This document shows positions 1-64,000 of a DNA stretch of 64,000 bases, one piece after another. Position 1 is the first letter of the stretch. Every line of letters begins with the position of its first letter. The stretch is taken from assembly GCF_010894455.1 (NCBI RefSeq), contig NZ_JAAIXY010000023.1, positions 49,827 through 113,826 of the forward strand, written 5' to 3'. Source of the stretch: Myxococcus eversor (lineage in GTDB: Bacteria > Myxococcota > Myxococcia > Myxococcales > Myxococcaceae). The translations under genes and the position numbers were made by a program. The notes below the pieces were generated by a model, which saw only the letters and a list, made by a program, of their open reading frames with translations, did not search any database and was not told where the DNA came from.

Positions 1-192
1 GCTCACCCACGCGGATGGCCGGCGCCGACGCGTTCACCGCGCCCACGTAGAACACCCCGTGGTAGCCCTCCGAGTTCACCGAGTCCCACGTGTGCACGAA
101 GTAGCGCTCGCCGTTGTCCTTGCCCTTCGCCTCGCGCACGCCGCAGTCCAGCCTGTCCCGCACGCCCTTCGAGTCCACCGAGCAGATCCACG
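1..192. repeat. direct repeat, left copy (identical to 1560-1751)
   Basis: Bases 1-192 match 1560-1751 without a mismatch; the first difference is at 193 versus 1752. The repeat encodes the C-terminal part of both ChaN-like paralogs. The left copy may continue beyond the window. Confidence 0.95.
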
Positions 193-1423
193 CGGTGCCG
201 GTGTCGTAGGCCATGTCCAACGCCACCACGTTGTCCAGCTTCTCCTTCAACAGCAAGCCCATGGGCCGGTGCTGCTTGTTCCAGGGCAGGCCCTTCTTGG
301 TGCGCGAGTGGATGTTGCCCGACAGCACCACGTAGAAGCGCTGGGGCGCGGACTCCACCTGGTGGATGAGCGTGGCCGCCATCGCGTCCTCGCGCTGCTG
401 CCCGTTCGCCTTCGGGTGGTCGAACACGACGACCTCCACGTCCAGGCCCCGCGAGCGCAACTGGCGCAACTGCTCCAGCATGTTCGCCATCGCCTCACTG
501 CCACGGCCATCCGGATACGGGCTGCGCCAGAAGGGCGACTCCATCAGCTTCTGCCAGTCCTCCTCCCCGCCCTGGCTGTCCAGGAACGCATCCACCCGGC
601 CCTGATTCTCCAGCGGCAACTCCAGCCCCACCGTCACGGGGATGCCCGCCACCGTCGACTGACAGGAGGTCTGCGCCACGAAGCGCGGCACCTCGCGGGT
701 GCCGTGCAGCTCGCCCAGCATCAGCACCGCGCCCGGCTTCGCCTGCTTGCCCAGGCCGATGATGGGCAGACCACACTCCATGGAAATCTGCGACGGCGCC
801 TCCTTCGCGTTCGGCGCCTTGGCCACCTGCACCGGCTTGGGCGCGTTCTCCTCCTTCGCCAGCAGCGGTGCCACCTCGCGGAACACCCGCCACTCCATCA
901 ACAAGTCTCGTTGGCCCTGAGCCGACTCGATGAAGAGGTTCTCTCCGCGCGGCGCATCGATGACCTCCTCCCAGTCCTCGGCGGTGGTGAGGGGCTCGCT
1001 TCCTCCCGACGTCGGCGCGGCGTCAGTCTCGCTGCTCCGCATGAGGTGCCGCGAGGGGCTCCAGTCCAACTGCCTGCCAGCAGGGGACAGCGTCTTGTTC
1101 GAGCTCTTGGTGATGCGGAAAATCTGGAGCTTGCTCGACGTGGGCGTCTCGCGTCGGCCCACCACCATGTACCGGTGGAAGAAGCCCGAAATCTTCGAGC
1201 CTCCGAACTCCTGCCTCCACTCCGTCTGCAGCACCATGCTGCCCTTGTCCTCACGGAAGGGGAGCTGGTTGCGCGTGAAGTAGCCTTGCACCTCCGGCCA
1301 CATCTCGGCGAGCGGCCGGTCGTAGATGGCCTCCCGGTCCGGAATCTCCAAGTCACTCCGGTGGGCCGAACAGCCCGCCAGGCTCCAGGCCAACAACACC
1401 ACCGCATACAGTACCGAGCGCAT
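1..1423 (-). CDS. ChaN/EreA/Tiki-like lipoprotein, copy A (3' end outside window)
   Basis: The frame is open from an ATG at 1423 to the left edge, so the C-terminus is missing. The N-terminus has a lipoprotein signal ending in LAGC (Cys18), which predicts a membrane-anchored periplasmic or surface protein. The C-terminal half carries LGELHGT and SGNIHSRT, the two short His motifs typical of the ChaN/EreA/Tiki fold (heme- or metal-binding proteins and hydrolases). Substrate is unknown. The start has GGAGGG four bases upstream, but that site lies in a 9-bp hairpin. The gene is 65 nt downstream of a close paralog (1489-2961) on the same strand, with long stretches of identical DNA. The family call rests on motifs only. 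Confidence 0.6.
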   Translation of the reverse strand, partial: MRSVLYAVVLLAWSLAGCSAHRSDLEIPDREAIYDRPLAEMWPEVQGYFTRNQLPFREDKGSMVLQTEWRQEFGGSKISGFFHRYMVVGRRETPTSSKLQIFRITKSSNKTLSPAGRQLDWSPSRHLMRSSETDAAPTSGGSEPLTTAEDWEEVIDAPRGENLFIESAQGQRDLLMEWRVFREVAPLLAKEENAPKPVQVAKAPNAKEAPSQISMECGLPIIGLGKQAKPGAVLMLGELHGTREVPRFVAQTSCQSTVAGIPVTVGLELPLENQGRVDAFLDSQGGEEDWQKLMESPFWRSPYPDGRGSEAMANMLEQLRQLRSRGLDVEVVVFDHPKANGQQREDAMAATLIHQVESAPQRFYVVLSGNIHSRTKKGLPWNKQHRPMGLLLKEKLDNVVALDMAYDTGTAWICSVDSKGVRDRLDCGVREAKGKDNGERYFVHTWDSVNSEGYHGVFYVGAVNASAPAIRVGE

Positions 1424-1473
1424 CCACCCTCCGGATCTCACGTTCCCAGAATGGAACGCGACCTGGAGGGTGG
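1424..1473 (-). promoter_or_regulatory. hairpin occluding the ribosome binding site of copy A
   Basis: On the minus strand CCACCCTCC (1473-1465) is perfectly complementary to GGAGGGTGG (1432-1424), which ends directly at the ATG of the downstream paralog and contains its Shine-Dalgarno. A second stem, GTTCC/GGAAC (1457-1453 with 1446-1442), sits inside the loop. The structure would hide the ribosome binding site, or act as a weak terminator between the two paralogs. Confidence 0.5.
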
Positions 1474-1488
1474 CATATCGCCCCCGAA

Positions 1489-2961
1489 TCAGCGCGAGGA
1501 CGCGAGCGTCCCTGCCTCCTGCATGAAGGGACTCTTGCTGCCCTCCTTGCCCGGGCCCTGCTCACCCACGCGGATGGCCGGCGCCGACGCGTTCACCGCG
1601 CCCACGTAGAACACCCCGTGGTAGCCCTCCGAGTTCACCGAGTCCCACGTGTGCACGAAGTAGCGCTCGCCGTTGTCCTTGCCCTTCGCCTCGCGCACGC
1701 CGCAGTCCAGCCTGTCCCGCACGCCCTTCGAGTCCACCGAGCAGATCCACGTGGTCCCCGTGGCGTAGGCCATGTCCAGCGCCACCACGTCGTCCAGCTT
1801 CTCCTTTAACAGCAAGCCCATGGGCCGGTGCTGGGGGTCCCAGGGCAGGCCCTTCTTGGTGCGCGAGTGGATGTTGCCCGACAGCACCACGTGGAAGCGC
1901 TGGGGGCTCGACTCCACCTGGAATGCCACCGTCGCCGCCATCGCGTCCTCACGCTGCTGCCCGTTCGCCTTCGGGTGGTCGAACACGAAGATGTCCACGT
2001 CCAGGCCCTGCGAGCGCAACTGACGCAGGTGCTCCAGCATGTTCGCCATCGCCGCGCTGCCACGACCGTCCGGATACGGGCTGCGCCAGAAGGGCGCCTC
2101 CATCAGCTTCAGCCAGTCCTCTTCCCCACCCTCGCTGTCCAGGAACGCATCCACCCGGCCCTGATTCTCCAGCGGCAGCTCCAGGCCCACCGTCACCGGC
2201 ATGCCCGCCACCGTCGCCTGGCAGGCGGTCTGCGCCACGAACCGCGGCACCTCCTGCGTGCCATGCATCTCGCCCAGCAGCAGCACCGCGCCCGGCTTCG
2301 CCTGCTTGCCCAGGCCGATGATGGGCAGACCGCACTCCACCGCGAACTTCGACGGCGCTTCCTTCGCGTTCGGCGCCTTGGCCACCTGCACCGGCTTGGG
2401 CGCGTTCTCTTCCTTCGCCAGCACGGGCGCCACCTCTCGGAACACCCGCCACTCCATCACCATGTCGCGCTGGCCCTGCCCCGACTCGGCGAAGAACCCG
2501 TTCTCTCCCCGAGGGAACGCCAGCCGTTCCTCGGCGTCCTCGGCGCTCATCCCAGCGAGCGCCGGGTCGGCCCCGGGCCCCGCCAGACTCCGGCTCACCC
2601 CCCAGTCAATCTGGTTGCCCGGGGGCGACAGCGTCTTGTTCAGGCTCTTGGTGATGCGGAAAATCTGGAGCTTGCTCGACGTGGGCGTCTCGCGTCGGCC
2701 CACCACCATGTACCGGTGGAAGAAGCCCGAAATCTTCGAGCCTCCGAACTCCTGCCGCCACTCCGTCTCCAGCACCATGCTGCCCGTGTCCTCGCGGAAG
2801 GGCAGCTCGTTGCGCGTGAAGAACCCGCGCACCTCCGGCCACATCTCCGCGAGCGGCCGGTCATAGATGGCTTCCCGGTCCGGATAATCCAGCTCACTGC
2901 GATGGGCCGCGCAGCCCGTCACCATGAACGCACACGCCAAGACCACGACCCAGCGAACCAT
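1489..2961 (-). CDS. ChaN/EreA/Tiki-like lipoprotein, copy B
   Basis: A 490-residue predicted lipoprotein; the signal peptide ends at VTGC (Cys17). Residues 20-180 form an uncharacterised N-terminal region conserved with copy A. Residues 205-490 resemble the ChaN/EreA/Tiki superfamily, with LGEMHGT at 229-235, ELP at 261-263 and SGNIHS at 361-366. The His residues probably bind metal or heme; the reaction is unknown. ATG 2961 is chosen because GGAGG lies four bases upstream; a TTG at 2976 is in frame but less likely. The gene is first of a tandem pair with copy A. Identity between copies is mosaic: exact blocks alternate with a strongly diverged segment around residues 115-160. Confidence 0.65.
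   Translation of the reverse strand: MVRWVVVLACAFMVTGCAAHRSELDYPDREAIYDRPLAEMWPEVRGFFTRNELPFREDTGSMVLETEWRQEFGGSKISGFFHRYMVVGRRETPTSSKLQIFRITKSLNKTLSPPGNQIDWGVSRSLAGPGADPALAGMSAEDAEERLAFPRGENGFFAESGQGQRDMVMEWRVFREVAPVLAKEENAPKPVQVAKAPNAKEAPSKFAVECGLPIIGLGKQAKPGAVLLLGEMHGTQEVPRFVAQTACQATVAGMPVTVGLELPLENQGRVDAFLDSEGGEEDWLKLMEAPFWRSPYPDGRGSAAMANMLEHLRQLRSQGLDVDIFVFDHPKANGQQREDAMAATVAFQVESSPQRFHVVLSGNIHSRTKKGLPWDPQHRPMGLLLKEKLDDVVALDMAYATGTTWICSVDSKGVRDRLDCGVREAKGKDNGERYFVHTWDSVNSEGYHGVFYVGAVNASAPAIRVGEQGPGKEGSKSPFMQEAGTLASSR
1560..1751. repeat. direct repeat, right copy (identical to 1-192)
   Basis: This is the partner of the repeat at 1-192. It covers the region encoding roughly the last 90 residues of copy B except the final 24. 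A further near-identical block links about 1104-1213 with 2644-2753. Confidence 0.95.
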
Positions 2962-3050
2962 GCCGCCTCCAGGCAATCCCTGTCCGGAAGCCTAGAACGG
3001 CGGCATGTGTCTCACATATCGGACGGCGCAACCCCGCCCGCCTCCAGGGG

Positions 3051-3530
3051 TCAGGCCTGGACCTCGGAACCCTCATGGGCGGAGGCCCGCTCCCAGGGGC
3101 GGGTCCGGACGGCCTCGCGAATCCAGAGGATGTGGCGCCGCTCGTCCTCGCGGTGCCGTTCGATGAGCACACGCACGTCGGGGCTCCAGTCGAAGCGCAG
3201 CGCCAGGTCATAGGCCCGGTTGGAGAACTCCTCGTTGCCGAGCATGGCCACCAGCGCCGCCTCGGTGCCCATCATGCTGGACATCGCGGTGAGCCCCTTC
3301 ATCGCCGCGCCCTTCAGGTCCGGCCGCAGGTCCACCGGTGCGCCACCGAAGTGGTGGATGAAGCCGTTGAGCTCCTGCACGTGGCGAAGGTGGTCGGCAC
3401 GGAACCCGCCGAGCCGCTCGCGGACCAGCGGCTCCGGGATTCGAGCAAGCGCCGCGTCGTACGCGCCCACCGCATCCGCGTCGAGCTGGGCCAGGCTCCG
3501 CAGTCGTGCCACCTCGGACTTCTCGGCCAT
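3051..3530 (-). CDS. ferritin-like DUF2383-type four-helix protein
   Basis: A 159-residue soluble protein with no signal peptide. The pattern fits the DUF2383/ferritin-like group: paired helices with acidic and His residues such as FRADHLRHVQELN (about 43-55) and IERHREDERRHILWI (about 123-137), which would supply a di-iron or similar site. Its role is unknown; the family is often linked to stress. A GGAAG Shine-Dalgarno sits five bases before ATG 3530. It appears monocistronic, with the SemiSWEET-like gene behind it on the same strand after 115 nt. Confidence 0.65.
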   Translation of the reverse strand: MAEKSEVARLRSLAQLDADAVGAYDAALARIPEPLVRERLGGFRADHLRHVQELNGFIHHFGGAPVDLRPDLKGAAMKGLTAMSSMMGTEAALVAMLGNEEFSNRAYDLALRFDWSPDVRVLIERHREDERRHILWIREAVRTRPWERASAHEGSEVQA

Positions 3531-3645
3531 GTCGACTTCCTCCGCGCCAGGGTCGCGTGCAATGTGAGAAGCCTCTTCCCGAAGGCCAACCCGTCCCGGA
3601 AGTCCCAGGTCCGTTTGCCCTGATGCCGGGCAAGCGGGCAGCGGC

Positions 3646-3951
3646 TCAGACTGGAGGCCGCGCCGGACGCAAGGCGGGCGCGGCGGAGCGGCGCGCTCCG
3701 CGGCGGTGCTGGAGGACGATGAGCTCCCCGAGCACGGCGCTCACCAGCAGCAGCGCGTTCGTCACCACGAAGACCCAGTTGCGCACCAGCACGCTGTAGA
3801 CGGTGAAGCCCAGGGACGCCGTCATCTGTCCCACGAAGAGCCACTTGGAGACGCCCTGACTGGAGCCTGACTTCCACTGCTTGTGGATCTGCGTTCCCAG
3901 GGTCATCAACAGAACGAAGGAACTGAACCAGCCCACGGCCTCGGTGCCCAT
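3646..3951 (-). CDS. SemiSWEET/PQ-loop small membrane protein
   Basis: A 101-residue protein with three hydrophobic segments (about 5-20, 37-57 and 62-84) and a SSQGVSKWLF stretch after the first helix. This matches single three-helix-bundle SemiSWEET sugar transporters, which work as dimers. The start at ATG 3951 is preceded by GGGAGGATGC, a strong Shine-Dalgarno. A longer frame upstream exists but would add a non-membrane tail and overlap the divergent gene. The C-terminal 18 residues are Arg/Pro/Ala-rich and cytosolic. The substrate cannot be read from sequence. Confidence 0.7.
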   Translation of the reverse strand: MGTEAVGWFSSFVLLMTLGTQIHKQWKSGSSQGVSKWLFVGQMTASLGFTVYSVLVRNWVFVVTNALLLVSAVLGELIVLQHRRGARRSAAPALRPARPPV

Positions 3952-4132
3952 GCATCCTCCCGGATACAGATGCGCACGCGCTCGCTCGCCGTCAGCCAGG
4001 GCGGACCGCACTCGCGCGAAGCCATCGGTGACGGGGCGAGCCGGAAGGGGCCTGGTCGGCTGGTGACTCTCCGCGCCGAGCCCGCGCCCGCTCGACATTG
4101 CGACAGGCGCTCCGGATGCCAACCGTTGAGAC

Positions 4133-5362
4133 GTGAACCGCTCCAACGCACGACTCCGCGCCTACCGTCGCAAGAAGGCCGTGGCTCGCAAGGCAAGCGC
4201 TGGACGCCCGAGCCGCGCGGCGGCGGTGCCCCGGACGCCGAAGAAGCTGTTGGAGCGGATGGGTGCGCCCATGCTGGCGCGGCTCGCGCGGACCGAGGAA
4301 GCAGGAGATGACACCCATGTCTACGAGGTAGTGCGTGAGCGGCCCGCTCCCAGTGAGTCCAAGGCCGCCCACACGACACCTCGTCGCACGAAGCAGCGCG
4401 CGGCCTCCTCGCGGTCGACACGCACGGGGACCCGCCGTGCCACCGGAGAGCTGCGTGCACCCCGGGCGCAGGTCGCAAGGACGTCCGCACCCGAGCGCCG
4501 CGAGGAACCCGAGGCAGGGCTCGCGAAGCTCACCCACGGTGACCGCGTCCTCTTCCCTCGCACCGGGCTGACGAAGGCGGACGTCTTCGCCTACTACCGC
4601 GAGGTGGCGCCGCTGCTGGTGCCCATCCTCACGGACCGCCCCATCTCCGTGCAGCAGTGGCCCGCGGGAATCGCCGCCCCGGGCTTCTTCCGGCACGAGC
4701 TGTCTAGAACTCCCTCCTGGGTGCCCACGCTGAGCGTGCGCCATGTGGAGAAGTCCCTGCGACACGTGAATGTGAACGGCGAGGAGCCCCTGCTCTGGCT
4801 CGCCAACCAGTCCGCACTCACGTTGCACATGTGGCTGAGTCACGCGCCCAAGCTCTCGCAGCCGGACTTCCTCGCCATGGACCTGGACCCAGGCAAGGGG
4901 GGCTGGTCCGACGTGGTGACAGTGGCGCTCGCGCTCCGCGAGCTGCTCGAGGAGCAGGGCCTGGAGGGCTACCCGAAGACCTCCGGCAAGCGCGGCCTGC
5001 ATGTCCTCATTCCACTGGCGCCGGGACACACCTACGCGAAGGTCCAGGCCCATGCGAACGCGCTGGCCCAGGCGCTGGAGGCCCGGCTGGGAGACCTGGC
5101 CACCACGGTGCGCGGCATCGAGGCGCGCAAGGGCCGGCTCTATCTGGACGCGGGCCAGAACGCGCGCGGCAAGACGGTGGTCGCGCCCTACTCGCTTCGC
5201 GCTCGCGAGGCCGCGCCCTTCTCCGCGCCCCTGAAGTGGAGCGAGGTGACTCGGAGACTGGACCCCGCGCGCTTCAATCTCCGCACACTGAAGAAGCGCC
5301 TGGACGCCGTGGGGGACTTGTTCGCCCCCGCGCTGAAGCACCCGCGGCGGTTGCCTGACTGA
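4133..5362 (+). CDS. stand-alone LigD-type DNA polymerase/primase domain protein
   Basis: A 409-residue protein whose residues 130-405 match the archaeo-eukaryotic primase-type polymerase domain of the NHEJ ligase LigD. Visible motifs are the catalytic DLDPG (250-254), KTSGKRGLH (282-290) and YLDAGQNARGKT (337-348, third Asp at 339). Such enzymes add nucleotides at DNA double-strand ends. The ligase and phosphoesterase domains of LigD are absent, and no Ku gene is nearby. Residues 1-125 are a highly basic, low-complexity tail that may bind DNA. The GTG start at 4133 is uncertain; the core domain does not depend on it. It is divergent from the SemiSWEET-like gene. Confidence 0.8.
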   Translation: MNRSNARLRAYRRKKAVARKASAGRPSRAAAVPRTPKKLLERMGAPMLARLARTEEAGDDTHVYEVVRERPAPSESKAAHTTPRRTKQRAASSRSTRTGTRRATGELRAPRAQVARTSAPERREEPEAGLAKLTHGDRVLFPRTGLTKADVFAYYREVAPLLVPILTDRPISVQQWPAGIAAPGFFRHELSRTPSWVPTLSVRHVEKSLRHVNVNGEEPLLWLANQSALTLHMWLSHAPKLSQPDFLAMDLDPGKGGWSDVVTVALALRELLEEQGLEGYPKTSGKRGLHVLIPLAPGHTYAKVQAHANALAQALEARLGDLATTVRGIEARKGRLYLDAGQNARGKTVVAPYSLRAREAAPFSAPLKWSEVTRRLDPARFNLRTLKKRLDAVGDLFAPALKHPRRLPD

Positions 5363-5440
5363 CGCCCGGTCGCCTGCCCTCCCTCGCACGTGAAGCGCTT
5401 CGGTGCACGCGCCCGAAGCGGGTGCTATGGCGACGCCACC

Positions 5441-6388
5441 ATGGACTCCGCCACCGCATCCGGCACCGTGAAGCCGGCCGGCCCGCTCAAGGTCGCCCTC
5501 GCCTACTGCACGTGCTTCGTGTTGTGGGGCTCCACCTGGTCCGTGGTGAAGGTGGGCCTGGAGGACCTCCCGCCGCTGCGCTTCCTCGGCACTCGCATGC
5601 TGGTGGCGGGACTCTTCCTGCTGCCCTTCGCGCGCGCACGGGGACGGGTGGACGCACGCACCGGAGGGCGCATCGCCGCGCTGGGCCTGCTCCAGCTCGC
5701 CGTGCCCTTCGGCCTGCTCTTCTTCGCGCAGCAGTGGATTCCCTCGAGCTGGGCCGCGCTGCTGTTCTCCACCTTCCCCCTGTGGCTGCTGCTCATCGGG
5801 CGCGTGCTGATGCCGGACCAGCCCCTGACGCCGGGCAAGCTGCTCGCGGCGGGCCTGGGCGCGGTGGGCGTGGGAGTGCTCCACGCCTCGGGCGTCGAGG
5901 GCCTGGAGCTGTCTGGCAAGGTGCTGCTCGGCGTTGTGCTGACGCTGGTGGCCGTGGCCGTCATCGCCGTGGCCAACGTGCTGGCCCGGCGATACATGGC
6001 TCATGTCCCCGCGCAGATACTCGTGTTCGGCCAGACGCTCAGCAGCGCGGTGCCACTGCTCGCGCTCTCCTTCCTGCTGGAGTCGGGCTCGCCCGGAAAC
6101 TGGACGCCGCGCGCGCTGGGCGCCGTCTTCTACCTGGCGGTGTTCGGCACGGCCTTCACGTACCTGTGCCTCTACTGGCTCCTGCCGCGCATCTCGCTCA
6201 CTGCGCTGGGCGCGATGGCCCTGCTCGACACGCTGGTGGCGGTGGTGCTGGGCGTCGCCTTCCTCGGTGAGCCCTTCACACTGTCGCTCGTCGTGGGCGG
6301 CACCCTCATCCTCGGGGGCGCCGCGCTGGCCAACGCGCTGCCGAAGGAAACCGCGCCTCGTCCCGCCGACGAGGGCACGTCTCACTGA
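5441..6388 (+). CDS. EamA-family (DMT superfamily) transporter
   Basis: A 315-residue, strongly hydrophobic protein with about ten predicted helices arranged as two EamA repeats, the usual size for this family. The first helix contains VLWGSTWSVVK, a typical EamA signature. These proteins export or import metabolites across the inner membrane; the substrate is not predictable. ATG 5441 is preferred; an upstream in-frame GTG at 5390 would add 17 polar residues. Confidence 0.8.
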   Translation: MDSATASGTVKPAGPLKVALAYCTCFVLWGSTWSVVKVGLEDLPPLRFLGTRMLVAGLFLLPFARARGRVDARTGGRIAALGLLQLAVPFGLLFFAQQWIPSSWAALLFSTFPLWLLLIGRVLMPDQPLTPGKLLAAGLGAVGVGVLHASGVEGLELSGKVLLGVVLTLVAVAVIAVANVLARRYMAHVPAQILVFGQTLSSAVPLLALSFLLESGSPGNWTPRALGAVFYLAVFGTAFTYLCLYWLLPRISLTALGAMALLDTLVAVVLGVAFLGEPFTLSLVVGGTLILGGAALANALPKETAPRPADEGTSH

Positions 6389-6398
6389 ACCACGGGCT

Positions 6399-6812
6399 CT
6401 ACCGCGAGGCGTTCCGCGAGCGGTGCTCCTGAAGCCACGCACGGGCCTCGTCGAGCGTGTCCACGTAGCGCACGTCGAGCGGACGCCCACCGCTGAGCAT
6501 GGAGCCCACCATCAGGCTCTTGGTGGTGGCCTTCTGCTCCAGCGCCGCGCCGATGTAGACGATGCCCAGGAACCAGTCCGCCTTCGCGTGGTCCACCAGG
6601 TAGCGGCGGGACTCCGGACTGAGCTGCGAGTCGGTGATGTCCGCCGCCAGGTAGAAGCGCCCGTCAGCGGACAGCGTCTTGTAGAGACCGCAGGACCAGC
6701 GCGAAGTGTCCTCGGTGATGGCCCCTCGGAAGCGCGCCCAGAGAATGTCCGGCGCTTCCAGCCACGCACGCTGCTCGCCGTGACTCCACTCCTGCTCCCA
6801 ATCCCTTGCCAT
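6399..6812 (-). CDS. STAS/SpoIIAA-like hypothetical protein
   Basis: A 137-residue cytosolic protein. The alternation of strands and helices (ILWARFRGAITED, GRFYLAADITDSQLS, DWFLGIVYIGAA) suggests the SpoIIAA/STAS fold found in many small myxobacterial proteins, but no phosphorylation motif is obvious. GGGAG lies four bases before ATG 6812. It is convergent with the EamA gene and follows the five-gene envelope operon on the same strand after a 66-nt gap. The fold assignment is tentative. Confidence 0.5.
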   Translation of the reverse strand: MARDWEQEWSHGEQRAWLEAPDILWARFRGAITEDTSRWSCGLYKTLSADGRFYLAADITDSQLSPESRRYLVDHAKADWFLGIVYIGAALEQKATTKSLMVGSMLSGGRPLDVRYVDTLDEARAWLQEHRSRNASR

Positions 6813-6878
6813 GAGACTCCCGCGATGAGGCCGGGCCCAGGATAGGCCCGGCCGCGCGCGGTTCCCAATGGCCCCGCG

Positions 6879-9800
6879 CTAGAAGCGCAGCGGCAACGCG
6901 AACGCTGTCCCGTTCTGCGTTCCTGTCCGGAAGCTCCGGGGTGCACCGATAACCATTGTTGGCGGGGTTCCACCCGAGCCCGGCACGAGCGCGAGGTCCT
7001 GCCCCACCTGTGCTCGCTCGGCGCCGTCGCCCACAATCGTGAAGTACGGCGAGAGCGCGCCGTTCAGGTTGGGCGCGCCTGCGTAGACGAACACGGCGCC
7101 ACCACCATCCGAGGCCTCCGAGGCGCCCGGCGCGCTCACCACCAAATCAGGAACGTTGTCGCCCGACAGGTCCACGTTGCCCGCCAGCGCCGTGCCGAAG
7201 CCCACCGCGCGCGACTTGTGCACCAGCACCACCGGCGTCAGCCCATCTCCGAAGGCGCCCAGCACGAGCGGGCTGCCAGCGGCCTGCTTCTTCGCCATCT
7301 CCGTCGTGAGCTGCGCCTTGTCGAAGAGCAGGACGACGGGCTGGGTGACGCCGTTGAAAGGCACCGCGGTGGCGCTGATGGCCAGGAAGTCCCGCTGGTC
7401 CCCCGTCGTGCCGCCGGCGTTGGCCATGACCTTGCCCGCGCGGGTCATCGCCAGGCCCAGGCCGAGGTTGTTGAGCTGCACCTCGCTGTCGCCCGCGATG
7501 CGCCACACCGTCGCGGTGGTGCGACCGCCGCAGCGCCCACCGGCCGCGTTGTAGCCGAAGAGGATGGCCACGCCGGAGCGAGCGCCTTCCGCGTACCGCC
7601 ACGCGAGGTCGTCGCAGCTGTCCCCGTTGATGTCCCCCAGCGACGTCGGCGCGCTCGTCTGGAGGGCCAGGGAGGGCCAGGAGTAGACCGAGTCACAGGT
7701 CATGGTGAGCTTCGTCAGCGAGGCATCGTCCGGAGCCCGGCCCAGGAACACCTCCATGCCCCTGTCGCGCAGCACGCCTACGTCCTCCTTGCCATCGCCA
7801 TTGAAGTCGAAGCCGCCCACCAGTCCGCGACCCAGGGCCGAGCGCCTGCACTTCGCGTCCGTCTCCGGCGTGCAGGTGGGAATCAGCAGCGGCGCCCACA
7901 CGCGATAGGCGGGCTTGAACGAGCCATCCGCCTGCCCCAGCGACACCAGCACGCCGCCCACGGACTGGGTGCCCGTGGTGAGGCACTCGGGTCGAACCGT
8001 CTGGTACGTCGACGCCAGCTCCGCGCTGTTGCTGGCTGGCACGACGAAGCCCTGCGCGCCCACCACCGAGTCCGGCCGACCATCGCCATTGAAGTCCGTG
8101 AAGGCCACGTCGATGCCCACCGTGCGGCCCGCCTTGTGCGGGGAAGGCGCGCCCTCCTCGACCACCACGGCGGGAGCGGCCCGGGCCACCTCGCGCACGT
8201 AGGCCCGGCCGATGGACATGGCGTCACCATCACCGTTGGCGCCCGCACCCGACCAGCCCGGCGCGCCCAGCAGCGCCACGGCCCCCTTGGGGCCCACCGC
8301 CACCGCCACCTGCTCGCCCACGCGCTCCACGCTGGGCTTCGCCGGCACGTTGGCGCTGGTGCGCGCCCACTCCGCCAGCGAGGCGCCGCCTCGGCGGAAC
8401 AGCTCCACGCGGCCGGTGAAGGCCCCCTGCTCGGACGAGGAACGACCGGAGAAGGCCGCCAGCGAATCACCCTCGGCCAGGCGCCACACCGCCAGGCCCG
8501 AGCCCAGGGTGTCCGACTTCGCCGCGCCATTGAGCGCCGTCAGCGACTTGTTGATGACCGCGCCTCGGGTCAGCGTCGACAGGGGATACACCAGCACCTT
8601 GCCGCCGAAGCGCAGCGTGGTGCCGCCCGGCCCGGGAGGCGCGGCATACGGCGCGCCCAGCACCAGCTCCGGACCCGGCGTGCCGTCCACGTCGAGCACC
8701 GCGAAGCTGCGTCCCGCGACGACACCCGCCGTGTCCCCGTAGATGCGCGCGAAGGCCTCCTCGCGCTTCACCTGGGGCGGCGTGATGGCCGGGTCACCCG
8801 TGGGCGCGTAGGCGCTCAAATCGAACAGCAGCGCGCCTCCCGAGTCCGCGCCGGAGCGCACGCCGCCGCTGGCGGTCAGGTCCGGCGAGTCCGCGCGGTC
8901 CGCCACCGCCATCAGCAGGGGTGGACGCGTGTCGTCTCCGGCGATGGCGGCCAGGCGCCACGTGCCCTCATTGGAGTCCGCGAGGTTCGCGGGCAGCACG
9001 TACACATCCGGGCTCGCCCTGAAGCGAATCCCCTCGGAGCGCGCGAAGAAGACGGAGATGGCCACCTGCGTGCCGGAGACGGCGCCTTCCGCGGTGTAGC
9101 GGGACACGCGGCTGAGCGCGGCGATGTCCAGGCGCCCGTCCTTGTTGAAGTCCGCCGTCACCAGCGCGCGGCCCAGGTCGGAGCCGGTGCGCGCCATGGG
9201 CACGCCCGCGGGCGACAGGTCCGAGCCACCCAGGCGGATGGTGGGCAGGTCCGGCACCGGCGCGCTCGGCGTGGCCAGGTAGATGTCCACGGTGCCGCGC
9301 GCGCGGATGGTGTTGCTGGGCGCCAGGTCTCCCGCGGGAGAGCCCACCACCAGGTCCACCTTGCCGTCGCCATCCATGTCGGCCACGGACAGGCCCGCGC
9401 CGAACGCGGCATCCCTCAAGAGGCCGGCGAGCTGCAAGCGCAGCGGCGCGGGCGCTCCACCCTTGAAGGTGTAGAGGTACACCGCGCCCGCGTTGCTCGT
9501 GGCCACGTCGGCGCCCGGCGAGGACACCACCAGCTCCGCGCGTCCGTCACCGTCCAAGTCACCCGCGGCCAGCGCGTCACCGAACTGCGCGGTGTCCGTG
9601 TCGCCCGTGAGCACCCACAGCGGCTGGGCCTCCAGGCCCCCACTGCCGCCCTTGTAGATGAACACGGCGCCGCCCGTGGGCCGGCCCATGTCGCTCTCGC
9701 GCTGGCCCACCGCGAGGTCCAGCGTGCCGTCACCATCGAAGTCCGCCGTCACCAGGGTGGCGGCATCCGTGAGCCGGCCGTGCGCCAGGCCCGGCCGCGT

Positions 9801-10619
9801 CAGCTCGTCCAGCACCACCACCGTCACCGACGCCTTGTCTCCGGTGAACGGGTCGGCCGCCTCGAGCACCGCCGCGCCCGTGTCGCCCGCCAGGAAGCCG
9901 ATGCGTCCGGCGGCAATCGTCCCGGGGCCCGACACCTTCGTCCACACCACCCTGTCACTGCCACCGCGCGTGGCCAGCGGCACGGAGGAGCCCGAGGGCA
10001 CCGCGAGGAACGCGGGCGCGCCGTTGAGCCGGGCCGTCTTGCTCACCTCGTACTGGAGGATGGCCTCGTCGCCCGTCTGCGAGTCGAGCACGGTGATGAG
10101 GTCCAGCCCCTCGGTGGGGCCCGCCGTGTAGAGGCCGTCGGCGGAGAGCGTGCCGCCGGAGAGGCTCTGCGTCAGGTTGTACCGGGCGGAGCCCAGGAGG
10201 CCCTTCGCCGCCACCTGGAAGGACGTGCCCGGTCGAAGCTGCGCGCGCGCCGGCGCGACGTCGAAGAGCGCCGTCACCTCCAGCGTGGTGCGGGCGTCCC
10301 CCTCGCAGCGGGCGTCCTCCACCACCAGCGTGTCGGTGCCCGGGGTGTGCCCCGCGATGAAGCGCTGCGCTCGCAGCTCACCGGACGAGCCTCCCTCCTC
10401 CAGCCGGTAGCGATACTGCCCGCTGCCACCGGAGGCGATGAGGGACACCGGACTGCCCACGCGAACGCGAGGGGGCTCGGCGCGCAGGGTCAGCGGAGCG
10501 CGGCCCGTGCACTGGTCCACCTCCGGAGGAGGCTCGTTCTCACGCGCGGGGTCCAGGTCGTCCGAGCAGGCCGCGACGAGGAGCGCGAGGAGGGGGGCCG
10601 CGCGAGGGAATCGAATCAT
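6879..10619 (-). CDS. large FG-GAP/VCBS repeat lipoprotein
   Basis: A 1246-residue lipoprotein (LVAAC, Cys18). Residues 40-330 look like Ig-like or BACON-type beta domains. From about 330 onward there are repeated calcium-binding FG-GAP/VCBS blades such as DFDGDGTLDLAVGQ, DLDGDGRAELVVSSP, DMDGDGKVDLVVGSP, DFNGDGKEDVGVLRD and DLSGDNVPDLVVSAP, which predict one or two integrin-like beta-propellers. It probably sits on the cell surface and mediates binding. ATG 10619 follows GAGG with six-base spacing; an earlier frame start would destroy the signal peptide. It is last of five same-strand genes (16365 to 6879), 40 nt after the cytochrome-like lipoprotein. Confidence 0.85.
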   Translation of the reverse strand: MIRFPRAAPLLALLVAACSDDLDPARENEPPPEVDQCTGRAPLTLRAEPPRVRVGSPVSLIASGGSGQYRYRLEEGGSSGELRAQRFIAGHTPGTDTLVVEDARCEGDARTTLEVTALFDVAPARAQLRPGTSFQVAAKGLLGSARYNLTQSLSGGTLSADGLYTAGPTEGLDLITVLDSQTGDEAILQYEVSKTARLNGAPAFLAVPSGSSVPLATRGGSDRVVWTKVSGPGTIAAGRIGFLAGDTGAAVLEAADPFTGDKASVTVVVLDELTRPGLAHGRLTDAATLVTADFDGDGTLDLAVGQRESDMGRPTGGAVFIYKGGSGGLEAQPLWVLTGDTDTAQFGDALAAGDLDGDGRAELVVSSPGADVATSNAGAVYLYTFKGGAPAPLRLQLAGLLRDAAFGAGLSVADMDGDGKVDLVVGSPAGDLAPSNTIRARGTVDIYLATPSAPVPDLPTIRLGGSDLSPAGVPMARTGSDLGRALVTADFNKDGRLDIAALSRVSRYTAEGAVSGTQVAISVFFARSEGIRFRASPDVYVLPANLADSNEGTWRLAAIAGDDTRPPLLMAVADRADSPDLTASGGVRSGADSGGALLFDLSAYAPTGDPAITPPQVKREEAFARIYGDTAGVVAGRSFAVLDVDGTPGPELVLGAPYAAPPGPGGTTLRFGGKVLVYPLSTLTRGAVINKSLTALNGAAKSDTLGSGLAVWRLAEGDSLAAFSGRSSSEQGAFTGRVELFRRGGASLAEWARTSANVPAKPSVERVGEQVAVAVGPKGAVALLGAPGWSGAGANGDGDAMSIGRAYVREVARAAPAVVVEEGAPSPHKAGRTVGIDVAFTDFNGDGRPDSVVGAQGFVVPASNSAELASTYQTVRPECLTTGTQSVGGVLVSLGQADGSFKPAYRVWAPLLIPTCTPETDAKCRRSALGRGLVGGFDFNGDGKEDVGVLRDRGMEVFLGRAPDDASLTKLTMTCDSVYSWPSLALQTSAPTSLGDINGDSCDDLAWRYAEGARSGVAILFGYNAAGGRCGGRTTATVWRIAGDSEVQLNNLGLGLAMTRAGKVMANAGGTTGDQRDFLAISATAVPFNGVTQPVVLLFDKAQLTTEMAKKQAAGSPLVLGAFGDGLTPVVLVHKSRAVGFGTALAGNVDLSGDNVPDLVVSAPGASEASDGGGAVFVYAGAPNLNGALSPYFTIVGDGAERAQVGQDLALVPGSGGTPPTMVIGAPRSFRTGTQNGTAFALPLRF

Positions 10620-10659
10620 GGTGTGCCTCGAGGGGGTCAGGCGGGTGCGACGGAGGGCT

Positions 10660-12225
10660 TCAGGGCTTCGCGCCGGACGCGGCCCAGCGCTGGATGAGGG
10701 AGATGAGCTGAGGGTCCAACGGACCATCCGCGGGCATGCGCTGGTCTCTCACCGAGGCGGTGATGAGCGGCGCATTCTCCTTCCACAACTCGTACGTGTT
10801 GAGCGCCCGGCCGGGGCCGGTGGAGTGGCACTTCTCGCAGCGCGACAGGTAGATGGGCTGGATGTCCGTCGCCCAGCTCAACGCCACCGTGCTCACGGGC
10901 TGGTAGTCGAACGGCACCAGGCGCCTGGCCTCGGTGCCATCCAGGAAGCGCGCCACCACGCCGAGCGCCTGACGACCGGCCTCCAGGCCCGCGAAGGAGT
11001 ACGGCTTCGGGGTGCCGTCCGGCTCCTGGCCTCCCAGGCTGTACACCGGTCCTTCGCCCGTGGCGGGGAACTCCACGCCGCCCACCTGGAAGACGACGGC
11101 TTCGGGATTCACGCCGGTGGGCATCACCGCGCGCACCACCAGCCCGTCCTCCACCACCTGCATGCCCTGATGCAGTCCCGTCACGCGCGGCGCCGGAGAG
11201 CGGCTCACCGCCACCGTCTCGCCGCCGAGCTGCACCCACGCACAGCCGCTCTCGTCCGCGGACAGGAAGCGGAACTCGCGCGTGTCGATGCCCTGCGCGA
11301 GGCCCCACTCGTTCGCGTCCGCGTCGTACAGGAGCAGCGCGTCGCTCGACTTCACCCACAGGAAGCGGCCCGACGCGAGCAACTGCACCGGCCGCTGCGG
11401 CAGGGACACCCGACGCCAACCCTCTCGCGGCCGGCGCAGCAGGCCCTGGTTGGTGAGCAGCCACAGCTCTCCGGCGGTGCCCAGTCCCGGGCCCAGTCCG
11501 GCCAGCGACTCCACGACCTCGCCCTCTTCGAGCGGAGCGCCCGCCTCGCGCACGTCGAAGTGCACCAGGCTGGTGGCCACCGCGACGTGCAGCTTGCCGT
11601 CACGCAGGAACCACACGCCCGCGGAGCCCTCGGCCGTCGGGGCCGCCGCCAGCGCGGTGATTCCGGTGAGCGCCTCGCCCTTCACCTTCAGCGCGGACAG
11701 CGTGCCGTCGCGAAGCTGGAACAGGCCCGTGGGATGCGCCAGCCACACCGCGCCGTCCGCGGACTGCGTCGTCGCGGTGATGCCCAGGCCCAGCGCGTCA
11801 CGCCACGGCGGGGAGATGAGCCACCCCGACTCGGCGAGGAAGAGGCCGTTCCGAGCCTCCACCAGCGCGCTGTGCGGCCCCATGCGGAACACGGCGTTGA
11901 CCGTGCCCAGCTCGGCGCTGTTGCCCGGGTGGGGCGCGAGCGCTCCCAGCGAGCCGTCCAGCCGGATGCGGACGACGGTGCCGGTGGTGTTGGCGAAGAT
12001 GCCGCCACCGGACTGGTCCGCGAAGCCCGGGGCCGACGCCAGCGCCGTCTTCGACCGGACCTCGACGGGCCGGAAGGAGACGGGCCGAGGCCGGTCCAAC
12101 GGGAGGGATTCGTCGCCGCACGCGGTGAGGAGGACGGCGGCGCAGAGAGGAAGGAGACGAAGAAGAACGGGGGCGGCGGACCGCCCCTCGTCCATCTCCC
12201 GGGGGGCTCGGGGATGGGTGCGCAT
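10660..12225 (-). CDS. lipoprotein with regulator-propeller-like domain and C-terminal CxxCH heme site
   Basis: A 521-residue lipoprotein; the signal ends at LLTAC (Cys36 counted from ATG 12225; ATG 12195 would also give a good signal). Residues 60-330 carry repeated short beta-blade motifs (SADGAVWLAHPTGLF, ELWLLTNQGLL) like two-component-regulator propellers. Residues 350-440 look like an Ig/IPT domain. The C-terminus has CEKCH (463-467) followed by a Met-containing segment RMPADGPL, as in one-heme cytochrome c modules of the PSCyt type. Redox function is inferred. It starts 5 nt after the DUF1501 stop codon, so the genes are probably cotranslated. Confidence 0.75.
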   Translation of the reverse strand: MRTHPRAPREMDEGRSAAPVLLRLLPLCAAVLLTACGDESLPLDRPRPVSFRPVEVRSKTALASAPGFADQSGGGIFANTTGTVVRIRLDGSLGALAPHPGNSAELGTVNAVFRMGPHSALVEARNGLFLAESGWLISPPWRDALGLGITATTQSADGAVWLAHPTGLFQLRDGTLSALKVKGEALTGITALAAAPTAEGSAGVWFLRDGKLHVAVATSLVHFDVREAGAPLEEGEVVESLAGLGPGLGTAGELWLLTNQGLLRRPREGWRRVSLPQRPVQLLASGRFLWVKSSDALLLYDADANEWGLAQGIDTREFRFLSADESGCAWVQLGGETVAVSRSPAPRVTGLHQGMQVVEDGLVVRAVMPTGVNPEAVVFQVGGVEFPATGEGPVYSLGGQEPDGTPKPYSFAGLEAGRQALGVVARFLDGTEARRLVPFDYQPVSTVALSWATDIQPIYLSRCEKCHSTGPGRALNTYELWKENAPLITASVRDQRMPADGPLDPQLISLIQRWAASGAKP

Positions 12226-12230
12226 GCGGC

Positions 12231-13628
12231 TCAGGCGAGGATGGGGCGAAGGGGATTCACGCGGGTGATGCTGTAGTCCAGGCCCGCCGACGCCAGCACC
12301 GTGGCGATGATGTGCTCGGGGAAGATGTTCTCACCCCGGGGGTCGAGCGCGCCGGTGCGCAGGTCGAACGTGCCCGGCGACATGCCGATGTCCCCGCTCT
12401 TGCCGAAGACGTAGTTGTGCTTCACGCCCGCGCCCATGAGCATGCAGGAGTTGGAGATGTGGTGGTCTCTGCCGCCCGCGCTGTTGATGAGCGGCGTGCG
12501 GGAGAACTCGGAGAACACCATGATGGTGGTGTGGTCCATGAACGTCCCGCCCGACGGGTGACCGCTGGCGCGCAGGTCGGCCACCAGGCTGGCCAGCGCG
12601 TCGAAGCCGCGGCGCTGGTTGTTCGCGTGGGTGAGCTGGGTGCCGAAGTGCGTGTCCAGGCCGCCGGTGAGGTTGATGGTGAGGCACTGGGCGATGCCCC
12701 GCTTGAGCGCGGTGCCCACCATGGCGGCACGGCCCGCCTCGGTGTCGTACCGGCCGCTCTGGTCCAGGCCGTAGGCGGCCCGGACGGCCGCCATCTCCGG
12801 GGTGTTGAGCTCGAACTTGAACGACTCCTCGAGCTTCTGGGCCATCACCTGCTGCATCTGGTCCCGGCTGTTCTGGTACGTGGTGCCCACGCCGCGAGCG
12901 CCGTAGGCGGCCTCCTCGCAGGTGATGGGCTGGCCCCGGAAGTCGACCAGTTGCTTCTCGATTTCGCTGTCCAGCATCTGCGAGCTGGGCTTGAGCGTGA
13001 GCAGCAGGTCGTCCTTGCGGCTGACGCGCAGCGCGTTGGCGTAGCCGGGGTAGCGGTCGTTGTACGACTCCACGTTGAACGCGATGTTGGAGATGGGCAC
13101 GCGGGGCTTCATCTGCCCCACGATTTCCGTCGCCGTGGAGGAGCCGCGCGCCGCGCTGCCGATGGGCATCTTCCCGGTGAGGAAGTAGCGGTAGCCCACC
13201 TCGTGGCCCAGCGTGTTCATGTTGATGCCGCGCACCACCGTCATCAGGTCGAAGTGCTCCGACAGCTTGCCCACCGCGGGCCCGAAGTCGATGTTGGACC
13301 GGCCCACGCCCGACTTCTCCGGGCGCAGGGGGATGGCGGAGAAGCGCGCATCGTTGATGAGGTTGTAGCCCGGCAGGATGCGCGTCTCCGCCGCGCGGTC
13401 CGCGGTGAATTCGTCCGGGTCCTTCGGGTCGAAGGCGAGCAGTTGGTCCCACCCGCCGTTGAAGTACACGAAGACGAAGCAGCGGTCGGCCGGGGCCAGC
13501 GAGGCCGCCTGCGCGAAGGAACGGAAGGGCAGTCCACCCAGCAGCGTGGAGCCCATGAAGCCGGCCGCGGCCTTGAGGAAGGTGCGGCGCTCGGGACGGT
13601 GGTTCTCGTCGAGGCGATTCTTCTTCAT
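12231..13628 (-). CDS. DUF1501 family protein with Tat signal
   Basis: A 465-residue protein starting at ATG 13628. RRTFLK (14-19) followed by a hydrophobic stretch is a twin-arginine signal, so it is exported folded, probably with a bound metal. The rest matches DUF1501, a sulfatase/alkaline-phosphatase-like fold: FVFVYFNGGWDQLL near the N-terminus, GGLDTHFGTQ and the late MVFSEFSRTP and GGRDHHISN motifs supply candidate metal ligands. DUF1501 genes commonly pair with cytochrome-c-containing DUF1549/DUF1592 genes, as here. The reaction is unknown. It lies 17 nt after the upstream lipoprotein gene. Confidence 0.85.
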   Translation of the reverse strand: MKKNRLDENHRPERRTFLKAAAGFMGSTLLGGLPFRSFAQAASLAPADRCFVFVYFNGGWDQLLAFDPKDPDEFTADRAAETRILPGYNLINDARFSAIPLRPEKSGVGRSNIDFGPAVGKLSEHFDLMTVVRGINMNTLGHEVGYRYFLTGKMPIGSAARGSSTATEIVGQMKPRVPISNIAFNVESYNDRYPGYANALRVSRKDDLLLTLKPSSQMLDSEIEKQLVDFRGQPITCEEAAYGARGVGTTYQNSRDQMQQVMAQKLEESFKFELNTPEMAAVRAAYGLDQSGRYDTEAGRAAMVGTALKRGIAQCLTINLTGGLDTHFGTQLTHANNQRRGFDALASLVADLRASGHPSGGTFMDHTTIMVFSEFSRTPLINSAGGRDHHISNSCMLMGAGVKHNYVFGKSGDIGMSPGTFDLRTGALDPRGENIFPEHIIATVLASAGLDYSITRVNPLRPILA

Positions 13629-13645
13629 CGAAGTCACTCCGAGCT

Positions 13646-14323
13646 TCAGTAGGTGATGAACCGCGAGTCGGTCAGCATGGCGATGCACGTCACCGCCAAC
13701 GCGTCCGCGCGCCGCTTGGCAGTCTCCGCCCGGGCCGAGGCCTGGGTGAAGAAGCCGGCCCACTTCGTCAGCTCCTCGCCTTCCAGGGGCGCACCCCAGA
13801 AGCGCAGGGAGTTGTAGACGAGGAACTCTCGCACCTGCGCATCCGTCAGCTTGCGCAGGTCATCCCAGGTGCCCGGCAGCGTGCGCGACAGCGTCCGCTT
13901 GGAGGCATCCGCCTGCTTCACCTCATCCGCCGCCTGGGCGATGCACACGAAGCGCGCGCCATCCTCCAGGAACTTGGCGAACACCAGGTTGGGCTCGGTG
14001 TTCTCGCTGGAGACGAGGGCGAAGTCGGCGCGGCCCAGGGACGAGGCGCGCGCGTCGATGCCGTCGCCACCGTTCACCCAGCGGCGGCCGACGGCCTCCA
14101 GGATGGCGGCGTCGAGCTGGGAGACGGTGAGGCGGCGCGGGGCCCGGCCCACGCTACCGCCCTGCTCTTCCGGGTCCGGCAGCGGGTCGAAGTCCCCGGG
14201 CTGGTGGGGGTTGGCGACAGGTTCGAGCTGCCCGTCCAGGGTGGGACCGGGCTTCTCTTCCGAGGACTTGTTGCAGCCGGCGCTCAGCGCGAGCAACGCG
14301 GCGGTCAGGAGCACGCGGCGCAT
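13646..14323 (-). CDS. operon lipoprotein of unknown function
   Basis: A 225-residue lipoprotein (LSAGC, Cys17) with an acidic Pro-rich linker at 20-60. RRLTVSQLDAAILEAVG (about 63-79) resembles the helical opening of DUF1587/DUF1592-type proteins; the rest is helical with a single late Cys. No catalytic motif is seen. Its ATG overlaps the upstream stop codon (TGATG at 14325-14321), so translation is coupled to the CxxCH protein. It may be a partner or scaffold of that protein. Confidence 0.7.
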   Translation of the reverse strand: MRRVLLTAALLALSAGCNKSSEEKPGPTLDGQLEPVANPHQPGDFDPLPDPEEQGGSVGRAPRRLTVSQLDAAILEAVGRRWVNGGDGIDARASSLGRADFALVSSENTEPNLVFAKFLEDGARFVCIAQAADEVKQADASKRTLSRTLPGTWDDLRKLTDAQVREFLVYNSLRFWGAPLEGEELTKWAGFFTQASARAETAKRRADALAVTCIAMLTDSRFITY

Positions 14324-16365
14324 CAGTCAATCCTCCGGTAGGCGTCGGTCGTCACCACGCGCTCGATGAGCGCCTTGAAGCGGTGACCATTCTTCGCGAA
14401 GTCGCTGGCCAGCGGCGCCAGGTACATCCGCTGCTCCTCGGCCGTCATCGGGCGGCCCAGGAACTCGTTCCACACGCGCTTCACCGTGCAGCGCTCGAGC
14501 TCGCCGGACTGGTACATGCGCTCGACGAGCAGGCGCGGGCCCGCCTCGATGTTCTGCTCCTCGTCGGCCGTGCGGTACAGGTACGTCTTGAGCATGCCGA
14601 GGCTGCTGGCGCCGTCACCGTCATACGCCTGCATCACGTACTGGGAGCACTCGCCGCCGCAGTTGGTGTCGCCGTTGATGGCGCAGTCGCGGCACTTCGG
14701 GTCGAAGCGCGGGAACTGGTCCGGAGGCAGGAACTGCGCGGCGCGCTCGGCGTAGCGGCCCCAGTGGGCGCCGGTGGGCTCGATGGTGGCGTGGCAGTAG
14801 TTGCAGCCGCAGCGCTTGGCCAGGTTGTTCTCGCGGTTGCAGGCATCCTCGGGGTTGGGCAGGGAGGCCTCCGAGCCCGGCACGAAGGTCTTGCAGAGGA
14901 ACGCCTCGTAGAACTCGGCGACGCGGGCCCGGTGGGTCGGGAACCGGTAGAGGAACCCGGGCGTCGTCAGCACGCCGGAGTGTGACTCATCCCGGGTGTA
15001 TTCCTTCCAGTTCGCCATGTCGTTGTAGGCGATGGCCGGAATCGACTCCAGCGCCGCCGGAGCGGTGGCGCTGAACACGCCCACGCCCTGACGCTTCCGG
15101 TAGAACTCCGACAGCGTGCCGTTCACGAACGAGCGGCGCGTGGTGAGGATGTTGTAGTAGGGCTCGTCGCGGCGGACGACCGACTCGGCGATGCGCAGCG
15201 GCTCCTCGTTGAAGGCGGTCACCCGCGAGTCGTGCACGTTGCGCACGTAGAGCGGGTCCGTCGTCGCGCCGATGGCCGGCACGCCGCAGCGGCGCATGCC
15301 CTCGCCGCAGCCGCAGCTGCGGTCATTGGCGAAGCGGGCCGTCTCGCAGGACTCACGCGTCCAGGGATTCTGGTCGCGCTCCTGGGCCTCGACGGCGCAC
15401 ACCTTCACCGTCGTCGGCGCGCCCTCGGGGGCCCAGTAGCCGGCGGGCTTCGTCACGAAGCCCTCGCGCTGGATGCAGCCGCGCACCGGGGCGTAGGCGC
15501 CCTTGACGTTGTTGTTGAGGTTGAGGTCCAGCGTGCAGCGCTTGAGCGTCAGGAGGTTCGGCTTGGTCTCGGGAGTCGGATGGTCGAAGGACACCACGAA
15601 GCCGTTGGCGTCCGTCGCCTCCACCGTCAGCGCGGCGCCAGGCTTGCCGGGAGCCTTGTCAGGCGTGCACAGATACGACTTCACGGTCGCCGCGGCGCCG
15701 CGGTTGTCGCAGAAGTAGCGGTACTTGCCCCAGGCGTTGGACGCGGGCAGCGCGGCGAGCTCGGCGCAGGTCGTCACCGCGTTGCTGGTCGCGACCGCCA
15801 GCTCCGGGCAGCTGTAGTAGTTGGTGTCGTAGTCGTAGCTGACGGGCATGGGCACGCCCATGTCGTCGGTGCACTTGGTGCGCGGCACGGCCGTGAGCGG
15901 CGCGGCGTGCGGGTCCTGCATCGTCGTCAAGCAGCTGCTCTGCTCGATGTCGGAGTTGCAGGACTGACCGTTGACGCCTCGCAGCGCCGTGGACGGATTG
16001 TTCGCGAAGCCGAAGGCGGCGGTGGTGCCGTTGCCTCCCAGCCGTGAGTTGCCGTTGTCGAAGATGCTCGCGCTGATGTTCGAGCGGAGGAGAGCGCGGT
16101 GGAAGTTGCGCACGCGCGCGTAGAACGACTCGTCATTCATCATGGCGCGGACGTCCTCTTCGGACACCGAGCCCTTCGCCTGGACAGCCTTGTACTCGTC
16201 CCAAGTGGGCGGCCGACCGAGCAGGTCGAGCGTCAGCTGCCGCAGATGTCTTTCGGGGCGGACCTTCGCGACGGGCGCGCAAACAGCGGCCTCATCGGCG
16301 GAGGCTGGCAGAGCCAGGAACAAGGCGGCGCCAGCCAGGGTGGCAAGGCAACGCTTGCGGAGCAC
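14323..16365 (-). CDS. exported DUF1592/PSCyt-like protein with CxxCH heme motif
   Basis: A 680-residue protein with a signal peptide (cleavage near residue 23). RQLTLDLLGRPPTWDEYKA (42-60) is the opening motif of DUF1549/PSCyt2-type proteins. It is rich in Cys (over 20), and CNYCH at 521-525 is a covalent c-type heme site within a DUF1588-like stretch; a DUF1585-like end (ERVVTTDAYR) follows. The GTG start at 16365 is supported by GGAGGTT just upstream. It heads the five-gene operon, divergent from the DUF420 gene. Role in periplasmic redox or degradative chemistry is inferred only. Confidence 0.75.
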   Translation of the reverse strand: MLRKRCLATLAGAALFLALPASADEAAVCAPVAKVRPERHLRQLTLDLLGRPPTWDEYKAVQAKGSVSEEDVRAMMNDESFYARVRNFHRALLRSNISASIFDNGNSRLGGNGTTAAFGFANNPSTALRGVNGQSCNSDIEQSSCLTTMQDPHAAPLTAVPRTKCTDDMGVPMPVSYDYDTNYYSCPELAVATSNAVTTCAELAALPASNAWGKYRYFCDNRGAAATVKSYLCTPDKAPGKPGAALTVEATDANGFVVSFDHPTPETKPNLLTLKRCTLDLNLNNNVKGAYAPVRGCIQREGFVTKPAGYWAPEGAPTTVKVCAVEAQERDQNPWTRESCETARFANDRSCGCGEGMRRCGVPAIGATTDPLYVRNVHDSRVTAFNEEPLRIAESVVRRDEPYYNILTTRRSFVNGTLSEFYRKRQGVGVFSATAPAALESIPAIAYNDMANWKEYTRDESHSGVLTTPGFLYRFPTHRARVAEFYEAFLCKTFVPGSEASLPNPEDACNRENNLAKRCGCNYCHATIEPTGAHWGRYAERAAQFLPPDQFPRFDPKCRDCAINGDTNCGGECSQYVMQAYDGDGASSLGMLKTYLYRTADEEQNIEAGPRLLVERMYQSGELERCTVKRVWNEFLGRPMTAEEQRMYLAPLASDFAKNGHRFKALIERVVTTDAYRRID

Positions 16366-16537
16366 GGGGAACCTCCGTGGAGGGGGGGGGTCGGGGGCGA
16401 CCGTAACTGAGTATGCAAGAATTACCGGGAGAAGATCCAGCCGGCCTAACAGAATCCTTCATCCGACATGTCGGCACAGCAATGTATCGCTACTGTGTCG
16501 GTTGCATCGGCGGACGTGTCGCGGGAGATAGGGGCGC
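16366..16537. promoter_or_regulatory. divergent intergenic region (DUF1592-like operon / DUF420)
   Basis: This 172-nt region must hold the promoters of both divergent genes. It contains a G-run near 16381-16395 and a perfect 10-bp palindrome CGACATGTCG at 16464-16473, a possible operator. No clear -35/-10 pair is seen. Confidence 0.35.
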
Positions 16538-17095
16538 ATGTCGAACGCCACCTCTGCTCCGCTTCAGCCCCGAGTGAGTGACCGGGCTTTTTATGTCTTC
16601 ACCGGTGTCGTCTCCGCGGCGGCATTGGCATTCATCGCGTGGATCTTGATGGGCCGACGCAGCGGTGTGGAGGGCGTGGACTTGCGCTTCCTGCCGGCCG
16701 TCAACGCGAGCCTGAACGCGACGGCGGCGGCGCTGCTCATCGCCGGCTGGGTGGCCATCAAGCGCGGCGCGCGGCGCGTGCACCAGTACCTGATGGTGGC
16801 GGCCTTCGTGGCGTCGGCGCTGTTCCTGGTCTGCTATCTCACCTACCACTACGTGCACGGCGACACGCGCTACGTGGGGGACTGGCGGGGGCTGTACCTG
16901 TGCATCCTGGCCAGCCACGTGTTGCTGTCCATGGGTGTCGTTCCCCTGGCGCTGGTGGCCTTCTACTTCGCGTGGCGCAAGGAGTTCCCCCGGCACCGCA
17001 AGGTGACGCGGTGGCTGGCGCCCATCTGGGTGTACGTGTCGGTGACGGGCGTGGTGGTGTACTTCATGCTGCGCGGCGGCCTGACGTCCCTGTAG
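16538..17095 (+). CDS. DUF420 family membrane protein
   Basis: A 185-residue protein with five hydrophobic segments (about 20-38, 55-70, 85-107, 120-145 and 160-178). Conserved residues fit DUF420: LPAVNASLNATAAALLIAGW, YLTYHYVHGD and the His in LCILASHVLLS. DUF420 proteins are related to CtaG-like heme-copper oxidase assembly factors of the inner membrane. No oxidase gene is nearby. The next gene, convergent after 6 nt, is a heme oxygenase, which may hint at a shared link to heme. Confidence 0.8.
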   Translation: MSNATSAPLQPRVSDRAFYVFTGVVSAAALAFIAWILMGRRSGVEGVDLRFLPAVNASLNATAAALLIAGWVAIKRGARRVHQYLMVAAFVASALFLVCYLTYHYVHGDTRYVGDWRGLYLCILASHVLLSMGVVPLALVAFYFAWRKEFPRHRKVTRWLAPIWVYVSVTGVVVYFMLRGGLTSL

Positions 17096-17101
17096 CGCCG
17101 C

Positions 17102-17692
17102 TCAAGGCAGCTCGCCACGGAGCCAGCGCTCGAAGGCGTCGAACGTCTCCTGGGCGCCCTTCATCACGCGGTCATCGAAGGTCGGGTCGGCCGCGTCCAC
17201 GGACGCACGCGTGAGCACTTCGCCAAACGCGCGCCACCGGGGGCCCACGTCGTCTCCGTAGGCGCGGAAGAAGACGAAGTCGCCCGCGGGGGCGCCCTCG
17301 AAGTGGCGGCGCAGGTGCCGGAGGATGAGCTGGCCTCCGAGCGTGGCGCCCTCCAGCACGTAGCAACCTCCGAGCGCCTCGGGCAGTCCCGTCAGCGGCG
17401 GTGGCTCCGGGCACTTCGGCAGCCGCGCGAGCGAGGGCGTGTCATGCCCGAGCCCACGCAGGTCCTCCTCCAGCCACGGCACCTTCACCCGCTCGCGCAT
17501 GAGCAGGTCGGGCAGCGCCAGGTCCAGCACGGTGGTGAGTCGCGCCTCCACGGGGAGATGGAAGCCGTGGAGCGCCTCCAGATGGCGGCGATAGCCTTCG
17601 AGCGTCAGCCCAGGCTCCAGCAGGCGCACAGCGGACTCGGCGCGCTCGTGGTGGGGGCGGGTCTCCGTCTTGAGTCGCTGCGGCAGGGACAC
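17102..17692 (-). CDS. biliverdin-producing heme oxygenase
   Basis: A 196-residue all-helical soluble protein of normal bacterial heme-oxygenase length. TRPHHERAE (11-19) carries the expected proximal heme His (14 or 15), and GCYVLEGATLGGQLI (about 108-122) is the distal-helix Gly-rich signature. It would cleave heme to biliverdin, CO and iron, either for iron recovery or to supply a phytochrome chromophore. The start is GTG 17692. It is convergent with the DUF420 gene. No phytochrome is adjacent. Confidence 0.85.
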   Translation of the reverse strand: MSLPQRLKTETRPHHERAESAVRLLEPGLTLEGYRRHLEALHGFHLPVEARLTTVLDLALPDLLMRERVKVPWLEEDLRGLGHDTPSLARLPKCPEPPPLTGLPEALGGCYVLEGATLGGQLILRHLRRHFEGAPAGDFVFFRAYGDDVGPRWRAFGEVLTRASVDAADPTFDDRVMKGAQETFDAFERWLRGELP

Positions 17693-17801
17693 GGTGAGAC
17701 CAACATGGCCTCACCCAGGCGCGGAGGGAATGGCTAAATCCCAACGGGGACCAGAGGGAGCCCCTGTCAGGAACGTGGGGAGGCGGCCGACCGGGGGCGC
17801 C

Positions 17802-18623
17802 ATGCGAATCCTGACGTTGGACGAAGTACCGAGTCATAGTTGGCCTTATCAATCCGCCGCGCCGCGAGGTGGCACGCAGACTGTGTGGTTTCCCCTGCTG
17901 CGCGGCACGGTGGACACGCTGCCGGATGAAGTCTCCGCGCTGCTGGTGCTCTCCGACCTCCAGGGCGTGGCCCCGCATGCGCTCCAGGACGGCGCGGTGG
18001 CGTTGCTCGGAGAGGTGCTCGCCGACGAGCTGGCCATCCTCGGGGAGTTGGGCGAGCTGCCGATGCCGGGAACCATCGGCGTGGTGCTCGCGGGGGACTT
18101 GTACTCGGACGCGAATGCGAACGTGCGCGGAGCCTCCGGTGACGTGCGCGCCGTCTGGCAGGCCTTCGCGGAGCACTTCCGCTGGGTGGTGGGCGTGGCC
18201 GGCAACCACGACACGTTCGGCGGCGCGCGCGAGCAGGCCCGCTTCCAGCAGCGCCCCGGCATCCACCTGCTCGACGGAGACGTGGTGGACCTGGAAGGCC
18301 TCCGAGTGGGGGGCGTGGGCGGCATCATCGGCAACGCGGACAAGCCGGGGCGGCGCGACGAGGCGGAGCACTTGCGACAGCTCGGCGCGACGTTGCGAGA
18401 GTCACCGGAGCTGCTGGTGCTGCATCAGGGGCCGGACGTCGAGGGCACGCGCCTGCGCGGCAGTCCCGTCATCCGGGAGTGCGTCAGCAAGCGCAAGGGA
18501 CTGCTGGTGGTCTGCGGCCATGCCCATTGGGTCACCCCGCTCGCCACCCTCCAAGGCGACGTCCAGGTGCTCAACGTGGACAGCCGCGTCGTGCTGCTCG
18601 AACGCGCTCGCGCTTCGGCTTGA
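17802..18623 (+). CDS. calcineurin-like metallophosphoesterase
   Basis: A 273-residue protein starting at ATG 17802. Metal-site motifs occur in order: LSDLQG (replacing the usual DxH), LAGDLYSD, VAGNHDTFGG, VLHQGP and CGHAHW. These define the binuclear phosphoesterase fold. The Asp-Leu-Gln in the first motif is unusual, since the His is normally a metal ligand. Substrate unknown. There is no signal peptide, so it is cytosolic. It is divergent from the heme oxygenase gene. Confidence 0.8.
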   Translation: MRILTLDEVPSHSWPYQSAAPRGGTQTVWFPLLRGTVDTLPDEVSALLVLSDLQGVAPHALQDGAVALLGEVLADELAILGELGELPMPGTIGVVLAGDLYSDANANVRGASGDVRAVWQAFAEHFRWVVGVAGNHDTFGGAREQARFQQRPGIHLLDGDVVDLEGLRVGGVGGIIGNADKPGRRDEAEHLRQLGATLRESPELLVLHQGPDVEGTRLRGSPVIRECVSKRKGLLVVCGHAHWVTPLATLQGDVQVLNVDSRVVLLERARASA

Positions 18624-18630
18624 GCGCGGC

Positions 18631-18658
18631 GGTCCCCGGTCTCACTGCCCCGGGAACC
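18631..18658. terminator. hairpin between convergent genes
   Basis: GGTCCCCGG (18631-18639) pairs with CCGGGAACC (18650-18658) with one mismatch, between the convergent phosphoesterase and subtilase genes. There is no T-tract. Confidence 0.4.
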
Positions 18659-18679
18659 GGCTTCACTCCGGACAGCGAC

Positions 18680-21247
18680 TCAGCGACAGAAGCCGTCGGA
18701 CCGGCAGGTCGCGGGAGACGAGCAGGAGAGGCCCGTGCCGATGCAGCTCGGCTGACAAAAACCGCTGCCCGTGCCGTCGCTGTAGCAGAGGTAGCCCGAG
18801 CGGCAGTCGCCCCGGCCAGTGCCCACCTCGCGAGAGCAACTGTCCAGACAGTTCTTCAGGCCCGACGTACTCACGACATAGCACTTGGAGCCCGTGGGGC
18901 ACGCCGCCGCGTTGCACACCAGGGAGCAGTAGCCGCCAGGGAAGTTCGTGTTGCAGAACCCTCCCGGGCAGTCGAAGTCACCCCCGCATGATGCGCCCAC
19001 GTCCAGCGTCGGGTCATCGTCGATGGGCGCCAGCGGGAGCAGGTCGAAGCTGATGTTCGGTGTGGAGGCACCGGTCTCCACGTCGAGGGGTTCGAAGGAG
19101 TCGATGTTGCGCCAGAAGCCCGTGCGCTCTCCGTCCTCGAACAGCTCGCCGTCCTCGTCGTCATCGATGGTCGCCAGCACGTAGTAGGTCCTGGGCGCCA
19201 GCGCGAGGGAGTAGGCATAGCCGCGCGACGCGCGCGCCACGGTGATGGCCTCGTCGGCCGCCTCCCACTCGCCCGACACCGCGTCCTGCCAGACGAAGGC
19301 GACCACCGCATCCAAATCGCTCGACGACCCCACGCCAATCTTCAGCGCCACCGTCGCGGAGCCCGCGGCGCCGGAGCCCACGAGATTGAGCGTCACCACG
19401 TAGTCCCCATCCGTCAGTCCCGCCGTGTTCACCGCCACGTCCAGCGCCGTCGAGCCGAACGCGGGCACCGTCTTGGTGCTCCCCCCTGGGAAGGTCACCG
19501 CGGACTGCTGGGGGCCCGAGACGGTGGCCGTCACCACGAGGTTGCCTCCCTGATTGCCTCCCACGTTGCTCAGCGTGAGCTGCTGCGTCGCGCTCTGCTG
19601 GAAGAAGAGCGTGGTCGTCGACACGCTCAGCTTGGGCAGCTCCAGCGAGGGGTCCGTGCTCTGGATGCGGCGCAGCGCCGCCTGCGCGTTGATGAGCCCC
19701 GCGCCACAGCCACCCGTGCACTGCGCGGCGGGAATCGGCGTCGCGGTGGCCTTCAGCGCGCTCTCCGCCTGGGCCGACGTGAGGTCCGCGGTCAGCTTGG
19801 CCGCCGTCGCCGCCATCAGCGCCACCACGCCGGCCACGTGCGGCGACGCCATGCTGGTGCCCTGGGAGAAGGCATACGCGGGCTGCCGGTTGTCATCCAG
19901 CACGGTGGACAACACGCCGTCCGCGTACCCGTCGCCGTTGAGGTCCTCGCGCATCTCTCCACCGGAGGCCACCACGTCCACGCGCGCGCCGTAGTTGGAG
20001 AAGCTGCTGCGGCGGCCCGACAGGCCCGTCGACCCCACGCAGATGACGTTCTCCTGATTGCACGGCGTGCTGTTGGAGGCGTCCACGTTCTCGTTGCCCG
20101 CGGCGACGACGATGATGGCGCCACGCGCGACGGCGGCGTCGATGGCGTCCTGGTAGAGCGCCTGCGGCGGCGCGGTGCCACCCAGGCTCATGTTCACCAC
20201 CTTGGCTGCCCTGGCCGGGCTCTGGGAGATGCCAGGCACCGTGCCACCGGTGGCCCAGGCGATGGCCGCCGCGATGTCGAAGCTGTTGCCACCCTTGGTG
20301 CCCAGCACGCGCACCGGCAGAAGCTGCGCGTTCCAGGCCACGCCCGCGACACCGGTGCCGTTGTTCGTCACCGCCGCCACGGTGCCCGCCACGTGCGAGC
20401 CATGCCACGACGAGCCGCCCTGTGGCTCATCGCCACCTTCGTCCAAGGGGTTCGGGTCACGGCCGTTGCCGTCACCCGCGTTGGTCGGGTCGGCAATCAT
20501 GTCGTAGCCCTGCACCACATGAGCGTTGAGGTCCGGGTGCGAGACGATGCCGGTGTCGATGACGGCCACCACCACGCCGTCCGCGCCCGACTCGATGTCC
20601 CACGCGGCCGGCAGGTTGATGGTGGGGTAGTGCCACTGCAGGCCGTAGCCCTTGTCGTCGGGGACGGCCGTCTTGTACATGCGCAGGTTGCGGTCCGTGA
20701 AGCGCACGCCCGGCACCGCCGCGAGCCTCGACACCAGCTCGCGCGTCTCGCCCGCCGTCACCGCGTGGCCGTCCTCCGCCTCGAAGCCCACCAGGTGCAG
20801 GTGCTCGCTCGCGTAGCCCTTGTGCACCGCGCGGTAGCCGGGGAGCGCCGTGGCGGACAGCACGCGCTCGGGGGACACGCCCGATTCCTCGAAGCGGACG
20901 ACGACGTCACCGGGAATCGTCGCGTCTTCCTGGGGGACGCGAGCGAGCGGCGGAGGCCCCAGAGGCGCGGGGATGATGGGCAGGCCCGGGTCCGTCTGCT
21001 CCAGCGCCGCGCGACGCACCCGCAGCTCCTTCGTACCGCGGAGCTGCTCCTTCAGTCTCGCCAGCACGCCCTTGCCGAAGGGAAGGTGTGTGGCCCGGGA
21101 GACGCCTCCCTCGGAAGACTGCTCGTTGCTGCGGAACGGCGTGAGCGTCCCGGCGACGGTGCCGGAGTCCGCATCTGGACCATCGCCGGACTCGTCACAC
21201 GACGTGGCCGAGAGCAGCAACAATCCAACGAGCAATAGACGACGCAT
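18680..21247 (-). CDS. subtilisin-family (S8) serine protease with Cys-rich C-terminus
   Basis: An 855-residue exported protease. An N-terminal signal (possible lipidation at Cys17, weak lipobox) precedes an inhibitor-like propeptide to about 190. The catalytic domain spans about 205-530 with Asp231 (VIDTGI), His282 (HGSHVAG) and Ser465 (GTSMASPH). Residues 540-640 are a beta-sandwich, 650-740 a second beta domain, and 750-855 contain many CxxxxC repeats typical of myxobacterial surface proteins, including CPGGFCNTNFPGGYCS. It likely degrades prey or extracellular protein. Monocistronic. Confidence 0.9.
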   Translation of the reverse strand: MRRLLLVGLLLLSATSCDESGDGPDADSGTVAGTLTPFRSNEQSSEGGVSRATHLPFGKGVLARLKEQLRGTKELRVRRAALEQTDPGLPIIPAPLGPPPLARVPQEDATIPGDVVVRFEESGVSPERVLSATALPGYRAVHKGYASEHLHLVGFEAEDGHAVTAGETRELVSRLAAVPGVRFTDRNLRMYKTAVPDDKGYGLQWHYPTINLPAAWDIESGADGVVVAVIDTGIVSHPDLNAHVVQGYDMIADPTNAGDGNGRDPNPLDEGGDEPQGGSSWHGSHVAGTVAAVTNNGTGVAGVAWNAQLLPVRVLGTKGGNSFDIAAAIAWATGGTVPGISQSPARAAKVVNMSLGGTAPPQALYQDAIDAAVARGAIIVVAAGNENVDASNSTPCNQENVICVGSTGLSGRRSSFSNYGARVDVVASGGEMREDLNGDGYADGVLSTVLDDNRQPAYAFSQGTSMASPHVAGVVALMAATAAKLTADLTSAQAESALKATATPIPAAQCTGGCGAGLINAQAALRRIQSTDPSLELPKLSVSTTTLFFQQSATQQLTLSNVGGNQGGNLVVTATVSGPQQSAVTFPGGSTKTVPAFGSTALDVAVNTAGLTDGDYVVTLNLVGSGAAGSATVALKIGVGSSSDLDAVVAFVWQDAVSGEWEAADEAITVARASRGYAYSLALAPRTYYVLATIDDDEDGELFEDGERTGFWRNIDSFEPLDVETGASTPNISFDLLPLAPIDDDPTLDVGASCGGDFDCPGGFCNTNFPGGYCSLVCNAAACPTGSKCYVVSTSGLKNCLDSCSREVGTGRGDCRSGYLCYSDGTGSGFCQPSCIGTGLSCSSPATCRSDGFCR

Positions 21248-21316
21248 TCGAGAGAACCCCCTCCTGAAGATAGCGAGGGGGACCCTAACACCGGGAGTGC
21301 ATGCCGACGCGGATTC

Positions 21317-24300
21317 TCAGCTCGCCTGCGCCACCCCGCCGCCGCCCTCCGTGTCATCGCCAACGTTCTCCTCGGACTCGTCCTCCAGCGCGTCCACGCC
21401 GCCCGGCACACCGTCCACGTAGGTGACGACATTGCCCGGCATCGCGGGCACACGCGGCCCCGGCGTCACCACGCCCGTGAGATTGAGCGGGTCCACGCCA
21501 GAGAGCTGCACGCGCACGCCGGAGGGAGGCTGCCGCCGCACCGCGCGCGCCATGTCCACCGCCTCCGGTAGGGCGAACTGCTCACCGACGAACCCCGCCA
21601 CGAAGCGTCCACCCCGCACCTCGCCGCGCGCCTCCATGCGTCGGTAGACGAACAGCAGCTCACGCCACGTGGGCGCCAGCGCCTCGCGCATCACCAAATC
21701 CCGCCAGACGATGCCGTAGCGCTGGAGGAACAGGCGCGCCAGCGAGTCCATCACCTCGTCGGACGTCTTCGGCTCCGCGGGCGCCAGCAGGCTCCAGCGT
21801 CCAGGCCCTCCGCGCTGCAGCAGCTTCTGCCGCTTGCGATGCGCCGGGCTCTGGAGCACGCGCAGGTTCTGCACCGCGTCCGCCGTCACCAGGCCGCGCG
21901 CCACCAACTCCCACAGCGCGTCCTCGATTTCCGCCGGCAGCCGTCGCGCTCGGGACACCAGGTCCTGGAAGAAGCACGCCCCCCGTCGCTCCAGCACCGC
22001 CACCACGTCCTTCGCTGCCGCACTGAGGTCCGGTGGCGTCCACACGTCCCCATCCGCGAGCACCGCGTGAGGCCGCGCCGCCGCGAGCATCCACTCCAGG
22101 TCCTCGCGCAGCGTGAAGGTCAGCGGAGCGTTGCGCGTGGGCGAGGCACGCGAGCGCGTGGGCGCGGGCACCTCCGGCTCCGGTGGCAACACGGGCGCGC
22201 CACGACGAGGTCCCGGCACGGGCTTCGGCTGGTCCTTCATCGTCAGCCGACCCCAGGCCACCTCGCCCGCGTAGCAGGCCCGCTCCAGCATGTCCGGCGT
22301 GTAGCCCCGCATGCGCGCGGGCAGGAGGAAGCGCTCCCACGCGGAGGCCGGCGCCTCGTAGCCCTGGAGCAACCGCACCGCCTTGATGAGTCCCGTGGAG
22401 CCGCGCAGCGCGTCCACGTCCTCCATGTGGTGCCATCGGAAGAGGAAGCGCATGAAGTCGCGCCCGCTCAGCGGCTCGATTTCCCGGCGCAGCCGCCCCA
22501 CCGTCATCCGGTGGATGCGCTGGAGCAGGCGACGGTCGCACCACTCCAGGGGCAGCGCCTCTCCCGGCGCGAGCGGCGTCTCCAGCGGACGGAAGCGGCC
22601 CCGCAGCACGGTGCCCTGCATCTCCAGCTGATGCATCGCCGCGTTGACTTCGTCCTCGCTCAACACGCACAGGCGCGAAAGCTCCGCCACCGTGGTGGGG
22701 CCCACGTTCTCCATCCGCCCCCGCACCACCTGGAGCACCGCGGCCTCGCGCTCCACCGGCCGGTCATGCGCGAGCACCGGCAACGGCGGCTGCGTCACCC
22801 CCTCTGGGAACAGCACTCGCACCGCGCTGCCACGCTCGGCCGCGACGAGGAAGCGCCCGGCGGGCAGGTCCAGCCACGCCACCCGGCCCTGCTCGAACAG
22901 CGGAGTCGCCAGTCCCTTCGGAATCTCCGAGTCCCGCACGAGCACCCACTGGAGGAGCATGTCGTGCAGCTCGTCCTCGTCGCGCATCGGCGGCGCGGCG
23001 TCCTCCACCACCGTGGCGATGGCCGTCGCGTCCAGCGCACCGAAGGCCGCCGCGTCCTCTGCCGGCAGCGCGCGTCGCAAGGCCACGTTGCGCACGCGGC
23101 GCTCCTCGGCCGGCGCGTCATCCAGGAAGGTGTACGGCTGGCTGTGAATCATCGCGTGCGCGAAGACGCTCGGCTCCGGCACGTCGCGGGCCTCCAGACG
23201 GATGCGGCCGTCCTTCATCTGGCGGAGCACCTCGCGCAGGCCCTCCACGTCCATGGCTTCGTGCAGACAGTCGTCCATCGTCTGCTTCACCAACGGATGG
23301 TCCGGCAGCTCCACGTCGCCGCCGCCGTGATTGTCCTGACAGCCCACCTGCGCCGGGAAGACGGCGGCCAGCAGGTCCTCGCTGCGCGCGCGCTGGAGGT
23401 TGGGCGCCACGCGCTTGCCGCCCATCATCCGGTTGAGCGCCAGCGCCCGCGTGGCCACCCAGCGGAAGCGCGTGCCGAACAACGGCGACTGGAGCACCGC
23501 CTGGACCAGCACCTCTTCCACCTGGTCCGGGTGCAGGAAGTCGAAGATGTCCGCCAGCGGGAAGGAGTGCTGCTCGCCCAGGGAAAGGAGGATGCCGTCC
23601 TCCGTCGCCGCCGCCTGCAGCTCGAAGTCGAACGAGCGGCAGAAGCGCTTGCGCAGCGCCATTCCCCAGGCCCGGTTGATGCGACTGCCGAAGGGCGCGT
23701 GGATGATGAGCTGCATGCCGCCCGCTTCATCGAAGAAGCGCTCGGCCACCACGAGGTGATTGCTGGGCACCGCGTCCAGCATCTTCTTGCCCAGCCGCAG
23801 GTAGCCCAGCAGCGCATCCACCGCGGGCGGCGGCATGCGCAGCTCCTGCTCCAGGAAGCGGGCCGCGTCGTCGCGGTTGAGCAGCTCGTCGCGCAGTCGG
23901 CCGACCTGGAGCGACAGCTCGTCCGTGCGTCCCGGTGCCTCGCCGCGCCAGAAAGGAACGTTGGGCGCGGCGCCGCGCGCGTCCTCCACCATCACCGTGC
24001 TGCCCATCACCCGCTGAATGCGCCACGCGGTGCTGCCCAGGAGGAAGACGTCTCCGGGCGACGACTCCACCGCGAAGTCCTCGTCCAGCGTGCCCACCAC
24101 CTTGCCCTCCGGCTCGGCGGTGACGCTGAAGGTGAAGGTGTCCGGAATGGCGCCGCCGTTGGTGAGCGCGGTGATGCGCACGCCGCGCCGACCCTTGAGG
24201 CGCTGATTCACCCGGTCGCGGTGCAGGTGGATGCCCGCGCGACCACGTCGGTCGGCGATGCCTTCCGACAGCACCTCCAGCACACCCTGGTACTCCTCCC

Positions 24301-25672
24301 ACGTCAGGTCGCGGTAGGGGTATGCGCGCTGGAAGAGGCTGAAGAGGGCCCGCTCGTCCCACTCCTCGCACGCGCACGCGGCGACCACTTGCTGCGCGAG
24401 CACGTCCAGCGGCTTCTGGGGGATGCGCACCGCGTCCAGGTCCCCCTCGCGCACGGCGTTGAGGAGCGCGGCGCACTCCATCAGCTCGTCGCGCGTCATC
24501 GCGAAGATGATGCCCTTGGAGATGGCCGCCTTGTGGTGGCCCGCGCGGCCCACGCGCTGGAGCAGCACGGAGATGGCCTTCGTGGTGCCCAGTTGGACGA
24601 CGAGGTCCACGTTGCCCACGTCGATACCGAGCTCCAGTGATGCGGTAGCCACCATGACGCGCAGTCGGCCGTCCTTGAGCTTCTCCTCCGCCGCCAGCCG
24701 GATTTCGCGCGACATGCTGCCATGGTGGGCCGCTACGAGGCCTTCACCCAGTCGCTCGCCCAAATCATGCGCCACGCGCTCCGCCATCTTCCGCGTGTTG
24801 ACGAAGATGAGCGTGGTGCGGTGCTCACCCGCCAGCGTCACGAGGCGGTCATAGACCTGGCCCCACATCTCGTGGCTCGCCAGCGAGGACAGCTCCGCGT
24901 CGGGAATCTCCAGCTTCAAGTCCCACGGGCGCAGGTGGCCCACCTCCACCTTGCGGCACTCGCGGTGGGACGCGCCGGTGAGGAAGCCGGCGATGGCATC
25001 CAGCGGCTTCTGCGTCGCGGACAGGCCGATGAGCTGTGGACGCGTCTCGGTGAGCGCCTTCAATCGCTCCATGGACAGCGTGAAGTGGCTGCCCCGCTTG
25101 TCGCGTGCGAGCGCGTGAATCTCGTCGACGATGACGGTGCGCACGCCGCGCAGCGTCGCGCGGGCGCGCTCGGCGGTGAGGTAGAGGTAGAGCGACTCCG
25201 GTGTGGTGATGAGGATGTGCGGCGGACGGCGCACCATCTGCGCGCGCTCGGACGCGGGTGTGTCACCGCTGCGCACCTGCACGCGCAGCTCGCCGGGCGT
25301 GTAGCCCTCCGCGCGGGCGCGTGAGAGCAGCTCCTCCAGCGGCTGGAGCAGGTTCTTCTGCACGTCGTTGCCCAGCGCCTTGAGGGGCGAGACGTAGAGC
25401 ACCTGCGTGCGGTCTTCCAGGTTCCGCTCCAGCGCCAGCCGGAACAGCGAGTCGAGCGCGGCGAGGAACGCGGTGAGCGTCTTGCCGCTGCCCGTGGGCG
25501 CGGCGATGAGCACGTCCTGGCCGGCCTGGATGAGCGGCCAGCCCTCCACCTGGGGACGCGTGGGCTCGCCGAGTCGCTCGGCGAACCAGCGGCGGACCAC
25601 CGGGTGGAAGTTCGCCAGTGCCGGGTGCGCGGCGCACTCGGCGGCGAAGTCGAGACTGATTTGCGGGGGCAT
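21317..25672 (-). CDS. lhr: Lhr-family large ATP-dependent helicase
   Basis: A 1451-residue superfamily 2 helicase. APTGSGKT (58-65) and DEIH (183-186) are the Walker A and B motifs, with SGDTPA, TTPESL, GLSATQ, FVNTRKMAE and QRVGRAGHH following in order. About 700 further residues make up the Lhr winged-helix and C-terminal domains, close to the length of E. coli Lhr. The enzyme translocates 3'-5' on single-stranded DNA and unwinds RNA:DNA; roles in repair have been proposed for the family. ATG 25672, with AGAGGT upstream, is preferred to a TTG 48 nt earlier. No repair gene is adjacent. Confidence 0.9.
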   Translation of the reverse strand: MPPQISLDFAAECAAHPALANFHPVVRRWFAERLGEPTRPQVEGWPLIQAGQDVLIAAPTGSGKTLTAFLAALDSLFRLALERNLEDRTQVLYVSPLKALGNDVQKNLLQPLEELLSRARAEGYTPGELRVQVRSGDTPASERAQMVRRPPHILITTPESLYLYLTAERARATLRGVRTVIVDEIHALARDKRGSHFTLSMERLKALTETRPQLIGLSATQKPLDAIAGFLTGASHRECRKVEVGHLRPWDLKLEIPDAELSSLASHEMWGQVYDRLVTLAGEHRTTLIFVNTRKMAERVAHDLGERLGEGLVAAHHGSMSREIRLAAEEKLKDGRLRVMVATASLELGIDVGNVDLVVQLGTTKAISVLLQRVGRAGHHKAAISKGIIFAMTRDELMECAALLNAVREGDLDAVRIPQKPLDVLAQQVVAACACEEWDERALFSLFQRAYPYRDLTWEEYQGVLEVLSEGIADRRGRAGIHLHRDRVNQRLKGRRGVRITALTNGGAIPDTFTFSVTAEPEGKVVGTLDEDFAVESSPGDVFLLGSTAWRIQRVMGSTVMVEDARGAAPNVPFWRGEAPGRTDELSLQVGRLRDELLNRDDAARFLEQELRMPPPAVDALLGYLRLGKKMLDAVPSNHLVVAERFFDEAGGMQLIIHAPFGSRINRAWGMALRKRFCRSFDFELQAAATEDGILLSLGEQHSFPLADIFDFLHPDQVEEVLVQAVLQSPLFGTRFRWVATRALALNRMMGGKRVAPNLQRARSEDLLAAVFPAQVGCQDNHGGGDVELPDHPLVKQTMDDCLHEAMDVEGLREVLRQMKDGRIRLEARDVPEPSVFAHAMIHSQPYTFLDDAPAEERRVRNVALRRALPAEDAAAFGALDATAIATVVEDAAPPMRDEDELHDMLLQWVLVRDSEIPKGLATPLFEQGRVAWLDLPAGRFLVAAERGSAVRVLFPEGVTQPPLPVLAHDRPVEREAAVLQVVRGRMENVGPTTVAELSRLCVLSEDEVNAAMHQLEMQGTVLRGRFRPLETPLAPGEALPLEWCDRRLLQRIHRMTVGRLRREIEPLSGRDFMRFLFRWHHMEDVDALRGSTGLIKAVRLLQGYEAPASAWERFLLPARMRGYTPDMLERACYAGEVAWGRLTMKDQPKPVPGPRRGAPVLPPEPEVPAPTRSRASPTRNAPLTFTLREDLEWMLAAARPHAVLADGDVWTPPDLSAAAKDVVAVLERRGACFFQDLVSRARRLPAEIEDALWELVARGLVTADAVQNLRVLQSPAHRKRQKLLQRGGPGRWSLLAPAEPKTSDEVMDSLARLFLQRYGIVWRDLVMREALAPTWRELLFVYRRMEARGEVRGGRFVAGFVGEQFALPEAVDMARAVRRQPPSGVRVQLSGVDPLNLTGVVTPGPRVPAMPGNVVTYVDGVPGGVDALEDESEENVGDDTEGGGGVAQAS

Positions 25673-25939
25673 GCGCACCTCTCCGCAAGAAGCCTGAACA
25701 CAGGTACAGGCGGGCGTCAACGCGCGCGTGGAGCAGAAGGAGCCGCTCCTACATGCCCCACTTGGGTGCTCCCTCAGCGGACGGCCCGAGAAGACAATCC
25801 AAACGGGACTCCAAGGTGAGCACGGAGTGGCATTCGGCTATTGCTTGTCAGCCCTTCAAGCGCACGCCTACCATTCCGCTTCCCCCTCACCACCTGATTT
25901 CGTCGGCATGGGCTTCCGCCACCGACCGAGGTTCTCGCG
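25673..25939. promoter_or_regulatory. divergent intergenic region (lhr / trypsin-like gene)
   Basis: 267 nt between divergent genes. It has lower GC on the right-hand side (25820-25900), where promoters for the plus-strand gene are likely, but no confident -35/-10 or -24/-12 pair was found. Confidence 0.3.
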
Positions 25940-27817
25940 ATGACGCTACAGGAGTGCGTGGCGAAGCTCGTCTATACCGCCGCGCTGGCGACGCTCGGCG
26001 TGGGGTTCGGCTTCCTGTTCTACAACGAGTTCACCAGGGTCTGGCTCGACAAGAACCTCTACATCGGCAAGTTCGAGCTCGTAGACATGGGGGAGGAGAA
26101 ATCCAGCGAAGCGAAGTCCTTCCCACGACTGGTGGCCACCTACCACAAGACCTTGCTGTACCTGCTGCGCCAGGAGGCGCAACGATTGACTACCGCCCAA
26201 AGCGGTTCCTCGGCTGCCGGGAACGTGGCGGGAAATACACCCCTGCCAGACTCCACCTTCCTGCCCAAGGAGGTTGATCCTCTCAACATCGCCGCCAGCA
26301 AGTTTTCCGAGGTTGAACTCACCATCCAGGGCGTCAACGTCACACAGTTGCTGGCCAAGATTCGTCAATGGGTCAGCACACCCAACGAACTCGTGGGAAC
26401 CGTGCAGAAGAGTAGCAGTGGGGTGCGGGTGGAGGTGAATTGGAAACAGGGGCCATCGCGAACGGCCGCCGGTCACCCCATCGATGGCCAGACGCTGAAC
26501 GTCTCCGGGCAGCCCGATATCGAGAAGGCGGCGTTCCACGTTGCATGCGGCCTCATCTGGGCGCAGGGGGCGACAAGCGCGGAGGACCTGGCAGCGGTGT
26601 CCCGTGCCGAGTTCTGTGGTTGGGCCGAGGGATGGACAACCTACATTGATCTTCGCGAGAGGAGCGCCACGTTGAGCGGGCTCGGCGCGGACAGCATCGA
26701 AACGATGAAGAAGCTCCGGGCCTTCTTGAACCGGATGGTGGATGGCTCGGCGACCTTCCCCGAGGTCTATCGCCTCCGAGCAGATGTCATCGAGCTGCTT
26801 CCTCCGGAACAGAAGACCGAGCAGGACCTGGCCCAGGCCCAGGGCGACCGGACGAAGTACGCCCTCATGAAGACCCAGACACCGTCGGCCAAGGCCGCGC
26901 TGGCCGCGAGGAAGACCGGACACGAGGCCTTCAAGGTCATGGCCCAGGCGCGTCCCGCGCTGCGTCTCCAGGGCGACGCGATCATCGACCCACTGTCGGA
27001 CACCTGGAAACAGGTGATGAAGTCCACCCGAAGCGAGCCCTTCACCATCAGCCGCGCTACCGGATCCCTCTCGATACCCATCATTGACGACCCCCAAGAC
27101 CGCAAGGCGTACCAGACCGCATTCGCCGTCGCCCCCAACATCATCATGACGGTGGGGCACAAGATTCCGCGCGAGATGCTCGGACACGAATCCCCCGTCT
27201 CCCTGCCAGCACAGTCCTGGGAGTTCACCTTCGACGACAACGCCAGAAGCCCCATGGAACACGTCCATCACGTCACAAGGATTCTCTTCGCGGTCGACAA
27301 TACTCCCGGGTATGGTGGTCTTTCCTTCGCCCTGCTCGAAATCGCAAGCCACGACTCGTTGCAGCACCCCTACGTGAAGCTGGAGTGGAACAAGGACGCG
27401 GTCAGGGCCCACCTCGAAAAGTATGTCTATGTCGTCGGGTATCCTGTGTCGGGCGGTAATTTGCCTCAAGGATTCATCGACCCTCTCCTGGGTAACGAGT
27501 TCAGCACCAAGCGACTGATGCCAGGTCGGCTGCTGTCGTTCACGCCGCAGCGTGGACTTGAGCACCGACAAGTCCGAAAGCTGGTCAGCGATATCAGCAC
27601 CACGCATGGTGTCTCGGGCGCGCCACTCGTGGACATGGAGAGTGACACGGTCCTGGGACTCCATATCGAGGGGCTATGGAAGGAGAACGAGGGCAAGTTC
27701 GCCTACGCCTTCGCGATGCCGGACTTGCTCGACATCCTTCCAGAGTCCGTGCTGCAGATAATCAAGCCCGGCACCATCCGTGACATCCCGACCCAACTCG
27801 GTCAGGCGTCACCCTGA
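25940..27817 (+). CDS. membrane-anchored trypsin-like protease, atypical triad
   Basis: A 625-residue protein with one N-terminal transmembrane helix (9-28) and no cleavage site. Residues 35-370 have no family I recognise. Residues 385-605 look like a V8/trypsin-like domain: IIMTVGHKIP gives His407, THGVSGAPLVD gives the nucleophile Ser559 in GVSG, and HIEGLW follows as in chymotrypsin folds. Where the catalytic Asp is expected (DxALL) the sequence reads LSFALLEI, so the Asp is missing or moved (Asp453 is nearby). Wobble positions are less GC-rich than in neighbours, suggesting recent acquisition. It is alone between a divergent helicase and a convergent Cys-rich gene. Confidence 0.6.
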   Translation: MTLQECVAKLVYTAALATLGVGFGFLFYNEFTRVWLDKNLYIGKFELVDMGEEKSSEAKSFPRLVATYHKTLLYLLRQEAQRLTTAQSGSSAAGNVAGNTPLPDSTFLPKEVDPLNIAASKFSEVELTIQGVNVTQLLAKIRQWVSTPNELVGTVQKSSSGVRVEVNWKQGPSRTAAGHPIDGQTLNVSGQPDIEKAAFHVACGLIWAQGATSAEDLAAVSRAEFCGWAEGWTTYIDLRERSATLSGLGADSIETMKKLRAFLNRMVDGSATFPEVYRLRADVIELLPPEQKTEQDLAQAQGDRTKYALMKTQTPSAKAALAARKTGHEAFKVMAQARPALRLQGDAIIDPLSDTWKQVMKSTRSEPFTISRATGSLSIPIIDDPQDRKAYQTAFAVAPNIIMTVGHKIPREMLGHESPVSLPAQSWEFTFDDNARSPMEHVHHVTRILFAVDNTPGYGGLSFALLEIASHDSLQHPYVKLEWNKDAVRAHLEKYVYVVGYPVSGGNLPQGFIDPLLGNEFSTKRLMPGRLLSFTPQRGLEHRQVRKLVSDISTTHGVSGAPLVDMESDTVLGLHIEGLWKENEGKFAYAFAMPDLLDILPESVLQIIKPGTIRDIPTQLGQASP

Positions 27818-27836
27818 GCTTCGGCTTCGTGAGGAA

Positions 27837-27863
27837 GCCGTGTCTCCATGATTGGGACACGGC
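27837..27863. terminator. bidirectional hairpin between convergent genes
   Basis: GCCGTGTC (27837-27844) pairs exactly with GACACGGC (27856-27863) around an 11-nt loop, and GAAG/CTTC can extend the stem. It lies 20 nt after the protease stop and 19 nt before the end of the convergent gene. Confidence 0.6.
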
Positions 27864-27881
27864 CTCTTCTGGAGAAGCGCC

Positions 27882-29084
27882 TCACGGCGTCGCCGCGAAC
27901 ACAGCGCGCTGGTGGGCGGGGCGTGGGGTCGTCCCGCTCATGAAGTCAGGCAGGCATCCCCAGCTCTGAAGGTCTTCGGACACCGTCGTGCAAAGCCACC
28001 CCACCGAGCAGGAGCGCAGGTCCTGTGGGTCGCAGCTCGAAAAACACGCGCTACCCGTGGGCCCGCCCAGGCCGCAGACCTGGCCCGAGGAGCAGCTCTC
28101 CGAGCGCCAGGAGTCACAGGCCGACGCGCAGAACCGTCCCGCGCGTCCCGCCCTCCCCCTGACGATGCAGTTCTCCTCCTCCGAGCACGGCTTCGCGTCG
28201 GAGCACTCGTCCACGACGAGGTCCAGACACTGGAAGCCTCCTCCATTGAGCGGCGCGCATTGCCCGCCCTCGGAGCATCCCTGCTTTCGGCAATCAGGGA
28301 GGCAGGCGGCGCCACTGGAGCTCTCCTCGCAGGTATGTCCATCCGGGCAGCCTCCCGGCTCTCCCGGCACACAGAGAGCTCCGCAGCGGTGATTGATGCA
28401 GTACAGGTCCTCCTCACAGGCCTCCGCGCGACTCGTCGGCAACCGACTACACGATTCTCCCGCGCGACGAGTTCCCGCCTGGAGACACCTGCGAATCACC
28501 GGGCCCGGAACTCCTCCCGCGGCGACGCGGCAAACGAATCCGTCAGAGCACTGTGAGTCATCCTCACAATCGCTGGCCGCGCACTGGAAGGCGCCCTCTT
28601 TGTAATCGATGACGCACCCCTCCCCCTCTGGGCAATCCCCGTCGGTCGCGCACTCCCCACAGCGGAAGGCCCCTCCATCCGTCAGGGAGCAGTCCAGCAG
28701 TTCACCCGGACGCGAGGCCCGGCTCTCATCCAGAAGCGTCGCGACCTGTTGAGCCCGGTGGCCATCCTCTTCTTGGATGGGAGTAAGAGAGGTCCTCGTG
28801 ACTTCTGGCCTGGCGTCCGCGACTCGCGTGCTCGTGTTGACGTAGGTCATCGACACGGCTGAGACGCCCTCGGCCGCGTCCTGGTGGACTCCCAGGGCCC
28901 GAGTGGCTGAATAGCTCTCGGAACGCGGCTCCTTCGGCATGCCCGCGACACACGCCGTTGCCGTGACGGCCCCACAGGTTCCTGATTCAACCGACACCAG
29001 CATCCAGAGGCCGTTGACCAGGAAATAGGAAAGCAACGCGACCCCGACAAAGACGCCCCCAGGAACAGCGATGCGCCCTAGCAT
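27882..29084 (-). CDS. membrane-anchored Cys-rich repeat protein
   Basis: A 400-residue protein with an N-terminal transmembrane segment (about 9-32) and a large extracytoplasmic part. Residues 140-390 hold about 40 cysteines in repeated CxxxxxCxxGxxC modules (ATDGDCPEGEGCVID, CEDDSQCSDGFVCR, CPDGHTCEES), the Dickkopf-like disulfide knots common in Myxococcales. ATG 29084 overlaps by 7 nt the end of the micropeptide gene at 29078-29242, so the two are probably translationally coupled. Function unknown; a binding or structural role at the envelope is inferred. Confidence 0.65.
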   Translation of the reverse strand: MLGRIAVPGGVFVGVALLSYFLVNGLWMLVSVESGTCGAVTATACVAGMPKEPRSESYSATRALGVHQDAAEGVSAVSMTYVNTSTRVADARPEVTRTSLTPIQEEDGHRAQQVATLLDESRASRPGELLDCSLTDGGAFRCGECATDGDCPEGEGCVIDYKEGAFQCAASDCEDDSQCSDGFVCRVAAGGVPGPVIRRCLQAGTRRAGESCSRLPTSRAEACEEDLYCINHRCGALCVPGEPGGCPDGHTCEESSSGAACLPDCRKQGCSEGGQCAPLNGGGFQCLDLVVDECSDAKPCSEEENCIVRGRAGRAGRFCASACDSWRSESCSSGQVCGLGGPTGSACFSSCDPQDLRSCSVGWLCTTVSEDLQSWGCLPDFMSGTTPRPAHQRAVFAATP

Positions 29085-29242
29085 GGGCCACAGCAAAAGC
29101 CGGTGCTGCCATTGGGCAGGCACGTGCAGGGATAGCAACAGGCCACTTCACGGCTCTGCGCATAAGCAGTGCCCGCCCCCAACGCGGCGGCGGTACCAAC
29201 AATCATCACCCAACGACGCAGTCGAGCACTGAGAGTCGCCAT
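29078..29242 (-). CDS. secreted Cys-rich micropeptide
   Basis: A 54-residue pre-peptide. Residues 1-28 form a classical signal (basic RLRR, hydrophobic core, AYA cleavage motif). The mature 26 residues hold seven cysteines in a near-symmetric pattern: CCxxC-x-C, eight residues, CCxxC, with both CCxxC units reading CCxPC. This could be a disulfide-rich peptide or a metallothionein-like metal ligand. ATG 29242 is preceded by GGGAG. Its stop overlaps the start of the Cys-rich membrane protein gene, suggesting one operon and a joint function. No known family was recognised. Confidence 0.6.
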   Translation of the reverse strand: MATLSARLRRWVMIVGTAAALGAGTAYAQSREVACCYPCTCLPNGSTGFCCGPC

Positions 29243-29676
29243 TTCATATCTCCCTCTTGCGTGGCATCCTGGGAACCCCTTCCCTGGATGTTTGGACAAC
29301 CAAAGCAACACAGCAGATAGCCCGTCCCTCGACCCAAGGCATTACCTCTCAGGAGGTACGACCGGAGCCCTCCCAAACCAGCGCGTCTTCGGAAAACGAG
29401 CCCAAGTAGCGCGGAGAGGGCAGCGCACGGAGTCGCGGAAAGGAGGCATTCTCGCGGGGAGCGGCAAGCCCGAGTGCGGCGAAGCGGGTCGGCCCTGACA
29501 ACGGAACATCTGTCATCGCGACCGACAACGTCAGCTCACGCATGCATGGCCCCCCGAAGAAGCAGGTCCACGATACCCATGTCGCGGAATACGTCTCTCC
29601 CTCCACGGGGGTAGAAACCGGCCCGAACGGGGCTCCGCCCTCCCAGACCGGGCGACTGCACCGTTAAGCTGGGGAC
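29243..29676. other. 434-nt divergent intergenic region
   Basis: The region separates the micropeptide operon (minus) and the gene at 29677 (plus). It is less GC-rich around 29270-29345, the likely promoter zone for the minus operon. An 85-codon minus-strand frame at 29349-29606 has no recognisable features and is not called. No RNA gene or repeat is evident. Confidence 0.4.
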
Positions 29677-30954
29677 ATGCGTACGCCCTTCCTCCCGTGG
29701 CTCGTCGTCGCGGCCTTGAGTCTCGGAGCCGCTCCTCCAGAGAAGGCCGAGGCGGAACCCCTCACCACGCGCATCCAACGCGCCTCCGAGTACGCCCGGT
29801 CTGGAAATGACGTAGAGGCCCAGAAGGAACTCGCACTGGCGCTCAAGGAAGCCCCCAAGGATGCGAGCGCCCTCTTCGTCCAGACGTGCGTGTTCCTGGA
29901 ACAAGGCGCGCTACCCAAGGCGGAGCAATCCCTGAAGCGGCTTCGCGCGGTCGCCGCGAAGGACCCGGAGGTCGTCATCCTCGCGTCCCTGGTGGACCAG
30001 CGCCGCCGCCAGCCGAAGCTCGATTGGCATGCCGCCTTCCTTCGCGCCTGGGCCCAGGCAGGGCGCCCCCACTTCGCCGAGAGCCGCCTCTTGCTGGAGC
30101 CGCCAACCTCGTCCAGCGATGGCAAGATTGAGGTCGAAGCCGCCTGGGAACGCATCGAAGCCGTGGATGTCCGCCTCATCCTCGCGCTCTCGGGAAACGT
30201 GCTCGGAGGCCCTGCCCTGGAGTGGCTCGCCACGCACCTCGACGACGTGAAGGACCCCATCCTCCTACGCGCCGCGTTCGAGCACTTCCTGACCGCCGGG
30301 CCACAACATCCCGAGGCGCTCGCGAAGGCACGCGCCACGCTCAAGCCACGCCTCCAAAAACTCGCCGCCGAGGCTCCCCAGGAAATGCAACTCCGGTTGC
30401 TCCTGCTCCTGGGAGACACCGACCCGAAAGCGCCCTTCACTCCGGAAGAACTCGCCGAACTGGAGCGCATCGCCGACCTCGCTGACTATCGGACCGCCTC
30501 GACTCTCTCGATGTACACCGAGGCCATGCGGCTCCTGACGCTGGCGAAGGTCTCCCGCCCCCAGGCCCGTGCCTTCTCCGCCTTCGTGGGAGAGCTGGCG
30601 CTCACCGGTCCCTACCGCCTCACCCAGCGAGCACTCGTCTTGGACACGCTCCCGGCCGCGGACCGTGAGCGACTGGGCCACGTGCTGTCCTCCATTGGCG
30701 AGCGCATCGTCGAAGAGACCACGCTCGTGGAGTATCTGGTGGGCCTGCGCATGGTGATTCAGGGCGTGGAAATGCTCAACGACCCGAAGCGACGGGAGAA
30801 CGTCGGCGCGGCACAGCGCCATGCCTTCAAGCTCGCGCGCGTGACCCAGCCCCAGGACATGGACCTGTGGCCCCTCCCCTCACTCCAGCGAGCGTGGACC
30901 ACCGCGTCGCTCGAGAACGAGCGGGAGCACCTGCGAGCCTTCCTCACGCCTTGA
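29677..30954 (+). CDS. exported helical-repeat (TPR-like) protein
   Basis: A 425-residue protein with a signal peptide ending near AAPPEKAEA (about 19-26). Residues 30-110 contain TPR-like helix pairs (RASEYARSGNDVEAQKELAL, QTCVFLEQGALPKAEQSLKR); the remainder is mostly alpha-helical without a known signature. TPR domains mediate protein contacts. Its partner and role are unknown. It is convergent with the DUF2378 gene after 12 nt and shows no operon partner. Confidence 0.6.
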   Translation: MRTPFLPWLVVAALSLGAAPPEKAEAEPLTTRIQRASEYARSGNDVEAQKELALALKEAPKDASALFVQTCVFLEQGALPKAEQSLKRLRAVAAKDPEVVILASLVDQRRRQPKLDWHAAFLRAWAQAGRPHFAESRLLLEPPTSSSDGKIEVEAAWERIEAVDVRLILALSGNVLGGPALEWLATHLDDVKDPILLRAAFEHFLTAGPQHPEALAKARATLKPRLQKLAAEAPQEMQLRLLLLLGDTDPKAPFTPEELAELERIADLADYRTASTLSMYTEAMRLLTLAKVSRPQARAFSAFVGELALTGPYRLTQRALVLDTLPAADRERLGHVLSSIGERIVEETTLVEYLVGLRMVIQGVEMLNDPKRRENVGAAQRHAFKLARVTQPQDMDLWPLPSLQRAWTTASLENEREHLRAFLTP

Positions 30955-30966
30955 GCGAAGAGCGCT

Positions 30967-31563
30967 TCACGCCCCCGGCGCGGGAACGGCCTCACCCACC
31001 GGCGCCAGGGCCATCCGGCTCCAGACGATGCGGTACGTCGCCGCCGTGCCGTCGAAGGCGATGGGCTCCACCAACACGTGCCCTGCACCCGCGACGCGCA
31101 GCGACTCCGCCAGGAAGCCCGCGGAGAAGTACGGGTTGTCCGCCGCCACGTCCTTCATCCACAGCGTGGCGGAGCCCTCGGCGGACTCCTCCACCCGCAC
31201 CTCGTTGAAGTTGTTGCCGGCCCTCACGTTGTAGGGCACCCGCTCCAGCGTCCTCATGGGCCCCAGCCGCGTGACGAGCGACAGGCTGGCCCGCCCCACC
31301 GGTGTCTGCCGGAACCCCTGCAGATAACGCGCGCCCAGCGCCAGCCAGGCGTCCTTCGCCGGCAGCGACGGGAAGATGTCCTGCACGGCCACCCGCAGGA
31401 ACGCGCGCCACTGCTCCAGGGAGTAGGCCGGTCGCAACCGCTCCGACAAGTCCAGGCCCACCCCCTTCAGCCGCTGGCGCCCCTCCTTCGTCAGGTAGGG
31501 ACCCAGGGCCCTCACGAAGAGGGCCTCGACGGACTGCGCGAAGATGAGCTTCTCGGGCGACAT
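30967..31563 (-). CDS. DUF2378 family protein
   Basis: A 198-residue protein of the DUF2378 family, a paralogous group found almost only in Myxococcaceae. Typical segments are IFAQSVEALFVRAL at the N-terminus, GARYLQGFRQTPVGRA in the middle, and a beta-rich end with NNFNEVRVEE and GTAATYRIVW. Function is unknown; the fold could bind a small ligand. No signal peptide, so cytosolic. It follows the hybrid kinase on the same strand after 69 nt, a possible operon. Confidence 0.8.
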   Translation of the reverse strand: MSPEKLIFAQSVEALFVRALGPYLTKEGRQRLKGVGLDLSERLRPAYSLEQWRAFLRVAVQDIFPSLPAKDAWLALGARYLQGFRQTPVGRASLSLVTRLGPMRTLERVPYNVRAGNNFNEVRVEESAEGSATLWMKDVAADNPYFSAGFLAESLRVAGAGHVLVEPIAFDGTAATYRIVWSRMALAPVGEAVPAPGA

Positions 31564-31632
31564 GACGGAAAGGTGGCAATGGCCCCCCGCAACGGCGAGC
31601 CATTCGGCATTTCAAACGTCAGCTGGTCATCA

Positions 31633-33102
31633 TCACCCCCGGGGCAGCCGCACCGTGAAGGTCGTCCCACCGTACGCACTGGACTCCACCGTCACCTCGC
31701 CGCCATGGGCGAGCAGAATCTGTCGGGTGATGTACAGACCCAGCCCCAACCCCGAGGACGCCACCGCCTCGTTCTGCACGGCCCGCGAGCCTCGACGCCA
31801 TGCGGCGAAGATGTGGGGCAGCTCCTCCGGAGGAATCGGCGGCCCGCCGTTGTGGACGCGCAACACCACTTCCCGCTCACCCGCATCGCCCCACATCCGC
31901 ACAGGACTGTCCACAGGACTGTACTTCAGCGCATTCGCCAGCAGGTTGCTGAACGCCTGCTCGAGCCGGTCCAAATCCCACGCGCCGCGCCCATCCCCGA
32001 GCACCTCCAGCACCAGCATCCGGCCAGGGTGGCTGGCGCGCATCTCCTCCAGCGTGCGCCGCGCCACGTCGAAGACGTCGCAGTCCGAGGCCACCACCGG
32101 GACACCACCGCCCAGCCGCGAGCGAGCGAAGTCCAGTAGCTGGCGAATCATCCGGTCCATCCGGTCCGCGCTGGTGAGGATGCGCTCGGTGAGCGAGGAC
32201 TGACGCTCGTCCAGGTTGCCCTTCCGCTTGAGCTGCTGCGCGGACATGGACATGGCGTTGAGCGGATTGCGCAGGTCATGCCCGAGCATCCCGATGAACT
32301 GCTCGCGGAACTCCTCTTCGCTGCGCTCCTCGGTGACGTCCCGCGAGGTCGCCATCAGCGCGGCCACCTTGCCGTCCCCGTCCAGCGTGGGGGACAGCGT
32401 GAAGTCGAAGTGCCGGGGCCCCTGGTCCGTCGACAGCGTGACGGCGCCGCGTTGGACTTGTCCGGTGCGCAGCGCCACTTCCATTAGCCGGATGAAGGGC
32501 GCGAGCGACGGGTCCTTCGCATCCCGCGCGCCCAGCGACTCACCCGAGACGAGGGCCTCGTGGCTGCCGCGCGCCGCGTACGCCGCCTGGTTGGCGAACA
32601 GCAGACGTCCCGTCGCGTCAAACAGCGCGATGGGGTCCGCCGCGGACGCCATGGCCATGTCGAGCAAGCGTCGCTGACGTTCCACCTCTTGCGACAGCGC
32701 GTGGACCTCGCGCTCGGCGCGGCGCAGCCGCAGCAGGGCGTGGACCTGGGCGACCAGCTCCTCGGGGTCCACCGGGGCCACCAGGTAGCCATCCGCGCCG
32801 TGCTCCAGGCCATGAGCCCGGTCGCCCGGCCCCACCGCCTGTGCGGACAGATGCAGGACGAGCATGCCCCGGGTGCGGGGGGAGAGCTTCAGCCGGCGAC
32901 AGACTTCCAGCCCGCTGATGTCCGGCAGGCGGACGTCCAGGATGGCCAGGTCGGTGTGCTCATCCGCGAGGGCCAGCGCCTCGCCACCGGAACCGGCTTC
33001 CACGACCTGGAAGCCCGCGAGCCCCAACACCCGGCTCGTGACATAGCGACTGGCGACATCGTCATTGACGTTGAGGATGACCGGAGAGGAGGAAGGACTC
33101 AT
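31633..33102 (-). CDS. receiver-PAS-histidine kinase (REC-first hybrid)
   Basis: A 489-residue cytosolic signalling protein. A receiver domain comes first (about 7-125, phospho-acceptor Asp56 in LAILDVRLP), then a coiled linker, a PAS domain (about 145-260) and a histidine kinase: His275 in GHDLRNP, the N box NLLANALKYS, and GLGLGLYITR with GGTTFTVRLP at the end. The architecture suggests a kinase tuned by an upstream kinase through its own receiver. The cognate output regulator is not in the window. ATG 33102 is chosen because it puts the receiver at the N-terminus. Confidence 0.85.
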   Translation of the reverse strand: MSPSSSPVILNVNDDVASRYVTSRVLGLAGFQVVEAGSGGEALALADEHTDLAILDVRLPDISGLEVCRRLKLSPRTRGMLVLHLSAQAVGPGDRAHGLEHGADGYLVAPVDPEELVAQVHALLRLRRAEREVHALSQEVERQRRLLDMAMASAADPIALFDATGRLLFANQAAYAARGSHEALVSGESLGARDAKDPSLAPFIRLMEVALRTGQVQRGAVTLSTDQGPRHFDFTLSPTLDGDGKVAALMATSRDVTEERSEEEFREQFIGMLGHDLRNPLNAMSMSAQQLKRKGNLDERQSSLTERILTSADRMDRMIRQLLDFARSRLGGGVPVVASDCDVFDVARRTLEEMRASHPGRMLVLEVLGDGRGAWDLDRLEQAFSNLLANALKYSPVDSPVRMWGDAGEREVVLRVHNGGPPIPPEELPHIFAAWRRGSRAVQNEAVASSGLGLGLYITRQILLAHGGEVTVESSAYGGTTFTVRLPRG

Positions 33103-33276
33103 GAAGTACGGGGCAGAGGTACTCCTTCGTACCCGCCGGCCCTCGGTCGCGCCACATCCATCGCCGCCCACGGGCGCTTCCTTACAGGCCGGGCGGACGG
33201 CCCATGGAAGCCCCGTCCGTCGGGAAGACGCGCGGGACGCTAACGGCCGGAGGCGATTCGCGATAGGGAGGACCTC

Positions 33277-34239
33277 ATGCGCCCTCCCTGTCGCCCGCTG
33301 CCCGCGGATGGCCGCTTTCTCCAGGCCATCGCTCCCACGCCTCTCGTTCCCGTCCGGCTGGACCCGGAGGGACCCACCATCTGGTGCAAGCTGGAGTTCC
33401 TCAACCCCAGTGGCTCCACGAAGGACCGCATCGCGCGCTACATGTTAGAGAAGGCCTGGCGCATGGGCGAGCTGCAGCCCGGCGGCGAGGTGGTGGAGGC
33501 GTCCAGCGGCTCGACGAGCATCGCGCTCGCGCTGGCGAGCGCTCAAATGGGCGTGCGCTTCACCGCGGTGATGCCCGAGGGAGTCACCGACGAGCGCGTG
33601 CTCACCATCCGCGCCTACGGCGGCGACGTGGTGCTGGTGCCCAGGGCGGAGGGCGTGCGTGGCGCCATCGCCAAGGCCGAGGAGATTGCCCGGGAGCGCA
33701 AGGCCTTCGCGCCCCGCCAGTTCGAGAACCCGGACAACGCCGAGGCGCACCGCGTGTGGACGGGGCAGGAAATCTTGTCCCAGATTCCCGGCGGCCTGGT
33801 GCACGGCGTGGTGAGCGGCGTGGGCACGGGCGGCACGGTGGTGGGGCTGTACCAGGCGTTCGCGGAAGCGGGCTGTCCGGTGACGGCCTTCATCGCGCGT
33901 CCCATCGCGGGGCTCGGCTGCGACATCGAATGTTGCAGCTTCAGTCCGCGCGTGCCCGGCGTCGTCGACGGCATGTCCAAGCTGTACCGCGACTCGGACA
34001 TGCCGGGGCGCGTGGAGCTGGACGTGTCGGACGAGGAGGCCATGTGCACCGCGCGCGCCCTCATCCGCCGAGGCTTCCCCGTGGGTCCGTCCTCCGGCCT
34101 CAACTACGTGGCGGCCGTGGAGGCCGCGCGGCGACTGGGTCCCGGCTCGCAGGTGGTGACGGTGTTCCCGGACCGGATGGAGCGCTACTTCTCCACCGAG
34201 CTGATTCTGGGCCGGCCCGCACCCGTGCGCGTCGCCTGA
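33277..34239 (+). CDS. cysteine-synthase-like PLP enzyme
   Basis: A 320-residue fold-type II PLP enzyme. The Schiff-base Lys is Lys49 in NPSGSTKDRIA. The substrate loop reads EASSGSTSIALA instead of the TSGNTG of true cysteine synthase (compare the enzyme at 58391), and the phosphate-binding loop is GVGTGGTVVG. The changed loop argues for another beta-replacement or lyase reaction, as in CBS-like or D-cysteine-desulfhydrase-like relatives. GGAGG stands close before ATG 33277. It is divergent from the hybrid kinase gene and probably monocistronic. Confidence 0.75.
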   Translation: MRPPCRPLPADGRFLQAIAPTPLVPVRLDPEGPTIWCKLEFLNPSGSTKDRIARYMLEKAWRMGELQPGGEVVEASSGSTSIALALASAQMGVRFTAVMPEGVTDERVLTIRAYGGDVVLVPRAEGVRGAIAKAEEIARERKAFAPRQFENPDNAEAHRVWTGQEILSQIPGGLVHGVVSGVGTGGTVVGLYQAFAEAGCPVTAFIARPIAGLGCDIECCSFSPRVPGVVDGMSKLYRDSDMPGRVELDVSDEEAMCTARALIRRGFPVGPSSGLNYVAAVEAARRLGPGSQVVTVFPDRMERYFSTELILGRPAPVRVA

Positions 34240-34365
34240 CGCACACTCACGCAAAGGGCGCCGGTGTGACGACACTCCACCGGCCCTCGCGGACGAGCAG
34301 GCATCCTCATCAACCGATGTCTGGTTCACGCTGAGCGTGCATCCACGTGCGCGGCGTCCGGGGCC

Positions 34366-34701
34366 ATGCTAGAAGCGGGCATCGTGCTCACACGCATCTG
34401 GCTATGCCTCAGCCTGTTGCTGTTCGCCCCGACGGAGGGTGGCCTGTGGATGGCCATCGCCGACGCGACGGAGACCGTGTGCGCGCAGCGTTGCCCGGAT
34501 GACGATGCGAGCGGTCAGTGCGCGCCGGACTGCGCGGACTGCAGTTGCTGTGGCCATGTGCGCTCCATCGCCGCGCCCGTCTCCCCTCCCTCGCTGCTCC
34601 TGGAAGCACCCCGGCCACGTCTCGTCCTTTGGGATGAGGCCGCGCCCGCCTCGGCGGACCTGGACGACATCCTCCACGTCCCCAAAGCCCTCCTCGCCTG
34701 A
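34366..34701 (+). CDS. small exported Cys-rich protein upstream of czcCBA
   Basis: A 111-residue protein with an N-terminal hydrophobic signal (8-24) and a Cys cluster at 39-62 (CxxxC, then CxxxC, CxC and CC followed by His64). The tail is Pro-rich. The pattern fits a periplasmic metal chelator or sensor. It lies 107 nt before the RND efflux genes on the same strand, which supports a metal role. ATG 34366 is likely; GTG 34384 is possible. No family was recognised. Confidence 0.55.
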   Translation: MLEAGIVLTRIWLCLSLLLFAPTEGGLWMAIADATETVCAQRCPDDDASGQCAPDCADCSCCGHVRSIAAPVSPPSLLLEAPRPRLVLWDEAAPASADLDDILHVPKALLA

Positions 34702-34808
34702 GGCTGCGTCCGTCTCTTCGCGCGAGCGATTCCAGGTGAGGTGCGTCCACGGCGGTACCGGGACACCTCGCGCCTGACGCTCGCTTCCCTTTCGCGAGGT
34801 CTTCTTCC

Positions 34809-36038
34809 GTGTTCAATCCTTCCGCGACGGTGGCCCTCGGGCTCACCGCCGCCCTGGTCTGGCCCTGCGCCAGCACCGCTTCACCTTCCGAGCTGTCCTT
34901 CCAACAAGCCCTGGCCCTGGCCCGCGAACGCGCTCCCGCGTTGCTGGACGCCGAGGGCCGCGTCGCCGAGGCACAAGGAGCCGTCGCCGGCGCCTCCCCC
35001 TGGCTGCGTGACAACCCCACCCTCAACGCCGAGATAGGCCCGCGCAGGCAGGAAGATGGCGCGCGCGGCCTCCAGCTCTCACTCGGGCTCGCGCAGCCCT
35101 TCGAGTTGGGAGGCAAGCAGGGCGCCCGAAGAGAGTCCGCGCGCGCGGGCCTCGCCCGGGAAGGCGCCGAGCAGCAGGACGCCGAGCGGCGGGTGCTCGG
35201 TGAAGTGGCCGCGTCGTTCCTGCGCGCGCTCTACGCCCGGGAGTTCTCCCGGCTGATGCGAGACACGGAGGAGGCCGCGAAGAACCTGGCCAGCTCCGCG
35301 AGCAAGCGCTTCGATGCGGGCGACGTGCCCGTGGTGGACGTCAACGTGGCGCGCGTGGCGCTGGCTCGGGCCCACGCGGCTGTCGTCGTGGCCGAAGGCG
35401 AGGAGGCCGCGTTGCTGAGCGAGCTGCGCGCCTGGCTCGGACTGTCCCTCCAGGAGCCGCTCGCGGTGAGCGGCGCGCTCCGGGAGCTCTCCTCCCTGCC
35501 GGTGGCCGCGCCCACCAATACCTCCGAGCGCGCGGATGTTCGCGCCCTGGAGTCGGCGCTCGCCCAGGCCGAGGCGGAGCTGCGACTGGGACGCGCGGAG
35601 GCACTGCCCGACTTGAGCGTGGGCGTGCGCTACGAGAAGGAGGTGAACGAGACAGCGTGGCTCGGCACCCTGAGTGTTCCGCTGCCCGTGTTCTCCCGGG
35701 GCCAGGAAGCGAAGGTGACGGGAGAGGCCCGCGTGAGAAGGCTGCGCACCCTGCTGGGGGCCGCGCGCCGCACGCGCGATGCCCAGGTGGAAGCCGCCCG
35801 CATCCGAGACATGCGGCGTCAGCAGGCGCTGGAGGTGCTGGAGAAAGAGGCCCTGCCGCTGCTGGACGAGAACGAGTCGCTCTCACGCAGGTCCTACGAC
35901 GCCGGGGAGATGGACCTCGCGGGGTTGCTCCTCGTCCGCCGTGAAACGCTCGAGACGCGCGTGGCGCTGCTCGACAGTCACCTCCAGGCCGCGCTCGCCC
36001 GAGTGCAGCTCGCCGTCGAAACAGGAGTCCTGCCATGA
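34809..36038 (+). CDS. czcC: TolC/CzcC-family outer membrane efflux protein
   Basis: A 409-residue protein with a signal peptide (cleavage near residue 22) and two OEP repeats with long coiled helices (LSFQQALALARERAPALLDAEG; TSERADVRALESALAQAEAEL). It should form the outer-membrane channel of the tripartite pump encoded downstream. Start GTG 34809. Its stop overlaps the adaptor start by 4 nt (ATGA). Confidence 0.85.
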   Translation: MFNPSATVALGLTAALVWPCASTASPSELSFQQALALARERAPALLDAEGRVAEAQGAVAGASPWLRDNPTLNAEIGPRRQEDGARGLQLSLGLAQPFELGGKQGARRESARAGLAREGAEQQDAERRVLGEVAASFLRALYAREFSRLMRDTEEAAKNLASSASKRFDAGDVPVVDVNVARVALARAHAAVVVAEGEEAALLSELRAWLGLSLQEPLAVSGALRELSSLPVAAPTNTSERADVRALESALAQAEAELRLGRAEALPDLSVGVRYEKEVNETAWLGTLSVPLPVFSRGQEAKVTGEARVRRLRTLLGAARRTRDAQVEAARIRDMRRQQALEVLEKEALPLLDENESLSRRSYDAGEMDLAGLLLVRRETLETRVALLDSHLQAALARVQLAVETGVLP

Positions 36039-37228
36039 AGCCCTCTCATCTGCTCCTGTCCGCCCTCGTCGCACTCTCCGCCTGCAAGTCCGACAAGCCG
36101 GAGCACGAAGACGAGCACGCGCACGAAGAAGGCGCCGAGCCCAAGGGACATGACGAAGGACACGACGAGTCCCACGTCCACATCGCGCCGGAGATGCTGC
36201 GCGACTTGCGAGTCACCACCGCGCCCGCGTCGGCGAGGCCCGGTGGAGAGAGCGTCACCGCGCTGGGTGAGCTGATGTTCAGCGAGGACGCCTACGCGGA
36301 GGTGGCGTCTCCCATCTCCGCCCGGGTGGGTACCGTCTTCGTCACCACCGGCCAGGAGGTGAAGGAGGGCGAGAAGCTGGCGGAACTGCGCAGCCCCGAG
36401 CTGGGCAAGGCCCGCGCCGCGCTCCAGTCCGCGAAGGCCCGCGCCACCGCCGCCAGGCAGACGGCCGAGCGCAAGCGCGCGCTCGCCGCCGAGCGAATCG
36501 TCGCGCAGAAGGACGTGCAGGCCGCGGAAGTCGAAGCCGCGGGCGCGGAGGCGGAGGTCGCCGCGGCCCGAGCGGAGCTGGCGGCCCTGGGCGCGAGCGA
36601 GGACGACTTGCGTCAGGGCGCGGGCACGCCGGGCTTCATCTTGCGCTCGCCCATCTCCGGCACCGTCATCGAGCGCGACGCGAGGATGGGACAGATGGCG
36701 GACGCGGAGCATCCGCTCTTCCGCATCGGCGATTTGGGCTCGCTGTGGCTCATCGTCCACGCCTTCGAGCGCGACGCGGTGCGCATCCAGAAGGACGCCG
36801 AGGCGCGCGTCACCTTCGCCGCCTTCCCGGGCAAGGAATTGACGGCGCGGGTGGGCCACGTGGGGCAGCGCGTGGATGCGTCCTCGCGCACCATCCCCGT
36901 GAGGCTGGTGCTGGAGAATCGCGAGGGCCTGCTCAAGCCGGGCATGTCCGCCACCGCGTCCATTCCGCTCGGCAGCCCGGATGGCACCATCACCACCGTG
37001 CCCACCGCCTCGCTCCAGCGACTGGAGAACGGCTGGGTGGCCTTCCTGCCCACCGGAGAGCGCGGCTCCTTCGAGCGGCGCGAGGTGGGACGCGGCCGCA
37101 CGCTGGGAGACCACGTGGAGGTGCTCTCCGGCCTGAAGGTCGGCGAGCAGGTGGTGGTGGACGGCGCCTTCCTCCTCAAGGCGGAAGTCGAGAAGTCCGC
37201 CGGCGGAGGTGAAGACCATGGCCACTGA
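36035..37228 (+). CDS. czcB: CzcB/CusB-type periplasmic adaptor lipoprotein
   Basis: A 397-residue membrane-fusion protein with lipobox LSAC (Cys17). Residues 20-50 are His/Asp/Glu-rich (HEDEHAHEEG, GHDEGHDESHVH), a likely zinc, cobalt, cadmium or nickel capture site. The order lipoyl-like strand, alpha-hairpin (about 125-190), second lipoyl half and beta-barrel fits the CzcB family; the tail ends in GGGEDHGH, another His site. It links the inner-membrane pump to the TolC-like channel. Overlaps czcC by 4 nt and czcA by 11 nt. Confidence 0.85.
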   Translation: MKPSHLLLSALVALSACKSDKPEHEDEHAHEEGAEPKGHDEGHDESHVHIAPEMLRDLRVTTAPASARPGGESVTALGELMFSEDAYAEVASPISARVGTVFVTTGQEVKEGEKLAELRSPELGKARAALQSAKARATAARQTAERKRALAAERIVAQKDVQAAEVEAAGAEAEVAAARAELAALGASEDDLRQGAGTPGFILRSPISGTVIERDARMGQMADAEHPLFRIGDLGSLWLIVHAFERDAVRIQKDAEARVTFAAFPGKELTARVGHVGQRVDASSRTIPVRLVLENREGLLKPGMSATASIPLGSPDGTITTVPTASLQRLENGWVAFLPTGERGSFERREVGRGRTLGDHVEVLSGLKVGEQVVVDGAFLLKAEVEKSAGGGEDHGH

Positions 37229-40200
37229 GCCCACGTCTTCCCTGGTGGGGCGCATCCTGCGCACGTCCTTCGCGCGGCCTGGCCTCACCGTGGTGCTGGC
37301 CCTGGCGCTGTCCGCCTTCGGCGCGGTGGCGCTCCACGGGCTTCGCCGCGACGTCTTCCCGGACCTGTCCGCCCCCATCTTCAACGTCATCGTCCAGAAC
37401 GCCGCCATGGGCGCGGAGGAGTTGGAGACGGCGGTGGCCATTCCCATGGAGGTCGCCCTGGCGGGCCTGCCCGACGTGCGCCGCATCCGCTCCACGTCGC
37501 AGCTGGGCGTCACGCAAGTCACGGTGGAGTTCGAGCCGGACGCGGACTACTTCCGCAGCCGTCAGTACGTCGCCGAGCGCGTGGCCCAGGCCCAGGGCGA
37601 GCTGCCGCCCGGCACGGACGCGCCCCTCGTCTCCAGCCTCACCGGCCGGCTCAATGAAGTCTTCGAGTTCACCCTGGAGGCGGAGCCCGGCGCGGCGGAC
37701 CTCATGGCGCTGCGGGACTTGGCCGAGTTCGAGGTGAAGAACCGGCTGCTCGCCGTGCCCGGTGTCGCGGGCGTGGAGCGGCTGGGCGGCTACCTGCGGC
37801 AGTTCCAGGTGCTGTTGGACCCGGACCAGATGGTGGCGCGCGGCATCAGCCTCAACGAGGTGGAGCACGCGCTGGAGGGCGCCAACCTCAACGCGTCCGG
37901 CGGCTTCGTGGTGCAGGGCCCCATGGAGTGGACGGTGCGAGCGATTGGCCGTGCACAGACGGTGGAGGACCTGAACAGCACGGTGGTGGCGTTGCGAGCG
38001 GGCACGCCCGTGTTGCTCGCGGACGTGGCCGACGTGCGCGAAGGCCCCGCGCTGCGCCGGGGAATCGCGCACCGCCTCAAGGGCGAGGTGGTGAGCTGCC
38101 GCGTCATCAAGCAGTTCGGCGCGGACACGCAGCGGGTGGCCGCGGGCGTGCGCGAGGCCATCAAGGAGCTGGAGCAGTCGATGCCCAAGGGCGTGCAGTT
38201 GCGCGTCGTCTATGACCAGTCGGTGCTGGTGGACGAGGCGCTGGGGGGCGTCAGCCGGGCCATCCTGCTGGGCGCGCTGCTGGTGGTGCTGGTGCTGTTC
38301 GCGCTCTTGGGAGACTGGCGCGCCGCGCTCATCGTCACCCTCACCCTGCCCTTGTCACTGGCCCTGGCGGGCATCCTCCTGAAGCTCGCCGGCATCGGCA
38401 TCAACACCATGACGCTGGGCGGGCTCGCCATCGCCGTGGGCCTGCTGGTGGACGCGGCCATCATCGTCACCGAGAACATCATCCATGACCTGCGCGAGGG
38501 CGCGGGCCGCAAGTCCGTGCGCGACGAGGCGCTGGCCGCGTCGCTGGAGGTGGGGCGTCCCATCGCCTTCGCCACCCTCATCGTCGTGTCCGTGTTCATC
38601 CCGCTGTTCGCCATGACGGGAATCGAGGGGCGCATGTACCAGCCCCTCGCCGCCGCCGTGGTGGCGTGTCTGGCCGCATCACTGGCGCTGGCGCTCACGC
38701 TGGTGCCCGTGGCCTCGTCGCTCCTGCTCAAGGCCCCGCGTCCGGGACAGCCCGAGGACGTGTGGCTCATCCGCAAGCTCAAGTCGGCCTACGCGCCGAT
38801 GTTGGACACGTGCATGCGCAGGGCGGGCCTCGTGCGGCTGGTGGCGCTCGCCATCACCGTGCCGGCGCTGGGTCTCGCCTTCGCGGTGGGCAGCGACTTC
38901 ATGCCCCGACTGGACGAGGGCGCCTTCCTCCTGCAGACGGTGCTGCCCCCCGAGGCGTCACTGGAGGAGGTGGACCGCCTCAACCACCTGGTGGAGGACG
39001 TGCTGCTCGGCTTCCCGGAGGTGGAAGACGTCGTGCGGCGCACCGGCCGCGCCGAGCGCACGGAGGACCCGATGCCTCACACCGTCTCGGACGTCCTCGT
39101 CGTGCTCAAGAAGGACAGGGGCAGGAGCCTGGAGAAGCTGGAGGCGGACCTGCGCGTCGCCGTGGCGCGAGTGCCCGGCGTCACCACGCTCTTCACCACG
39201 CCGCTGGGCATGCGCATCGACGAGGGCCTGGGCGGCAGTCCCGCGGACCTGTCCGTGCGCATCTTCGGGCCGGAGCTGGAGACGCTCGCCGCGTTGGGAG
39301 AACGCGCGCGCGCCATCCTCGCGAAGGTGGACGGCGTGGAGGACCTGCGCGTGGAGAAGCTCAGCGGCCTGCCGCAGCTTCGAATCACCGTGAATCGCGC
39401 CGCGGTGGCGCGGGTGGGACTGACGCCCGGCGACGTCATCCGCGCGGTGAGCGTGGGGCTGGTGGGCGAGGAGTCCTCGCAGGTGTGGAAGGGCCAGCGG
39501 CGGCACGACCTGGTGCTTCGGCTGGCGGACCACAAGCGGGGAGACCTCCAGGCGCTGCGCAACCTCCTGGTGGACGGACATGACGGCACGCGAATCCCCC
39601 TGAGTCAGCTCGCGACCATCGAGGAGACCTTCGGCGCGGGCAGCGTGCGCCGCGAGGCAGGAAGCCGTCGACTCGCGGTGGAGGCCAGCGTTTCCGGCCG
39701 GGACCTGGGCAGCACCGCCGCGGAGGTGCGCGAGCGATTGGCCGCCGAGCTGAAGCTGCCCACCGGGTACTTCCTCGACGTGGGCGGGCGCGTGGAGAGT
39801 CAGCAGCGCGCCGCGCAGTCGCTGGCCATGGCCATCGCCGTCGCCATCCTCGCGGTGTTCATCCTGCTGTACCTGGCGCTGGATTCGGTGGCGGAGGCGC
39901 TCGTGATTCTCGCCACACTGCCAGATGCCTTTGTCGGCGGAATCCTCGCGCTGCTCATCGCCGGAGAGACGTGGAATGTCTCCAGCCTCGTGGGGCTCAT
40001 CGGCCTGTTCGGCATCGCCGTGCAGAACGGGCTGGTGCTGGTCTCACAGACCAAGGATTTGCTCGCGCGTGGGATGCCTTTCGACGCGGCCATTCGTCAG
40101 GCAAGCCTAGGTCGCGTCCGACCCAAGTTGATGACCGCCGCCACGGCCATCCTCGGCCTGCTGCCGCTGCTCGTGCTGCCCCTGCACGGGACGGAAATCG

Positions 40201-40352
40201 AGCGGCCCCTCGCCGTCGTCATGGTCGGCGGGCTGGTGACCTCCACGCTGTTCACCCTGCTGGTGCTCCCCACCTTCTACGCATTCGTTCATGGAGTGAG
40301 AGAGCGGCTCCGCCACCGTGCGGCCGCGCGCAGGTCGACGACTGTGACCTGA
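37218..40352 (+). CDS. czcA: heavy-metal RND efflux permease (CzcA/CusA type)
   Basis: A 1044-residue inner-membrane RND pump with about 12 helices and two large periplasmic loops. The helix-4 segment GLLVDAAIIVTENI carries Asp412 and Glu419, the proton-relay acids expected for heavy-metal RND pumps. ATG 37218 is chosen: GGAGGT is seven bases before it, better placed than for GTG 37209. The genes czcC, czcB and czcA form one translationally coupled operon. Metal specificity cannot be fixed from the sequence; the His-rich adaptor favours divalent cations over Cu(I). Confidence 0.9.
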   Translation: MATEPTSSLVGRILRTSFARPGLTVVLALALSAFGAVALHGLRRDVFPDLSAPIFNVIVQNAAMGAEELETAVAIPMEVALAGLPDVRRIRSTSQLGVTQVTVEFEPDADYFRSRQYVAERVAQAQGELPPGTDAPLVSSLTGRLNEVFEFTLEAEPGAADLMALRDLAEFEVKNRLLAVPGVAGVERLGGYLRQFQVLLDPDQMVARGISLNEVEHALEGANLNASGGFVVQGPMEWTVRAIGRAQTVEDLNSTVVALRAGTPVLLADVADVREGPALRRGIAHRLKGEVVSCRVIKQFGADTQRVAAGVREAIKELEQSMPKGVQLRVVYDQSVLVDEALGGVSRAILLGALLVVLVLFALLGDWRAALIVTLTLPLSLALAGILLKLAGIGINTMTLGGLAIAVGLLVDAAIIVTENIIHDLREGAGRKSVRDEALAASLEVGRPIAFATLIVVSVFIPLFAMTGIEGRMYQPLAAAVVACLAASLALALTLVPVASSLLLKAPRPGQPEDVWLIRKLKSAYAPMLDTCMRRAGLVRLVALAITVPALGLAFAVGSDFMPRLDEGAFLLQTVLPPEASLEEVDRLNHLVEDVLLGFPEVEDVVRRTGRAERTEDPMPHTVSDVLVVLKKDRGRSLEKLEADLRVAVARVPGVTTLFTTPLGMRIDEGLGGSPADLSVRIFGPELETLAALGERARAILAKVDGVEDLRVEKLSGLPQLRITVNRAAVARVGLTPGDVIRAVSVGLVGEESSQVWKGQRRHDLVLRLADHKRGDLQALRNLLVDGHDGTRIPLSQLATIEETFGAGSVRREAGSRRLAVEASVSGRDLGSTAAEVRERLAAELKLPTGYFLDVGGRVESQQRAAQSLAMAIAVAILAVFILLYLALDSVAEALVILATLPDAFVGGILALLIAGETWNVSSLVGLIGLFGIAVQNGLVLVSQTKDLLARGMPFDAAIRQASLGRVRPKLMTAATAILGLLPLLVLPLHGTEIERPLAVVMVGGLVTSTLFTLLVLPTFYAFVHGVRERLRHRAAARRSTTVT

Positions 40353-40374
40353 GTGTTACCTGAGAGACAGGGAA

Positions 40375-40417
40375 GGTGTTCCAGGCTTTGGATCGGCAAC
40401 TTTCAGCCTGGAACACC
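40375..40417. terminator. 13-bp perfect inverted repeat after czcA
   Basis: GGTGTTCCAGGCT (40375-40387) is exactly complementary to AGCCTGGAACACC (40405-40417) around a 17-nt loop. It lies 22 nt after the czcA stop and 44 nt before the amidase ATG. A GATTTTCCCC run follows. It may terminate the czc operon or act as a leader structure for the amidase gene. Confidence 0.6.
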
Positions 40418-40461
40418 GACAATCCCGTGATTTTCCCCTATTCCACAAGTCGGGGCCTCTC

Positions 40462-41289
40462 ATGAGCGTGCGCCTTCCCTCCTCCACCGCGACCCGTACC
40501 ACCACCAACAAGGCGGCGGCCGCGACGCCTGCCGTCACCGCGCCTCCGGCGGGACTTCGTAAGGGCGACACGGGCCCCAAGGTGAAGCAGCTCCAGGACG
40601 CGCTGGTGAAGCTGGGCTATCTGACGAAGGCGCAGGTGGCCACGGGCCCTGGGACCTTCGGCGCGCAGACCGAAGCGGCGGTGAAGAAGTTCCAGGGTGA
40701 CAAGAAGCTTCCCACCACGGGCTATTACGGTGAGCAGACGCAGGCGGCGCTGAAGAAGGCGCTGGGGGGCACGCCCACGACGCCGACGACGCCCACCACG
40801 CCGGGCGCCAAGCCGCCGGTCATCAGCGCGCCTTCGCCCAACTCCGACAGCCGCAACGGCGCGGACATCGACACCATCGTCCTGCACCACACCGCGTCCA
40901 ACGACGGCAAGGCCGACCTGTCGTGGATGCGCAACCCGGACAGCAAAGTGTCCGCGCACTACATGGTGGACCGCGACGGAAAGATTTATCAGCTCGTCGG
41001 TGACGACAAGCGCGCGTGGCACGCGGGCAAGAGCGAGCTGCACGGCGTCCCCACGGACGTCAACGGGCGCTCCATCGGCATCGAAATCGTCAACGACGGC
41101 AGCGGCAAGACGGCCTTCACGGAGGCGCAGTACAAGGCGCTCACCCAGCTGACGAGCCACCTGAAGGAGAAGTACGACGTGCCGATGAAGAACATCGTCG
41201 GCCACGCGGACGTGGCGGTGCCCAAGGGCCGCAAGAACGACCCGGCGCCGAACTTCGACTGGACGCGGCTGCGCAAGGGCATCTCCTGA
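40462..41289 (+). CDS. N-acetylmuramoyl-L-alanine amidase with peptidoglycan-binding domain
   Basis: A 275-residue enzyme. Residues 31-100 are a PG_binding_1 domain (KGDTGPKVKQLQDALVKLGY). A Thr/Pro linker of TTP repeats (104-115) leads to an amidase_2 domain (135-275) with candidate zinc ligands His142 (LHHTAS), His248 (VGHAD) and Asp260, and Glu208 in GIEIVN. It cleaves the bond between muramic acid and the peptide stem. No classical signal peptide is seen, so export may be non-classical, linked to lysis, or it may act in the cytosol. Not obviously related to metal resistance. Confidence 0.85.
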   Translation: MSVRLPSSTATRTTTNKAAAATPAVTAPPAGLRKGDTGPKVKQLQDALVKLGYLTKAQVATGPGTFGAQTEAAVKKFQGDKKLPTTGYYGEQTQAALKKALGGTPTTPTTPTTPGAKPPVISAPSPNSDSRNGADIDTIVLHHTASNDGKADLSWMRNPDSKVSAHYMVDRDGKIYQLVGDDKRAWHAGKSELHGVPTDVNGRSIGIEIVNDGSGKTAFTEAQYKALTQLTSHLKEKYDVPMKNIVGHADVAVPKGRKNDPAPNFDWTRLRKGIS

Positions 41290-41315
41290 GCGTCAGACGC
41301 TGAAGCAAATGTGGT

Positions 41316-41357
41316 GAAGCGCGGGTCGAGGGTCCTTCGGGACGCTCCCCGCGCTTC
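41316..41357 (+). terminator. bipartite hairpin terminator of the amidase gene
   Basis: GAAGCGCGGG (41316-41325) pairs with CCCGCGCTTC (41348-41357). Nested inside is GTCC-TTCG-GGAC (41332-41343). GTGTTTC follows. It begins 27 nt after the amidase stop. Confidence 0.75.
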
Positions 41358-41411
41358 GTGTTTCAGGGGGCAAGTGGAGTGCGCCGGTGAACAGCCAGGC
41401 ACCACTCCAGC

Positions 41412-41440
41412 CATCACAGTGTGATGACTCCGGTTACACC
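41412..41440 (+). promoter_or_regulatory. composite palindromic element, copy 1
   Basis: CATCACAGTGTGATG (41412-41426), a 6-bp inverted repeat around AGT, is followed after 5 nt by GGTTACACC (41432-41440). The same arrangement, in the same orientation relative to its gene, stands before the CorE-like sigma gene (50551-50523, minus). It lies 141 nt before the first gene of the multicopper-oxidase operon. It is probably an operator or an atypical promoter element for a copper regulon. Confidence 0.6.
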
Positions 41441-41581
41441 GGCGCTCGAGCCCAGCTCGCGCCTCGACCTCGCGCACGTCGTCAATCCGCGGAGTTGTCT
41501 CTTGGGTCGACATGGCCTGGGCCTTGCTGAACAGCGCAGCGATTCCTGGCGCTGTCACAGCGCGCCACTTCGAGGTCCTTC

Positions 41582-41971
41582 ATGCGTTCCTTCCTCTGTG
41601 TCCTCGCGAGCCTCGTCACGCTCGCCGCCTGTGCTTCCGAGCCCAGGAGGCTCGCTCCCGCCGTGGACCCGTCGAGCCCCGATGCGCCCGAGTCCCCGCC
41701 CGCCTCCCTGCCCACCGCGCTCGCGGCGACGCCCCCTTCCCGTCCTCCCGCGACGGACTCGCACGCTCGGCACACCGACCCCCAGAAGCCCTCCACGCCA
41801 GACGCGGGCACCGCCGGCTACGCGTGCCCGATGCACCCCGAGGTCCAGTCCGACAAGCCGGGTGGCACCTGCCCCAAGTGCGGCATGAAGCTGACGCCGA
41901 CGAAGCCCGAGGACACCGCGCCGTCCAAGAAGCCCGCTCCCGTCCATGAAGGACACGGAGCCCATCCGTGA
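41582..41971 (+). CDS. lipoprotein with heavy-metal-binding domain
   Basis: A 129-residue lipoprotein (LAAC, Cys17). A Pro-rich linker leads to a short metal-binding module at 79-103, YACPMHPEV followed by CPKCGMKL, the same module found twice in the neighbouring CopA. The tail ends in HEGHGAHP, giving extra His ligands. It probably binds copper in the periplasm and passes it to the multicopper oxidase or the TolC channel. GAGGT precedes ATG 41582. It heads a three-gene coupled operon and overlaps the next gene by 4 nt. Confidence 0.75.
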   Translation: MRSFLCVLASLVTLAACASEPRRLAPAVDPSSPDAPESPPASLPTALAATPPSRPPATDSHARHTDPQKPSTPDAGTAGYACPMHPEVQSDKPGGTCPKCGMKLTPTKPEDTAPSKKPAPVHEGHGAHP

Positions 41972-43479
41972 GACTGCTCACCTTCGCCTGCGCGCTGCTG
42001 TTCGCGGGCGGCTGTGCCTCCATCCAGAAGGAGCGAGGCCACGCGGAGGTCGCCACCCTCGTCGAGGAGCGCATCGGCCGCAAGACACGATGGAACCAGG
42101 GCACGCCCGAGGACGCGGAGGTGTCGCGTCACCTCGATGGACTGCTGAAGGGCGCCCTCACCTCCGACCACGCCGTCGAGGTGGCCCTCCTCAACAACCC
42201 CGCCCTGCAATCCACCTATGAGGACCTGGGCATCTCCCAGGCGGACATGGTGCAGGCGGGACTGCTCACCAACCCGTCGTTCGATGCGAGCATCGGCTTC
42301 CCGCTCACCAACGACGGCGTCAGCGAGACGGAGTTCTCACTGGTGCAGGGCTTCGTGGAGCTGTTCACCCTGCCGCTGCGCAAGCGCGTGGCTCAGGAGC
42401 AGTTCATCGCGGACACGCTGCGCGTCGCGCATGAAGCGCTCGCCACCGCCGCGGAAGCACGCAAGGTGTTCAGTGAAGTCCAGGCGCGACAGCAGCTCGT
42501 GGAGCTGCGCCGCATGGTCCTCCAGGCCGCCGAGGCCGCCGCCGAGTTGGCCACGCTCCAGCATGGCGCGGGCAACATCACCGACCTGGAGCTGGCCACG
42601 GAGCAGGCAGCCTCCGAGGAAGCACGGCTGGAGCTGGCGCGCGAGGAACTCACGCTGGTGGAGGACCGCGAGCGACTCAATCGGCTGCTGGGCCTGTGGG
42701 GACCTCGCACCGAATGGGCCATCTCCGAGAAGCTCCCGGCACCGCCCTCGGAGGAGGCGACCCTGGAGCGACTGGAGTCGCTCGCCATCCGGCAGCGGCT
42801 CGACATCGACGCCGCGCGCAAGCAGTCCGAGCTCTTGTGGAACGCGCTGGAGCTGGCGCGCAGCACGCGCTTCTTCGGCCGCGTCGACGTGGGCCTCCAT
42901 ACGCACCGGGACGCGAACGGTCCGCGACTCTTCGGGCCCACGCTCACGCTGGAGCTGCCCATCTTCGACCAGCGACAGGCGCTCATCGCCAGGCTGGAGG
43001 CCCAGCATCGCCAAGGCGAGCGTCGTCTCGCGGAGCTGTCCATCAACGCGCGCTCTGAAGTTCGCGCGGCGAGGGCCCGCCTGCTGACGCTCCGAGGCGT
43101 CGCCGAGCGCTATCAGCGCGTCGTCCTGCCTTTGCGCGAGAAGGTCGTCGAGCAGTCCCAGCTCCAATACAACGCGATGCAGATTGGCCTCTACGCGCTG
43201 CTCGACGCGAAGCAGTCCCAGGTCGAGGCGTACCGCGCCTTCATCGAGACTGTCCGCGACTACTGGATGGCTCGTGCGGAGCTGGAGCAACTCGTCGGCG
43301 GCAGTCTGCCCGGTGCGACTTCACGTCAGAGCACTCCGAGCGACACCTCGCCCCCGGCATCCGAACGTCCGCCAGAGGCGACCCCTCCTGGGTCTTCGCC
43401 TCCGAGCCCCATGCCTCCCACTGAACCCCCTTCTGGAAATGGCCATCCCCCCGCGCACGGCCACGGAGCGACTCCATGA
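41968..43479 (+). CDS. TolC-family outer membrane lipoprotein
   Basis: A 503-residue protein with lipobox AGGC (Cys16) and two TolC repeats (VEVALLNNPALQSTYEDLGI; long coiled-coil helices at 150-200 and 340-400), then a Pro/Ser-rich tail after 445. It should form an outer-membrane channel. Unlike czcC, no RND pump or adaptor is in this operon; it sits between a copper-binding lipoprotein and a multicopper oxidase. Start GTG 41968 overlaps the upstream stop, and its own stop overlaps the next start (ATGA). Confidence 0.8.
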   Translation: MRLLTFACALLFAGGCASIQKERGHAEVATLVEERIGRKTRWNQGTPEDAEVSRHLDGLLKGALTSDHAVEVALLNNPALQSTYEDLGISQADMVQAGLLTNPSFDASIGFPLTNDGVSETEFSLVQGFVELFTLPLRKRVAQEQFIADTLRVAHEALATAAEARKVFSEVQARQQLVELRRMVLQAAEAAAELATLQHGAGNITDLELATEQAASEEARLELAREELTLVEDRERLNRLLGLWGPRTEWAISEKLPAPPSEEATLERLESLAIRQRLDIDAARKQSELLWNALELARSTRFFGRVDVGLHTHRDANGPRLFGPTLTLELPIFDQRQALIARLEAQHRQGERRLAELSINARSEVRAARARLLTLRGVAERYQRVVLPLREKVVEQSQLQYNAMQIGLYALLDAKQSQVEAYRAFIETVRDYWMARAELEQLVGGSLPGATSRQSTPSDTSPPASERPPEATPPGSSPPSPMPPTEPPSGNGHPPAHGHGATP

Positions 43480-44924
43480 ATCCCCTTCCCCCTGACTCCT
43501 CTCCCCACGCACAGGATGAGGAGGACACGACGGAGACGACGACCGCTCCAGGCGCGATGACCCGACGAGGAATGCTCGCGACGGCTGGAGCCACGCTCGC
43601 GGGTGGCGCATTGCTGCTCCGGGGTGGTGTCGCGCAGGCTCAAGCCGCGCCACGTGCGTCCCCACCAAGCGCGGGCCGACGGGACTGGCTGTCCCCTGGA
43701 ATGCCGAACCGGGACTATCGCCCCGTCACCGTGCCGAACGGCTCGAAGCTGCCGTGGAAGCTCGTGGACGGCGTGAAGGTCTTCCACATGGTGGCCGAGG
43801 AGGTCGAACACGAACTGGCTCCCGGGCTGAAGGTCCACTGCTGGGGCTACAACGGCCAGGTGCACGGGCCCACCATCGAAGTCGTGGAGGGAGACCGCGT
43901 CCGGTTCTACGTCACCAACCGGCTGCCCGCGCCCACCACCGTGCACTGGCACGGCCTGCTGTTGCCCAACGGCATGGACGGCGTGGGCGGCCTCAACCAG
44001 AAGTCCATCGCCCCGGGCGAGACGTTCCGGTACGAGTTCACCATCCGCCAGGCCGGCACGGGCATGTATCACTCGCACCATGACGAGATGACGCAGATGG
44101 CGCTCGGCATGGTGGGGCTGTTCATCATGCACCCGCGTCGTCCCGTGGGCCCGCGCGTGGACCGCGACTTCGCGATGATGCTGCACGAGTGGCGCGTGGA
44201 CCCCGGTGCGCGACGGCCGGACCCGAACGAGATGACGGACTTCAACCTGCTCACGTTCAACGCGAAGGCGTTCCCCGGCACGGAGCCGCTGGTGGTGCGC
44301 CAGGGCGAGCGGGTGCGCATCCGTCTGGGCAACCTGAGCGCGATGGACCATCACCCCATCCACCTGCACGGCTACCACTTCCGCATCACCGAGACGGACG
44401 CGGGACGCATCCCCGAGTCCGCGCAGTGGCCGGAGACCACGGTGCTCGTCCCGGTGGGCAGCACGCGCACCGTCGAGTTCGTGGCCGATGCGCCCGGCGA
44501 CTGGGCCATGCACTGCCACATGACACACCACCTGATGAACCAGATGGGGCATGACATCCCCAACCTCATTGGCGTGAATCCAGGCGGGCTCGACGCGAAG
44601 GTGCGCACGCTGCTGCCGGGTTACATGACCATGGGGCAGACGGGCATGGGCGACATGGTGGAGATGGGCATGCCGGTGCCCGCCAACTCCATTCCCATGA
44701 GCGGAGCGCGCGGCAAGCACGACGTCATCACCATGGGCGGCATGTTCACCGTGCTCAAGGTGCGCGAGCGGCTGGATGGCGACGGTGACCCGGGCTGGTA
44801 CGAGAACCCGCCCGGCACGCTGGCGGTAGCGGCGAACACGGAGGAACTGCGCCAGGACGGCATCGACGTGAATGCTCCACCCAAGGCACTGCCCGCATCA
44901 CCGGCGGGGTTCCGACAGGGCTGA
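43476..44924 (+). CDS. Tat-exported multicopper oxidase
   Basis: A 482-residue periplasmic oxidase. TRRGMLATAG (29-38) is the Tat motif. All four copper-ligand motifs are present: HWHG (157-160), HSHH (199-202), HPIHLHG (293-299) and HCHMTHH (346-352). A Met-rich tail (about 380-430: MTMGQTGMGDMVEMGM) may bind Cu(I), as in copper-tolerance oxidases. It likely oxidises Cu(I) to less toxic Cu(II). It is last of the lipoprotein/TolC/oxidase operon. In Myxococcus xanthus such oxidases (cuo genes) belong to copper regulons, one of them under CorE. Confidence 0.9.
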   Translation: MNPLPPDSSPHAQDEEDTTETTTAPGAMTRRGMLATAGATLAGGALLLRGGVAQAQAAPRASPPSAGRRDWLSPGMPNRDYRPVTVPNGSKLPWKLVDGVKVFHMVAEEVEHELAPGLKVHCWGYNGQVHGPTIEVVEGDRVRFYVTNRLPAPTTVHWHGLLLPNGMDGVGGLNQKSIAPGETFRYEFTIRQAGTGMYHSHHDEMTQMALGMVGLFIMHPRRPVGPRVDRDFAMMLHEWRVDPGARRPDPNEMTDFNLLTFNAKAFPGTEPLVVRQGERVRIRLGNLSAMDHHPIHLHGYHFRITETDAGRIPESAQWPETTVLVPVGSTRTVEFVADAPGDWAMHCHMTHHLMNQMGHDIPNLIGVNPGGLDAKVRTLLPGYMTMGQTGMGDMVEMGMPVPANSIPMSGARGKHDVITMGGMFTVLKVRERLDGDGDPGWYENPPGTLAVAANTEELRQDGIDVNAPPKALPASPAGFRQG

Positions 44925-44937
44925 GCGACGTCAGTGA

Positions 44938-44973
44938 GTTCGTCCAGCTCGGACAGGTCCTGGCTGGACGAAC
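44938..44973. terminator. bidirectional hairpin between convergent copper operons
   Basis: GTTCGTCCAG (44938-44947) pairs exactly with CTGGACGAAC (44964-44973) around a 16-nt loop, between the oxidase stop (44924) and the end of the convergent Rieske gene (44980). Confidence 0.65.
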
Positions 44974-44979
44974 CGTTGC

Positions 44980-46071
44980 TCAGGTCCGCATCTTCAGTCG
45001 CGTCTCATGCACGGCATCCGCGACCGCGCCAGGCTTCTCACGCTCCGCGGCACGCAGCAGGCGGAGGATGCCGGGCCCGAGTACGTCAATCTCGGTGGAG
45101 GCATATGTCTCCGTACCGAAGCGGCGGATGCTCTCCGTCTGGGTCCGCAGGATGCGCGCGTCCTGGCTGAAGATGTGGAGCGCCACCGGCATCGCCACCG
45201 GAAGCACCGCGCGCAGCAACCAGCGCGGCAGCGGCAGGCGAAACGTCACCACCGCGTAGACCAGCGTGTCCCAGTCCGACACGGGCGTCATCGCCGAGGT
45301 GACGATGATGTGGCTGCCCTCGCCAATCCGGTACTCCACCTGGGCAATCGACGGCATCAGGAAGCGGTCGAAGTGCTGCACCACACCGCCGCCCGGAGCC
45401 AGCAGCCGACCCACCACACCGCTGGGACGAGGCTCGCCGATGTACTCGGCCTCCACCTTGTCCGCGCTCCGGCGCACCACCACGTCAATCTCGTTGCGCT
45501 TCTCCTCGGTGCGGAACAGGCCACCATGCAGGTACGCCGTGTGAGGCACGTCGAGCGTGTTCTCCAGCGTGGCATGCAGCGAGCCCGGCGCACGCAGCAC
45601 GCGTCGCACCGTGGTGTAGTCGCGCGCGTCCAGCAGCGGAAAACGGAACGGCTCCGTCGTCGGCTCCGCGCCCGGCGTGGAGTACACCCAGACGAAACCA
45701 TCCTGCTCGCGCGTCGCATAGGACGTCGCGCAGCGGGTGCGGGCCTCGGGCTCGCCGAGGAAGCCCGGAATGGCGCGGCACTGCCCGCCCGTGTCGAAGC
45801 GCCAGCCGTGATAGCCGCACTGGAGCTGTCCCTCCTTTACCCGCCCCAGCGACAGGGGCACATTGCGGTGAGGGCAGCGGTCCATCAGCGCGCCGGGCTT
45901 GCCACCCTCGCCCCGGAACAGGACGAGCGGCGTGCCCTGGAGCGTGCGCGCCAGTGGCTTGTCCCCCAGCTCGCGCGACGCACAGAGGATGAACCAGGCA
46001 TTCGGCAGGTGAACGACGGAGACGTGACCGGCGGCCGCACCTGGGGTGCGCGCCTCCTCGCGGGAGCTCAT
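44980..46071 (-). CDS. Rieske-type oxygenase
   Basis: A 363-residue Rieske non-heme iron oxygenase alpha-type subunit. The [2Fe-2S] ligands are Cys66-x-His68 (CPHR) and Cys85-xx-His88 (CGYHGW). The mononuclear iron site reads NTLDVPHTAYLHG, with Asp174, His177 and His182. It hydroxylates or demethylates an unknown substrate, perhaps with a reductase encoded elsewhere. It lies 32 nt downstream of copA on the same strand, so probably cotranscribed with it; the reason is unclear. Confidence 0.8.
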   Translation of the reverse strand: MSSREEARTPGAAAGHVSVVHLPNAWFILCASRELGDKPLARTLQGTPLVLFRGEGGKPGALMDRCPHRNVPLSLGRVKEGQLQCGYHGWRFDTGGQCRAIPGFLGEPEARTRCATSYATREQDGFVWVYSTPGAEPTTEPFRFPLLDARDYTTVRRVLRAPGSLHATLENTLDVPHTAYLHGGLFRTEEKRNEIDVVVRRSADKVEAEYIGEPRPSGVVGRLLAPGGGVVQHFDRFLMPSIAQVEYRIGEGSHIIVTSAMTPVSDWDTLVYAVVTFRLPLPRWLLRAVLPVAMPVALHIFSQDARILRTQTESIRRFGTETYASTEIDVLGPGILRLLRAAEREKPGAVADAVHETRLKMRT

Positions 46072-46103
46072 GGACGCAGTCTAATGGGCGCCCCCTCCCC
46101 GGC

Positions 46104-48590
46104 CTATAGCTTCAACCGCCGCAGCCGGAGCGCGTTGACGATGACCGACACCGAGGACAGGCTCATCGCCGCGCTGGCGAAGATGGGGCTCAGGAGCAGG
46201 CCGAAGAAGGGGTACAGCACCCCCGCCGCCAGGGGCACACCCAGCAGGTTGTAGATGAAGGCGAAGAAGAGGTTCTGCCGGATGTTGCGCAGCGAGCCCT
46301 GACTCAGCCGCCGCGCCCGGACGATGCCCCGCAAATCCCCCTTCACCAGCGTGACACCCGCGCTCTCCATCGCGATGTCCGTGCCCGTCCCCATGGCGAT
46401 GCCCACATCCGCCTGGGCCAACGCCGGCGCGTCATTGACCCCGTCCCCCGCCATGCCCACCACGCGGCCCTCCTGCTGGAGCCGCTTCACCACGTCACCC
46501 TTCCCCTCCGGCAACACCCCCGCGATGACCTCGGAGATGCCCAGCCGGCGAGCCACCGCCTCCGCCGTGGTGCGGCTGTCCCCCGTCAACATCACCACTC
46601 GCAGGCCCTCCTGACGCAGCAGCGCCAGCGCCTCCGGCGTCGACTCCTTCACCGGGTCCTCCACGCCAAGCAGCCCCGCCACACGCCCCGACACCGCCAC
46701 CAACACCACCGTCTGCCCCTCCTGCCGCAGCGCCTCCGCGCGAGCCGACAGGTCCGTGGCCTCCACGCCATGAGCCGCCATCAACGCCGCGTTGCCCAGC
46801 GCCACCTCCACGCCGTCCACGCGCCCCACCACGCCCTTCCCGGTGTCCGAGCGGAAGTCCTCCACCGCCGTCAGCACCGCGCCACGCTGCTTCGCACCGG
46901 AGACAATCGCCTCCGCCAGCGGATGCTCGCTGCCGCGCTCCAGGCTCGCGGCCAGGCGCAGCAGCGTCGCCTCGTCGAAGCCCTCCGAGGGAACCACCGA
47001 CACGAGGCGCGGCTTGCCCTCGGTGAGCGTCCCCGTCTTGTCCACCACCAGCGTGTCCACCGCCTCCAGGCGCTCCAGTGCGGCGGCGTCACGGATGAGC
47101 ACCCCCGCCTGCGCGCCGCGCCCCGTGGCCACCATGATGGACATGGGCGTGGCGAGGCCCAGCGCGCACGGGCACGCGATGATGAGCACCGCCACCGCGT
47201 TGACCAACGCATGCACCAACCGAGGTTCCGGGCCCCACACGCCCCACACCACCGCCGTCACCACCGCCACGACGATGACCACCGGCACGAAGACGCCGGC
47301 CACCTTGTCCGCCAGTCGCTGAATCGGCGCGCGGGTGCGCTGCGCCTCGCTCACCCGCTGGACGATGCGCGACAACAACGTGTCCTTGCCCACGCGCTCG
47401 GCCCGCATCACCAGCGAGCCCGTGCCGTTCACCGTCCCGCCTGTCACCTTCTCGCCCGGCGACTTCTCCACCGGGAGCGACTCGCCTGTCACCATCGACT
47501 CGTCCACCGCGCTGGCGCCCTCCAGCACCTCACCATCCACCGGCACCTTCTCGCCCGGTCGCACCCGCAGCCTGTCCCCCGGATGCACATGCGCCAGCGG
47601 AACGTCCTCCTCGTGCCCGTCCTCACGCATCCGCCGAGCCACCGGAGGCGCGAGACTCAACAGCGACCGCAGCGCCCCCGACGTCGCGTGCCGAGCCCGC
47701 AGCTCCAACACCTGTCCCAAGGCCACCAGGGTGACGATGACGGCGGCGGCCTCGAAGTAGAGGGGCGCCGTGCCGCCATGTCCCGTGCGCAGCCCCTGCG
47801 GCAACACGTGGGGGAACAGCGTGGCGAAGACGCTGAACACATACGCCGCGCCCGTCCCCAGGGCGATGAGCGTGAACATGTTGAGGTGCCGGTTGCGCAC
47901 CGAGGCCCAGCCGCGCTGGAAGAAGGGCCAGCCGCCCCACAACACCACGGGCGTGGCCAGCACGAGCTGCGCCCAGGCCAGCACCGAGGCAGGCACCGCA
48001 TGCTGCACGGGCTGCCCCGGAATCATGTCCGACATCGCCAGCACCAGCAGCGGCACCGTGAGGCCCAGGCCCACGCGGAAGCGCAGCCACATGGACTTCA
48101 GCTCGGGGTCCGGGACGTCCTCCGGCAACACCGTGCGCGGCTCCAGCGCCATGCCGCAGATGGGGCAACTCCCCGGCCCATCCCGCACCACCTCCGGGTG
48201 CATCGGGCACACGTATTCGACGTGTGTCTCCGGCACGGAGAGCGTCTCCGGCTCCAGCGCCATGCCGCACTTCGGGCAGGCCCCCGGGTGGTCCTGACGT
48301 ACCTCCGGGTCCATGGGGCACACGTACATCGTTCCTGGCGCGACGGGCTTCGGCTCCTGCTCCTCGGCGGGCGCGAGGAAACGCGCCGGGTCCGCGCGGA
48401 AGCGCTCCCGGCACTTCGGGTTGCAGAACGAGTAGGTGTGCCCGTCGTGATCAAAGCTGCCGCCCTTGGGAGCGGTCGGGTCCACGCTCATCCCGCAGAC
48501 GGGGTCGACGGGGTGAGCCCCCTCGCCTGGAGGCAAAGGGGGCGTCGGAGGCGAGCGGGTGTGCAAGTGAGGGTGGGAGTGGCGGTTCAT
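46104..48590 (-). CDS. copA: copper-translocating P1B-type ATPase
   Basis: An 828-residue copper pump. The N-terminus has a His-rich start, a YHS-type domain (27-73, DPVCGM and [10 protein letters not shown]) and two short heavy-metal modules (88-113 CPMDPEV..CPKCGM; 126-150 CPMHPEV..CPICGM) instead of the usual CxxC ferredoxin-like HMA domain. TGE (368-370), the membrane CPC (473-475), DKTGT (517-521) and [10 protein letters not shown] are intact. It exports Cu(I), or possibly Ag(I), from the cytosol. GGAGA precedes ATG 48590. The 93-nt upstream region has GAGCT/AGCTC dyads but no copy of the palindromic element. Confidence 0.9.
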
Positions 48591-48683
48591 GGTGCGTCTC
48601 TCCTTTCACCCAGGCCAACGAGCTCCCCGGCCAGCTCTTACAGGTGACTTTCGGAAAGGGTGCGCACGCCCCGCCCCAGCCGC

Positions 48684-49667
48684 TCACTTCGGAGGTTCGT
48701 TGTAGCCCGCGTCCCCGTAGGGCTTGAGGCGCTCCAGCCACAGGTTCTCCAGCACCTGGAGCTCCGCCTTCAAGTCCGTGTTGGGCTCCTCGGGCGGCTC
48801 CAGCACGTCGAGCACCTCGAAGGAGAAGCTGTCCGCGCCATGGCGGTTCCAATCCTCCAGGAGCGCGGGGATGCGCGGCATGCCACTGGTCAGCTCGAAG
48901 CGGATGCGGTTGAGCATGCCCTGGACGTTGAGCGACGCGCCCACCAGCACCTTTCCATTGGCGCGATTGCGCACGGCATACACGCCCATCGCTGGGGGCT
49001 TCTCCTTGTACTCGCGCTTCAGGTCCGAGCGGCGCGCTCGGCTCGAATCCGTGGACGGCATGGCGGACTTCCTTTTGTGTGGAGGAGAGGAGGGTTCAGC
49101 GGTGTCGGCACCGCACAGCTTCAGCAGGCGTTGCTCCAGCCGCGCATGCGCCTGTGCATCCAACGGCGTAAGCCAGTCAGGCCCCGCCAGCTTCCAGTCG
49201 ACGTCGGACGGGTCCAGTCCGAGCGCGGTCAACAACGCGGGCTGGCAGACGAAGAACTGCTCACGGAAGGGGAAGAGATGACCTCCCGAGACGCGCAGCG
49301 AAGCGACGGCCTCTTCGTACGTCGCGAACCAGTGGTTGAGGAAGATGGGGCCAGCGCGCTCGAGGAGCCGCTCGAAGTCGACCCGAGGCGCGTCCCGAGC
49401 CTCCAGCGCATGCTTCAAGTCGCTCCAGGTAATGTGTCCCTGCTCACGCGCGATGACGGCCAGCACGTGCTTGCGCTGCACCGTCTCCCGACGCGCGAGC
49501 ACCTCGCCGAGGGACAGGCTCGCGAAGGCAGGCAGCGCGCGCAGTCGCTCCGCGGCCCGCGTGGCTCGCGCCGAGTCGGACGAGCCCAGCTCCTTGAGCA
49601 GGAGCGAAGCGCGGACCTTGCACTCATGGAGGGAAAGCGGTTCGGCGTGGCGCGAGACGGTTTCCAT
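48684..49667 (-). CDS. GIY-YIG nuclease-like protein
   Basis: A 327-residue cytosolic protein. Residues 1-200 are an uncharacterised helical region conserved mainly in myxobacterial proteins of this type; 200-225 is a basic linker. Residues 226-325 match GIY-YIG: MGVYAVRNRANGKVLVGAS (variant GVY..VLVG), the Arg in NRIRFEL and the acidic ELQVLENLW, with NEPPK at the end. It may cut DNA or RNA; the biological role is unknown. It lies between copA and the sigma-factor gene on the same strand with its own 202-nt upstream gap. Confidence 0.65.
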   Translation of the reverse strand: METVSRHAEPLSLHECKVRASLLLKELGSSDSARATRAAERLRALPAFASLSLGEVLARRETVQRKHVLAVIAREQGHITWSDLKHALEARDAPRVDFERLLERAGPIFLNHWFATYEEAVASLRVSGGHLFPFREQFFVCQPALLTALGLDPSDVDWKLAGPDWLTPLDAQAHARLEQRLLKLCGADTAEPSSPPHKRKSAMPSTDSSRARRSDLKREYKEKPPAMGVYAVRNRANGKVLVGASLNVQGMLNRIRFELTSGMPRIPALLEDWNRHGADSFSFEVLDVLEPPEEPNTDLKAELQVLENLWLERLKPYGDAGYNEPPK

Positions 49668-49869
49668 GAAAAGTCCCTCGTTGGCGGCCCCACCCGTGTC
49701 ACGGGCCGTGGAAGGAACTCATCGGAAACTGTGGGCCTGCCGGGAGAAGCGAGGGTGACGTCGTCTTTTCGGGAAGGCGCCCCTCGGCACCTCGCGAAGA
49801 GTTAACGGTGGGAGCAGCGCTTCGGCAAGTGCTTTCTCCGGCCACCCGAGCGGCCTGCCTCCCGCCTGT

Positions 49870-50439
49870 TCAAGAGCGTGCCTTGCACGAACAGTCCAGA
49901 CAGCCATGAGCCGCGCAGGAGCCGCAGCTCCGCTCGAGCTGCTTCTTGAGGGCTTGCCTCGCCCGGTGAAGGCGCACGCCCGCATTGTTGGGCGAGATTC
50001 CGACCTCACGCGCCACGTCGGGCACCGCGCGCTCCTCCAGGTCCACCTGTCGCACCAGCTCCGCGTACTCCGGCTTGAGGGTGGGCAAGAGCGTTCCCAC
50101 GCAGGCACAGACGGTCTGCTTCAGCTCGGGGTCCTCTGCGGGCTCCTCGGCCTCGCGGGCTTCGCGCGCCAGGGCCCGCGCCTCCACCTGCTGGTGACGG
50201 TGGTGGTCCACCAGGGCGTTGCGCAGGAGCCGGTAGAACCACGTCACCGCACCCTCGGGCTCCGGCAGCGTGTCGCCCTTCTCCAGCGACTTCACGAAGG
50301 CGGACTGGAGGATCTCCTCGGCCGTCGCTCGGTTGCCCACGCGTCGCTCCACGAAGGCGAGGAACTGGCGATGGTTCTCCACCAGCGCGCGCGTCACCGC
50401 GTCACCGTCCTCCCGCGTCGCCTCGATGTCCTCGCTCAT
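49870..50439 (-). CDS. corE: CorE-like (ECF44) metal-sensing RNA polymerase sigma factor
   Basis: A 189-residue ECF sigma factor. Sigma2 spans about 15-85 (LLRNALVDHHRH) and sigma4 about 120-170 (PDVAREVGISPNNAGVRLHRAR). The linker has CxC (Cys111, Cys113), and a short C-terminal Cys-rich domain has Cys172, 175, 180, 183 and 185. This is the CorE arrangement: in Myxococcus xanthus CorE-type factors bind copper or cadmium/zinc directly through these cysteines and need no anti-sigma factor; none is encoded here. Its place beside copA and the multicopper oxidase supports copper sensing. ATG 50439 is chosen; TTG 50460 is possible. Confidence 0.85.
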   Translation of the reverse strand: MSEDIEATREDGDAVTRALVENHRQFLAFVERRVGNRATAEEILQSAFVKSLEKGDTLPEPEGAVTWFYRLLRNALVDHHRHQQVEARALAREAREAEEPAEDPELKQTVCACVGTLLPTLKPEYAELVRQVDLEERAVPDVAREVGISPNNAGVRLHRARQALKKQLERSCGSCAAHGCLDCSCKARS

Positions 50440-50522
50440 CTCACCAATCAACCAACGCAAGTCGCATACCCATTCCGAAGACCAACGATTCCAACGGGTT
50501 GGGCACGAGTGGGTCGTCAGCG

Positions 50523-50551
50523 GGTGTGACCCCTTCCATCACACTGTGATG
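50523..50551 (-). promoter_or_regulatory. composite palindromic element, copy 2
   Basis: Read on the minus strand, CATCACAGTGTGATG (50551-50537) is followed after 5 nt by GGTCACACC (50531-50523), 83 nt before the sigma-factor ATG. It matches the element at 41412-41440 in sequence, order, spacing and orientation to the gene. It may allow autoregulation of the sigma gene, or control the divergent lipoprotein gene. Confidence 0.6.
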
Positions 50552-50634
50552 GGCCCAGGCGAACACGGTGCGGTGCCAGGAGTCAGGGCTCACTCCGTAT
50601 CGTTTTCAACGCCTCATCCCACCAAGGAAGCAAC

Positions 50635-51447
50635 GTGAAGCGAATCACTCGAAGTGTGGCCCTGCTGTCTCTGCTGGGTGCCGCAGCCTGCGGTGCACCC
50701 GAAGACGCCAACCCGAACGACTTGGACACGCTCGCTTCACAGGAGGGAGAGCTCACCGGCACCGAGGTGACGCTCCCTATCTGTGACACCGGTCTCACAC
50801 CCTCGGGGTGGGCCTGCTGGCTGGACAGTGGGAAGCAGACGGCGTGCCCTGCGGGGCAAACCCCGGCTGACTACTGGTGGCGCTACACCAGTGGTTCCAC
50901 GTACGTCCGCGCGGATGCGGCCCAGGGCATTCGTGAAGTGAAGACCTGGTCGTTGTCCTGGGGAACGAGCGACTTCCTGTATCGAGCCGAGGCGGTCCAT
51001 TGCAACTCGGTGGCTCCCACGTACCAGGCCTCTTCCTGGAGCCGATACACCGGCTCGCCGACCCTCCAGGCACGGGTGACTTCCTTCGTGGACCACATCC
51101 GCCCCGCCATGGTGCGCGGCACGGTGCTCGCGTCTTCTGACGAGTTCTTCTGCGCCGGCACGGGAGGCTGCAGCACTGCGACTTCGCTGGTCCTGGTCCT
51201 CAAGAAGAGGGACCTGACGCAGTCGACCTGGACCGAAGCACGAAGCCTGGAGTTGCCCTTCAATCGAAACGGGGCCGTCACCGCATACGAGGTCGAGACC
51301 ACCGTCGAGCCCGGCATGGATGTCGCTCTCGAAGTCTTCGTGAAGACCTCGTTCAACGCGGTGACGGAGGTTGTCTTTCACGACATCCGGCTGTTCACCG
51401 AGAAGTGTGTTCCCGACATGACCAATCCGGGCCAGTGCCTGCCTTGA
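50635..51447 (+). CDS. lipoprotein of unknown function
   Basis: A 270-residue predicted lipoprotein (AAAC, Cys19) followed by an acidic spacer and a beta-rich domain with three or four disulfide pairs (CDTGLTPSGWACW, CPAG, FFCAGTGGCS, KCVPDMTNPGQC). No family recognised. GTG 50635 follows AAGGAAG with about six-base spacing. It is divergent from the sigma-factor gene; the 195-nt gap contains the palindromic element, so it could be metal-regulated. Confidence 0.6.
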   Translation: MKRITRSVALLSLLGAAACGAPEDANPNDLDTLASQEGELTGTEVTLPICDTGLTPSGWACWLDSGKQTACPAGQTPADYWWRYTSGSTYVRADAAQGIREVKTWSLSWGTSDFLYRAEAVHCNSVAPTYQASSWSRYTGSPTLQARVTSFVDHIRPAMVRGTVLASSDEFFCAGTGGCSTATSLVLVLKKRDLTQSTWTEARSLELPFNRNGAVTAYEVETTVEPGMDVALEVFVKTSFNAVTEVVFHDIRLFTEKCVPDMTNPGQCLP

Positions 51448-51480
51448 GCGCTGAACAAAGCCAGTGCTGAGAGGATGGGC

Positions 51481-51509
51481 GGCGGCGGGAGCAGGACAAA
51501 CCCGCCGCC
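51481..51509. terminator. bidirectional GC-rich hairpin
   Basis: GGCGGCGGG (51481-51489) pairs exactly with CCCGCCGCC (51501-51509) between two convergent genes; there is no T-tract. Confidence 0.6.
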
Positions 51510-51529
51510 AGAGCGTGTGCTGGACCCGG

Positions 51530-52249
51530 TCAGCGCACCGGAAGCTCTCGAAAGGAGATTCCTTCCAGGGACAGTCGCTGCACCGACTCCATGAACCGCT
51601 CGGTTCCCACAATCACCGTGGCGAAGTTGCCAACCCTGAAGAGGTCACGGTCCAGGGGCAAGGTCGCGGCGTCGAGGATGGGCTCCTCGGGCAGGCGAAG
51701 CCCGACCCTTCCACACGTCACGCATGGCGGAGGCGAATCCGGAGGGAGACAATCCGGGTGTAGCCGTCCACAAGGTTCGATCTGAAGCTCCAGCAATGAG
51801 GGAGGCTCTTGTTGACGGAAGCGCAGCTCCGTTCGACATCCCATGAGGCCGCGCACGCCCTCGGCTTGAAGCCCCTCCTGCACATCACTGCGAACGAGCA
51901 ACAAGCTGTCGCCCAACCACGAGAAGGCGGCGAACCTGCCGGAAGCAGTCCCCACCAGCGGGCCGAATGTTGTCCCAGGTGGCAACGTCGCGGTCGACGG
52001 TGCCAGCGGCCTCACTCGTTCCCGAAGGCGCGCGAACTCAGCGACGGGCTCGGGCCGAGCCTTCAAGAACTCGTCCTGGTCTGGCAGTCCGGACAGGTCG
52101 ACTGCCGGATACTGGTGTCCCGAGGAACTCCAGGTCGCGCCGCACGCCGAGCAGTGCGCGCCAGGCAGCCCCCACCTGTGCGCGGCGTTGAGGCTCCCGT
52201 TGAAGCGAGGCCAGAGTGACTTGTTCCACCTGAGTTCAAAGACGCGCAT
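51530..52249 (-). CDS. sitI6: SitI6-type double-CXXCG motif immunity protein
   Basis: A 239-residue cytosolic protein with two CxxCG knuckles, CSACG near residue 33 and CVTCG near 176, the signature of the Myxococcus double-CXXCG family that includes SitI6 immunity proteins. It should neutralise the toxin encoded directly upstream. Its ATG (52249) overlaps the toxin stop (TGATG); an in-frame GTG at 52252 is also possible. Coupling of toxin then immunity gene is the order known for sit loci. Confidence 0.8.
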   Translation of the reverse strand: MRVFELRWNKSLWPRFNGSLNAAHRWGLPGAHCSACGATWSSSGHQYPAVDLSGLPDQDEFLKARPEPVAEFARLRERVRPLAPSTATLPPGTTFGPLVGTASGRFAAFSWLGDSLLLVRSDVQEGLQAEGVRGLMGCRTELRFRQQEPPSLLELQIEPCGRLHPDCLPPDSPPPCVTCGRVGLRLPEEPILDAATLPLDRDLFRVGNFATVIVGTERFMESVQRLSLEGISFRELPVR

Positions 52250-52920
52250 CACGTTCCCGGCCTGGAATGGTAGGGCTGAATGGGCCCGCCCAGGAGCTGG
52301 AATCGGTAGATGAGTTCGCCCGCGTGCTTGAAGATCTCCTCAGGCCTCGCATCATCGTTTCTCCGGATGAACTCGCGCCAGGCCTCGTTCCAGGCACCTC
52401 CTGACGGACCTCCATCGTGAATCCGTCGGTGAAGGTCTCGCGGAATGGGCATGGTGTAGTCGTGAATCTTGAGCCCCTGACGCTCGAACCACCGTGCCAG
52501 ATCTTCTGCCTGGGGGAAGATGTGATGCTTCTCGAACCGGCCCCGCGGGAGTTGATGCGAAGGGGGGATGATGCGTTCGGGGGCACCATTCCAGTTCGGG
52601 AAGACCATGACGGCGCCCTTGGGGAGTTGCTGAGCACCGCCCCGGTTCCGTCGAGGTCCCATCCCAGGTGCCGCTGCCGCCGCCGGTGGACGTGATGGAG
52701 GAAAGCGCGCGAGCTCGATGTCGCCGGCCACGTCCTCACACCGGTAGAAACCGCACATGGCTCCGAGGCACAGGAGCGTGACACACCGGTCCTCACTGGG
52801 AGCTGAACACTCCGCGTCCTCTTCGCCCATCTCCTGAGGGTCAGGGACGTGCTGAACGGAGGAGCAAGCCAACAAGTACGCTGCAACCAGCATCCACCAT
52901 GAGTCGCGAATGAGCGGCAT
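52249..52920 (-). CDS. sitA6: SitA6-type polymorphic toxin lipoprotein
   Basis: A 223-residue lipoprotein (LLAC, Cys19). The N-terminal region has a Cys-rich linker (38-61) and a Pro/Ala stretch (74-90). The C-terminal toxin domain (100-215) carries HHIFPQ (132-137), IHDYTMPIPRDLHRRIH (152-168) and GGAWNEAWREF (174-184), a compact His-Me/HNH-like nuclease pattern typical of SitA6/TIGR02269 lipoproteins. In Myxococcus, SitA toxins pass between kin through TraA-dependent outer-membrane exchange and kill recipients lacking the cognate SitI. ATG 52893 is an alternative start that keeps the lipobox. Confidence 0.8.
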   Translation of the reverse strand: MPLIRDSWWMLVAAYLLACSSVQHVPDPQEMGEEDAECSAPSEDRCVTLLCLGAMCGFYRCEDVAGDIELARFPPSRPPAAAAAPGMGPRRNRGGAQQLPKGAVMVFPNWNGAPERIIPPSHQLPRGRFEKHHIFPQAEDLARWFERQGLKIHDYTMPIPRDLHRRIHDGGPSGGAWNEAWREFIRRNDDARPEEIFKHAGELIYRFQLLGGPIQPYHSRPGT

Positions 52921-52956
52921 ATCGGGCGAAACCTAGCGCAGTCGCGGTGCGAGGGA

Positions 52957-52985
52957 TTGACAAGGCCCCGCATCCCGTTTATTTC
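52957..52985 (+). promoter_or_regulatory. sigma70-type promoter of the thrA leader
   Basis: TTGACA at 52957-52962, 17 nt, then TATTTC at 52980-52985. Transcription would begin near 52992, where the riboswitch aptamer begins. Confidence 0.7.
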
Positions 52986-52990
52986 GCGTG

Positions 52991-53067
52991 CAGCATCAAG
53001 AGCGGTACCGCTTCGGCGGTGGCCCGACAACCTGGAGACGGACCTCCAAGGTGTCCAAACGATGCGG
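52991..53067 (+). promoter_or_regulatory. compact SAM-I/SAM-IV-clan (S-box-like) riboswitch aptamer
   Basis: The RNA folds as P1 GCAUC (52993-52997) with GAUGC (53061-53065); then AAGAG; P2 CGG/CCG (53003-53005, 53024-53026) capped by CCGC-UUCG-GCGG (53008-53019); ACA; P3 ACCUGGAG (53030-53037) with CUCCaAGGU (53044-53052). AUCAAGAG, GGCCCGA, CAACC and AAGGUG occur in the order seen in S-box RNAs. The P4 arm of SAM-I is absent. It lies just downstream of the promoter and upstream of thrA and the metI/metC pair, which fits control by S-adenosylmethionine. Ligand binding is inferred. Confidence 0.7.
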
Positions 53068-53103
53068 CTCGGGGAGCAAGTGCTCCACTGGCAAACCAAG
53101 CGT

Positions 53104-53131
53104 CCGAAGCGAGGCAGCTCCTCAGCTTCGG
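53104..53131 (+). promoter_or_regulatory. strong hairpin downstream of the SAM aptamer
   Basis: CCGAAGCGAGG (53104-53114) pairs with CCTCaGCTTCGG (53120-53131), 11 bp with one bulged A and a 5-nt loop. A smaller stem, GGAGC-AAGT-GCTCC, lies at 53073-53086, and GGGGAGC (53071-53077) could instead pair with GCTCCTC (53117-53123). It is a plausible expression platform, although no U-tract follows. The remaining leader to 53402 holds no evident gene. Confidence 0.45.
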
Positions 53132-53402
53132 TGAGAGAGGACCTCCGTGGTTCCATCCACCTCCGCCGCATCCCCTCGCGCCACGCAGCTCCCTAGCCGC
53201 GAGAGCGCTCGAATGCGCCGCGCCCGCCACGTCACCGTCTCGCGAATGCGCGGGACGCTACACGCCGGCTAGGGCTCCCACTCCACTTCCCATTCCTTTC
53301 TTCGTCGGCGCCTGGTCGCCGCGCTCGCTCGACGTGTGTCGACAGCGCGTCCTCGCGCCCTCTCATGTCTTCAGGGCCATGGCCCTCGTTCGAGGTTCGC
53401 AG

Positions 53403-55904
53403 ATGAGCAGCAATTCCTTTCGGGTGATGAAGTTTGGCGGCTCCTCCGTGGGCTCACCCCGCCGACTGCGCCAGGTCATCGAGCTGATTGGCAAACACTC
53501 CCGCACGGGCCCGCTCGCCGTCGTCGTCTCCGCGATGGGTGACACCACCGACTGGCTCCTGGAGGCCGCTGACCTCGCTACACGCGGCGAGCTGGAGGGC
53601 TCGCTCACCGTGGTGGCCCGCATCGCCCACCTGGCCAAGACGAACGCCGCCGCGCTCCACCCAGCGCAGTCCACCACGCTCGCCGCGCGCGTCGACCAGC
53701 TCCTCGCCCCGCTCCAGCAACTCCTGCAGGGCATCTCCCTCACCCGCGAGTGCTCCCCCGCATCCAAGGACAAGGTGCTCGCATTCGGAGAGGTCATCTC
53801 CGCCACCCTGCTCGCCGAGTTGCTCAGGGCCGCGGGCACCGACGCCCACTTCCGCGACGCCCGCCTGCTGCTCGTGACGGACGACACCTTCGGCACCGCG
53901 CGCGTGGACGTGAACAGGACACGCGAGCGACTTCAGGTCGCCATCGCCGAGTGGGGTACCACCCTCCCCATCATCCCCGGCTTCATCGCCGCGACACTCG
54001 ACGGACGCACCACCACCCTGGGCCGCAACGGCTCAGACTACACGGCGGCCCTGGTGGCTCAAGGCGTGGGTGCGTCCGAAGTCACCGTGTGGACCGACGT
54101 GCTTGGCCTTCACACCGCCGACCCGGACCTCGTCAGTGATGCGTATCCCGTGGCGCACCTCACCCATGGCGAGGGCCTGGAGCTGGCCGCCGTCGGCGTC
54201 CGCATGCTGCACCCGCGCACGATGATTCCCCTCATCGAGGCCGGCATCTCCCTGCGCATCCGCAACACCATGCACCCGGACCACCCGGGCACGCTCATCG
54301 ACGCCATCGGCTCGCGTGACGGCCAGCGCCCCACATGCATCGCCACGCGCGAGGACCTGGCCCTGCTGGGAATCGAAGTGCGCAAGCTGTCCGACCAGTT
54401 CCAACTCGGTGAGCGCGCCCTGGCCGCCCTGCGCGCCGCTCGCGTCACGGTGTGGATGACCGCCCAGTCCGCCAACGGCCAGTCCATCGCCCTCGTCGTT
54501 CCACGACCGGATGCACCGCGCGCTCGAAATGCCCTGGAGACGGAGCTCGCGCAGGAGCTGGCCCGCCGCGAGGTGGAGCCGCTCGGTGTCCGGGAGCCGG
54601 TGACGCTCGTCACCCTGGTGGCCGAGGCGATGGGCCATGGCGTCAACGTGGCCGGCCGATTCTTCAGCGCACTGGGCGCGGTGGGTGTCGGCGTGCGCGC
54701 GAGCGCCCAGGGTGCCAGCTCCCGCTCCATCTCCTGCGTGGTGGACGCGGAGGACACCGCCATCGCGGTGCGCACGACGCACGCCGCCTTCAACCTCGCC
54801 CATCAACAGGTCAGCCTCTTCGTGCTCGGCAAGGGCACCGTGGGCGGACAGCTCCTCGCACAGCTTCGCACCCAGCAGGAGCAGCTCCGCCAGCGCCATG
54901 GCATCGCGCTGCGCGTGGTGGGCATCGCCGACAGCCGACGCACCCTGTTCGACTCCACCGGGCTCGCCCTGGATGGAATCGAGGAGCAGCTCGCCCGCGT
55001 CGTCCGAGGCGAACCCGGCACGCGCGCGCTGGCGCCGCTGCTGGACGAGCTGCGCCGACTGCCCGTGCCCATCCTCGTCGACTGCACGGCGGACGGTGAC
55101 GTGGCCTCGCTCTACACGGAGGCGTTCCGTCGGGGCATCCACGTCGTGGCCGCCAACAAGAAGCCGCTCGCCCTGCCCTGGAACGAGCGCGAGGCGCTGC
55201 TCGCCGAAGCCCGCCATCACCACGTCGCGTACCACTACGAGACGACGGTTGCCTCCAGTCTTCCTGTCATCGACACGCTCGCCAACCTGGTGCGCACCGG
55301 CGACACCGTGCGCCTCATCACCGCGTCCCTGTCCGGCAGCGTGGGCTTCATCTGCAACGAGCTGACTTCGGGCGTCCCCCTCTCCACGGCGGTCCGCACG
55401 GCGCGCGAGCGGGGCTTCACCGAGTCAGACCCGCGCGAGGACCTGTCCGGCGCGGACGTGGCACGCAAGGCGCTCATCCTCGCGCGGGAGCTGGGCCTGT
55501 CCCTGTCACTCGCCGACGTCGCGCTGGAGCCCTTCGTCCCCGAGCCCTCGGACGCTGGCGACTCCCCCGAGTCCTATCTGCGGAGCCTCCGGGCACTCGA
55601 CGCGGAGTACACGCAGAAGGTGGAGCGCTGCAAACAGTCGGGCACGGTGCTGCGCTATCTGGCGCGCATCGACCCGACGCGGCTGGGCACCGACGCGCCC
55701 GTCATCCGAGTGGGACTCACCGCCGTCGAAGCGGGGCAGCCCGCAGCGGACCTGCGCGGCTCCGAGTCCTTCGTGTCCTTCACCACCACGCGGCACAGCG
55801 AGTTCCCCCTCACCGTGCGCGGCGCGGGCGCGGGAGGCGCTGTCACGGCTTCTGGCGTGCTCGCGGATATTCTCCGCGTCTCCCAAACGCTTCGGGGCCG
55901 CTGA
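53403..55904 (+). CDS. thrA: bifunctional aspartokinase/homoserine dehydrogenase
   Basis: An 833-residue fusion of normal ThrA length. The aspartokinase begins with VMKFGGSSVGSP (8-19). ACT regulatory domains fill about 310-460 (LLGIEVRKLS; VNVAGRFFSALGAVGVGVRA). The homoserine dehydrogenase starts at about 468 with FVLGKGTVGGQLL (NAD(P) site), then AANKKPLAL and GFTESDPREDLSGADVARK. It catalyses the first and third steps from aspartate toward threonine and methionine. ATG 53403 matches the conserved N-terminus; ATG 53379 is possible. The SAM-type riboswitch upstream and met genes downstream assign it to methionine supply. Confidence 0.9.
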   Translation: MSSNSFRVMKFGGSSVGSPRRLRQVIELIGKHSRTGPLAVVVSAMGDTTDWLLEAADLATRGELEGSLTVVARIAHLAKTNAAALHPAQSTTLAARVDQLLAPLQQLLQGISLTRECSPASKDKVLAFGEVISATLLAELLRAAGTDAHFRDARLLLVTDDTFGTARVDVNRTRERLQVAIAEWGTTLPIIPGFIAATLDGRTTTLGRNGSDYTAALVAQGVGASEVTVWTDVLGLHTADPDLVSDAYPVAHLTHGEGLELAAVGVRMLHPRTMIPLIEAGISLRIRNTMHPDHPGTLIDAIGSRDGQRPTCIATREDLALLGIEVRKLSDQFQLGERALAALRAARVTVWMTAQSANGQSIALVVPRPDAPRARNALETELAQELARREVEPLGVREPVTLVTLVAEAMGHGVNVAGRFFSALGAVGVGVRASAQGASSRSISCVVDAEDTAIAVRTTHAAFNLAHQQVSLFVLGKGTVGGQLLAQLRTQQEQLRQRHGIALRVVGIADSRRTLFDSTGLALDGIEEQLARVVRGEPGTRALAPLLDELRRLPVPILVDCTADGDVASLYTEAFRRGIHVVAANKKPLALPWNEREALLAEARHHHVAYHYETTVASSLPVIDTLANLVRTGDTVRLITASLSGSVGFICNELTSGVPLSTAVRTARERGFTESDPREDLSGADVARKALILARELGLSLSLADVALEPFVPEPSDAGDSPESYLRSLRALDAEYTQKVERCKQSGTVLRYLARIDPTRLGTDAPVIRVGLTAVEAGQPAADLRGSESFVSFTTTRHSEFPLTVRGAGAGGAVTASGVLADILRVSQTLRGR

Positions 55905-55935
55905 GCCTCGCCCACCGGGAAACAGGAGCCACCTC

Positions 55936-57063
55936 ATGAAGCTCGCCACCGCCCTCGTCCACGCCGGCACCCGCAGAGACCCGTCCACCGGCGCGGTCGC
56001 CGTGCCCATCTACCAGTCCGCCACCTACCAGCACCCCGCGCTCGGCCACTCCACCGGGTACGACTACTCGCGCACGAAGAACCCCACCCGCGCCGCGCTC
56101 GAGGACGCGCTCGCAAGCCTCGAAGGAGGCAACCGGGGCCTCGCCTTCGCCTCCGGCATGGCCGCGCTGCACTGCGCCCTCCAGCTCCTCGGCCCCGAGG
56201 ACCACCTGGTCCTCACCGAGGACCTCTACGGTGGGACGTTCCGACTCGTGGACAAGCTGCTCCACATCCCCCACACCTTCGTGGACACCACGCGGCTGGA
56301 CGCGGTGCGCGCGGCGCTGCGCCCCAACACCAAGGCCCTGCTGGTGGAATCGCCCACCAACCCGCTGATGAAGACGGCGGACCTGCCCGCGCTCGCGGAC
56401 ATCGCCCGGAAGGCGGGCGCGCTCCTCATCGTCGACAACACCTTCAACACACCTTTCCTCCAGCGGCCTCTGGAGCTGGGCGCGGACATCGTCGTCCACA
56501 GCGCGACCAAGTACCTGGCCGGCCACAACGACGTCGTCGCCGGAGCGCTCGTGGTGAAGGACGCGGCGGTGGGCGAGCGGCTCGCCTTCGTCCAGAACGG
56601 CATCGGCGCCGTGCTCGGGCCGCAGGACTCCTACCTGGTGATTCGCGGGCTCAAGACGCTCGCGCTGCGCATGGAGCGCCACCAGTCCAACGCCCGCGAC
56701 GTGGCCGCCTTCCTGTCGAGCCACCCCAAGGTCGAGCGCGTCTACTACCCGGGCACGGGCGGGATGCTCTCCTTCAACGTCACCGACGCGGCCCTGGTGC
56801 CGCAAGTGCTCGCCGCCGTGCGCATCTGCCTCTTCGCCGAGTCCCTGGGCGGCGTCGAAACCCTCATCACCTTCCCCGCCACGCAGACCCACGCCGACAT
56901 CCCCGTCGCGCGCCGGGAAGAGCTTGGCATCACCGACCGATTGATTCGCCTCTCCGTGGGCATCGAGGACAGCCATGACATCATCTCCGATTTGGCCCAG
57001 GCGCTCGAAGGGCGCTCCCAGCCCGTCGAGCTTCGCGACCCGACTGCTGCACACGGGTCATGA
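55936..57063 (+). CDS. metI: cystathionine gamma-synthase/O-acylhomoserine thiolyase-type enzyme
   Basis: A 375-residue Cys/Met-metabolism PLP enzyme. The Schiff-base Lys is Lys192 in HSATKYLAGHNDVVAG; YDYSRTKNPTR and FASGMAALH bind PLP. The usual insert between YYPG and GGMLSF is absent (YYPGTGGMLSF), a short-loop form shared by the next gene and reminiscent of Bacillus MetI/MetC. It should join an activated homoserine with cysteine or sulfide. AGGAG precedes ATG 55936, 31 nt after thrA. The C-terminus overlaps the next gene by 89 nt. Confidence 0.85.
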   Translation: MKLATALVHAGTRRDPSTGAVAVPIYQSATYQHPALGHSTGYDYSRTKNPTRAALEDALASLEGGNRGLAFASGMAALHCALQLLGPEDHLVLTEDLYGGTFRLVDKLLHIPHTFVDTTRLDAVRAALRPNTKALLVESPTNPLMKTADLPALADIARKAGALLIVDNTFNTPFLQRPLELGADIVVHSATKYLAGHNDVVAGALVVKDAAVGERLAFVQNGIGAVLGPQDSYLVIRGLKTLALRMERHQSNARDVAAFLSSHPKVERVYYPGTGGMLSFNVTDAALVPQVLAAVRICLFAESLGGVETLITFPATQTHADIPVARREELGITDRLIRLSVGIEDSHDIISDLAQALEGRSQPVELRDPTAAHGS

Positions 57064-58132
57064 AGTCGACCCGGTGACGGGCGCCGCCGCGGTGCCCATC
57101 TACCAGGTCTCCATGTTCGACCAGCCGGGCCTGGAGCACTCCGGCGAGTTCGACTACGCCCGCTCCGGCAACCCCACGCGCAAGGCATTGGAGGGCGTCC
57201 TCGCGTCGCTGGACGAGGGCGCCGGGGCCTTCGCCTTCGGCTCCGGCATGGCCGCGCTGTCCACGGTGCTGATGCTCTTCAGCGCGGGGGACCACCTGGT
57301 CGTCACCGACGACTGTTACGGCGGCACCTACCGCGTCCTCACCCGGGTTTTCAGCCGCTTCGGGCTCAAGGCCACCTTCGTCGACACGTCGGACGTGGAC
57401 GCGGTGCGCGCCGCGTTCCGCCCCAACACCAAGGGGCTGCTCGTCGAGACGGTGAGCAATCCCTTCCTGCGGCGCACGGACGTCGCCGCCATGTCCAGCC
57501 TCGCGCGGACGTACGGCGCGCTGCTCATCGTGGACAACACCTTCCTGTCCCCCTACCTCTCGCGTCCGCTCACCGAGGGCGCCGACATCGTCATCCACTC
57601 CGCCACCAAGTACCTGGGCGGACACAGCGACGTCATCGCGGGCACGGTGGCGGTGAAGACGCCGGAGTTGGCGAAGGAGGTCTACTTCCTCCAGAACGCC
57701 GTGGGTGCGGTGCTCGGGCCGCAGGACTGCTTCCTGCTCCAGCGCGGCATCAAGACGCTGCAGGTCCGCATGGAGCGGCAGGTGCGCACGGCCGGGGTGC
57801 TCGCGCGCTGGCTCGGAGGCAGGCCGGAGATTCGAGAGGTCTTCTATCCGGGCACCGGCGCGGTGGTGTCCTTCCGACTCGCCCATGACTCGATGGCGGC
57901 GACCTTCGTGGACTCGCTGCGACTGCCGCTGCTCGGCGTGTCGCTGGGCGCGGTGGAGAGCATCATCACCGTGCCGGCGAGGCACTCGCATGCCTCCGTG
58001 CCCGCCGCCGAGCGTGAGCGACGCGGAATCACCGACAGCCTCATCCGCTTCTCGGTGGGACTGGAGGACCTGGAGGACCTCCAGGCGGACCTCGCGCTCG
58101 CGCTGGGCCGGGCCTTGAAGGAGGCCGCATGA
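56975..58132 (+). CDS. metC: cystathionine beta-lyase-type PLP enzyme
   Basis: A 385-residue paralog of the upstream enzyme; PLP Lys212 lies in HSATKYLGGHSDVIAG, and FYPGTGAVVSF shows the same short loop. Conserved sequence begins only at ATRLLHTGHEVDP (about 22-34). ATG 56975 is the only ATG, GTG or TTG before that point, so the gene overlaps metI by 89 nt in another frame and its first 20 residues are an apparently unconstrained extension. It probably splits cystathionine to homocysteine; a gamma-lyase role is possible. Last gene of the thrA-metI-metC operon. Confidence 0.8.
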   Translation: MTSSPIWPRRSKGAPSPSSFATRLLHTGHEVDPVTGAAAVPIYQVSMFDQPGLEHSGEFDYARSGNPTRKALEGVLASLDEGAGAFAFGSGMAALSTVLMLFSAGDHLVVTDDCYGGTYRVLTRVFSRFGLKATFVDTSDVDAVRAAFRPNTKGLLVETVSNPFLRRTDVAAMSSLARTYGALLIVDNTFLSPYLSRPLTEGADIVIHSATKYLGGHSDVIAGTVAVKTPELAKEVYFLQNAVGAVLGPQDCFLLQRGIKTLQVRMERQVRTAGVLARWLGGRPEIREVFYPGTGAVVSFRLAHDSMAATFVDSLRLPLLGVSLGAVESIITVPARHSHASVPAAERERRGITDSLIRFSVGLEDLEDLQADLALALGRALKEAA

Positions 58133-58145
58133 CAGGGAGGTCGGG

Positions 58146-58174
58146 TTGACAGTCTCCGGCGGATTGGTTACGTC
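58146..58174 (+). promoter_or_regulatory. putative sigma70-type promoter of cysK-metNIQ
   Basis: TTGACA at 58146-58151, a 17-nt spacer and TACGTC at 58169-58174 (weak -10), 14 nt after the metC stop. Confidence 0.5.
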
Positions 58175-58181
58175 CTGAAGC

Positions 58182-58326
58182 CGATGCTCTGCTTCGTCGC
58201 TCCGTTCGGGTCCTGTTGTCGCGGCATGTGTTGCCGCGTCACGACGGGTCCGTCCGTTCGAGCGTACTGAGCGTCTTTCGCGCGCAGGCGTGTCCGGCCC
58301 GTCCCCCAGAAACCTGGAGACGGGCC
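58182..58326 (+). promoter_or_regulatory. structured attenuator-like leader of cysK
   Basis: CGCGGCA (58220-58226) pairs with TGCCGCG (58232-58238). A terminator-like stem, GGCCCGTC (58296-58303) with GACGGGCC (58319-58326), encloses CCAG-AAAC-CTGG. GACGGGTCC at 58243-58251 could pair with the same GGCCCGTC (one bulged T), giving a mutually exclusive anti-terminator. A GTTCCATTTT stretch follows the last stem. No known aptamer was recognised. The rest of the leader, to 58390, shows no gene. Confidence 0.5.
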
Positions 58327-58390
58327 GTTCCATTTTCCCCACACGCCGGGGCGCAGCATCGAAGTCCCGGCCCCAACCCCCGAGACGCGG

Positions 58391-59359
58391 ATGCCCAACA
58401 ACATCTACCCCGACGTGACGCAGCTCATTGGCCGCACGCCCATCATCCGCCTGTCGCGCGTCGGTGGCCCTGACGCCGCCACGCTGCTGGCGAAAGTCGA
58501 ATCCTTCAACCCCGGTGGCAGCGTGAAGGACCGCATCGGCCTGGCGATGATTGAGGACGCGGAGAACAAGGGTCGCCTGCGTCCGGGCATGACGATTGTC
58601 GAGCCCACCAGCGGAAACACTGGCGTGGCCCTGGCCATGGTCGCCGCGGTGAAGGGCTACCGCATCATCCTCACCATGCCGGAGAGCATGAGCGTGGAGC
58701 GCCGCCGCATCCTGGAGGCCTATGGCGCGGAGCTGGTGCTGACGCCCGCGGCCAAGGGCATGAATGGCGCCGTCGAGGCGGCCGACGAGCTCATCAAGGA
58801 GCTGGGCGACAAGGGCTTCATGCCGCAGCAGTTCCGCAACCCGTCCAACCCGGAGATCCACCGGCGCACCACGGCGAAGGAGATTCTCGGAGACCTGGAC
58901 GTGCGCAAGCTCGACGCCTTCGTGGCGGGCATCGGCACGGGCGGCACGATTACCGGCGCGGGCAGCGTGCTGAAGAAGGAGAACCCGTCCCTGCAGGTCA
59001 TCGCGGTGGAGCCGCTGCGCTCGCCCCTGCTCACCCAGGGCAAGGCGGGGCCGCATCGCATCCAGGGCATTGGCGCCAACTTCGTGCCGGAGGTGCTGGA
59101 CCGCTCCGTCTATGACGAGGTCATCGACGTCGCGGATGTCGACGCGTACCTCGCCGCGCGGGAGCTGGCGAGCCGTGAGGGTCTGCTCGTGGGCATCTCC
59201 AGTGGCGCGGCGTTGCATGCGGCCCGGCAGGTGGCCAGGCGCCTGGGGCCCGGCAAGACGGTGCTCACCGTGCTGCCCGACACGGGCGAGCGGTACTGGA
59301 GTTCGTTCGCCGCGTTCGCCGAGGAGCTGGCGAACACACCGCAGGGAGTCGGTGGATGA
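58391..59359 (+). CDS. cysK: cysteine synthase A
   Basis: A 322-residue O-acetylserine sulfhydrylase. PLP Lys46 lies in NPGGSVKDRIG, the substrate loop is PTSGNTG and the phosphate loop GIGTGGTITG; length and motifs are canonical. It makes cysteine from O-acetylserine and sulfide. It heads the operon cysK-metN-metI-metQ and its stop overlaps the metN start by 4 nt. The structured leader upstream suggests transcriptional or translational attenuation. Confidence 0.95.
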   Translation: MPNNIYPDVTQLIGRTPIIRLSRVGGPDAATLLAKVESFNPGGSVKDRIGLAMIEDAENKGRLRPGMTIVEPTSGNTGVALAMVAAVKGYRIILTMPESMSVERRRILEAYGAELVLTPAAKGMNGAVEAADELIKELGDKGFMPQQFRNPSNPEIHRRTTAKEILGDLDVRKLDAFVAGIGTGGTITGAGSVLKKENPSLQVIAVEPLRSPLLTQGKAGPHRIQGIGANFVPEVLDRSVYDEVIDVADVDAYLAARELASREGLLVGISSGAALHAARQVARRLGPGKTVLTVLPDTGERYWSSFAAFAEELANTPQGVGG

Positions 59360-60357
59360 TTGAGCTGCGCGGTATCAGCAAGGTGTACAGGCAGGGCGGG
59401 CGCGAGCTGTCGGCGCTCCAGGACGTGTCGCTGCGGGTGGACCCGGGAGAAGTGTTCGGCGTGCTCGGACAGAGCGGCGCGGGCAAGTCCACCCTCATCC
59501 GCTGCGTCAACCTGCTGGAGCGTCCCACCCAGGGCCGCGTGCGGGTGAATGGGAAGGAGCTGCTGTCACTGAGTCCCGAGGAGCTGCGCCTGGCGCGGCA
59601 GGGCATCGGGATGATCTTCCAGCACTTCAACCTGTTCTCCTCGCAGACGGTGGCGGCCAACGTCGCGTATCCGCTCGAGGTGGCGGGGCTGCCGCGCGAG
59701 CAGATTCGCGCGCGTGTCGCGGAGCTGCTCGCCCTGGTCGGCCTGTCGGACAAGGCGGACACGTACCCGGCGCGGCTGTCGGGTGGACAGAAGCAGCGGG
59801 TGGGCATCGCCCGCGCCCTGGCGCCGCGTCCTCGCATTCTGCTGTCCGACGAGGCGACGTCATCGCTGGACCCGGAGACGACGCGCTCGGTGCTGGCGTT
59901 GCTCCGGGATTTGAACCGACAGCTCGGGCTCACCATCCTGCTCATCACCCACCAGATGGAGGTGGTGAAGGCCATCTGCGACACCGTGGCCGTGCTGGAG
60001 CAGGGGCGACTCGTGGAGCAGGGCAAGGTGGTGGAACTGCTCTCCCGTCCTGGCACGCATCTGCATGGGCTGTGCTACCCGCCCTTCACCACGGGCGAGA
60101 GTGCCGTCCTGCGGGGCGGTCAGCGTGTGGAGCTGTCGCTGTCCGGCGAGCACTCCACGCGCCCCATCCTCTCCACCCTGGCGCGTCGCTTCGACGTGGA
60201 TGCGCACCTGCTGGAGGGCTCACTGGAGCGCGTGGGCGAGGCGCGCGTGGGGCGGCTGCTCTTCGAGCTCACGGGGGCTCCGGACGCGGTGAGCCAGGCC
60301 CTGGCGTTCCTGCGCGAGCAGGGTGTGACGTCGGAGGAGGCGGCTCATGCCTGGTGA
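59356..60357 (+). CDS. metN: methionine ABC transporter ATP-binding protein
   Basis: A 333-residue ATPase. Walker A GQSGAGKS (38-45), LSGGQKQR signature, Walker B ILLSDEATSS and the switch His in LITHQ are intact. The C-terminal 70 residues form a NIL domain, the methionine-binding regulatory domain of MetN that causes trans-inhibition. It energises uptake with the permease and lipoprotein encoded next. The permease start lies 11 nt inside its 3' end. Confidence 0.95.
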   Translation: MIELRGISKVYRQGGRELSALQDVSLRVDPGEVFGVLGQSGAGKSTLIRCVNLLERPTQGRVRVNGKELLSLSPEELRLARQGIGMIFQHFNLFSSQTVAANVAYPLEVAGLPREQIRARVAELLALVGLSDKADTYPARLSGGQKQRVGIARALAPRPRILLSDEATSSLDPETTRSVLALLRDLNRQLGLTILLITHQMEVVKAICDTVAVLEQGRLVEQGKVVELLSRPGTHLHGLCYPPFTTGESAVLRGGQRVELSLSGEHSTRPILSTLARRFDVDAHLLEGSLERVGEARVGRLLFELTGAPDAVSQALAFLREQGVTSEEAAHAW

Positions 60358-61027
60358 GCTGACGCATTCACTGTGGGTGGCCACGCTGGAGACGCTCTAC
60401 ATGACGTCGGTGGCCACGGTGCTGGTGGTGCTCGCGGGGCTGCCCCTGGGCGTGCTGCTGGTGCTGACGGACCGGGGCGGACTGTGGGAGCGCCCGGCGC
60501 TTCACCGCGTGCTGGGCATGCTCGTCAACGTGGGGCGCTCGGTGCCGTTCATCATCTTGATGGTGGCCATCGTTCCCCTGACTCGCCTGCTGGTGGGCAC
60601 CACGATTGGCACCACCGCCGCCATCGTTCCGCTGGTCGTCGCGGCGATTCCCTTCATGGGCCGCGTGGTGGAGCAGGGCCTGCGCGAGGTGGACTCCGGA
60701 CTGGTGGAGGCCGCCATCGCCATGGGCTCGACCCACCGCCGCGTCGTCTTCCGCGTCCTGCTTCCGGAGGCCCTGCCTTCTCTCGTGCGCGGTACCGCGC
60801 TCGTGGTTATCAGCCTGCTCGGCTACAGCGCCATGGCGGGCGCCGTGGGCGGAGGTGGGCTGGGAGACCTGGCGGTGAAGTACGGCTACATGCGCTTCCG
60901 CACCGACGTCATGCTGGGCTGCCTCGCCGTGCTGCTCGCGCTGGTGCAGCTCGTGCAGTGGCTGGGTGACGGAGTGGCTTCGCGCTTCGACCACACCTCG
61001 CCCCACTCCCGCCGCGCGCACGACTGA
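60347..61027 (+). CDS. metI: methionine ABC transporter permease
   Basis: A 226-residue inner-membrane protein with five predicted helices and the EAA coupling loop EAAIAMGSTHRRVVFRVLLPEA (about 120-141, quoted in part: EAAIAMGST). It forms the MetI dimer with MetN. This symbol refers to the transporter permease, not to the PLP enzyme at 55936, which shares the name in Bacillus. It is translationally coupled to metN. Confidence 0.9.
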   Translation: MPGELTHSLWVATLETLYMTSVATVLVVLAGLPLGVLLVLTDRGGLWERPALHRVLGMLVNVGRSVPFIILMVAIVPLTRLLVGTTIGTTAAIVPLVVAAIPFMGRVVEQGLREVDSGLVEAAIAMGSTHRRVVFRVLLPEALPSLVRGTALVVISLLGYSAMAGAVGGGGLGDLAVKYGYMRFRTDVMLGCLAVLLALVQLVQWLGDGVASRFDHTSPHSRRAHD

Positions 61028-61083
61028 AATATCCGCCCGGCCTCGCTGTTGCCCGCGGCCTCTCCCCTCGGAATCCACACGTC

Positions 61084-61932
61084 ATGAAGCCACCCGCGTC
61101 ATTCCTCATCATCCCCCTGGCCTTCGCCGCCGTCTCCGTCGCGCTGCTCGTGGGGACGGGCTGCAAGAAATCGGAGGCCCCCGCCACCGGCGAGGCGCCC
61201 GGAGTGCCCACGCTGAGGATTGGCGTCAACCCGGTGCCGCATGGCGAGATTCTCCGCGCGGCGGTGCCCGTGGCCTTGCGCTCCGGCGTGCGCATCGAGG
61301 TGGTGGAGTTCACCGACTATGTGCAGCCCAACGTGGCCCTGGCGGATGGGCAGCTCGACGCCAACTACTTCCAGCATGTGCCGTACCTGGAGCGATTCTC
61401 CGCGGACCGTCAGCTCTCGCTGAGCAGCGCGGGCGCGGTGCACCTGGAGCCCCTGGCGCTGTACTCGACGAAGTTCCGCCAGCTCGCGGAGCTGCCCGAG
61501 GGAGCACAGGTGACGATTCCCTCGGACCCGAGCAACGCTTCGCGCGCGCTGCACCTGCTCGCGGACCAGGGCCTGCTGCGATTGAAGGAGACCGCGGGCG
61601 CCGTCGCGACGGTGGGTGATGTGGTGGGCAATCCTCGCAAGCTGGAGCTGCGGGAGATAGACGCCGAGCAGCAGCCTCGCACCCTGGAGGACGTGGCCGC
61701 CGCCGTCATCAATGGCAACTATTTCCTGGAGGCGCAGAAGCACCTGAAGCTGGACGCGAAGGTGCTGGCTCGCGAGTCCTCCACGCGCAATCCCTATGCG
61801 AATGTGCTCGTCGTCCGGAAGGGTGACGAGTCCCGCCCCGAGGTCCGCGTGCTGCTCAAGGCGCTCCAGTCCGGCGAGGTGCGCCACTTCATCGAGTCCC
61901 AGTACGGCGGCGCGGTGGTGCCTGCATTCTGA
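61084..61932 (+). CDS. metQ: MetQ/NlpA-family methionine-binding lipoprotein
   Basis: A 282-residue lipoprotein (GTGC, Cys27). The NlpA signature is clear: LRIGVNPVPHGEIL, VEFTDYVQPNVALADGQLDANYFQH split over 95-125, and NGNYFLEAQ near 220. It captures methionine in the periplasm for MetNI. It follows the permease after 56 nt and ends the operon, convergent with the response-regulator gene after 16 nt. Confidence 0.9.
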   Translation: MKPPASFLIIPLAFAAVSVALLVGTGCKKSEAPATGEAPGVPTLRIGVNPVPHGEILRAAVPVALRSGVRIEVVEFTDYVQPNVALADGQLDANYFQHVPYLERFSADRQLSLSSAGAVHLEPLALYSTKFRQLAELPEGAQVTIPSDPSNASRALHLLADQGLLRLKETAGAVATVGDVVGNPRKLELREIDAEQQPRTLEDVAAAVINGNYFLEAQKHLKLDAKVLARESSTRNPYANVLVVRKGDESRPEVRVLLKALQSGEVRHFIESQYGGAVVPAF

Positions 61933-61948
61933 CCCGTGTGGCGGCGCG

Positions 61949-63373
61949 TCACTCGGAGCGCTTGAAGTCGTCCGAACGCACGCCGTAGCGCTTGAGCAGT
62001 CGATGGAGGCTCTCGCGCTCCATGCCGGCGCGTTCGGCGGCGTGGGTGACGTTGCCGCCGAACTCCTGCATCAACGCGGTGAGGTACTCGCGGGACACCG
62101 TGTCGCGAGCGCCGTCCACCGCTTCGCGGTAGGGCAGCTTCGCCAGGGATTCGGCGGTGGCCCTCACGCCCGGGGCCGTAGCGCCCGAGGTGACACCGCG
62201 TGACGTGGCCACTTCGGGAGGAAGGTCCTCAGGAGTGATTCGAATGCCTCGGGCCACGGCCACGGCTCGCGCCACCGCGTTCTCGAGCTGGCGCACGTTG
62301 CCGGGCCAGTCGTAGGACGCGAGCGCGCGCAGGGCCTCGGCGGTGAAGCTCTCCACTTCGGGCCGTCCCGAGCGGGACAGGAAATACATCGCGAGCAGCG
62401 GGACGTCCTCGCGTCGCTCTCGCAGCGCGGGCAGGCGCACCGTCACCACGTTGAGGCGGTAGTAGAGGTCCTCGCGGAAGCGGCCCGAGGCCACCTCGGC
62501 GGACAAGTCACGGTGCGTGGCGGCCACCACGCGGACGTCTACTTTCACCGGCACGGTGGTGCCCACGCGTCGGACTTCCTTCTCCTGGAGGGCGCGGTTG
62601 AGCTTCACCTGCACGGGCAGCGGGAGGTCTCCAATCTCGTCAAGGAAGAGCGTGCCGCCGTGGGCTTCCTCGAAGAGTCCGGGCTTCGCCGCCGTGGCGC
62701 CCGTGAAGGCGCCCTTCGCGTGGCCGAACAGCTCGCTCTCCACGAGCTCCGCGGGGAGCGCGCCACAGTTCACAGCGACGAAGGGCTTCGCGGCGCGGGG
62801 GCTCTCCTTGTGGACTGCTCGCGCGGCCAGCTCCTTGCCCGTGCCTGTCTCGCCCGTGAGAAGCACGGTGAGGTCTCTGGTCGCGACCTGGGAGAGCAGG
62901 CCGTGCAGGGCGTGCATCGCGGCGCTGCCTCCCAGCAGCCCGTGGAGTTCAGGGGCTGACGCGAGACGCGCCTTCAGTCCCGCGGCCTCTCGTCCCTGGC
63001 GACGCTTCTCCAGCGCGCGGGCCACGACGAGCGCGACCTCGTCCGGGTCGAACGGCTTGGAGAGGTAGTCGTAGGCGCCTTCCTTGATGGCCTCGACGGC
63101 CTTGGGGATGCTGGCGAACGCGGTGACGAGAATCACCTCCGTGCCGGGCGCGCGGCGCTTCACCTCGCGCAGCACCGCGAAGCCGTCCGCTCCGGGCATC
63201 TGGATGTCCGTCACCACCACGTCGAAGTCACGTGACGCCAGGAGGGACATGGCCTGCTCGCCGTCAGCGGCCTCCGTCACCGCGTAGGCGTCTCCGAGGA
63301 TGCGGGAGAACAGCTTGCGCATGTTCTCCTTGTCGTCGACCACCAGGACGGCAGGCTGGGTTTGAGTGCTCAC
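61949..63373 (-). CDS. NtrC-family sigma-54-dependent response regulator
   Basis: A 474-residue transcription activator. A receiver domain (1-120, Asp56 in [10 protein letters not shown], Lys106) precedes an AAA+ domain with GETGTGKE (174-181), the sigma54-contact loop GAFTGA (221-226) and FLDEIGDL; a Fis-type helix-turn-helix ends the protein (about 430-470, [19 protein letters not shown]). It activates sigma-54 promoters when phosphorylated. The GTG start at 63373 overlaps the stop of the upstream kinase gene by 4 nt, so the pair is cotranslated. Target genes are not known. Confidence 0.9.
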
Positions 63374-64000
63374 GCCATCGCCTCCCGCTCGGCCGACGCG
63401 GGGGGCAATCGCAACGTGAAGCGCGCGCCTCCCAGCGGGCCCGTGTCCGCTTCGATGCGTCCTCCGTGGGCTTCCGCGATGGCCTGACTCACCGCGAGCC
63501 CCAGACCCGTGCCCGTGGACTTGGTGGTGAAGAAGGGCTCGAAGAGGCGGCGGTGGTCCTCGGGCTTCACACCGGGGCCGGAGTCGGAGACGGAGACGCT
63601 GGCGCCACCGTCGTTCGCGGGGGCGATTCGCACTTCGACGGTGCCATGTGTTCCCGCGGCCTCGGCGGCGTTCTTCACCAGGTTGAGGAGCACCTGACGC
63701 AGTCTCGCGGGCTGGGCCCACGCGCTCGCCGAACCTTCCACGCGCACGTCCACCTGCCCGAGTCTCTCCGCTTCGCGCAGCCTCGCCACCACGTCCTCAC
63801 ACGTCTCGCGCAGGGGGATTTGTTCCACCGGGCCCTGACCCGGACGGGAGAGGTCGAGGAGTCCTTCGACAATCTGCTGGCATCGCACGGCCTCCTCCTC
63901 CACCACTTTCAGGTCCTCGGCCAGGGCGCCTTCCGCCTTGCGCTGGAGGATGCGCACATAGCCGAGGATGACGCCGAGCGGGTTGTTGATTTCGTGCGCG
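63370..64000 (-). CDS. sensor histidine kinase, C-terminal part (5' end outside window)
   Basis: The frame is open to the right edge, so the sensor region is missing. The visible part starts within the H box, HEINNPLGVILGYVRIL (phospho-acceptor His codon at 63994-63996), then has the N box NLVKNAAEAAG, SDSGPGV, GTGLGLAVSQ and a final GGARFTLRLPP. This is the NtrB/ZraS-like group. Its stop overlaps the response-regulator start, so it is the cognate kinase. Confidence 0.9.
   Translation of the reverse strand, partial: AHEINNPLGVILGYVRILQRKAEGALAEDLKVVEEEAVRCQQIVEGLLDLSRPGQGPVEQIPLRETCEDVVARLREAERLGQVDVRVEGSASAWAQPARLRQVLLNLVKNAAEAAGTHGTVEVRIAPANDGGASVSVSDSGPGVKPEDHRRLFEPFFTTKSTGTGLGLAVSQAIAEAHGGRIEADTGPLGGARFTLRLPPASAEREAMA

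Follow-up and report, generated by a model that had tools for sequence, protein, structure and literature searches.

A small exported peptide gene and its cysteine-rich partner

The DNA analysed here (the window, 64,000 nucleotides in full, from Myxococcus eversor) carries on its minus strand a 54-codon frame, translating as MATLSARLRRWVMIVGTAAALGAGTAYAQSREVACCYPCTCLPNGSTGFCCGPC, whose end overlaps the start of a gene for a Cys-rich protein. The features of these two genes are as follows.

29078–29242, minus strand: small exported peptide gene, 54 residues, stop codon included (sequence and profile matches)
29250–29256, minus strand: purine-rich ribosome-binding site GAGGGAG, 5' of the ATG of the peptide gene (sequence; all 8 Myxococcus-branch upstream regions retain GGG)
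29159–29242, minus strand: signal peptide of the peptide, residues 1–28 (LRRW...TAYA), with a signal peptidase I site between AYA and Q (sequence; A-x-A conserved in all 24 aligned relatives; model helix 3–24)
29081–29158, minus strand: mature peptide, residues 29–54, with seven Cys (C35, C36, C39, C41, C50, C51, and C54)
27882–29084, minus strand: Cys-rich partner gene, 400 residues, overlapping the peptide gene at 29078–29084
28998–29057, minus strand: N-terminal hydrophobic helix of the partner, residues 10–29, a signal anchor (model helix 10–29; sequence)
28707–28997, minus strand: low-complexity linker of the partner, residues 30–126, poorly conserved (pLDDT below 50 for 27–124; alignment A2)
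27954–28691, minus strand: partner ectodomain, C132 to C377, with 34 Cys (Cys count; pLDDT 70–88 in most blocks)
28659–28691, minus strand: extra N-terminal Cys pair, C132 and C142, of peptide-type partners only (alignment)

An earlier note on this DNA had described a signal peptide that releases a 26-residue mature peptide with seven Cys, as well as a 7-nt overlap with the gene of a membrane protein, and both are borne out by our reading of the frame. Here, 26 residues follow AYA, with CCYPC and CCGPC among the seven Cys, while the overlap is ATGCTAG, so that the partner gene starts inside the peptide gene. On the evidence of sequence comparison, we consider the small frame confirmed as a real gene, since the E-values of its profile matches, its pN/pS ratios, and an upstream divergence that ends at the ribosome-binding site together place it beyond chance. 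In fact, selection on the frame is purifying, as in each of the 16 pairs tested synonymous changes outnumber replacements (pN/pS ratios of 0.06–0.46), and the DNA 5' of the gene diverges fast, with conservation beginning at the GGG of the ribosome-binding site and the ATG. The peptide is neutral to acidic in charge, and comparison with Pfam, NCBIfam, PADLOC, and PHROGs returned no significant family match.

As for the partner, the earlier note's membrane protein of about 40 Cys is indeed Cys-rich, though the count is 36, with 34 of these in the ectodomain. Exactly 34 Cys are found in each of 30 peptide-type ectodomain ORFs, and the number stays the same whether the accompanying peptide has seven, six, or five Cys or has decayed. 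No mixed disulfide between peptide and partner is needed given this constancy, and we dropped such a linkage as a candidate on the same grounds. Few residues precede the N-terminal helix, and the protein has no cytoplasmic output domain. Moreover, some relatives have AxA-like sites, and we are unsure whether the helix is cleaved or kept as an anchor. The ectodomain was modelled, at modest confidence (pLDDT mostly 70–88), as a chain of small disulfide modules. Structure searches with it found no significant relative (best Foldseek E-value of 0.025, and no VIA-align Z of at least 2), nor did PDB sequence searches for the module give a significant match; its weak structural and profile neighbours are extracellular Cys modules of the EGF, Dickkopf, and TNFR kind.

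The peptide family and its linkage to the partner

A single-sequence search of 96 Myxococcaceae genomes gave close copies of the peptide within the genus and weaker ones outside it, from which we built an alignment (A1) of 24 loci, comprising matches with a locus at E-values up to 3e-4 plus L029, with weaker rows excluded. The corresponding partner alignment (A2) holds 23 of the 24 partners, L022 being excluded because it has no clear start codon. With a profile, 31 copies of the peptide were found in 26 of the 96 genomes (E-values from 7e-27 to 7e-8), including two more copies without a locus that entered at this later search. Extending the profile search to 195 genomes of the phylum added no further genome to these 26, all of which are Myxococcaceae. 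Named carriers of the module, from a scan of named genomes (8 loci), are Pyxidicoccus caerfyrddinensis, Hyalangium versicolor, Archangium lansinium, and Archangium violaceum.

The invariant columns of A1 are the start, the A-x-A site, five Cys, and one Gly. CCxPC, which the earlier note had proposed as the pattern by which relatives might be sought, turned out not to be a family signature, as it is limited to the Myxococcus branch; elsewhere the arrangement is CxxCxPCGC...CC....C, with ECWxCxPCGCxxDGGxxxCCxxxxC as the conserved pattern outside that branch. A literal search for CCxPC would therefore miss most members, and we dropped it once the alignment had made this plain. Losses and shifts of the Cys are informative about their pairing. 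C2 and C6 are jointly absent in the peptides of L108 and L113/L117, which are placed apart in the partner tree, and C1 and C7 are both shifted two residues inwards in the Myxococcus branch, while C4 alone is absent in L021/L119 and L114. From the co-loss and the co-shift we infer C2–C6 and C1–C7 disulfides, hence C3–C5, with C4 free, which would make the peptide a nested hairpin. The C1–C7 pairing is weakened by the L113/L117 peptides, in which the segment before C7 is shorter and C1 has not moved. Consistent with a nested hairpin, an AlphaFold model of the peptide, albeit of low confidence (pLDDT of 62), has strands at residues 34–39 and 48–53 with a turn between them.

That the small frame would be conserved beside the membrane protein in relatives was a point on which the earlier note could be checked, and it held: 30 of the 31 peptides lie directly upstream of a gene for a 34-Cys partner on the same strand. 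Viewed from the partner side, and taking the 37 Cys-rich rows scoring at least 120 bits, 31 have a peptide upstream, with two tandem copies in genome G042 sharing one peptide. These tandem genes (L108) are identical over the core and follow a gene for a five-Cys peptide. Among the six Cys-rich genes that lack a peptide, L115, L106, and L124 have remnants of a peptide gene, none was seen at L120, and two are fragments. As these remnants are visible, the pair at L115, L106, and L124 was ancestral, and the small gene has since decayed. The sole peptide without a Cys-rich partner, at L114 in genome G002, has six Cys and is followed, in the partner's place, by a 510-residue lipoprotein-like frame that has no match in NCBIfam. 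The flanks of L114 are the same two genes that border the complete pair L105 in genome G007.

When the neighbourhoods of 29 loci were compared with the window, several unrelated contexts emerged, and the pair was their only constant element. No recurrent neighbour was found across contexts, except for a trypsin-like protease gene at 6 of 8 Myxococcus-branch loci. In the window, this is a gene for a membrane-anchored protease (25940–27817, plus strand; Trypsin_2) convergent with the pair, and its homologue follows the pair at those six loci; in the copy from genome G063 (L095), other residues stand, by eye, where the catalytic His and Ser would apparently be expected. Also in the window, a DUF2378/TIGR02265 protein, of a family of unknown function, is encoded at 30967–31563 on the minus strand.

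A sister branch with small lipoproteins

The weaker partner matches revealed a sister group, consisting of proteins with an N-terminal helix and a 32-Cys ectodomain. Here, the 32 Cys align one to one with those of the peptide-type ectodomains, while the extra N-terminal Cys pair is present in 23 of 23 peptide-type rows versus none of 17 sister rows. Directly upstream of the sister genes is a lipoprotein gene of about 70 residues, with a lipobox (...GCP) followed by DRAxHKD and four Cys (alignment A3) and with no conserved CxC. A crude filter for small exported Cys genes was positive at 35 of 48 sister-branch ORFs. Examining the others by eye, we found for 12 ORFs that the small gene was whole in two, partial or broken in seven, and not recognisable in three, with one more ORF lying at the edge of its locus. 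As a control, the same kind of filter was positive for 3 of 419 other neighbouring genes; in this run, where the search region was set from the predicted gene start and not the domain start, only 15 of 46 Cys-rich genes were positive.

A profile of the lipoprotein gave 178 matches in 47 of the 96 family genomes. Comparing the first 122 of these 178 with the 150 listed rows of 286 partner matches, 107 were followed, after a median of 5 nt, by a listed 32-Cys gene, and inspection of the other 15 revealed a 32-Cys gene or a fragment of one downstream, making 122 of 122. The 286 partner matches come from the 32-Cys profile, which also detects 34-Cys proteins, and are spread over 52 of the 96 Myxococcaceae genomes, with copies per genome reaching at least 19 in counts that are lower bounds, 25 candidates per genome having been scored. 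At a looser threshold, the profile matched in 55 of the 195 genomes of the phylum, all of them Myxococcaceae. There was no family match in ten genomes from the same genus as the window (nine of 9.0–9.5 Mb and one of 10.3 Mb). In the window's own genome, two tandem sister modules lie about 1 kb past the end of the window (G000:C40:114805-117634; L125). Three genomes have sister-type partners (L196, L197, and L200) that end at about the same point after 24–26 Cys, and these are perhaps a genuine shorter subtype.

In a tree of the shared 32-Cys core (99 rows, some of the sister rows having been entered twice), the 33 peptide-type ectodomains group together and the 64 lipoprotein-type ones lie opposite, with support of 100/100. 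Two long deep branches, L120 and L171, fall near the peptide side. At L171 (genome G014, 1293–2652), a third kind of small lipoprotein (SCWEEHC...C...C) is encoded 10 nt upstream of the deep-branching ectodomain gene. The type of small partner follows the ectodomain tree, which supports joint inheritance of the two genes. The pattern is also compatible with binding between the small and large proteins, although it is no proof of this, as linked inheritance alone would give the same result. Taken with the tree, the peptide pair is one variant of a general module in which a small exported Cys protein is encoded with a Cys-rich anchored protein. That the pair is a functional unit is strongly supported at the level of the genes, given a linkage kept across many contexts and a small-partner type that matches the clade of the large protein.

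Relation to known systems and proposed working

In searches of Pfam, NCBIfam, PADLOC, and PHROGs, the partner has no family match besides one below the cut-off, to TIGR04201 (Myxo_Cys_RPT), the Cys-rich repeat of TraA and other myxobacterial proteins. The likeness is that both consist of exported Cys-rich repeats in myxobacteria. The matches are weak for the window's partner (E-value of 0.001, 19.1 bits) and its paralogue (E-value of 0.0005, 20.2 bits), and lie below the NCBIfam curated score of 25 bits. Unlike TIGR04201 proteins, the partner has an N-terminal anchor, 32 or 34 Cys, and usually a coupled small gene, with no PA14 or MYXO-CTERM match. Similarly, Dickkopf_N, EGF-like, and TNFR Cys modules also hold short strands by dense disulfides, but the Dickkopf_N match reached 16.9 bits against a gathering score of 25, and other Pfam Cys-rich matches were weak and found in at most 3 of 17 members.

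A parallel in gene order is SitA/SitI (PMC5562445), which is likewise myxobacterial and multi-copy, and which the sister branch resembles in having a lipoprotein gene directly upstream of the partner. SitA is described there as a polymorphic lipoprotein toxin whose C-terminal nuclease domain varies, and SitI1 as SUKH-like. Our modules differ from these in having conserved small proteins, of about 25–60 residues in their mature form, and an exported Cys-rich protein as the partner. Moreover, the window's peptide has an AYA site and no lipobox, and the sister lipoproteins are conserved, with no match to a toxin family. The bacterial cis-defensins, such as xanthusin-1 (PMC11561630), are also small, secreted, Cys-stabilised myxobacterial peptides, but none of 12 peptides tested fits the Cys expression published in it, C-x(2,18)-C-x(3)-C-x(2,12)-C-x(4,17)-C-x-C. 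No PADLOC profile for a known anti-phage defence system matched any of the four proteins compared, and among open-licence papers none on the two-gene system was found by title. Both families look undescribed, though the idea of a small exported protein with a co-encoded membrane partner is already known.

Our best reading, which we hold with about even confidence, is of a two-gene envelope module in which the small protein would adopt a disulfide-hairpin fold after export and dock on its partner's ectodomain. Its sequence marks the peptide as exported by Sec and cut after AYA, and its translation is probably coupled to that of the partner through the gene overlap. Once oxidised in the periplasm, it would form the hairpin with the nested disulfides C1–C7, C2–C6, and C3–C5 and leave C4 free, while the 34 Cys of the partner ectodomain would be joined in 17 disulfides, giving small Cys modules one after another. 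The peptide may then serve as a ligand-like subunit that docks, outside the cytoplasm, on the ectodomain of its own partner, for which the extra N-terminal Cys loop of peptide-type partners is a plausible site. The same role would fall to the small Cys lipoprotein of the sister branch, whose lipid would bring the complex to a membrane. Candidate roles for the complex are surface recognition, competition, and envelope tethering. Against docking are the large genes that occur with a decayed or missing small gene (L115, L106, L124, and L120, as well as the seven partial and three unrecognisable cases among the 48 sister ORFs), from which it follows that the large protein can persist alone. The peptide at L114, which lacks a Cys-rich partner, also speaks against it.

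The earlier note had offered the pair as a peptide–receptor, toxin–immunity, or metal-handling module, and what stands of this is the functional unit, on the strength of linkage and clade match. The main rival, a serious one even if we judge it rather unlikely, is that of toxin and immunity, by which the small exported Cys protein, once released or passed on by outer-membrane exchange, would harm relatives, and the producer would be protected in its envelope by the anchored ectodomain, which would bind and neutralise the toxin. The gene order, with the small gene first and a coupled partner second, fits this, as do the many copies per genome (up to 19). Moreover, all 122 small lipoproteins examined are accompanied by a large gene or fragment, while large genes have often survived their small ones; such dependence of the small gene on the large is an asymmetry to be expected if a toxin requires its immunity protein. 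Lipoprotein toxins of myxobacteria that are transferred by outer membrane exchange, with the immunity gene directly downstream, are in fact described (PMC5562445). However, at L199, L205, and the second copy in L208 a whole small gene is paired with a broken large one (possibly by sequencing error), L114 has a peptide and no partner, the peptide is conserved under purifying selection and neutral to acidic, and the four proteins compared with PADLOC had no match.

A released cell–cell signal with the partner as its sensor seems improbable to us. Although the secreted peptide does lie beside an ectodomain with weak EGF-, Dickkopf-, and TNFR-like neighbours, this reading is weakened by a partner that has no cytoplasmic output domain, with no conserved neighbour to supply one, and by the fact that most small partners in the sister branch are lipoproteins and hence non-diffusing. 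More improbable is a dedicated thiol–disulfide helper for the folding of a many-disulfide partner, as might be suggested by the CxC motif (CGC or CTC) of the peptide, with one Cys seemingly unpaired, and by its close association with a 34-Cys protein. Here, C4 has been lost in two peptides, and in one of these cases (L021/L119) the 34-Cys partner is intact; no CxC is conserved among the lipoprotein partners, and the large protein is retained where the peptide has been lost. We give least credence to metal binding by the two proteins, for which Cys content is the one argument: both are exported to where Cys are normally oxidised, no metal-related neighbour recurs, and the loss of Cys as a pair (C2 and C6, twice) or singly (C4, twice) fits disulfides better than a metal cluster.

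Returning to the docking of a small protein on its partner's ectodomain, a wider form of it can be put forward more tentatively. The modules may constitute a multi-copy envelope system specific to Myxococcaceae, with a core Cys-rod anchored in the inner membrane and at least three kinds of small exported Cys partner (the nested-disulfide peptide, the DRAxHKD lipoprotein, and the third lipoprotein in G014). The small partner would set the location and contacts of the rod, and the copies would be a repertoire for cell contact or competition. A secreted 26-residue peptide with seven Cys and a putative nested disulfide hairpin would be an unusual bacterial scaffold. Moreover, if the pair works as proposed, the 286 partner matches in 52 of 96 genomes would represent a large set of two-protein modules, as yet unnamed, at the surface or in the periplasm of the Myxococcaceae.

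Follow-up and report, generated by a model that had tools for sequence, protein, structure and literature searches.

The leader of the thrA-met operon in the window (the whole 64-kb stretch of Myxococcus DNA analysed in this study) encodes an RNA that, judged by its sequence, is a genuine SAM-I/IV riboswitch, that is, a known class, here in a P4-less form. The new part is the leader downstream of the aptamer, in which a strand of the riboswitch pseudoknot is shared with a conserved hairpin and a small upstream open reading frame (uORF) precedes thrA. This leader architecture represents a variant that is unusual and comparatively well supported, and the mechanism beyond the aptamer is offered as a hypothesis. 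We lean slightly towards the reading that the riboswitch, composed of P1, P2, P3, P5 and PK-2 and devoid of P4 and PK-1, represses the operon at high S-adenosylmethionine (SAM) by way of uORF translation. The features of the locus are compiled in Table 1.

Table 1. Features of the thrA-met leader and operon (positions within the window).
Feature	Position	Strand	Remarks
Promoter TTGACA-17 nt-TATTTC	52957..52985	+	from the sequence; boxes at 52957-52962 and 52980-52985; TTGAC and TAT conserved in position among relatives
SAM-I/IV riboswitch aptamer, RF01725 match	52988..53093	+	47.1 bits, gathering cut-off 41.1
P1	52993-52997 with 53061-53065 (52993..53065)	+	encloses P2 and P3; no P4 in J3/1
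P2	53002-53025	+	within P1; UUCG cap
P3	53026-53055	+	within P1
PK-2 5' strand CGGAC in loop L3	53039..53043	+	invariant in 34 Myxococcaceae rows
P5 hairpin 3' of P1	53067..53092	+	covarying pairs
PK-2 3' strand GUCCG	53102..53106	+	invariant in 34 Myxococcaceae rows
Hairpin H1, CCGAAGC-GAGG / CCUC-A-GCUUCGG	53104..53131	+	conserved, covarying; 5' strand overlaps PK-2
Hairpin H2, holding uORF Shine-Dalgarno and GUG	53130..53161	+	minimum-energy fold (predicted)
uORF Shine-Dalgarno GAGAGAGG	53133..53140	+	conserved, 6 nt before start
Leader uORF, 41 codons, GTG...TAG, VVPSTSAASPRATQLPSRESARMRRARHVTVSRMRGTLHAG	53147..53272	+	frame kept in 32/32 leaders
CGAATGCG, second copy	53210-53217	+	
CGAATGCG motif, loop/stem of GC hairpin (53236-53257), uORF 3' end	53243..53250	+	invariant
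Spacer, uORF stop to thrA	53273..53402	+	G-poor pyrimidine tract ~53272-53305
thrA, bifunctional aspartate kinase/homoserine dehydrogenase I	53403..55904	+	NF006959, 772.9 bits, over cut-off
Cys/Met-metabolism PLP enzyme, cystathionine synthase/lyase family, metB/metC-like	55936..57063	+	PF01053
Second Cys/Met-metabolism PLP enzyme	57050..58132	+	PF01053; overlaps the first

The initial annotation had recognized a riboswitch of the SAM clan at this site and had proposed a covariance-model scan and an inspection of homologous leaders for covariation. The scan of 4,227 Rfam families against the whole window returned RF01725 above its gathering score, the match covering model positions 1-99 of 99 (E = 1.5e-4, or 1.2e-6 with the search restricted to 500 bases). 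It is the sole Rfam match in the window and the only RF01725 match in the whole 11.4-Mb genome, and RF01725 is the best-scoring family of its clan for this leader RNA. The homologous leaders, in turn, contain compensatory changes and a conserved fold. In the 34 leaders aligned, the 39 pairs of P1, P2, P3, P5 and PK-2 were formed in 95.2% of the cells, both-sided changes were found at eight aptamer pairs as compared to a shuffled mean of 4.0, and the covariation score of the aptamer was reached by no shuffle. The covarying pairs are located in the distal part of P2, at the top of P3 and in P5; P1 and PK-2 are nearly invariant within the family, so that covariation supports neither of them there. 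For PK-2, compensation was found by reading in three distant RNAs of the phylum, featuring CCUCGG/CCGAGG (G013), UCCUCC/GGAGGA (G150) and CCCG/CGGG (G170). The RNAs of G013 (L038) and G150 (L039) exceed the RF01725 threshold and that of G170 (L037) lies below it; a sigma-factor-like ORF, a small protein and an HTH-like regulator, respectively, follow them, as far as can be read from the sequences.

Regarding the anatomy of the aptamer, P1 (GCAUC/GAUGC), the UUCG-capped P2 and P3 (ACCUGGAG/CUCCaAGGU) read as originally described, and the motifs AUCAAGAG, GGCCCGA, CAACC and AAGGUG are all present in S-box order. The P5 hairpin and the PK-2 pseudoknot had been overlooked. Accordingly, the RNA is longer than the roughly 75 nt first assigned to it, since its fold runs to position 53106 via these two elements, and it can no longer be called a minimal member of the clan, because it shares P5 and PK-2 with both SAM-I/IV and SAM-IV, and P4 is missing from the family consensus as well. 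The region delimited in the initial annotation ended at 53131, which is the exact end of H1, a hairpin that it did not name. P5 contains one C.U mismatch in the window and is perfect in most relatives. P2 appears in the alignment as a single helix with neither an internal loop nor a kink-turn. Its loop varies (UUCG, UUCAC, CUCGC and CGGGU) while J3/1 stays UCCAAA, leaving the loop without a PK-1 partner, in line with the early observation that no P2-loop pseudoknot is evident.

The lack of a SAM-I-type P4 was likewise correctly described: J3/1 measures 9 nt in 13/13 Myxococcaceae rows, whereas a P4 with 4 bp or more occurs in 93 of the 99 scorable other loci sharing the L3 pattern (118 loci carry this pattern, a handful of them being chance matches in coding DNA). 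By this comparison of sequences, the lack of P4 is lineage-specific within the L3 subgroup. It does not exclude membership in the family, since in the consensus structure line of RF01725 P3 and P1 are joined by six unpaired positions, without any P4, and the Myxococcus aptamer is thus of a known kind.

Upstream of the aptamer, the TTGACA-N17-TATTTC promoter is found as initially reported, and its TTGACA box, its spacing and the TAT that opens the -10 box recur in most homologues. The predicted transcript start at approximately 52991-52993 coincides with the foot of P1. A scan with a generic promoter consensus did not call this promoter because its -10 box matches at three of six bases. The divergent neighbour (52249-52920, minus strand) encodes a SitA6-family polymorphic toxin lipoprotein (TIGR02269, 279.7 bits), a myxobacterial family, and the flanks 5' of the promoter differ among most relatives. 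Downstream, the fused aspartokinase-homoserine dehydrogenase and the two met enzymes of the first description were found again, the latter as PLP enzymes; the first of these reached no NCBIfam equivalog cut-off.

To describe the distribution of the RNA, 195 genomes of the phylum were considered, 36 of which carry RF01725. Within the genus, it was present in 27/27 genomes and always located before thrA, including two genomes in which it was recovered only with laxer filters; strict filtering alone had made it seem absent from these two. Among named genomes, a pattern scan detected this RNA in Myxococcus xanthus, M. vastator, M. qinghaiensis, M. dinghuensis and Pyxidicoccus fallax. It also precedes thrA in the genera g5 and g7, and genes whose translations read as O-acetylhomoserine sulfhydrylase (metY-like) or as a metX-like product in g8, g18 and g20. 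In other genera of the family (G060, G061, G069, G075 and G077), thrA homologues are present with no Rfam SAM riboswitch match within approximately 1.5 kb. An open-access literature search found no work on this leader in myxobacteria.

Immediately 3' of the aptamer, H1 is supported by its seven outer pairs, which were formed in 95.1% of the cells, by three pairs changed on both sides, and by a covariation score reached by 0 of 500 shuffles. PK-2 and H1 share the bases CCG and are therefore partly mutually exclusive, and the last two bases of H1 (GG) are also used by the predicted H2. The sister genera feature GGCGG-(SD)-CCGCC-AUG at the same position. The 3' strand of PK-2 was also considered as the Shine-Dalgarno of thrA itself and was rejected in this role, thrA starting about 300 nt downstream. 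In the G150 RNA, and apparently also in that of G170, this strand does coincide with a Shine-Dalgarno.

From these overlaps the following sequence of events is proposed. SAM would lock P1 and PK-2, and PK-2 would draw the GUCCG strand away from H1. The GG common to both hairpins would thereby be freed, allowing H2 to mask both the uORF's Shine-Dalgarno and its GUG. In this way, SAM may reduce uORF translation, as modelling of the leaders weakly suggests. With the full aptamer held in the models, 13 of the 34 leaders lost more than 0.1 in Shine-Dalgarno accessibility, which rose in one; accessibility of the start codon was mixed (lower in 7, higher in 12), and for the sequence of the window the change at the Shine-Dalgarno was negligible (0.37 to 0.34). 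In a local fold with the PK-2 strand held, Shine-Dalgarno accessibility was unchanged (0.379 to 0.378), so that the exchange between H1 and H2 remains a prediction.

The uORF itself is a GUG-initiated frame of 35-46 codons found in all leaders of the three genera in which the RNA precedes thrA. Up to the CGAATGCG landmark, in-frame stops occur in 0 of 30 leaders, as compared to 21 and 16 for the other two forward frames, and the distance from the start to the landmark takes nine distinct lengths, all multiples of three (two further genomes agree). On a tree of 32 leaders, which was built without the uORF segment, this segment underwent at least 12 length changes and no phase change, a result with a probability of about 2e-6 if phases were random; the spacer between the uORF and thrA underwent 19 length changes on the same tree, including 12 phase changes. 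Such conservation of the frame argues for translation of the uORF. The thrA frame takes all three phases relative to the uORF, and an N-terminal extension of thrA was therefore rejected; the long open frame that runs through the leader in the window is not common to most relatives. The landmark is invariant in the 32 leaders, including its wobble positions, and one clade has it twice, at a distance of 33 nt. As an anti-aptamer element pairing with the aptamer 5' strand it was discarded, duplex energies being no better than in shuffled leaders.

The peptide encoded by the uORF is free to change. Differences between codons are spread evenly across the three positions (104, 113 and 93), of 180 codon differences that involve a single base, 54 are synonymous, compared to 53.4 expected at random (the pairs are not independent), and no purifying selection at the amino-acid level was detected by this comparison. 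Because the frame is kept and the peptide is not, the switch probably controls the passage of ribosomes through the leader, and the act of translation, rather than its product, should be what matters. An untranslated uORF would then lower thrA-met expression; the C-rich leader, left uncovered, might be a target of Rho, or the effect might run through ribosome delivery and mRNA stability. Richness in C over G places the leader among the top 4-8% of stretches of equal length in the window, a modest value that would suit Rho. Tentatively, and with less confidence than in repression through the uORF as such, we propose for Myxococcus and its sisters that the SAM riboswitch, rather than acting on its gene directly, gates ribosome passage over a uORF of 35-46 codons free of sequence constraint, that the PK-2 strand, which can serve as a Shine-Dalgarno in other RNAs, has here become an arm of a three-way exchange between PK-2, H1 and H2, and that translation itself signals to a gene located 120-170 nt further on.

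A rather unlikely alternative places the switch point at the aptamer and the P1 3' strand instead of uORF initiation, the riboswitch acting mainly by attenuating transcription in the leader, either through Rho or through pausing at the GC hairpins close to the stop of the uORF. A complement to the P1 3' strand GAUGCGG(C), either CCGCAUC or GCCGCAUC, is indeed present at uORF codons 5-9 in roughly two of every three leaders, and in 14 of 32 leaders it beats shuffles (p ≤ 0.05); however, the M. xanthus-like clade and G073/G074 have a weak complement or none. The strong GC hairpins at the uORF end and stop and the C-rich tracts would also fit attenuation, as would the apparent intrinsic terminators found after PK-2 in Acidobacterial relatives, but no intrinsic terminator was found in the leader of the window, and attenuation alone does not explain why the uORF frame is kept. 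In the Acidobacterial SAM-I/IV RNAs concerned (L073, L067, L069 and L132), the terminators suggest transcription termination as the platform; the 5' arm of the L073 terminator, CCGCTCTCCTGATG, appears able to pair with the aptamer 5' strand.

It is improbable that the uORF is a classical peptide leader sensing an amino acid or stalling ribosomes through its sequence, whether independently of the riboswitch or in addition to it. The conserved VVPST at the start and RMR near the end of the peptide would be compatible with such a function, as would the short Cys-containing uORFs of the sister genera, where start position and Shine-Dalgarno are kept, with AUG, and the frame comprises just 7-9 codons (MCRCYLP, MMCHPLN and MCCCRPPQR). 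However, synonymous changes are no commoner than at random, the central part of the peptide cannot be aligned from one clade to another, the L012 uORF ends several codons early, and the Myxococcus uORFs lack runs of Met, Thr, Lys or Ile codons. Very short uORFs were recorded at L003, L006, L010 and L031, namely the three just listed together with MSRPALR; the three with Cys codons recall cysteine-responsive leaders. Finally, it is very improbable that the aptamer-like RNA has lost SAM binding or recognizes a different ligand, a reading to which the lack of recognizable methionine genes after the RF01725 matches of G013, G150 and G170 could point, since the core motifs of the crystallized RNA 4L81 (GAG, CAACCUGG, CGGAC and CCAAGGUG) are retained letter for letter and the downstream genes in Myxococcaceae all belong to the methionine pathway.

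If the leader works through uORF translation as proposed, it would provide a clean and conserved case of a riboswitch controlling a uORF without visible constraint on the peptide, thereby separating translation as a signal from the peptide as a signal. It would furthermore represent a SAM-I/IV riboswitch whose PK-2 strand has been rewired from the Shine-Dalgarno to a switching strand. M. xanthus is a genetically tractable model; as it carries the same leader, seen in strain AM003, the proposal is directly testable there.

Among known systems, SAM-I/IV (RF01725, 4L81; PMC5393176, PMC6890682) is closest to the Myxococcus RNA, sharing P1, an undivided P2, P3, P5, the SAM-pocket motifs and methionine genes downstream. 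RNAs of this kind were described in 2010 as variants with features of both families and without a P2 internal loop (PMC2864571). In 4L81, L3 reads ACGGAC and the 3' tail GUCCGU (PMC5393176), so the PK-2 letters CGGAC/GUCCG are identical. According to the cryo-EM study, SAM-I/IV has neither PK-1 nor a divided P2 and possesses P4, and SAM-IV is devoid of P4 (PMC6890682). The Myxococcus RNA accordingly differs from 4L81 by its missing P4, and from SAM-I/IV in general by the position of the PK-2 3' strand in H1 rather than in the Shine-Dalgarno of the gene and by the uORF lying between switch and gene. With SAM-IV (RF00634, PMC6890682) it shares the lack of P4 and the presence of P5 and PK-2, but it has neither PK-1 nor the division into P2a and P2b, and RF01725 scores best in the clan. 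SAM-I (S box, RF00162) has the same core motifs in the same order; unlike it, the Myxococcus RNA lacks P4 and the P2-loop pseudoknot and possesses P5 and PK-2 in addition.

With regard to the proposed mode of control, the B12 riboswitch of M. tuberculosis ppe2, where expression of the gene depends on uORF translation and a role of Rho was disfavoured (PMC11260477), may serve as an analogue, as a riboswitch there masks the start region of a uORF needed by the main gene, which is what is proposed here. It differs in its ligand, B12, and in a uORF overlapping the gene start (AUGA), whereas 130 nt separate the uORF stop from thrA in the window. The SAM-II metA riboswitch of Sinorhizobium meliloti (PMC9373788) also senses SAM, and its Shine-Dalgarno affects translation at a distance; however, it belongs to another aptamer class and its two start codons are in frame, whereas in Myxococcus the phase of the uORF to thrA varies freely.
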